Below the pieces are notes generated by a model that saw only the letters and a program-made list of their open reading frames with translations, made no database searches and was not told where the DNA came from. DNA of 21,458 nucleotides from a virus: positions 1-21,458 of the IMG/VR virus record IMGVR_UViG_3300000117_000333; one strand, written 5' to 3'. A program made the translations under genes and the position numbers. Positions 1 through 21,458 of the stretch are shown one piece after another; the stretch's first letter is position 1; each line of letters opens with the position of its first letter.

Positions 1-102
1 ACCTGGTATGGGGGACGTCTCGGGGAAATGGGGGGAATCTCTTGTGTTTCCGTTCCGCCTCCAAATAAGTTAATAAATGTTTTACCACGTCAAATAAATT
101 GA
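1..102 (+). other. Unassigned left edge, possible 3' end of an upstream gene
   Basis: The first 60 bases are much richer in G and C (several runs of G) than the rest of the window. Two + strand frames are open from the edge: one stops at 71-73 and ends ...FPFRLQIS, the other stops at 100-102. Either could be the last codons of a gene that begins outside the window, but I recognise neither. The RNA-like ending CGCCTCCA at 54-61 has no visible T-arm before it, so I do not call an RNA gene. Confidence 0.3.
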
Positions 103-116
103 TTATATTATAAATA
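89..116 (+). promoter_or_regulatory. Promoter-like motif A (GTCAA-N10-TATATT) with TATAAATA
   Basis: GTCAA at 89-93, exactly 10 bases, then TATATT at 104-109, running into TATAAATA at 109-116. The same GTCAA/TATATT spacing recurs at 3047, 3573, 6193 (degenerate), 5078, 8007 and 12494, always upstream of + strand genes. TATAAATA is the T4 late promoter box. The next ATG is at 120, so a start site about 7 bases after either box would leave almost no leader. The promoter role is inferred. Confidence 0.5.
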
Positions 117-119
117 AAA

Positions 120-497
120 ATGAATATGCAAAAATACGATAGAAGAAGAGCACTAGACTGTCGACTGATTAAGAAATCTGAGAGTCACACTGGATACTGT
201 AAGTATATAGTAACTGTTGGAGAGAAGGACGGTACTATTCACAAGCAACCTGTTTACGGCAAGGATATGCAAGATGCCTTGAGTAGACTTATTAAGCGAG
301 AACTTACAGTTAAGGTTGAGAGAAAGCTAGAGACAAATACCGGATTAATATTTATAGCTTGGCTATTGCTAATGGGTACACCTGCCATCATCACAGATAC
401 AACATCTCCATGGTTCTTATTGTATACGTTTGGCTCGGTATTGGTGTTAATAGGTGTATCGGCCTGGTGGTATAAACATGTATATAAAGGAGAATAA
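120..497 (+). CDS. Two-TM small membrane protein, unknown function
   Basis: A 125-residue protein with no family I recognise. Residues 1-70 form a soluble, basic N-terminal part. It is followed by two hydrophobic stretches, about 74-92 (FIAWLLLMGTPAII) and 97-117 (WFLLYTFGSVLVLIGVSAWW), with a short loop between, so both ends probably lie on the same side of the inner membrane. A second ATG at 126 is an equally good start; neither has a purine-rich ribosome site. It sits directly behind a motif A promoter and two bases before the methyltransferase gene, so the two are probably co-transcribed. Confidence 0.7.
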   Translation: MNMQKYDRRRALDCRLIKKSESHTGYCKYIVTVGEKDGTIHKQPVYGKDMQDALSRLIKRELTVKVERKLETNTGLIFIAWLLLMGTPAIITDTTSPWFLLYTFGSVLVLIGVSAWWYKHVYKGE

Positions 498-499
498 TA

Positions 500-1240
500 A
501 TGGAAAAATTTTGGACAAGTAGACATAATAATGATGATATTTTTGGCCTTAGTGATTTTGACACTCTTCATGAAAATGAGTGGGACGAATCATCAATAGG
601 AAGGCTTAAAGAAAACGGCTGGATGAATAGATACAAGTGGGAGGCTGGTTTAATATCTCATATCATCAAGTCTACGGAAACACCAGCTATCAATAGTATC
701 TTAGAGTTAGGTCCTGGGCCTGGTTTATTATCGCAAATGGTTCTTGAGTCTCATCCCAATATAGACTACCATCTAATTGACAAAAAGTTTGCTAAGCAAT
801 ATTTTGACGATAATAATTTTAATGGTGAAATGTTTGTTAAAGATCTCTCTGTTGAATTTAATACTGATGGTTTACTTGACTCATATGACTTAGTTATAAC
901 AAATGACTTTTTAGAACATGTACTTAACCCTTCTATAGTACTTCAAACTATACATAAGCTTATGCATGATGATTCTAGATACTTTATTAGTAATCCTAAT
1001 TGGCGAATGGGACACCAATATGTATATAGAGGTTTATTTGACTTTGATAACTTCATATATATGTTAAAAATACACGGTTTACAACCGTCAACGGCTGGCG
1101 GATCGTTTATTTGGGGATCTCCGTTAGTTACGCCAGATTACCCAAAACTTGATTCTGAAAGGAGTTTGCCGGACAATTTAGTAACGGCATGGAATCACTA
1201 TATATTAATGGAAAAAGAAAAGAACAATGAAAAAAAATAA
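500..1240 (+). CDS. Class I SAM-dependent methyltransferase
   Basis: A 246-residue protein with the Rossmann-fold signature of class I S-adenosylmethionine methyltransferases: motif I ILELGPGPG at about 67-75, the acidic strand-2 end HLID at 91-94, and a motif IV-like segment DLVITNDFLEHV around 130-141. The layout resembles small-molecule or sugar/lipid methyltransferases (Methyltransf_11/23 type) rather than DNA methylases, since no DPPY/NPPF motif is visible. The substrate cannot be read from sequence; modification of a surface sugar, a nucleotide or a host component are all possible. A clear AAAGGAG lies 8 bases before the ATG. The gene overlaps the next one by 14 bases. Confidence 0.75.
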   Translation: MEKFWTSRHNNDDIFGLSDFDTLHENEWDESSIGRLKENGWMNRYKWEAGLISHIIKSTETPAINSILELGPGPGLLSQMVLESHPNIDYHLIDKKFAKQYFDDNNFNGEMFVKDLSVEFNTDGLLDSYDLVITNDFLEHVLNPSIVLQTIHKLMHDDSRYFISNPNWRMGHQYVYRGLFDFDNFIYMLKIHGLQPSTAGGSFIWGSPLVTPDYPKLDSERSLPDNLVTAWNHYILMEKEKNNEKK

Positions 1241-1460
1241 ACTAAACATACTCGAAGGAAGAACTAAAGAATGGGACTCTAATGAATGGCAAGGAAGGTC
1301 GCCATCACAATATTCAAGTTCAGCAAGAGGTTCTGCGATCGCCTTATTGGGCATGATAGCTATAGTTATTATGCTAGTACTATTTGGATGCGGTACTGTT
1401 AAGTCTACACTGACACCTTCTGAACTTGAAAAGGCAACTGATTGCTGTAAAGATAAATAA
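1227..1460 (+). CDS. Small single-TM protein, unknown
   Basis: A 77-residue protein. Residues 1-35 are polar and serine-rich, about 36-54 form one hydrophobic segment (AIALLGMIAIVIMLVLFGC), and the tail is short and charged with a CC pair. The LFGC end of the hydrophobic segment superficially resembles a lipobox, but it comes after a 35-residue polar region, so a membrane anchor is likelier than a lipoprotein. The start lies inside the methyltransferase gene in another frame; the following ORF begins at the last base of the stop codon, indicating translational coupling. Confidence 0.6.
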   Translation: MKKNKLNILEGRTKEWDSNEWQGRSPSQYSSSARGSAIALLGMIAIVIMLVLFGCGTVKSTLTPSELEKATDCCKDK

Positions 1461-1570
1461 TGAGAAGACTAATATACGACCTATATTACAAAGACATGAT
1501 ATCACAAGAGATTTGTGGTATGCTACTTGACCAACTAGAGAAGAGTAATAGTAAAAAAAGGCGATATTAA
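1460..1570 (+). CDS. 36-residue ORF, possible frameshift partner of the Cys-rich ORF
   Basis: Starts with a TAATG overlap on the preceding stop and encodes MRRLIYDLYYKDM... for 36 residues, ending ...SNSKKRRY. I do not recognise it. Near its end it contains seven consecutive A residues (1553-1559). A +1 slip, or one missing/extra base, in this run would join it to the +1 frame that encodes the DUF5522-like Cys motif and runs on into the 1659-1922 ORF. It may therefore be the true N-terminus of a longer protein, or a small coupled peptide. Confidence 0.4.
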   Translation: MRRLIYDLYYKDMISQEICGMLLDQLEKSNSKKRRY

Positions 1571-1658
1571 ACCACTAAGCAGGCAATTTCTACTAGATAG
1601 AGGTTTTTGCTGTGAAAATGGCTGCAAGAACTGCCCGTACAGACAAGGGAAAAATAAA
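1539..1658 (+). other. DUF5522-like Cys-rich coding segment lacking a visible start
   Basis: Open from the TAG at 1536-1538 and in frame with the ORF that starts at 1659. It encodes ...SRQFLLDRGFCCENGCKNCP; the CCxNGCxNCPY core (codons 1608-1637) matches my recollection of the DUF5522 family, small putative metal-binding proteins common in Bacteroidota. No ATG, GTG or TTG exists in this frame between 1539 and 1658. Expression would need a non-standard start (ATA or ATT codons are present), a +1 frameshift from the 36-residue ORF at the A-run 1553-1559, or correction of a sequencing/indel error there. The conserved motif argues that it is or recently was coding. Confidence 0.5.
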
Positions 1659-1922
1659 ATGACTACAAAAGAAAAAAACCTATTATATGAAAGAGTATAC
1701 AACTACAAATCAAAGAGTGAATTCGGACTCATAGAAGCTGAGATACAAGATGTACTCAAAGATTATCCAGATTGTAACATGGAGAAATATAATGATGCTA
1801 TGATGGGAAACACCTGTATGGTGAATATGTCGGAAGAGATTATCAACTACCATTGTGATGTGTACTCCGCTATATTATGTGGTGTAGAGAATAGAGATCA
1901 AATGCCACAGGAGTGGGATTAA
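1659..1922 (+). CDS. Hypothetical protein, 87 residues
   Basis: Acidic soluble protein (starts MTTKEKNLLYERVYNY) without a family I can name. It is preceded by GGGAAAAATAAA, a weak ribosome site, and its frame is open upstream through the Cys-rich DUF5522-like segment. The ATG at 1659 may therefore be internal to a longer fused protein of about 125 residues. It contains four cysteines of its own (in the DYPDCN, GNTCMV, NYHCDV and AILCGV segments), unusual for so short a protein and compatible with metal binding. Confidence 0.6.
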   Translation: MTTKEKNLLYERVYNYKSKSEFGLIEAEIQDVLKDYPDCNMEKYNDAMMGNTCMVNMSEEIINYHCDVYSAILCGVENRDQMPQEWD

Positions 1923-1989
1923 CATTTTGTTTACAATATGATAATATTCCGTGACATCATCCAAGTATATGTAACATATTTATTAGTGT

Positions 1990-2064
1990 ATGAAACAAAA
2001 AACTGACATATCAAGCTTATTATATATTATGATTATGGTAATAGTATTTGTATTAGGAGTTTAA
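1990..2064 (+). CDS. Possible 24-residue hydrophobic peptide
   Basis: ATG to TAA encoding MKQKTDISSLLYIMIMVIVF plus four residues: a short charged head followed by a hydrophobic stretch long enough for one membrane pass. Its last 12 bases overlap the end of the convergent lipoprotein gene. No ribosome site is obvious. It could be a chance ORF; the membrane-peptide shape and its place at the end of a run of small membrane genes are the only support. Confidence 0.25.
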   Translation: MKQKTDISSLLYIMIMVIVFVLGV

Positions 2065-2619
2065 ATCCTTTATTTTTACTGTTACATCATGAGGAGCAAA
2101 TTCATTGCCTCCAAAATATGGATATAAATAATATCTCCTAATTAGTCCCCAATTACCTTCAGGTCTACGTATAACTCTAGTGGTATCGTTGTCAATAACT
2201 ATAACGTACCAAAATGTTTCTATGTTTATTGTTGCACGGTATATTTCATTTGGTTCTATGTTTCTTATTGTTTCACCTTTATGTACACCATCTTCGTGTC
2301 GCAACCAACAAAGTTCTATATTATCTGAATCAGGAATATATCGCCATCCTAGTCTTATAGAATACTTTAAATGAGATTTACCAAAGTCACTAAAACCATA
2401 TATCTTGTTAATGTCGGTTTGATTTCTTGGTACCTCAGATATATACTCTGCAGACTCATCTAGCATGAAGTCAAAGCTAATTTTAGAATTTGTAGGATGG
2501 TTAAAGTAAGAACCAGATCTATGTTTGCCTTCTGGTATAGTATAACTTCTGAATCCTAGGTCATCAACCTCTTTTTGGCAAGATAATAGTAATAAGAAGG
2601 GTAATATTATTCTAATCAT
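2053..2619 (-). CDS. Putative lipoprotein, unknown function
   Basis: A 188-residue protein beginning MIRIILPFLLLLSCQKEVDD. The hydrophobic signal followed by LLSC is a lipobox; after cleavage C14 would become the lipidated N-terminus. The QKEVDD stretch right after the Cys resembles the acidic/lysine export signal of Bacteroidota surface lipoproteins. The mature part is rich in beta-strand-like alternation and aromatic residues and matches no family I know. It follows the DUF2279-like gene with a 4-base ATGA overlap, so the two are translationally coupled and share a promoter. A role at the host envelope (superinfection exclusion, lysis accessory) is inferred only from location. Confidence 0.65.
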   Translation of the reverse strand: MIRIILPFLLLLSCQKEVDDLGFRSYTIPEGKHRSGSYFNHPTNSKISFDFMLDESAEYISEVPRNQTDINKIYGFSDFGKSHLKYSIRLGWRYIPDSDNIELCWLRHEDGVHKGETIRNIEPNEIYRATINIETFWYVIVIDNDTTRVIRRPEGNWGLIRRYYLYPYFGGNEFAPHDVTVKIKDLNS

Positions 2620-2942
2620 TTACCTATTTCTATTCTGAATAATACGACTGCAGCAGTGTTTGCATACATATCACCTAATTCCCAACCGTTGCGGTATCTT
2701 TGGTCGATGAATTCCTTACCAGCTCCTATGCCTAATGTTAACAAGGTACTATATAGTTTGGCTTTTTTAGCACCATACCTTGGTTCGAACCACTTATAAG
2801 AATTGTACTGTATAATATAGCTGCACGTGAAGTGTAAGATTTTATCACCACCTCTCTCGAAAGGAGGTATTTTATATGATTGTGAATAAGAAGACTTTAT
2901 TGATAATAACGATAGCATAACGATTAGGAGTAGTTTTTTCAT
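2616..2942 (-). CDS. Exported DUF2279-like (YfiM-type) protein
   Basis: A 108-residue protein with a signal peptide (MKKLLLIVMLSLLSIKSSYS, then QSYK). The remainder reads GGDKILHFTCSYIIQY...GIGAGKEFIDQR...GWELGDMYANTAAVVL, which fits DUF2279, a family of small predicted periplasmic or lipoprotein-like proteins whose hallmarks are DKxxHF, the GKE(F)xD(Q)R segment and the GDMxAN ending. The biochemical role of the family is not established to my knowledge. It is the first gene of the only - strand operon in the window and has a GATATTTATA motif 24 bases upstream of its start in its own orientation. Confidence 0.65.
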   Translation of the reverse strand: MKKLLLIVMLSLLSIKSSYSQSYKIPPFERGGDKILHFTCSYIIQYNSYKWFEPRYGAKKAKLYSTLLTLGIGAGKEFIDQRYRNGWELGDMYANTAAVVLFRIEIGK

Positions 2943-2965
2943 GGCTTTTCTCTATCTGTTATAAC

Positions 2966-2975
2966 TATAAATATC
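2966..2975 (-). promoter_or_regulatory. Promoter-like motif B (GATATTTATA), - strand
   Basis: Read on the - strand this is GATATTTATAGTTATAAC, starting 33 bases before the ATG of the DUF2279-like gene. The same decamer occurs on the + strand in front of + strand genes at 7470, 8808, 9643 and 18171, and a variant at 16107. That the motif flips with gene orientation is the best argument that it is a directional signal and not simple AT-richness. Confidence 0.5.
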
Positions 2976-3000
2976 GAGAACTTCTAAATATTGCTAAAAA

Positions 3001-3084
3001 AATTGTTAATAACTTTTTTGAAAATAACGAGCCAGGGTTTTTTAGTGTCAACTATTTTGGTTATATTTATACTATAAATAAAAA
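3001..3084 (+). promoter_or_regulatory. Promoter repeat R1 (motif A plus upstream element)
   Basis: First of three ~83-bp repeats (others 3527-3610 and 6148-6230). Shared parts in order: AATTGTTAATAACTTTT, a CCAGG/CCAGGG plus T-run block, GTCAA (3047-3051), N10, TATATTTATAC (from 3062) and TATAAATA (3073-3080). The ATG follows 14 bases after the last box. The GTTAATAAC half-palindrome and the CCAGG block may be a binding site for a regulator; TATAAATA is identical to the T4 late box. Confidence 0.6.
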
Positions 3085-3094
3085 CAATTACACT

Positions 3095-3535
3095 ATGCCA
3101 AAATTAAAAAAATCACCAACCTTCCAATATGGAATCGAAATCACAAAGCCACATTCAAAAGAAATGTATGCTCACAACGACAATGTTGCTAAAACAATGA
3201 AGATAGCAATCGCTAATGCTTGGGCTGACCAACTTATTAAATTTAATGGCGAAGACGATTGGCCAACAGGAACATCAGACACTATTGTATTACTGCAGTC
3301 ATATGTATGTGCCGTAGGTTATGGAGATGGTTATACCATTACTGATGTTAGCAAAGATTTTTGTAATGAATTAGAACACATGGCCAACTGGCAGTTACAT
3401 GAAGTTTATTCTTACTTATGTTTCAAAGCTATGGTACCTAAAATTAAATTTATGATGGTTGGATTCGAATGGCAAAAATGTGATTATGATGGAAATGAAA
3501 ATTACGATGTTTTTCCTCACTTACAAAATTGTTAA
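3095..3535 (+). CDS. Hypothetical protein, 146 residues
   Basis: Soluble protein starting MPKLKKSPTFQYGIEITKPH; no family recognised and no membrane segment. It contains five cysteines and several tryptophans (W43, W56, W98 and later) and a mixed acidic/aromatic composition. Its N-terminal MPKL is shared with the next gene (MPKLNLQARS), and both genes sit behind near-identical promoter repeats, suggesting that the promoter plus first codons were duplicated together. The stop codon lies within the next promoter repeat. Probably an early/middle accessory protein, but nothing in the sequence shows what it does. Confidence 0.65.
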   Translation: MPKLKKSPTFQYGIEITKPHSKEMYAHNDNVAKTMKIAIANAWADQLIKFNGEDDWPTGTSDTIVLLQSYVCAVGYGDGYTITDVSKDFCNELEHMANWQLHEVYSYLCFKAMVPKIKFMMVGFEWQKCDYDGNENYDVFPHLQNC

Positions 3536-3610
3536 TAACTTTTTGAAAATAATTACCCAGGATTTTTCTGGGTCAACAAAATTGATTATATTTATACTAT
3601 AAATAACAGC
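3527..3610 (+). promoter_or_regulatory. Promoter repeat R2
   Basis: Second copy of the ~83-bp element, overlapping the stop of the preceding gene. GTTAATAACTTTTTGAAAAT, then ACCCAGG, GTCAA at 3573-3577, TATATT at 3588-3593 and TATAAATA at 3599-3606. In this copy only, ACCCAG (3557-3562) and CTGGGT (3570-3575) can form a 6-bp hairpin with a 7-base loop that includes the start of GTCAA; without a following T-run it is not a convincing terminator. Confidence 0.6.
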
Positions 3611-3637
3611 TAATAACTAACTAAAAAAAATTAAAAA

Positions 3638-4024
3638 ATGCCAAAATTAAATCTACAAGCAAGATCAACTCAATCACATTCAGTTACTGAATATCACATT
3701 CACACAGATCACAAGTATGATAACTTCTTTAAGTTAACAAAAAAAGAGTTAACAGACCTAGTACAGGTTGGAGAAGTACTAATCTTCAAATCACACCTTG
3801 ATGAACAAGGTACCTTAATCAAAACCTCAGATGTTGAAATGTACCAAGAAGTAGTTGTTCATACTGAGGTAAGAAGACAAAACAATCCTCAAAACTTACA
3901 CATAACTCCTCAAGAAGCTTTATCATATATGACCGAAATACAGGTTATGGAAGAAGAAGGAGAGATACCTTGTTCTTTAGAACTAGATATGGCAATGGCT
4001 AACGAATCAGAAAATATACAATAA
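3638..4024 (+). CDS. Hypothetical protein, 128 residues
   Basis: Soluble, acidic protein starting MPKLNLQARSTQSHSVTEYH, with a very acidic C-terminus (MEEEGEIPCSLELDMAMANE). No family recognised, no membrane segment. It follows promoter repeat R2 with a leader of about 25-30 bases rich in A and lacking a GGAG-type ribosome site, as is common for Bacteroidota-type translation. The N-terminal MPKL matches the gene before it. A tiny ORF starts two bases after its stop. Confidence 0.65.
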   Translation: MPKLNLQARSTQSHSVTEYHIHTDHKYDNFFKLTKKELTDLVQVGEVLIFKSHLDEQGTLIKTSDVEMYQEVVVHTEVRRQNNPQNLHITPQEALSYMTEIQVMEEEGEIPCSLELDMAMANESENIQ

Positions 4025-4025
4025 T

Positions 4026-4130
4026 ATGGGACCAAAAATTAAAATATACAAAGACCATGTAGAGGTAATATGGCCAGACGAGATAGAGTACTTATCTATT
4101 GAGGATGCAAAGAAAAGAAATTTAATTTAA
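4026..4130 (+). CDS. 34-residue hypothetical protein
   Basis: ATG to TAA encoding MGPKIKIYKDHVEVIWPDEI and 14 more residues. It begins one base after the previous stop and is preceded by AATATACAATAATATG, a start context repeated almost exactly before the next gene (4133-4148). The alternating charged/hydrophobic composition reads like a real small folded peptide, and the repeated start context supports translation. Function unknown. Confidence 0.5.
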   Translation: MGPKIKIYKDHVEVIWPDEIEYLSIEDAKKRNLI

Positions 4131-4144
4131 AAATATACAATAAT

Positions 4145-4381
4145 ATGAGAATAGAATTTTCAATACTAAAACAAATAGATAAAGCTTTCGGCCCAATGGA
4201 GGTTGGTAGTGTATTTAGTAATCCTATGGGTTCAATTACACTACGCTTCGGTTATTGGAAGCAGGTTGATTTGGAAAAATTAAATTCATTATTACCTAAC
4301 CACATGCAAGCTTCAGAAAATCTCGTGGATGAAGATGATGACTGTGGTGAATTATGGGACTACTTAATACATAGAAAATAA
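4145..4381 (+). CDS. Hypothetical protein, 78 residues
   Basis: Small acidic protein (starts MRIEFSILKQIDKAFGPMEV; contains DEDDDCGELWDYL near the end). No family recognised. It follows a repeat of the AATATACAATAATATG start context and overlaps the next tiny ORF through TAATG, so the run 3638-4485 behaves as one coupled transcription unit. Confidence 0.55.
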   Translation: MRIEFSILKQIDKAFGPMEVGSVFSNPMGSITLRFGYWKQVDLEKLNSLLPNHMQASENLVDEDDDCGELWDYLIHRK

Positions 4382-4485
4382 TGAGAAAATTAAAACACAG
4401 TTTAAAGGTTGCCTTTGCAATTACTTGGATGATAGCAGCTGCAATTACTTACGTATTAACATTAGATATATTAATCAACAATTAA
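4381..4485 (+). CDS. 34-residue membrane peptide
   Basis: Encodes MRKLKHSLKVAFAITWMIAA followed by a further hydrophobic stretch and a short polar tail: a basic N-terminus plus one membrane segment of about 20 residues, orientation probably N-in. Its ATG overlaps the preceding stop (TAATG), which favours translation by coupling. Function unknown; small phage membrane peptides of this shape are often inhibitors or exclusion factors, but nothing here shows that. Confidence 0.5.
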   Translation: MRKLKHSLKVAFAITWMIAAAITYVLTLDILINN

Positions 4486-4489
4486 AATT

Positions 4490-5053
4490 ATGAGCAAAGA
4501 CCTAGAACAACTACATGAAAATTATAAATGTTCCGACCATTCAGTTGAAAATACATTAAGCTATTTGAATTCTGTAAAGATTGTCGAAGAAATGAACTCA
4601 ACCTTCGAAGAGTTAAAGAATAAACTAGAAGACCGACCTTGGCATCCAATACTAGAAAAGTCTGATGCTGCAAATACAAAGGACCTCTCTTCTTCACACC
4701 TAAATAAGATATTTAACTTTTATGGATTTTATGAGGTAGCGACCTTTTCCATCAACAATAATAAATTTGAAAAAAAGAGGTTAGAACATTATATTTACGG
4801 TGGCCAAAGCGGAGATTCTACACACAAAGCTGAAGGAGATGTAGGTACTTCTTGTGCAAATAGGCTTGGTAACCACGGCGATAAGTTACTTGGAAGAGGA
4901 AAAATATCAAGCAGTGAGAAAGAGTGGCAAAAACATTGGAATGGTGAGGGTACCGTATACTGTAGAGCTATTCGAATCGACAAAAGGCTAGCTAGAGCGT
5001 TTGAAGCATACATGATAGAACAACGTAATCCTATATTAAATAGGCAAGCGTAA
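4490..5053 (+). CDS. Candidate GIY-YIG-type nuclease
   Basis: A 187-residue protein whose C-terminal half resembles a divergent GIY-YIG nuclease domain: YIYGGQSGD (101-109) in place of the YIG strand, CANRLGNH (122-129) supplying the conserved arginine and histidine, and AFEAYMIEQRNPILNRQ (170-186), which has the metal-binding Glu (E172) and the NPxxN ending characteristic of the family. The GIY tripeptide itself is not clear; YEVATFSI (81-88) is the likeliest equivalent strand. The N-terminal ~75 residues are helical and unrecognised. Phages use such nucleases as homing endonucleases or for host DNA degradation. The match is from motif order only, so the call is tentative. Confidence 0.5.
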   Translation: MSKDLEQLHENYKCSDHSVENTLSYLNSVKIVEEMNSTFEELKNKLEDRPWHPILEKSDAANTKDLSSSHLNKIFNFYGFYEVATFSINNNKFEKKRLEHYIYGGQSGDSTHKAEGDVGTSCANRLGNHGDKLLGRGKISSSEKEWQKHWNGEGTVYCRAIRIDKRLARAFEAYMIEQRNPILNRQA

Positions 5054-5077
5054 ATATTGCTTAGATAATTTTTATAT

Positions 5078-5098
5078 GTCAAAATTTTTTATTATATT
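5078..5098 (+). promoter_or_regulatory. Promoter-like motif A
   Basis: GTCAA at 5078-5082, 10 bases, TATATT at 5093-5098. The start codon of the next gene is at 5105, only six bases after TATATT, so if this is the -10 element the mRNA would begin at or next to the ATG (leaderless). No TATAAATA follows in this copy. Confidence 0.45.
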
Positions 5099-5104
5099 TA
5101 TAAT

Positions 5105-5293
5105 ATGAGTAAACAAACCGAAGATACATTGATGGAAGTACACCTTGAAATTACAAGGTTAGGATTAGAACGACAATTTCATACCCAACTAAAGAAAATG
5201 GCAAAGATGCCGGAGTGGAAATGGAAAGATATGGCAACAAAATATGAAGGTGCACTTAGAATTATAAAGGAAAAATATGGAAAATCTAAATAA
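5105..5293 (+). CDS. Hypothetical protein, 62 residues
   Basis: Short, highly charged helical protein (MSKQTEDTLMEVHLEITRLG at the start, KYGKSK at the end). No family recognised. It is placed immediately behind a motif A promoter and overlaps the next gene by 17 bases, so the pair is probably translated from one mRNA. Confidence 0.55.
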   Translation: MSKQTEDTLMEVHLEITRLGLERQFHTQLKKMAKMPEWKWKDMATKYEGALRIIKEKYGKSK

Positions 5294-5468
5294 AGAACAA
5301 TTACTAGAAATCAAGAAAATTCTTAAAGTAGAGAATGACGAAAAAAGATTGATAAACTTAAAGGCTTACTTATCAAACTTCCAAGAGCAATTAACTAGAG
5401 ATTTTGCAAGCATAGCATATAACATTTGGTTAGAACATGGAGGAAATACTAACAATAAAAACAAATAA
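5277..5468 (+). CDS. Hypothetical protein, 63 residues
   Basis: Short charged, probably all-helical protein (starts MENLNKEQLLEIKKILKVEN, ends NTNNKNK). No family recognised. It overlaps the upstream gene by 17 bases and is followed two bases later by the membrane-anchored 3D-domain gene. Confidence 0.55.
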   Translation: MENLNKEQLLEIKKILKVENDEKRLINLKAYLSNFQEQLTRDFASIAYNIWLEHGGNTNNKNK

Positions 5469-5470
5469 TT

Positions 5471-6148
5471 ATGAACAGAACATTTAATAGTACTACAGTA
5501 TTCCTAGTTGCAGCAATTGTGTTTTTTGCTGGAATATATGGAGCAACGATTCTTGTACCTAAGAATGAACAGTGTGAAGACGACACAATTTGGATACCTA
5601 CAGAAGAAGATATAAAATATCAAGATAGTATGTGGACTATAATATCTGAAACTAAAAAATCCGTTGATACAATTATGGGGGTTATGGAATCTATTATTTG
5701 GAAATTAGAACGATTAGAATATGAAGATGGTTCTTGGGATAGTATACGATATAAAAAGGGTGGTGTTATAGATATGCGCCGAAACCCTGATGATTTTGAA
5801 TTTAATATGGAATGTGGTGATACTCTAGATGTCTCAGCAACTATGTATTATCCTGTTCCAGGTCAATGTGATGATACTCCAGATATTACGGCCGACCAGA
5901 CAAAAATACCAGATATTTATGATTGTAGCCATTTAAAATGGATTGCAGTTAGTCAAGACCTTTTATGGTTTAATGGTGGACCTATTAGATATGGAGATAC
6001 CGTATATGTATATGCAGGCCATAAGACGGGTTCATATATTGTCAGAGATGCCATGAACAAGCGATTTAAGTATAAAATAGACTTTTTAGAATCAGTTGGC
6101 ACAGACCTATATAGCTTTAGTGACGCAAAATTGATTATTAACATATAA
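5471..6148 (+). CDS. Membrane-anchored 3D/double-psi-barrel protein, possible cell-wall enzyme
   Basis: A 225-residue protein. Residues about 8-29 form an N-terminal membrane anchor or signal-anchor; 40-115 form a polar linker; 120-205 resemble the 3D domain (double-psi beta barrel found in MltA-type lytic transglycosylases and YuiC/RlpA relatives). Supporting features in order: VSATMYYP (121-128), a TAD segment (140-142) where the family has TAxG, WIAVSQDLL (157-165), YGDTVYVYAG (174-183), then VRDAMNKR (191-198) and YKID (201-204), matching the family's D...R..D acid set. A signal-anchored peptidoglycan hydrolase for entry or lysis is a reasonable inference; the catalytic assignment is from motif order only. 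Confidence 0.5.
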   Translation: MNRTFNSTTVFLVAAIVFFAGIYGATILVPKNEQCEDDTIWIPTEEDIKYQDSMWTIISETKKSVDTIMGVMESIIWKLERLEYEDGSWDSIRYKKGGVIDMRRNPDDFEFNMECGDTLDVSATMYYPVPGQCDDTPDITADQTKIPDIYDCSHLKWIAVSQDLLWFNGGPIRYGDTVYVYAGHKTGSYIVRDAMNKRFKYKIDFLESVGTDLYSFSDAKLIINI

Positions 6149-6230
6149 ATTGTTAATAACTTTTATAAAATAGTTACCCAGGATTTTCCCGTTTAAACTA
6201 TTTTGTTTATATTTATACTATAAATAAATA
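6148..6230 (+). promoter_or_regulatory. Promoter repeat R3
   Basis: Third ~83-bp copy. AATTGTTAATAACTTTTATA, then ACCCAGGATTTTCCC, a degenerate TTAAA at 6193-6197 where the others have GTCAA, N10, TATATT at 6208-6213 and TATAAATA at 6219-6226. The ATG at 6249 follows an A-rich leader. Confidence 0.55.
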
Positions 6231-6248
6231 ACTAATAAACAATAACAA

Positions 6249-6371
6249 ATGCTTCAAGAAATCATTACCTTCTTAAAAGAAGATCCAATTGAGTTTGTAG
6301 GCTCAATGCTACTCCTTACTACAATTTTCGGTTTATTTTACATTGCAATTTGGATAGGATGCCCATGTTAA
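6249..6371 (+). CDS. 40-residue single-TM peptide
   Basis: Encodes MLQEIITFLKEDPIEFVGSM followed by a hydrophobic segment ending WIGCPC. One membrane pass (about residues 17-36) with a terminal Cys-Pro-Cys. It is the first ORF after promoter repeat R3 and overlaps the start of the zinc-finger gene, so translation of the two is probably coupled. Function unknown. Confidence 0.5.
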   Translation: MLQEIITFLKEDPIEFVGSMLLLTTIFGLFYIAIWIGCPC

Positions 6372-6910
6372 ATTGTAAATCTTGTAAAAACGAAATTAAT
6401 CCATTACGCTTAAAGGCCTTACCAAATACTAAATTTTGTGTTGACTGTTCAACAACTGAACAAGTTGGTTGTGTTGATATTACATATCACAAAACAGGTA
6501 ACACTATACAAGTTATGGACAAGGCCTCTGCATCTAAAATAAATAAGCTAGCCCGTCGAAACAACTTCGGCATTATGACTGGTATGAAAGGTGGTAGTGG
6601 TGGTCCTTCAAAATCTAATGTTATTGGTAGAGTTAAAGTATGGAGAATACCAACTGATAACGATTATCAAACTGCCTTATCTAAAATAGGTGAACTACTT
6701 GATTTTAATAATAAAGAAAAATGTTTTAACTATATACAAACCCAGTATGATGGCAAAGTAATAAGTTCAAAGCACGCATATAACTTAAAAGTAATTGTAG
6801 ATACTTTACTTCCTGACCCTGTTGTCGAGACGGCAACCTATGATGAAACTGTCGACGATGAAATTATGTATGCATTTAGAAATTGGAAAAATACAAAGGT
6901 ATATAAATAA
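6359..6910 (+). CDS. DksA/TraR-like zinc-finger protein
   Basis: About 183 residues from the ATG at 6359 (alternatives: TTG 6350, ATG 6365). Residues 6-30 read CKSCKNEINPLRLKALPN...C..C: a C-x2-C / C-x2-C finger with the RLKAxP segment typical of the DksA/TraR C4 zinc finger. The remaining ~150 residues (glycine-rich GMKGGSGG around 76-83, then a mixed alpha/beta region) are unlike DksA, which has a coiled coil. So this may be a transcription or RNA-polymerase-binding factor that borrows only the finger, or a different zinc protein. It starts inside the preceding 40-residue ORF and its stop overlaps the next ATG. Confidence 0.5.
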   Translation: MPMLNCKSCKNEINPLRLKALPNTKFCVDCSTTEQVGCVDITYHKTGNTIQVMDKASASKINKLARRNNFGIMTGMKGGSGGPSKSNVIGRVKVWRIPTDNDYQTALSKIGELLDFNNKEKCFNYIQTQYDGKVISSKHAYNLKVIVDTLLPDPVVETATYDETVDDEIMYAFRNWKNTKVYK

Positions 6911-7026
6911 TGAAAATAATAAAAGAATTTACCTGTGAAATGACAGGAGAGGTTTGTTTAATTGTTGCTGATAAGAATGGTGACGAAATGTGTATATTAA
7001 AAGAAGACTATTATGGAAAAAAATAA
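6910..7026 (+). CDS. 38-residue hypothetical protein
   Basis: Encodes MKIIKEFTCEMTGEVCLIVA and 18 more residues. It starts with a TAATG overlap and ends 14 bases inside the nucleotidase gene, so it is embedded in a coupled operon. Three cysteines in 38 residues. No family recognised. Confidence 0.5.
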   Translation: MKIIKEFTCEMTGEVCLIVADKNGDEMCILKEDYYGKK

Positions 7027-7471
7027 ATTAAGAATATTTATCGATATGGATGGAGTATTGGCTAACTTTGAAAAAGCCATGTTAAAACATCCTGATTATG
7101 GAACAAAAGGATGGAAGCCTGATGAGGTTTTAGATTTTTCAACCTTTGAAGTTATTGATGGTGCAAAAGAAGCTGTTAGCGAATTCCTAGAGCTTGGACA
7201 TGAAGTTTTCATTGCATCAACGGCTCCTTGGAGAAATCCACAAGCTTGGGCTCACAAAAGACTTTGGATTGAAGAACACTTTCCAGCTTTAAAAAGAAAA
7301 TTAATCTTAACACATAGAAAAGACTTTCTAATAGGAGACATTTTAATAGATGACTCAACATACAGAGGTCAGACTGAGTTTGATGGAACGTTCATGCACT
7401 TTGGAAAACACTTTGACTGGACTATGGTAAGAAATACCGTTAGAACAATAACTAATCTTGAAATAAACTGA
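7013..7471 (+). CDS. 5'(3')-deoxyribonucleotidase (HAD family)
   Basis: A 152-residue HAD-superfamily phosphatase. Motif 1 is IDMDGVLANF (10-19), with D11 the nucleophile and D13 the general acid; motif 2 is IASTAPW (67-73); KR at 82-83 and a further basic stretch supply the motif 3 lysine; motif 4 is GDILIDD (108-114). This arrangement fits the 5'-nucleotidase, deoxy (cytosolic type C) family common in T4-like and other phages. It would remove phosphate from deoxynucleoside monophosphates, helping to balance or recycle the pool released from degraded host DNA. It lies in an operon with short unknown proteins. Confidence 0.85.
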   Translation: MEKNKLRIFIDMDGVLANFEKAMLKHPDYGTKGWKPDEVLDFSTFEVIDGAKEAVSEFLELGHEVFIASTAPWRNPQAWAHKRLWIEEHFPALKRKLILTHRKDFLIGDILIDDSTYRGQTEFDGTFMHFGKHFDWTMVRNTVRTITNLEIN

Positions 7472-7479
7472 TATTTATA
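7470..7479 (+). promoter_or_regulatory. Motif B (GATATTTATA)
   Basis: GATATTTATA overlaps the nucleotidase stop codon and lies three bases before the ATG of the 7483 gene. If the start site is downstream as at other copies, this gene would be skipped or leaderless and the 7698 gene would be the first one with a leader. It could also be a chance match. Confidence 0.3.
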
Positions 7480-7482
7480 AAT

Positions 7483-7683
7483 ATGAAGACAATATATAAT
7501 ATACTTGCAATGATATTAGGTACCTTTCTATTTATACTGATATTTCCTGTAATATACGCAGTAGCTCAACTAATAATATTTTTATTATTTTTTGTGGCTG
7601 AAATACTTATACTGCCTATTTGCATATATCTAGTATACATGGCATGGACAAATGTTAAAAATAGACAGAAAAACACTAACTAA
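7483..7683 (+). CDS. Small membrane protein, 66 residues
   Basis: Almost entirely hydrophobic from residue 5 to 55 (starts MKTIYNILAMILGTFLFILI), enough for two membrane passes, with a basic C-terminal tail (KNRQKNTN) that should stay in the cytoplasm. No signature motif. Could be a small holin-like or accessory membrane protein; nothing in the sequence decides. Confidence 0.55.
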   Translation: MKTIYNILAMILGTFLFILIFPVIYAVAQLIIFLLFFVAEILILPICIYLVYMAWTNVKNRQKNTN

Positions 7684-7697
7684 AATATATATAAATT

Positions 7698-7997
7698 ATG
7701 GAAGACTTTAATTTCGACAAACATGGTAATTCGTCAGATCAACCTATTAAAGAACTTGTAGAACGAGTACAATATGACACCTTTGTACAAGCTTTTGACT
7801 GTATTGATGAAATGGGATATGAATTTTTAATTACCAAGGGGTCTAAGAAACCCTTAAGAATATTAAAGATGTTGATTGAATACTTTCAACATCCAGATCG
7901 TGAAGAATATGAAAAGTGTGCAGTATTATTAGAAGCTGCTAAAAGTTATAGACAAAATAAAAAAGAATTAAAAAAGTTGAAAAAAACTAAAGAATAA
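7698..7997 (+). CDS. Hypothetical protein, 99 residues
   Basis: Soluble charged protein starting MEDFNFDKHGNSSDQPIKEL, with a lysine-rich C-terminal helix (KKELKKLKKTKE) that could contact nucleic acid. No family recognised. It is the last gene before a motif A promoter and a 160-base leader. Confidence 0.6.
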   Translation: MEDFNFDKHGNSSDQPIKELVERVQYDTFVQAFDCIDEMGYEFLITKGSKKPLRILKMLIEYFQHPDREEYEKCAVLLEAAKSYRQNKKELKKLKKTKE

Positions 7998-8006
7998 TTT
8001 TTTATT

Positions 8007-8027
8007 GTCAAGAATTTTTGTTATATT
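8007..8027 (+). promoter_or_regulatory. Promoter-like motif A
   Basis: TTGTCAA with GTCAA at 8007-8011, 10 bases, TATATT at 8022-8027. It precedes a long untranslated leader, unlike the other copies, which lie close to start codons. Confidence 0.5.
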
Positions 8028-8188
8028 TTATTAAAAACTAAAATAATTAGTTTACTTAATATAATAATAACCTTGTTAGTAAACCACTTACGGAAACTAA
8101 TAAATAAGGGATAGGACAACGGAGGAAGCTGAAAATCCGACATAGAGTAGGCATTATAAATAGCTTGTAGCTTAACTACTAAAATAAA
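8028..8188 (+). ncRNA. Long structured leader or independent small RNA, unidentified
   Basis: A 160-base gap between a motif A promoter and the next ATG in a genome with almost no gaps. It can fold in competing ways: GTTTACT (8050-8056) with AGTAAAC, CCTT/TTAGT with ACTAA/AAGG, and CGGA with TCCG around the purine-rich stretch near 8120-8140. It contains more G and C than the surrounding leaders, also suggestive of an RNA. I find no match to tRNA, tmRNA or a riboswitch class I know. It could regulate the 8189 gene or act by itself. Confidence 0.4.
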
Positions 8189-8536
8189 ATGAATAAGTTT
8201 AGAAACACAAAACCAACAATTCACAACCAAAAGAAACAGTTTAATCCAAACAAATATGGAAAGCTTTGGTCTGGTATCAACTTTGAACTAGCTGATACTC
8301 AAGCATACATTGAAAAGGATACACAACCACTTATGGGTTATCTTATAATTGATAACAAAAAGATAGGTATTACTTGGTCTGAATCAAATCGTATTATCGA
8401 GACATTACTTGATGCGCAACATCGCCACAAAGTAGCACAAAGATTAGGAATGTTAAATAAAGGTGAAGGTACACCTAAGAACATTAAGTTTAAAACATAC
8501 GACGATGCTGGTAATGTTGTAGCAACTAACATGTAA
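8189..8536 (+). CDS. Hypothetical protein, 115 residues
   Basis: Soluble protein starting MNKFRNTKPTIHNQKKQFNP, with a basic N-terminus, a central LMGYLIIDNKKIGITWSE strand pair and a helix DAQHRHKVAQRLGML. No family recognised. Its mRNA appears to carry the 160-base structured leader. Seven bases after its stop TAA comes GGAG and the next gene. Confidence 0.6.
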   Translation: MNKFRNTKPTIHNQKKQFNPNKYGKLWSGINFELADTQAYIEKDTQPLMGYLIIDNKKIGITWSESNRIIETLLDAQHRHKVAQRLGMLNKGEGTPKNIKFKTYDDAGNVVATNM

Positions 8537-8545
8537 GGAGAAAAA

Positions 8546-8809
8546 ATGGAAATATTTCAATATGAACTGTTAATAGCAGGAGGAATTATAGGTATAGTAG
8601 TAGGTAGTTTAGGTACTACCTACTGGCTAGGCCAACAAATTAAAGAACTAAAATCTATTATACTAGATAAGAGACTGATAGTCAATCTACTCAAACAGGC
8701 ACTTAGAGAAACTAAGCCTAAGAGAACCTATAAACGTAATAATAGATCTAAGAATTCAGCTACTAAGAATTCAGCTACTAAGAATGTAAATAAAAAGGTA
8801 AAAGCTTGA
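8546..8809 (+). CDS. Single-TM protein with a repeat-containing lysine-rich tail
   Basis: An 87-residue protein: residues about 5-29 form a glycine-rich membrane segment (LLIAGGIIGIVVGSLGTTYW), 30-55 a charged helix, and 56-87 a strongly basic tail with KNSAT repeats. The expected topology is N-out, tail in the cytoplasm, where it could bind nucleic acid or a complex. A TAAGGAG ribosome site precedes the ATG. The repeats come from a 15-base tandem duplication. No family recognised. Confidence 0.6.
   Translation: MEIFQYELLIAGGIIGIVVGSLGTTYWLGQQIKELKSIILDKRLIVNLLKQALRETKPKRTYKRNNRSKNSATKNSATKNVNKKVKA
8748..8785 (+). repeat. 15-bp tandem repeat within a coding sequence
   Basis: CTAAGAATTCAGCTA repeated twice in full (8748-8762, 8763-8777) plus eight bases of a third copy. 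It encodes KNSAT-KNSAT-KN. Because the unit is a multiple of three, copy-number change by slippage would alter tail length without breaking the frame. Confidence 0.85.
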
Positions 8810-8817
8810 TATTTATA
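8808..8817 (+). promoter_or_regulatory. Motif B (GATATTTATA) upstream of hsp20
   Basis: GATATTTATATTATATAACG overlaps the stop of the preceding gene and lies about 85 bases before the hsp20 ATG, leaving a leader of roughly 70-80 bases that ends in a strong AAGGAG. The leader holds a hairpin GTTAAA (8856-8861) / TTTAAC (8869-8874). Confidence 0.5.
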
Positions 8818-8902
8818 TTATATAACGATTGGTACTGCGGGTCAGTCGGTTATAAGTTAAAACTAATGTTTAACAAATTTAAAATCATTTAAGGAGATTA
8901 TT

Positions 8903-9352
8903 ATGACAACACTAAAAGTAGACACGCCTTTCGGCACAAGACTATTCCCAACAGATTTATTATTTAAAAATTTCTTTGATAGAGCATCAGCTTTTCAGAG
9001 TAATATAGATTCTAAGATTAACCATCCTGTAGATATTATTCTAAAGGAAGAATTCTTAGTATTTGAAATAGCAGCTGTAGGATTAGAGAAAAAAGATATC
9101 GAACTTCAGGTTGAAGATGGAAACTGTTTAAAAGTTTCGTATACTAAACCAAGTATAGATTCAAATAATTCAGAAATCGATGCAGGACAATATATACATA
9201 AAGGTATTGCAAAGAGATCGTTCGAACTAGGATGGAAAATTAGTCCTAAGTTTGATTTAACACAGATTGACGCCAAGATGGAATATGGGTTACTAACAAT
9301 ATCAGTACCTATTACTCCTGAAAGTCGTCCAAAAACTATTAAAATAAAATAG
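8903..9352 (+). CDS. Small heat-shock protein Hsp20 (alpha-crystallin family)
   Basis: A 149-residue protein. The N-terminal ~40 residues are the variable arm (contains FFDRASAF). An alpha-crystallin domain runs from about 43 to 142 with the expected landmarks: HPVDIILKEEFLVFEIAAVG at its start, the LEKKDIELQVEDGNCLKV segment, a basic/aromatic stretch AKRSFELGWKIS, and AKMEYGLLTISVP, which corresponds to the family A-x-x-x-n-G-v-L signature. The final I-K-I tripeptide resembles the family's C-terminal IxI oligomerisation motif. It is an ATP-independent holdase that keeps unfolding proteins soluble; homologs are common in marine T4-like phages. A strong AAGGAG ribosome site and a motif B promoter suggest high expression. 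Confidence 0.9.
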   Translation: MTTLKVDTPFGTRLFPTDLLFKNFFDRASAFQSNIDSKINHPVDIILKEEFLVFEIAAVGLEKKDIELQVEDGNCLKVSYTKPSIDSNNSEIDAGQYIHKGIAKRSFELGWKISPKFDLTQIDAKMEYGLLTISVPITPESRPKTIKIK

Positions 9353-9397
9353 GTTATAGACAATAAATAAACTGGCCCGCAGGCTAATGGTTATAAT

Positions 9398-9628
9398 ATG
9401 AACTCATACAATATATTTTACAACGGACATGAAGCTTATCATGTAATTAGAACTATTAAGATGCAAGATTGCAATCCTAGAAAGTTCGGAATATTGCGCG
9501 ATGATGAAGAAGCATATATGAAAATATTACTTGTATGGAGAAATCATCATAATTGTGACCATGTATTAAGGCAAAACGACCAATTTATGCTATGTAGAAC
9601 GATTAAAGATGTTGAAATTATAGAATAA
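9398..9628 (+). CDS. Hypothetical protein, 76 residues
   Basis: Soluble protein beginning MNSYNIFYNGHEAYHVIRTI, rich in His, Asn and Cys (three cysteines and a NHHNCDH segment at 49-55 that could bind a metal). No family recognised. It lies between hsp20 and the tmRNA. The 45 bases before it include GGCCCGCAGGC, able to form only a very short hairpin. Confidence 0.55.
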   Translation: MNSYNIFYNGHEAYHVIRTIKMQDCNPRKFGILRDDEEAYMKILLVWRNHHNCDHVLRQNDQFMLCRTIKDVEIIE

Positions 9629-9642
9629 TGTATGAAGATTAC

Positions 9643-9652
9643 GATATTTATA
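9643..9652 (+). promoter_or_regulatory. Motif B (GATATTTATA) upstream of the tmRNA
   Basis: GATATTTATATATGACTG ends just before the first base-paired strand of the tmRNA acceptor piece (CTTTTA at 9667). If it is a promoter with the usual -10 to start spacing, transcription would begin at about 9658-9662, exactly where the RNA should start. This is the best functional placement for the motif in the window. Confidence 0.55.
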
Positions 9653-9719
9653 TATGACTGTTAGTACTTTTATTAGCTACTCTTATGGACGAGGGTTCGA
9701 CTCCCTCCATCTCCACAAA

Positions 9720-9783
9720 GAATTATATTCAATTAGATATAATACGATCAATATCTAATGAATTATATTCAAATAGATATAAT
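9720..9783 (+). repeat. tmRNA intervening segment: 24-bp direct repeats and a hairpin
   Basis: The spacer between the two tmRNA pieces contains two 24-base copies (9720-9743 and 9760-9783) that differ at one position; the second ends on the base before G9784, the 5' end of the coding piece. TTAGATAT (9733-9740) pairs with ATATCTAA (9751-9758) around a 10-base loop. In other permuted tmRNAs this segment is cut out by tRNA-type processing; the repeat may help define the cleavage sites. Confidence 0.75.
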
Positions 9784-9843
9784 GGGGATGAATTGGAATT
9801 TGACAAAGAGATAAGGGTAAAAGGAAGGTCAACGCAATTAACT

Positions 9844-9879
9844 GGCGAACAAGTTGAACTAGCAATGGCTGCCTGATAA
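9844..9879 (+). other. tmRNA proteolysis-tag reading frame
   Basis: GGC to GCC encodes GEQVELAMAA, followed by two stops in a row (TGA TAA). Length (10 codons), the LA-x-AA ending and the double stop are typical of tmRNA tags. The resume codon GGC is chosen because AATTAACT just before it resembles the AUAGUC context before the E. coli resume codon; an earlier start (adding STQLT) cannot be excluded. Together with the tRNA-borne alanine the tag would be A-GEQVELAMAA. Confidence 0.75.
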
Positions 9880-9892
9880 GGTACCCAGAGCG

Positions 9893-9979
9893 AACGGTAA
9901 AAAGAAGCCATGTCGTTAAAGCTTCGGTGGTTTGAGGTAAAATATAAAATGAAGGTGTTAGGAATTCTTCCTTCGAGTT
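9893..9979 (+). other. Two H-type pseudoknots of the tmRNA coding piece
   Basis: First: AACGGTA (9893-9899) with TGTCGTT (9911-9917), crossed by GAAGC (9904-9908) with GCTTC (9921-9925). Second: GAAGG (9951-9955) with CCTTC (9970-9974), crossed by AATTC (9963-9967) with GAGTT (9975-9979, one G-U pair). A third local hairpin is GTCTG (9986-9990) with CAGAC (10000-10004). Pseudoknots downstream of the tag are a defining part of tmRNA architecture. Found by eye, not by folding software. Confidence 0.6.
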
Positions 9980-10057
9980 GTTTGCGTCTGAAGACGTCAC
10001 AGACAGTTAAAAGAGTTCAGCTGGGTTGGGAAGGTGGAAATATTAAAAAGGAAAAAT

Positions 10058-10747
10058 ATGTACGAACACAAGACATGGTTGATTGATGATATATTAGATC
10101 CAAGTTCTGACTTTTGGAAGATCGGCGGTAAAATGGAACTTGATAGCCTTTTATCTCGTATTTCTCCTTTACAAACAAAAAAGCTGTTTAAAATAACTAA
10201 AGAAGATCCAGTAATGGATAAATTTTCTGAGTTTATTGACTTCTTTTCCTCACTATCAACAGATGCAGCTAACGAATATATAGAGTTTGTAGAAGACAAC
10301 GAAGCTGATATATTATCTGACCAAGTTTGGTTATTAGTTGATAAACAAGATAGACGAGAATTATTTGATAGTGATGTTAATACATTTGATTTATGGTGGA
10401 GTACATTACACCATTCAGAAATAGAATACTACATGACAAGACTTGTTGAAAATAAAAGGTTAGTTAGCCCTAAGAATGTCTTATCATTTGTAAAAAGACT
10501 ACAAATATTAGGAGAAAAAACAGATCCTACTAGAAATATAAAATATTATCCGCTAGAAGCAGGAAAGTTTTTAACAATACAAATGATAGGAGACAAATTA
10601 GCTATCAGTAGTAGAGACGTTAAAAAGTTAGACTCTGTAAAAAACCTTTTAGTATCTAGAGGCAATATATTTATAGAAGAACGATGTAAAACCAGCCCAC
10701 AAGGCGATAAGATACACACTTATCTATTTTTAACAAAGAGTGTATAG
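10058..10747 (+). CDS. Hypothetical protein, 229 residues
   Basis: Soluble protein beginning MYEHKTWLIDDILDPSSDFW. I start it at ATG 10058, which has AAAAGG six bases before; an in-frame GTG at 10034 would run into the tmRNA. No family recognised. The first ~150 residues are acidic and helical with repeated FxxFIDFFSSLS/EYIEFVEDNE patches. The last ~75 residues (FLTIQMIGDKLAISSRDVKK...NIFIEERC..HTYLFLTKSV) look like an alpha/beta domain. It may be a structural or regulatory protein; its position directly after the tmRNA gives no further clue. Confidence 0.6.
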   Translation: MYEHKTWLIDDILDPSSDFWKIGGKMELDSLLSRISPLQTKKLFKITKEDPVMDKFSEFIDFFSSLSTDAANEYIEFVEDNEADILSDQVWLLVDKQDRRELFDSDVNTFDLWWSTLHHSEIEYYMTRLVENKRLVSPKNVLSFVKRLQILGEKTDPTRNIKYYPLEAGKFLTIQMIGDKLAISSRDVKKLDSVKNLLVSRGNIFIEERCKTSPQGDKIHTYLFLTKSV

Positions 10748-10771
10748 TTATAATTATATAAAAGAATAAAT

Positions 10772-10951
10772 ATGAAAACAAAAAGAAAAGTACAACCATT
10801 ATTAGAAAGAGCAAGCCAATTAATATATAGTCTAGAGAATGTAGTTAGAGCTAGAAAGGCTGACGAAAAATTTGTAGTCGAAAAATTAGTAATTATCAAG
10901 GAGTTACTAAAAAAAGTAGAAAGTAATATAAATTTAGAACATGAAGGATAA
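10772..10951 (+). CDS. 59-residue helical protein
   Basis: Encodes MKTKRKVQPLLERASQLIYS and continues as a single charged amphipathic helix-rich chain ending NINLEHEG. Heptad-like leucine/valine spacing suggests a short coiled coil. It overlaps the next gene by 11 bases, so it is probably translationally coupled to the membrane protein, whose middle region is also coiled coil. Function unknown. Confidence 0.55.
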   Translation: MKTKRKVQPLLERASQLIYSLENVVRARKADEKFVVEKLVIIKELLKKVESNINLEHEG

Positions 10952-11939
10952 AATTTTACCATATATAATAGCCTTATCAGCATTAGCTGTATCGGGTTCT
11001 GCAGCTTTTTATTCGGTATACGGACTGAGTATGTTATTTGCAGGAGCCAGCTTACAGGTTATTATTATGGCAGGTAGTCTTGAGTTTGCAAAATTAGTTG
11101 TAGCATCACTATTATATCAATATTGGGATACTATAAATAAAGTTTTGCGTTTTTATTTAGGTGTTGCATGTCTTGTTCTTATGATTATAACTAGTGGAGG
11201 TATATACGGATTCTTATCTGGAGCCTATCAATCAACAGCAACAAAATCAGAACTACTTGATAAGTCATTATCAATATTAAAACAAAAACAATTCAGGTTT
11301 GAAGAGTCTAAACAAGATATTAAATATGAAAAAGAAAGTCTGACTAAATCTATTTCTGATTTAAGAATATCTCTGTCAAATCCAGCTCAAGTACAATACA
11401 TAGATCGAGAATCAGGCCAATTAATAACTACAACCTCATCGTCAAGTAGAAGAGCTTTACAAAATGAATTAGCTACAACATTAGAGGATAGAAATATTAT
11501 AAATGAAAAATTGGCTGCAATTGAAGATTCTATAACAAAGACTGATATGTCTATATTAGATAAGCAAGTAGACAATGAACAAGAACGTGAATTAGGACCA
11601 TTAAAATATCTTGCAGAAACAACTGGTAGAGATATGAATACTATTGTTAATTGGTTTTTATTAATGATTATATTTGTGTTTGACCCATTAGCAATTGCAT
11701 TAGTAGTTGCAGCAAACATGGCATTTGCAATGCAAAAACCTAGAATAAAAATGTCTGTACCTGAAGGAATGGAGTTCAATACACCATATCCTATTGATTT
11801 AGAAGAGCCAATAGAGCCTACACTGGATAATCAAGAATTAGAAGGAACAGACCCCGATATTTACGGAGAAGATAGAACACATATGGTAAAGGACGAAAAA
11901 GGAGTTTACCGACCTATGAAAGTTAAAAAGAATATATAG
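10941..11939 (+). CDS. Four-TM membrane protein with a central coiled coil
   Basis: A 332-residue protein. Three hydrophobic segments lie near the N-terminus (about 6-29, 33-58, 72-96), then a long charged coiled-coil region (about 103-215, with LLDKSLSILKQKQFRFEESK and repeated acidic/basic heptads), then a fourth membrane segment at about 234-265 (FLLMIIFVFDPLAIALVVAA) and a polar tail. With four passes the coiled coil and the tail would lie on opposite or same sides depending on the N-terminal orientation; the basic loops favour N-in. Proteins of this shape recur in large marine T4-like phages without an assigned function, as far as I recall. Confidence 0.65.
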   Translation: MKDKILPYIIALSALAVSGSAAFYSVYGLSMLFAGASLQVIIMAGSLEFAKLVVASLLYQYWDTINKVLRFYLGVACLVLMIITSGGIYGFLSGAYQSTATKSELLDKSLSILKQKQFRFEESKQDIKYEKESLTKSISDLRISLSNPAQVQYIDRESGQLITTTSSSSRRALQNELATTLEDRNIINEKLAAIEDSITKTDMSILDKQVDNEQERELGPLKYLAETTGRDMNTIVNWFLLMIIFVFDPLAIALVVAANMAFAMQKPRIKMSVPEGMEFNTPYPIDLEEPIEPTLDNQELEGTDPDIYGEDRTHMVKDEKGVYRPMKVKKNI

Positions 11940-11949
11940 AGGAATAGTT

Positions 11950-12480
11950 ATGGAATATTATGTAGAATACAGGCCCGGAACAGCATGGAATGAACGAAAA
12001 AATGCAACATATCGTTGGATGGAGTGCAAAAAATGTGGTGATATGTCAAAAGTATCACAAGATACGACTGCCGTTACTTGTCCTACTTGTGTACAGGAAG
12101 GTCTATATGAACAGTTTGGTGGTCCAGATGTTACTCTAAAAAAATCTTCTGGTAGACCAAGAGGCTGGAAATGGATGGCAGTTTTTGTTGATAGAGATGG
12201 AACAGTTTATCATAAAGGAATAGAACAACCTGATTTAAAGGGTACCATAGAGCCTAGTAAAATAAAGGATAAAGGTAATAGACTTACTAAAAAAGATAAA
12301 GAAAAGATAAAGCTAGAAGCTGGAAGAAGGTTATACAAACTTAAAAAAGAATACCAAAAGTTACGTTGGAAAAAGGACAAAAAGTCATTTGATAAAAATA
12401 TCAAGTATGAATCTAGAATATTGGCCGGAAAATTTCCTAGAAAATTCAATGCCGAAGAGTATTGGGAAAAAAATTACTAA
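11950..12480 (+). CDS. Zinc-ribbon protein with AT-hook-like motif
   Basis: A 176-residue protein. C26-x2-C29 and C44-x2-C47 form a zinc ribbon; SSGRPRGWKW at 66-75 contains the GRP core of an AT-hook; VFVDRDGTVYHKGIEQPDLK (78-97) is a small beta unit; residues 100-150 are strongly basic and helical (lysine/arginine-rich). All of this points to nucleic-acid binding, plausibly an accessory transcription or DNA-packaging factor in an AT-rich genome. No enzymatic motif is visible. The AGGAATAG before the ATG is a weak ribosome site. Confidence 0.6.
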   Translation: MEYYVEYRPGTAWNERKNATYRWMECKKCGDMSKVSQDTTAVTCPTCVQEGLYEQFGGPDVTLKKSSGRPRGWKWMAVFVDRDGTVYHKGIEQPDLKGTIEPSKIKDKGNRLTKKDKEKIKLEAGRRLYKLKKEYQKLRWKKDKKSFDKNIKYESRILAGKFPRKFNAEEYWEKNY

Positions 12481-12493
12481 AACATTTTACCAT

Positions 12494-12514
12494 GTAAATT
12501 TTTTTGTTTATATT
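12494..12514 (+). promoter_or_regulatory. Promoter-like motif A (GTAAA variant)
   Basis: GTAAA at 12494-12498, 10 bases, TATATT at 12509-12514. The bases before it (ATTTTACCAT) resemble those before the copy at 89 (GTTTTACCAC), so these two may form a subclass. It lies 33 bases before the 12547 gene and would serve the ClpP-HD-sigma operon. Confidence 0.5.
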
Positions 12515-12546
12515 ATAACATATTAAAACTAAAGTAGAGAACTGAT

Positions 12547-12783
12547 ATGTTAATAAATATGACTGATAAACTAATTTACCAACGGGGTGGATCCACTAAA
12601 GAGGCAAAGCAAATAATATTTGAGCTTCCTAAAGAAATGACTTGTCATGAATTTAAGGTTATGTGTATAAGAATGGCTCACGCAATTGGCTATCACGACT
12701 CATCTGTACGAGAAAACTTTGGTAAAATAGAAGATAAAAACTTTAAACATGATAAAAAACAACTTAAATTATTATTTGACTAA
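12547..12783 (+). CDS. Hypothetical protein, 78 residues
   Basis: Small basic protein, starting MLINMTDKLIYQRGGSTKEA; an alternative start is the ATG at 12559. The pattern EMTCHEFKVMCIRMAHAIGYHD looks like one helix. No family recognised. It is the first gene of the operon continuing with ClpP, HD protein, membrane protein and sigma factor, with one base between its stop and the ClpP start. A role as an adaptor for the protease is possible from position alone. Confidence 0.6.
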   Translation: MLINMTDKLIYQRGGSTKEAKQIIFELPKEMTCHEFKVMCIRMAHAIGYHDSSVRENFGKIEDKNFKHDKKQLKLLFD

Positions 12784-12784
12784 T

Positions 12785-13408
12785 ATGGCATTATACGACG
12801 AAGATATGGAACGAGAATTACCTGGAAAACAGGCAAAAACCGAAACACTACAACCACAAAAATCATCAGCTTGGGAAGAATCAGAACGAGGAGTATACAT
12901 ACCTGAAAGTGTTTTATATTTAGTAGGAGAAATTGCTGAATATTCGTTATTTGACTTTATGACTAAGGTTAGAACTATTATTAGAGAACGTGATGAATCA
13001 TACAAAGATGAGGCATTAAACTTAATAATTAATTCACCAGGAGGAGATGTTTCTGAGATGTTTGGAATAATTGACTTTATGGAGTTGATAGATACAAAGG
13101 TAAATACAATATGTAGAGGCTCTGCACAATCGGCAGGAGCAATAATTTTAGCATGTGGAACAGGACAGAGAGCTGCATCTAAGCATTCAACAATTATGTT
13201 TCACCAAGGATCTACGTTCTCACAAGGAAAGCTATCAGATGTAAGAGCTGGCCTAGAATATTCTAAATCAGTAGAAGCTAAAATATATACATTACTTGGT
13301 GAAAAAACAAAAAAACCAGCAAATTGGTGGGAAGAAAAAATGAAGTCTGACTTTTACTTAACTGCTGAAGACGCCTTAGAATTAGGTGTAATAGATACAA
13401 TAGGATAA
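12785..13408 (+). CDS. clpP: ClpP-like serine protease
   Basis: A 207-residue protein with a complete ClpP catalytic triad: Ser116 in GSAQSAGAI, His140 in IMFHQG, and Asp189 in KSDFYLTAEDALELGVID, which aligns with the ERDxFLSAxEAxxYGLID motif of ClpP. INSPGGDV at 82-89 is the conserved substrate-strand loop. The first ~35 residues are a polar extension longer than in host ClpP. I chose ATG 12785 because the earlier in-frame ATG at 12749 would add residues from inside the upstream gene. ClpP forms a barrel protease fed by an AAA+ unfoldase (ClpX/ClpA), presumably the host's, as none is in the window. Processing of phage structural proteins or degradation of tmRNA-tagged peptides are the obvious roles. 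Confidence 0.88.
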   Translation: MALYDEDMERELPGKQAKTETLQPQKSSAWEESERGVYIPESVLYLVGEIAEYSLFDFMTKVRTIIRERDESYKDEALNLIINSPGGDVSEMFGIIDFMELIDTKVNTICRGSAQSAGAIILACGTGQRAASKHSTIMFHQGSTFSQGKLSDVRAGLEYSKSVEAKIYTLLGEKTKKPANWWEEKMKSDFYLTAEDALELGVIDTIG

Positions 13409-13410
13409 TT

Positions 13411-14181
13411 ATGAATTTTACAGAAGAACAATTACTACAAAACTGGAATACTTTAACGTCAAAAATTGATAAGACATTTGATGGCGATAGAAAAGTAAAA
13501 TTATTAGAAATGTACGATGGATTTGCCGATCGAATGATGATGGCACCTGCATCTGGTATAGAACACTTTCACAATTGTTTTATTGGCGGATATGTTGACC
13601 ATGTAATAAGAGTCATGGAATGTTCTGCAAAACTATATAATGTATGGAAAGGCATGGGAGCAGATATGAGTGGTTATACAACTGAAGAACTTGCGTTTTC
13701 TGCGCTTAATCACGATTTAGGTAAAATTGGAGATATTGAGAATGAATACTATGTACCAAATCCAAGTGAGTGGCACAGAAAGAATCAAGGTAAGATATAC
13801 AACGTTAATCCAAATATTCAAAATATGTCAGTTCCACACCGTAGTTTATGGCTTTTACAAGAGTTTGGTATAAAATATAACCAAAATGAAATGATCGCTA
13901 TAATGACCCATGATGGTTTATATGATGAAGGAAATGCTGCATATCTTAAGACATGGGACAAAGACAGAAAGCTTAGAAACCATATGCCATTATTACTACA
14001 TCAAGCTGACCATATGGCATCAATGATTGAGTTTGAGCATTGGAATAGAGGTGGCAAAACGGCTTCAGCTCCACTTGTAAAAAACTCCACACCTACATTT
14101 AAGAAAAAGGCGCCAAAAATTTCTAATGCAAACGATAGTGCCCAAGATCTATTTAAAGATTTATTTGGAGATACTAAATGA
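13411..14181 (+). CDS. HD-domain phosphohydrolase
   Basis: A 256-residue protein with the metal-binding signature of the HD superfamily: H64 in GGYVDHVIRV, H101-D102 in ALNHDLGKIGD, H167-D168 in IMTHDGLYDEG and D200 in LLHQADHMAS. The C-terminal ~40 residues are a polar, lysine-rich tail ending DLFKDLFGDTK. HD enzymes hydrolyse nucleotides, cyclic dinucleotides or (p)ppGpp; which substrate is used cannot be seen. In a phage, dNTP metabolism or removal of a host alarm or anti-phage nucleotide signal are both plausible. It starts three bases after clpP and overlaps the next gene by four. Confidence 0.8.
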   Translation: MNFTEEQLLQNWNTLTSKIDKTFDGDRKVKLLEMYDGFADRMMMAPASGIEHFHNCFIGGYVDHVIRVMECSAKLYNVWKGMGADMSGYTTEELAFSALNHDLGKIGDIENEYYVPNPSEWHRKNQGKIYNVNPNIQNMSVPHRSLWLLQEFGIKYNQNEMIAIMTHDGLYDEGNAAYLKTWDKDRKLRNHMPLLLHQADHMASMIEFEHWNRGGKTASAPLVKNSTPTFKKKAPKISNANDSAQDLFKDLFGDTK

Positions 14182-14444
14182 TATTGACAATTATCATATT
14201 ATCAATATTATTAATATTTTTAGGCTATGGAATATATAACCTTTTAAAACAGTTAGAAAAATACGAAGAAGCAATAGAGAAATCAGATTCTAGTCTTAAT
14301 GAAACTCAAGAAAGTCTAATTTCTATTTTAACTAAAATAAGAACTATAGATAGTAAAGGTATTTTTGAAAACGATGATGAAGTAGGACAAGTATTCAAAC
14401 AAATATCAGATACTATTGAGAAAATTGAGACTTTAAATGACTAA
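14178..14444 (+). CDS. Small membrane-anchored coiled-coil protein
   Basis: An 88-residue protein: a short N-terminal membrane segment (about 2-22, ILTIIILSILLIFLGYGIY) followed by a charged helix with heptad-like spacing through residue 85. The layout resembles holin- or i-spanin-like proteins, but without an adjacent o-spanin/lipoprotein ORF the spanin idea is weak. ATGA overlap with the HD gene and an 8-base overlap with the sigma factor gene show it is part of the same coupled operon. Confidence 0.55.
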   Translation: MILTIIILSILLIFLGYGIYNLLKQLEKYEEAIEKSDSSLNETQESLISILTKIRTIDSKGIFENDDEVGQVFKQISDTIEKIETLND

Positions 14445-15234
14445 TAAACAAGGAAAATTATCACCAATAGAACAGTTTTACGAAGACCTAGCTATACAAC
14501 AAGCCGAAGAAGCTAGAATTGCTGCAGAAGCCGCTAAAGGTAAAAGAAGAGGTCGACCTAGAAAAAATAAGATGTATTTTACACCAATAACGGAAGCAGC
14601 TATTATTGCATATAATAAAGATCCGGAATCTCCATTAAGAAATAAGGTGTTTAACGAACATATACATAGAGCGTTAGATAAGCTTTCTGAAAATATTATT
14701 CATACCTTTAAATTTTATTATTTTGACTATGGAGCAAGAGAATTAAAACAAGAAGTAGTTGCATTTATGCTTGAAAAACTACCTAAATTTGTTGAAGGTA
14801 GAGGTAAAGCCTTTTCATATTTTAGTATTGTTGCAAAAAATTATTTGATTCAAAACAATAATAAAAACTATAAGGCACTTAAAGAAAAAGCACCTGTTGT
14901 TGTTATAGATTCACAACGAGATTTAACAAACGAACAAATGAAAAAGGACTTCGATGACCAAAGAGCAGCTTTCATGGAGTCATTTATAGAACACTATGAC
15001 AAAAAAATACCTAAGGTTTTTAAAAGCGATCGAGACAAGAGAATAGCGTTCGCGGTACTACAATTATTTAGAGATAGAGAAAGTATTGAAAACTTTAACA
15101 AAAAAGCACTATATATTATGATTAGAGAAATGACAAACACTAGGACACAGTACATAACGAAGGTTGTCAACATAATCAAAAAGGAATATTCAGAGACATT
15201 CCAAAAATATCAAGAAGCAAGGATAAATATCTAG
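14437..15234 (+). CDS. gp55-like late sigma factor, with N-terminal AT-hook
   Basis: A 265-residue protein. The central part, LDKLSENIIHTFKFYYFDYG...KQEVVAFMLEKLPKFVEGRG.AFSYFSIVAKNYLIQNNNKNYK (about 80-146), lines up from memory with the sigma region-2-like part of T4 gp55 (LSKRFNFSGY...[20 protein letters not shown]...[20 protein letters not shown]). It is longer than T4 gp55 (185 residues), mainly through a 45-residue N-terminal extension with GKRRGRPRKNK (35-45), a textbook AT-hook core, and a longer C-terminus. gp55 directs host RNA polymerase to late promoters (TATAAATA in T4). The call is from pattern similarity only. Confidence 0.65.
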   Translation: MTNKQGKLSPIEQFYEDLAIQQAEEARIAAEAAKGKRRGRPRKNKMYFTPITEAAIIAYNKDPESPLRNKVFNEHIHRALDKLSENIIHTFKFYYFDYGARELKQEVVAFMLEKLPKFVEGRGKAFSYFSIVAKNYLIQNNNKNYKALKEKAPVVVIDSQRDLTNEQMKKDFDDQRAAFMESFIEHYDKKIPKVFKSDRDKRIAFAVLQLFRDRESIENFNKKALYIMIREMTNTRTQYITKVVNIIKKEYSETFQKYQEARINI

Positions 15235-15322
15235 ATGTATATTTTAGTATATTTAATTTTGAAAACGGCCAATAGTGGCCACACAACGTTACTAGCATAA
15301 CAATTAAAAAAGGAGAAAATTT
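15235..15322 (+). promoter_or_regulatory. Leader of the outer-membrane protein gene, with a small hairpin
   Basis: TATATTTTAGTATATTTAAT gives possible -10 elements near 15238-15256. GGCCA-ATAG-TGGCC can form a 5-bp stem around 15266-15279, too short and lacking a T-run to be a terminator. AAAAAGGAGAAAATTT then gives the strongest ribosome site in the window. The region probably carries a dedicated promoter for the following gene pair. Confidence 0.4.
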
Positions 15323-15757
15323 ATGAAAAATTTATTTTTAACATTAACATTAGCTTGCGCAACATTGTTTGCAGGAGCTCAAAACTTTATGGTTATTACA
15401 ACCTATAATGCACCAGAGGATGGAGCAGATTTCGAGCTTTCAAGCTTAACTGACAATATGGGTATCGGATATGTATTAAACGATACTTGGACTGTTGGTC
15501 TAATCGCTGCCGGTGAAGATTCAGTAGGAGACAAAAACTATGACCTATTCGGCCGTTACAATTATAACGCGAATATGTTTGTTTCTGTTCAAGCACCAAC
15601 TGAAGAAATGATGGACAACTTAACAATTGGTTTAGGTTATTCATTTGTAGTATGGAAAGCTCTAGCAGTAGAGCCAAATTATACATTAGGTCTTAAAGAA
15701 GACTCAAACGGAGATAGAGAGGGTACGTTCAACTTAGGGTTGGCATACCGTTTCTAA
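15323..15757 (+). CDS. Exported outer-membrane beta-barrel-like protein
   Basis: A 144-residue protein. The first ~20 residues are a clean signal peptide (ending FAGAQ, typical of Bacteroidota). The mature part alternates polar and hydrophobic residues in short strands (GIGYVLNDTWTVGLIAAG, YDLFGRYNYNANMFVSVQA, NLTIGLGYSFVVW, LAVEPNYTLGL, GTFNLGLAYRF), and it ends in aromatic F preceded by Y, the usual outer-membrane insertion signal. About six to eight strands fit a small OmpA/OmpW-type barrel. A phage-borne barrel may change the host surface (receptor masking, superinfection exclusion) or help lysis. The very strong ribosome site implies high expression. Confidence 0.75.
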   Translation: MKNLFLTLTLACATLFAGAQNFMVITTYNAPEDGADFELSSLTDNMGIGYVLNDTWTVGLIAAGEDSVGDKNYDLFGRYNYNANMFVSVQAPTEEMMDNLTIGLGYSFVVWKALAVEPNYTLGLKEDSNGDREGTFNLGLAYRF

Positions 15758-15807
15758 ACATTAACAATTAGTCAATGCTAGTGGCAATAAACAAGAGGAG
15801 AAATCAA

Positions 15808-16032
15808 ATGGATAATGTAATAAAAATGATTACAGGATTTTTTGGCGGATTAACAACAATTCTAATGGCAGTATTACCAGTAACGATCTTATGGTTCGTT
15901 GTAACAGGTGGTGATGTATTTGGAATGGATGTAATTGCGAATTTAACATCATTAGTGGATGGATTCGGACAAGGTGGTTTTACTGGATTAGTAGTATTAT
16001 TAATCGTAGCATCATTTTTTGTTAAGAAGTAA
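15808..16032 (+). CDS. Two-TM small membrane protein
   Basis: 74 residues from ATG 15808, chosen because GAGGAG lies 7 bases before; the in-frame ATG at 15775 has no ribosome site and would add a basic stretch. Two hydrophobic segments (about 11-33 and 52-72) are separated by a loop with FGMDVIANLTSLVDGFGQ. It is highly initiated and followed by a strong terminator, so it forms a short operon with the barrel protein. A role in membrane permeabilisation (holin-like) or as inner-membrane partner of the barrel is possible; nothing decides. Confidence 0.65.
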   Translation: MDNVIKMITGFFGGLTTILMAVLPVTILWFVVTGGDVFGMDVIANLTSLVDGFGQGGFTGLVVLLIVASFFVKK

Positions 16033-16053
16033 TTAAACTTACTTGTATGAAGG

Positions 16054-16095
16054 TTGCCCAGGTGCTTATTAAAGTGCTTGGGCAATTTTTATTTT
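16054..16095 (+). terminator. Rho-independent terminator
   Basis: TTGCCCAGGTGC (16054-16065) pairs with GTGCTTGGGCAA (16074-16085) as a 12-bp stem with three G-U pairs and an 8-base loop, followed by TTTTTATTTT. It ends the outer-membrane/inner-membrane protein unit and separates it from the virion operon. It is the only clear intrinsic terminator I see in the window. Confidence 0.9.
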
Positions 16096-16102
16096 GCAGC
16101 TC

Positions 16103-16115
16103 GGATATATTTATA
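16103..16115 (+). promoter_or_regulatory. Motif B variant upstream of the baseplate operon
   Basis: GGATATATTTATATATAG, a two-base-expanded form of GATATTTATA, between the terminator and the first virion gene, with TAGGAG and the ATG about 30 bases further on. It is the natural place for a late promoter. The exact spacing differs from the other copies. Confidence 0.45.
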
Positions 16116-16144
16116 TATAGATAAATAGTATTAGGAGAAAATAT

Positions 16145-16483
16145 ATGTTTGATGATGAAGTATTTAAGGGCAAAACCTTGTCTAACATTTTTTCAGAGAT
16201 CTACCAAAACTCTAGAAAAAAAGACGAGCAAATTAATACCCTAATAGGTCAGCTAAAAGGCCTAATAAAAAACATGACAGATGCAACAGTTATAGTACCA
16301 TTAATTAAAGACTATATTGATGCATCTCTAAAAAATGACGACCATTTAATAAAAATGGCAGGAATAATTCAACGAGCTCAAACAAGAGCTACAGACTCTG
16401 GAGGAGATTTTACTCTAAGTGATGATGAAAAGAAACAACTCTTAAACACAATTACAGAGTTAGAAGACAAAAGTAGGGACTAG
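16145..16483 (+). CDS. Hypothetical virion-operon protein, 112 residues
   Basis: Soluble helical protein beginning MFDDEVFKGKTLSNIFSEIY, with VPLIKDYIDASLKNDDHLIK in the middle and a charged C-terminus (SDDEKKQLLNTITELEDKSRD). No family named with confidence. It is the first gene after the terminator, has a TAGGAG ribosome site, and its stop (TAG) is two bases before the spike gene. Likely a structural or assembly protein by position. Confidence 0.6.
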   Translation: MFDDEVFKGKTLSNIFSEIYQNSRKKDEQINTLIGQLKGLIKNMTDATVIVPLIKDYIDASLKNDDHLIKMAGIIQRAQTRATDSGGDFTLSDDEKKQLLNTITELEDKSRD

Positions 16484-16485
16484 TA

Positions 16486-17673
16486 ATGCCAGTAAATACC
16501 GGAGCACAAGTAAAAGGCCTAGAACAATCGGTTAATAACTTACAAATAGAACCTGCAGAGGTTGTTGATATAATATTAGATGAAGCTCACCCTGAATATA
16601 ATCCAGATAATGGAAATACGGTTGGATGCGTATTGGCAAGATCCATCCAAACAGAACGAAATAGAAGTGATTATACATTACAATGGACAATGCCAACAAA
16701 TGGTAATATAATACAATATCCTTTAGTATCTGAAATAGTATTATTGGTAATTGGAGCTTCTCCGGATTCACAAAGACAAACAGGATCTGTTAAAAAATAT
16801 TGGATGTCATTACCACAAAATGTATGGCAAGATGTAAATGAAAATAGTTTACCTGCAGCTTCATACTCATTACCATATCGAGAATTAACTCCTTCTGAAT
16901 TTGATAGACATAAGGGAGATGCTGAACCAAACGGACCAACACTTGGTAATTCATTTAAACCAAAGGAAGTATCATCACTTCAACCATATGAAGGTGATTT
17001 AATAGTACAAGGTAGATGGGGAAATTCAATACGAATGGGAAGTACTTCTGATCCTCAAGCTGGAGATCCTAATCTATATTCGGATGCAGGTGCTGCAGGA
17101 GATCCTATAATAACAATACAAAACGGATACGGAAATACCTCAGATACTGGAGAAGGTTACCACTTAGAAGATTATACAACGGCTGGTGATGCATCACAAG
17201 TAGTACTTACTAATGGTCAAAAAATACCCTTAGAAATTGCAAGTACAAATAAGGATTCATACCATAATAGTTCAGCACCTGACGAACAAGATTCATTTGA
17301 AGGAAATCAAATAATATTAAACTCAGATAGAATAGTTTTTAATTCAAAAAAAGATAGTATATTAGGAACGGCAAAAATATCAGTAGGCTTTTCAACAGAA
17401 GGTACGTTTAATATTGATGCCGATGACCATACAATAATAGATTCACCAAAAATATACTTAGGAAATGCATCGACAGACGAAGCTGAACCTGTAGCAATGG
17501 GACAAACACTTGTTGATTGGATGCAAAAGTTATGTGACACTCTCATGGCAGAAACTCACCCAACAGCTTGCGGACCTAGCGGAACACCAATAAATACAGC
17601 GGACTATGCAGATTTAAAATCAGCCGCTCCAGATATATTAAGCGAAAATAGTTTTTGTACTAAATCTAATTAG
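16486..17673 (+). CDS. Baseplate central spike/hub protein (gp5-like, OB-fold)
   Basis: A 395-residue protein. The N-terminal part (about 20-110) has GNTVGCVLARSI...IIQYPLVSEIVLLVIGA, a five-strand OB-fold-like unit. The middle carries GDLIVQGRWGNSIRMGSTSD (171-190), the phrase found in phage hub/spike proteins just before the beta-helix. The C-terminal part alternates short strands (IILNSDRIVFNSKKDSILGT, HTIIDSPKIYLGNAS), then MGQTLVDWMQKLCDTLMAETHPTACGPSG, which has the glycine-rich THPT region seen in gpV/gp5-like spikes. No lysozyme domain is visible, unlike T4 gp5. It would form the tail tip that pierces the outer membrane. Confidence 0.7.
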   Translation: MPVNTGAQVKGLEQSVNNLQIEPAEVVDIILDEAHPEYNPDNGNTVGCVLARSIQTERNRSDYTLQWTMPTNGNIIQYPLVSEIVLLVIGASPDSQRQTGSVKKYWMSLPQNVWQDVNENSLPAASYSLPYRELTPSEFDRHKGDAEPNGPTLGNSFKPKEVSSLQPYEGDLIVQGRWGNSIRMGSTSDPQAGDPNLYSDAGAAGDPIITIQNGYGNTSDTGEGYHLEDYTTAGDASQVVLTNGQKIPLEIASTNKDSYHNSSAPDEQDSFEGNQIILNSDRIVFNSKKDSILGTAKISVGFSTEGTFNIDADDHTIIDSPKIYLGNASTDEAEPVAMGQTLVDWMQKLCDTLMAETHPTACGPSGTPINTADYADLKSAAPDILSENSFCTKSN

Positions 17674-17683
17674 GAGAATATTT

Positions 17684-18148
17684 ATGCCATTTAATCCTGC
17701 ACTTTTTGCAAATGTTTATAATGCCAACTTTGGAGGTGAAGTTTCTAGTGGAGAGAAACAGGGTGATGCAGGAAAAGCTTGGGCACAAGCAGTCACAGCA
17801 GGAGCTACAACAGTATTGGCACCAGCTCCATCATCAATGTTAAGTGCGGCAGAAAGTGCAATGGCCGGAGCACTAGCAGGATGGAATTCAGACACTGATA
17901 ATGCAGGAAATATGTTAAAGTCAGCAATACAATTATATGCAACAACCATGGCTCCAGGTTTTGCACCTTCAATAGCAATTCCACCAGCTGGACCACCTCC
18001 AATTGACGGTGGTTTTCCAGTAGGAGATGCTGGAGCTGATGCATTAACGATGGGAAATCAATTTGGAGCACTATTAGCTAGTTGGTTTCCAACTGGACTG
18101 TATACTATACCCGGAGTACCACCTATTGGACCATTACCTTGGATATAG
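17684..18148 (+). CDS. Ala/Gly/Pro-rich virion-operon protein
   Basis: A 154-residue protein starting MPFNPALFANVYNANFGG, exceptionally rich in Ala, Gly and Pro and with runs such as IPPAGPPPIDGGFP. It has almost no charge in the last 60 residues. Two central helices (about 30-50, 55-92) are amphipathic. No signal peptide. Position between the spike and gp25 genes suggests a baseplate or tail-tip component, perhaps binding the spike. Composition is the only other clue. Confidence 0.55.
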   Translation: MPFNPALFANVYNANFGGEVSSGEKQGDAGKAWAQAVTAGATTVLAPAPSSMLSAAESAMAGALAGWNSDTDNAGNMLKSAIQLYATTMAPGFAPSIAIPPAGPPPIDGGFPVGDAGADALTMGNQFGALLASWFPTGLYTIPGVPPIGPLPWI

Positions 18149-18170
18149 GAACAAAAAAGTTAGCAAACGA

Positions 18171-18180
18171 GATATTTATA
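18171..18180 (+). promoter_or_regulatory. Motif B (GATATTTATA)
   Basis: GAGATATTTATATAAGTAAC between the Ala-rich gene and the gene at 18199, 18 bases before the ATG. An internal late promoter for the gp25/gp6 part of the operon would explain it. Confidence 0.5.
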
Positions 18181-18198
18181 TAAGTAACGAGAACAATT

Positions 18199-18687
18199 AT
18201 GAAAAAAACAGAGAAACTAATAAGCGTAATACGAAAAGTTGTTAGAGAAGAAGTTAAAAAAGCTATTCGTGAAGAACTAAATGAAGTTCTAGGAAAGAAA
18301 AAACTAACAAAAGAAACTATTAGGCATGGTATGAAGTTAGCCGATGTTGCCAACTCTCCTAAAAATCCTTATGAACAAGGAAAGAGTAGAAAAAAACATC
18401 AAGAATTTGAGTTTACACGAGATCCTATATTAAATAAGGTATTGAATGAAACGGCAAATGAAGAATGGCCAACTATGGGAGGAAAAACATATTCTGACGG
18501 TAAAGACGGTTTAGCATCAATGATGGGACTTGAATCACCAGATCAAATGTTTGGCCAAAAACCATCAGCACAACAGATGGTACCTAAAGATAGGCAACAT
18601 GTTGAAGTTGATGATAATATGGCTCAAGTTTTAACTAGAGATTATACTGACTTAATGAAAGCAATTAATAAAAAGAAAGGTAAATAG
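18199..18687 (+). CDS. Conserved-looking tail/virion protein with basic N-terminus
   Basis: A 162-residue protein. Residues 1-40 form a very charged helix (MKKTEKLISVIRKVVREEVK), 60-100 contain EFEFTRDPILNKVLNETA and EEWPTMGGKTYS, a wording I associate with unnamed structural proteins of marine T4-like phages, and the tail is basic (INKKKGK). Function unknown. It lies three bases before gp25 in the same operon, so it is probably a baseplate-associated protein. Confidence 0.55.
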   Translation: MKKTEKLISVIRKVVREEVKKAIREELNEVLGKKKLTKETIRHGMKLADVANSPKNPYEQGKSRKKHQEFEFTRDPILNKVLNETANEEWPTMGGKTYSDGKDGLASMMGLESPDQMFGQKPSAQQMVPKDRQHVEVDDNMAQVLTRDYTDLMKAINKKKGK

Positions 18688-18690
18688 TAA

Positions 18691-19146
18691 ATGGCAATAC
18701 CTCCTAGAAAAATATTTAGAATTAATCCAGCTGATGAAGATGATAGAATTTCAGTTGGAATAGATTTGCCGCTTAGAGACCAAAATGATTCTCCTTTTCC
18801 ACAGACTAGGACAACTATAAAGGCCGCTGCAGCAAATCTTAAAAACTTAATTCTGACTAGAAAGGGAGAAAGACCATTTCATCCAACATTAGGAACTAGT
18901 ATATATGATTTTCTATTTGACCAAAATGTAGATGAAATGATTACAAAGATAGAAGAAGAAATAAACGAAGCTGTTGCATACTGGTTACCATATGTACAAA
19001 TAACAAATCTAGTGGTTGGAGTAGCTGATAAAGCCTATGGTTTTAGTGATAGTTTTAATGGTGTTAGAATATCACTTAGCTTTACACTAGCCGGAAATAG
19101 ATTTAATGAAGAATCAATAGTCCTTGTAATAGGCGGAGTAGAATAA
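18691..19146 (+). CDS. Baseplate wedge protein gp25-like (GPW family)
   Basis: A 151-residue protein (T4 gp25 is 132). LKNLILTRKGERPFHPTLGTSIYDFLFDQ (51-79) is the family hallmark, containing the TxxGERxxxPxfG motif found in T4 gp25, phage P2 gpW and the sheath-tube assembly proteins of contractile tail systems. A long helix (about 80-98, DEMITKIEEEINEAVAYWLP) follows, then two beta strands. gp25 is the core wedge subunit that starts sheath assembly. Its stop overlaps the next start (TAATG), coupling it to gp6. Confidence 0.88.
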   Translation: MAIPPRKIFRINPADEDDRISVGIDLPLRDQNDSPFPQTRTTIKAAAANLKNLILTRKGERPFHPTLGTSIYDFLFDQNVDEMITKIEEEINEAVAYWLPYVQITNLVVGVADKAYGFSDSFNGVRISLSFTLAGNRFNEESIVLVIGGVE

Positions 19147-21026
19147 TGGCACTAGTTAAAAAAGATGTAAAATACTTAAATAAAGATTTTTCTCAGTTTA
19201 GAGAAAAGTTAGTTAATTTTGCAAAAACATATTTTCCTGACACATATACTGATTTTAATGAAACTTCTCCTGGAATGATGTTCATTGAAATGACAGCCTA
19301 TGTTGGAGATGTACTATCACTATATATTGACAATCAACTTAGAGAGTCAATGTTATTGCACGCAGAAGAGCCTCAAAATATTTATGATATTTCACAGGCA
19401 TTAGGATATAAACCAAATCCATCTACGGCCGCAACAACTGATTTAGATGTTTTTCATTTAGTTCCAGCCATCGGAAATGGTGTTGATATTAGACCAGATT
19501 TTAGGTATGCTGTAGAAATACAGGAAGGACTAACTGTTAAATCTACAGAAAATTCAGATATAGAATTTAGAACGTTAGAAGTTATAGATTTTAGTGTGTC
19601 TAGTTCTTCAAACCCTACAGAAGTTTCAATATATAAGGTTGATGAAAATACAGGTGCACCTCAATATTACTTATTACAAAAAACAGTACGTTCTATTTCT
19701 GGAAAATTAGAGTCACAAACTTTTACGTTTACTGAACCTAAGAAATTTGATAGGGTTAGACTAGGACCTACTAATATTATTGATATTGTTGATTGTAAAG
19801 ATATAGATGGAAACAAATGGTACGAAGTAGATTATTTAGCTCAGGATACTGTTTATACTGAAGTTAAACAAGGAGTAGCTCAAGATCCTTTATTATCAGC
19901 ATATGCAGATTCTGTTCCATATATACTATCATTAAGACGTGTACCAAGACGTTTCACTAAAAGAATAACATCGAATAATCAAATAGAATTACATTTCGGT
20001 GCAGGAGTATCGGCAAATGCAGATGAAATTATTTTACCAAATCCAATAAATGTAGGCATGCAGCTGCCATATGGTAATACGTCAGGATTAGACAATTCTT
20101 TTGACCCTACAAATGTACTATTCACTAGAGGATATGGAAAAGCTCCATCAGACACAACCTTAGTTGTCAGATACTATACAGGTGGTGGAATATCGTCAAA
20201 TGTTTCAGCTAGAACATTAACCAACATAACAAATACTGAATTTTTAGGAGGAACTGATGGTCTAGATTCAACTGTAGTAGATTTTTGTAGAAAGTCTATA
20301 GCTTGCACAAACCCAACAGGAGCAACTGGTGGTAGAGGACAAGAAACTATTGATGAAATACGACAAAACGCACTTGCTGCGTATTCTACACAAAATAGAG
20401 CTGTAACTAAAGAAGATTATATTGCTAGAGTTTATACTTTACCTGGAAAATATGGAAGTATTGCAAAGGCATATGTAGAACGAGACGAACAAAACTTACA
20501 ACCCGATGGATCTACAACCTTTAATCCATTGGCTATAAATATTTATTGCCTATCATATAACGCAAATAAACAACTTATTGCACCTAACTTGGCTACAAAA
20601 ACAAATTTAAAAACATATCTTAGTAAGTATAGAATGTTAACTGATGGAATAAATTTAAGAAACGCACATGTAATTAATATTGGGGTAAAGTTTGATATAT
20701 TATCTAGACCTGACTCAATATCTAAAGAAGTACTTATTAAGACAATTAATGAAGCTAAAAAATATTTTGCAATAGACAAATGGCAAATAAATGAACCTAT
20801 CTCGATATCTGATCTTGCTGCAACCTTAGACCAAGTTGAAGGTGTACAATCAATCTTAAACTTAACACTTGTAAATAAGTTTGATGCAACTTCTGGATAT
20901 TCTCCTAATTATTATGATATAGGTGAAGCTACTAAAAACAATGTGGTGTATCCTTCAATGGATCCATCAATATTCGAGGTCAGATTCCCAGATACTGATA
21001 TTGAAGCAAGAATAGTTGGAGCATAA
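19146..21026 (+). CDS. Baseplate wedge protein gp6-like (baseplate J family)
   Basis: A 626-residue protein, close to T4 gp6 (660). The N-terminus has LNKDFSQFREKLVNFAKTYFPD and then TSPGMMFIEMTAYVGDVLSLYIDNQLRES (about 40-68), the signature of gp6/baseplate J proteins. FLGGTDGLDSTVVDF (about 367) and the TGGRGQETIDEIRQNALAAY...RAVTKEDYIARVYTLPG block (about 395-435) are the second conserved region. The C-terminal part is an alpha/beta repeat (INIGVKFDILSRP; KTINEAKKYFAIDKW). gp6 dimers form the inner ring of the wedges and transmit the signal for sheath contraction. Confidence 0.9.
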   Translation: MALVKKDVKYLNKDFSQFREKLVNFAKTYFPDTYTDFNETSPGMMFIEMTAYVGDVLSLYIDNQLRESMLLHAEEPQNIYDISQALGYKPNPSTAATTDLDVFHLVPAIGNGVDIRPDFRYAVEIQEGLTVKSTENSDIEFRTLEVIDFSVSSSSNPTEVSIYKVDENTGAPQYYLLQKTVRSISGKLESQTFTFTEPKKFDRVRLGPTNIIDIVDCKDIDGNKWYEVDYLAQDTVYTEVKQGVAQDPLLSAYADSVPYILSLRRVPRRFTKRITSNNQIELHFGAGVSANADEIILPNPINVGMQLPYGNTSGLDNSFDPTNVLFTRGYGKAPSDTTLVVRYYTGGGISSNVSARTLTNITNTEFLGGTDGLDSTVVDFCRKSIACTNPTGATGGRGQETIDEIRQNALAAYSTQNRAVTKEDYIARVYTLPGKYGSIAKAYVERDEQNLQPDGSTTFNPLAINIYCLSYNANKQLIAPNLATKTNLKTYLSKYRMLTDGINLRNAHVINIGVKFDILSRPDSISKEVLIKTINEAKKYFAIDKWQINEPISISDLAATLDQVEGVQSILNLTLVNKFDATSGYSPNYYDIGEATKNNVVYPSMDPSIFEVRFPDTDIEARIVGA

Positions 21027-21028
21027 AA

Positions 21029-21458
21029 ATGATATATAGCATAACTTCATCAATAGATACTACATTATATGAACAGTATGAATCAAAAAATACTGGTTTA
21101 GACGAGGTTTTACAACTTCAAAAAATAATATCGGAGTCAAACACCAATAATACATTTAATTCTAGAATATTAACTAAATTTAATTTAGGATATATATCTA
21201 GTTCTATATTGTCTGGTGATATTGCAAATACTTTTAGAGCAAACTTAAAGATGTATACACATGAAGCATCTTCATTGCCATTTTCGTATGACATATATGC
21301 GTATGCTGCATCTCAATCTTGGGATATGGGAATAGGTAGAGATACTCATAATCCAAAAACAACAGAAGGTGCAAGTTGGAAATATCGAGACGGACAAGCA
21401 GCTGGAACTACATGGGAAACAGCTAGTGCAGATCTATATACGGGAACAGCTGGAGGCT
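21029..21458 (+). CDS. Virion protein, 3' end outside the window (DNRLRE-like)
   Basis: 143 codons are visible from ATG 21029, three bases after gp6. No stop is reached. The chain starts MIYSITSSIDTTLYEQYESK and later reads SYDIYAYAASQSWDMGIGRD, then PKTTEGASWKYRDG and GTTWETASADLYTG; the alternation of short strands and the G.SW.Y pattern resemble DNRLRE/carbohydrate-binding-type beta-sandwich modules found in tail-associated proteins. In T4 order the next gene would be the gp7-type wedge; this one does not look like gp7 so far. Confidence 0.6.
   Translation, partial: MIYSITSSIDTTLYEQYESKNTGLDEVLQLQKIISESNTNNTFNSRILTKFNLGYISSSILSGDIANTFRANLKMYTHEASSLPFSYDIYAYAASQSWDMGIGRDTHNPKTTEGASWKYRDGQAAGTTWETASADLYTGTAGG

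Follow-up and report, generated by a model that had tools for sequence, protein, structure and literature searches.

The window, by which we mean the whole stretch of DNA analysed here, is a 21,458-base fragment from IMG/VR. It encodes parts of a T4-type baseplate wedge (PHROG 6/219 at 19146-21026 and PHROG 261 at 18691-19146), which agrees with the earlier description of the phage as T4-like: it is a myovirus with T4-type baseplate genes. The nearest isolates to the gp6-type protein are Microcystis phage Mel-JY01 (48%) and Flavobacterium phage immuto (42%), and immuto is also the nearest isolate for a membrane protein encoded at 10941-11939 (45%). A lipoprotein of the window contains the sequence LLSCQKEVDD, which we take to be a Bacteroidota-like signal. 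This marine phage probably infects Bacteroidota. The window contains a circularly permuted tmRNA gene (9655-9925, + strand), in which the acceptor half precedes the coding half. A small heat-shock protein of the Hsp20 type is encoded 5′ of it (8903-9352, + strand) and a ClpP-type protease 3′ of it (12749-13408, + strand; PF00574, or a head maturation protease according to PHROGs). It is conceivable that these neighbours are linked to the degradation of tagged proteins. A DUF805b RNA motif (RF02914, 46.1 bits) was observed at 8119-8153 (+), before the ORF at 8189-8536.

The identity of the gene was confirmed by several methods. ARAGORN, whose permuted mode the earlier note had proposed as a check, called the sole tmRNA of the window as permuted, with the tag GEQVELAMAA and two stops. 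The general permuted model of Rfam, RF04321, matched 9668-9876 with 59.4 bits against a cut-off of 47. The standard model RF00023 gave 30.6 bits against a cut-off of 47, fitting the 3′ part only and yielding no full-length collinear match. Of the clade models named in the earlier note, alpha_tmRNA, beta_tmRNA and cyano_tmRNA, none reached its gathering threshold in the window; any matches to them below cut-off are overlapped and outranked by the 30.6-bit RF00023 match. A detector combining T-arm, D-loop and 7/7 acceptor pairing in permuted order gave a single hit in the window, whereas 300 dinucleotide shuffles yielded no hit. The two-strand folding energy of the halves was only modestly better than that of shuffles (-14.5 compared with -9.4, sd 3.1). 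As in RF04321, the 3′ half of the tRNA-like domain is encoded 5′ of the 5′ half, the halves pair by the acceptor stem and by helix P2 with covariation, and a tag frame with a resume codon, a hydrophobic end and a stop is present. The window gene lacks the pseudoknot PK1 before the tag. PK1 is typical of permuted tmRNA but lies outside the RF04321 model, and it was therefore not used as a condition of membership.

All elements of the gene lie on the + strand. The acceptor piece carries the 3′ strands of P2: block c (UGACU, 9655-9659), which lies close to its 5′ end, pairs with 9827-9831, block b (CUUUUAUU, 9667-9674) with 9816-9823 and block a (CUCUU, 9680-9684) with 9806-9810. The two blocks of P2 proposed beforehand, a and b, were found as described; the third, block c, had been missed. 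The T-arm GAGGG-UUCGACU-CCCUC (9691-9707) is recognised by its sequence, RF04321 and ARAGORN. It is followed by the 3′ acceptor strand CAUCUCC (9708-9714) and the discriminator A73 (9715). CCA is not encoded at 9715, where the acceptor piece is predicted to end before CCA addition. After an intervening sequence of 68 nt (9716-9783), the coding half starts with the 5′ acceptor strand GGGGAUG (9784-9790), which begins 69 nt after the 3′ acceptor strand and is supported by ARAGORN, RF04321 and pairing. The two strands pair at 7/7 positions, so that both the order of the halves and the 7-bp stem with a G3-U70 pair are as the earlier note had them. The D-loop analogue (9791-9804) ends in UUUGAC, a motif common to Bacteroidales standard tmRNAs, and the 5′ strand of P2, supported by covariation, occupies 9806-9831. 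A single-stranded resume context without PK1 (9832-9843) leads to the resume codon, 60 nt past the start of the 5′ acceptor strand. ARAGORN places the tag frame at 9844-9879, with the tag GEQVELAMAA (9844-9873) followed by UGA UAA. The pseudoknot PK2 (9894-9925) consists of the stems ACGGU/GUCGU (9894-9898, 9912-9916) and GAAGC/GCUUC (9904-9908, 9921-9925), and double changes were observed in both.

At least 27 distinct viral sequences that are related carry the same permuted gene. They comprise contigs identified by way of the membrane protein encoded at 10941-11939, upstream of which the gene sits in those contigs, plus two sequences obtained by other routes (L011 and L175). The acceptor stem pairs at 7/7 positions in 27/27 and retains G3-U70 in every family member. 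The stem varies at one position only, where C-G, U-A and G-C were all seen. Block a of P2, which joins the halves, occurs in 13 strand combinations with full pairing in 25 of 27. Block c also covaries (UGACC/GGUCA, UGAUC/GAUCA, UGAAC/GUUCA and CGAC/GUCG, with UGACU/GGUCA in the window). In 25 aligned relatives, the proposed helices were paired in 93.6% of cells, compared with 42.7-52.6% when slid. Changes on both sides were seen in 83 cells (shuffled mean 26.1) and at 16 pairs (shuffled mean 10.3); the score for covariation was 0.297, compared with 0.144 ± 0.008. The resume codon, the tag and the stops are conserved, with changes that are mostly synonymous or conservative (tags GEQVELAMAA, GEQVEMAMAA, GAQVEMAMAA, GEHVEMAMAA). 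The distribution of the gene is patchy: only part of the related viral contigs, many of which are fragments, score above the RF04321 cut-off, and RF04321 is absent from immuto and Mel-JY01. Few tmRNAs were found among relatives of the baseplate genes because most of these contigs end too soon. Such patchiness might be expected of a decaying remnant without function, but a remnant would hardly keep its acceptor stem intact in 27/27, accumulate compensating changes in P2 and PK2 and preserve the tag, and we regard this explanation as extremely improbable.

A strict permuted pattern with a gap of 55-85 nt gave no match in viral contigs. Among 84,980 cellular species screened by pattern there was a single match, in a Pelagibacter MAG. 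We did not treat it as a cellular gene, because its contig is phage-like and the genome has a higher-scoring permuted gene of its own on another contig. L175, a phage-like contig from the bin of a Pelagibacter MAG, carries a relative (486-731, - strand) whose tag appears to run in frame for 37 residues (GTQIKSVKAGIFASLAAIRLLATETVATEESVYAMAA).

The length of the intervening sequence differs widely among relatives. It is 16-21 nt in most and ranges from 16 to 91 nt in the family. The window and five other sequences have spacers of 68-69 nt that contain AU-rich hairpins; that of the window carries GAAUUAUAUUCAnnUAGAUAUAAU twice (9720-9743 and 9760-9783), each copy of which can form a hairpin. Three near-identical relatives (L085-L087) have only 18 nt between the halves. 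In one relative (L190), the intervening sequence of 91 nt holds a complete tRNA-Glu(UUC) gene (1598-1669, - strand). The variability fits a discarded spacer, and a whole tRNA gene inside the spacer is in keeping with removal by tRNA enzymes. Removal of 9716-9783 is predicted, as is an RNase P cut before 9784 that would create the 5′ end of the coding piece. Alternatively, the transcript might stay uncut and work as a single folded RNA, with the 16-21 nt of most relatives serving as a loop. A loop of this kind is difficult to reconcile with spacers of 68-91 nt, one of them enclosing a full tRNA gene, and the permuted forms known so far undergo cutting (PMC3985003, PMC11915505), which makes an uncut RNA quite improbable.

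The coding piece of the family is short before the tag. In the window family, 56-60 nt separate the start of this piece from the resume codon; the distance is 59-62 nt in three crAss-like phages and Chryseobacterium phage MA9V-3, compared with 84-86 nt in 18 alphaproteobacterial genes, 85 nt in a Pelagibacter genome and 78 nt in Pelagibacter phage Mosig. The missing stretch corresponds to PK1, indicating that PK1 is absent in the family, and the single covarying pseudoknot, PK2, lies 3′ of the tag. Coding pieces of two-piece tmRNAs typically retain both PK1 and PK2 (PMC3985003). Helix 4 of PK1 has been recorded as missing in Oenococcus oeni and a Pavlova plastid (PMC1168896), and E. coli tagging persists when PK1 is replaced by single-stranded RNA (PMC4236655). 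On the other hand, some earlier studies in E. coli had assigned PK1 an important role in tagging (PMC3968760), which counts against a functional tmRNA without it.

The earlier note had extended the pseudoknots of the coding half to 10030. This did not hold: only one pseudoknot (9894-9925) belongs to the tmRNA. The region 9951-10035 was considered as PK3/PK4 and rejected, because it is an independent module that occurs without a tmRNA. It is part of a structured leader RNA of the next gene (9951-10037, + strand), which is present without tmRNA in L088, L089 and L095; other relatives have the tmRNA without the leader RNA. In the leader RNA, the loop AAUUCUU (9963-9969) of a GAAGG/CCUUC hairpin forms a pseudoknot with AAGAGUU (10011-10017); the RNA also carries the conserved sequences GCGUCUGAGACGUC and AGCUAAAAGAGUUCAGCUGGG. 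Compensating changes in this pseudoknot were observed in L116 (GUUCUC/GAGAAC) and L124 (AAUCCU/AGGGUU). The downstream gene (10058-10747, + strand) encodes 229 aa with no known domain, and members of its family follow the leader RNA in 16/16 distinct cases. The RNA looks like a cis-acting leader, and it is possibly a riboswitch or an autoregulatory element. No Rfam family matched 9951-10037; a resemblance of the module to pseudoknot riboswitches of the SAM-II/preQ1-II type was considered, but it finds no support in Rfam.

We consider it likely, with a probability of roughly 80%, that the gene encodes a Bacteroidota-type permuted tmRNA of marine T4-like phages, which is cut into two RNAs and tags proteins together with host SmpB. 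The gene order, the pairing and the tag can be read from the sequences, and for cutting, charging and tagging we draw on established tmRNA biology, including the activity of the two-piece tmRNA of Caulobacter (PMC3985003). One precursor would be transcribed, comprising the acceptor half, the short intervening sequence and the coding half. Host tRNA enzymes would release the two pieces: 3′ processing behind A73 would be followed by CCA addition, and RNase P would cut before G1 at 9784. The 7-bp acceptor stem and the three blocks of P2 would hold the two resulting RNAs together, and G3-U70 would allow charging by the host alanyl-tRNA synthetase. With host SmpB and EF-Tu, the phage tmRNA could then enter stalled ribosomes, where translation would resume at GGC and add GEQVELAMAA, the hydrophobic AMAA end presumably marking the tagged proteins for proteolysis. 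A search of 12 related virus records revealed no SmpB gene, so host SmpB is assumed. The phage molecule is pared down, with PK1 gone and a lone PK2 3′ of the tag. It is plausible that the phage supplies ribosome rescue during infection, as had been suggested. The RNA could instead act as a decoy, sequestering SmpB or alanyl-tRNA synthetase and so blocking host trans-translation; phage DS6A has a tmRNA consisting of the tRNA domain only, and such an RNA inhibits endogenous E. coli tmRNA (PMC11915505, PMC4131195). A decoy has no need of a tag, yet here the resume codon, tag and stop are kept and changes are mostly synonymous or conservative. The conserved tag and stops argue for tagging, and we regard a decoy as improbable.

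Permuted tmRNA is known from three cellular lineages. The claim that Bacteroidota hosts normally have a one-piece tmRNA was borne out by three Bacteroidales ssrA genes, all in standard order and scoring 123-138 bits to RF00023. They were read from contigs filed as plasmids (OY725991, NZ_OY725762 and NZ_OY725907; L224, L225 and L226), which look like misfiled chromosome fragments because they carry ssrA and, in two of them, chromosome-type genes. Their tags are GNENYALAA, GENNYALAA and GETNYALAA. UUUGAC and a Gly resume codon are common to the phage genes and all three ssrA genes, AAUUAACUGGCGAA to the phage gene and the Parabacteroides ssrA, and UGACUGGAUUUGACA is found in two of the Bacteroidales genes and in many members of the phage family. 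The sampled alpha genes have AUCGAC/UUCGAC or similar; they resume at an Ala codon, encode ANDN tags and differ in the T-loop. In a tree of the tRNA domain and the resume context (67 columns only), the phage genes joined the tmRNAs of Bacteroidales, crAss-like phages, MA9V-3 and a Cellulophaga phage, apart from the alpha permuted genes (84/89), and MA9V-3 grouped with the standard gene of the Cellulophaga phage. Forcing all permuted genes tested into a single clade was 7.5 log units worse on these 67 columns, with a p-AU of 0.19.

Two origins had been proposed, acquisition from a different lineage or permutation in the phage itself. The evidence favours the latter, although the tree alone leaves both open at this p-AU. 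In the first, a tmRNA that was permuted beforehand would have reached the phage from alphaproteobacteria, cyanobacteria or betaproteobacteria, perhaps by way of marine phages such as Mosig, and the Bacteroidota-like features would have come later. Permuted genes do travel in phages: the Mosig gene is alpha-type (67.6 bits to RF01849), that of Acinetobacter phage BUCT628 is beta-type (94.3 bits to RF01850), and the AU test does not reject one clade of all permuted forms (p-AU 0.19). Such a transfer is unlikely, though, because no clade-specific permuted model reached its cut-off in the window, the resume codon is Gly and not Ala, and UUUGAC, the T-loop and PK1 are unlike all sampled alpha genes. 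The Gly resume codon, UUUGAC, AAUUAACUGGCGAA, the lack of a clade model at cut-off and the loss of PK1 instead favour permutation of a Bacteroidota-type tmRNA. Most likely, to judge from these sequence features, such a tmRNA was permuted within a Bacteroidota or phage lineage, and no permuted alpha, beta or cyanobacterial gene was transferred. Since a single permuted clade retains a p-AU of 0.19, independent permutation in Bacteroidota phages is held likely, short of proven. It would have happened at least once, perhaps oftener in view of the grouping of MA9V-3 with the standard Cellulophaga phage gene, together with the loss of PK1, and would make a fourth lineage that is viral while its hosts have the one-piece form.

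Comparison with known systems places the gene further. With RF04321 permuted tmRNA it shares the order of the halves, the 7-bp acceptor stem with G3-U70, P2, the tag and one pseudoknot past the tag; it differs by lacking PK1, by its Bacteroidota-type resume codon and D-loop, and by a host lineage with standard tmRNA. With the forms described by the alpha, beta and cyano models it has the permutation in common, but its tag starts with G and not A and it reaches none of their cut-offs. The standard Bacteroidales tmRNA (RF00023) is similar in UUUGAC, the Gly resume codon, UAACUGGCGAA (Parabacteroides) and a GE-type tag start in 2/3, and differs in its one-piece order and in the four pseudoknots given for the Bacteroides group (PMC1168896). 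The marine phages Melnitz and Mosig also combine a permuted ssrA in a T4-like phage with an adjoining structured RNA element, a predicted glutamine riboswitch in their case (PMC9004378). Their genes are alpha-type, however, and the element adjoining the window gene is different and unnamed; with its resume codon at 78 nt, Mosig retains most of the PK1 stretch. The tmRNAs of the crAss-like phages cr50_1, cr10_1, cr60_1 and cr53_1 and of phage MA9V-3 are permuted by RF04321 or ARAGORN, as the window gene is. The four that were measured (cr50_1, cr10_1, cr60_1 and MA9V-3) have a Gly resume codon and the short spacing without PK1, as in the window family. They differ in their mostly longer intervening sequences and other tags, and cr50_1 and cr10_1 have little past the tag.

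Several side observations were made on these phages. Permuted tmRNAs of crAss-like phages lie in L227 (1496-1731, +), L082, L173 and L174, and the cr53_1 copy is unannotated. A tRNA gene begins about 30 nt past the tag in both cr50_1 and cr10_1, whose intervening sequences contain the T-arm-like AGAGGTTCGACTCCTCT. The beta-type permuted tmRNA of BUCT628 (L228, 721-1025, +) is likewise unannotated; its tag is ANDNVFGAKTLAA.

The novelty implied beforehand has to be narrowed. Permuted phage tmRNAs have been surveyed before: among 133 distinct phage tmRNAs, 53 received a two-piece call, and 50 of the 53 came from marine or aquatic samples (PMC9004378). In addition, crAss-like records are already annotated with tmRNA, so that occurrence in phages is itself not new. 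A 2025 tmRNA database holds 79 phage sequences (PMC11915505). The lineage of the permuted gene seems new; in the literature searched, to which most subscription journals are external, no description was found of permuted tmRNA in Bacteroidota phages or of permuted forms lacking PK1. If a further lineage confined to viruses whose hosts have normal tmRNA is real, it would show that tmRNA is readily permuted and that phages maintain, in reduced form, a ribosome-rescue RNA of their own. The relatives with a tRNA in the spacer or a 37-residue tag broaden the known range of the tmRNA gene, and the natural loss of PK1 offers a ready set of minimal tmRNAs for testing the requirements of trans-translation.
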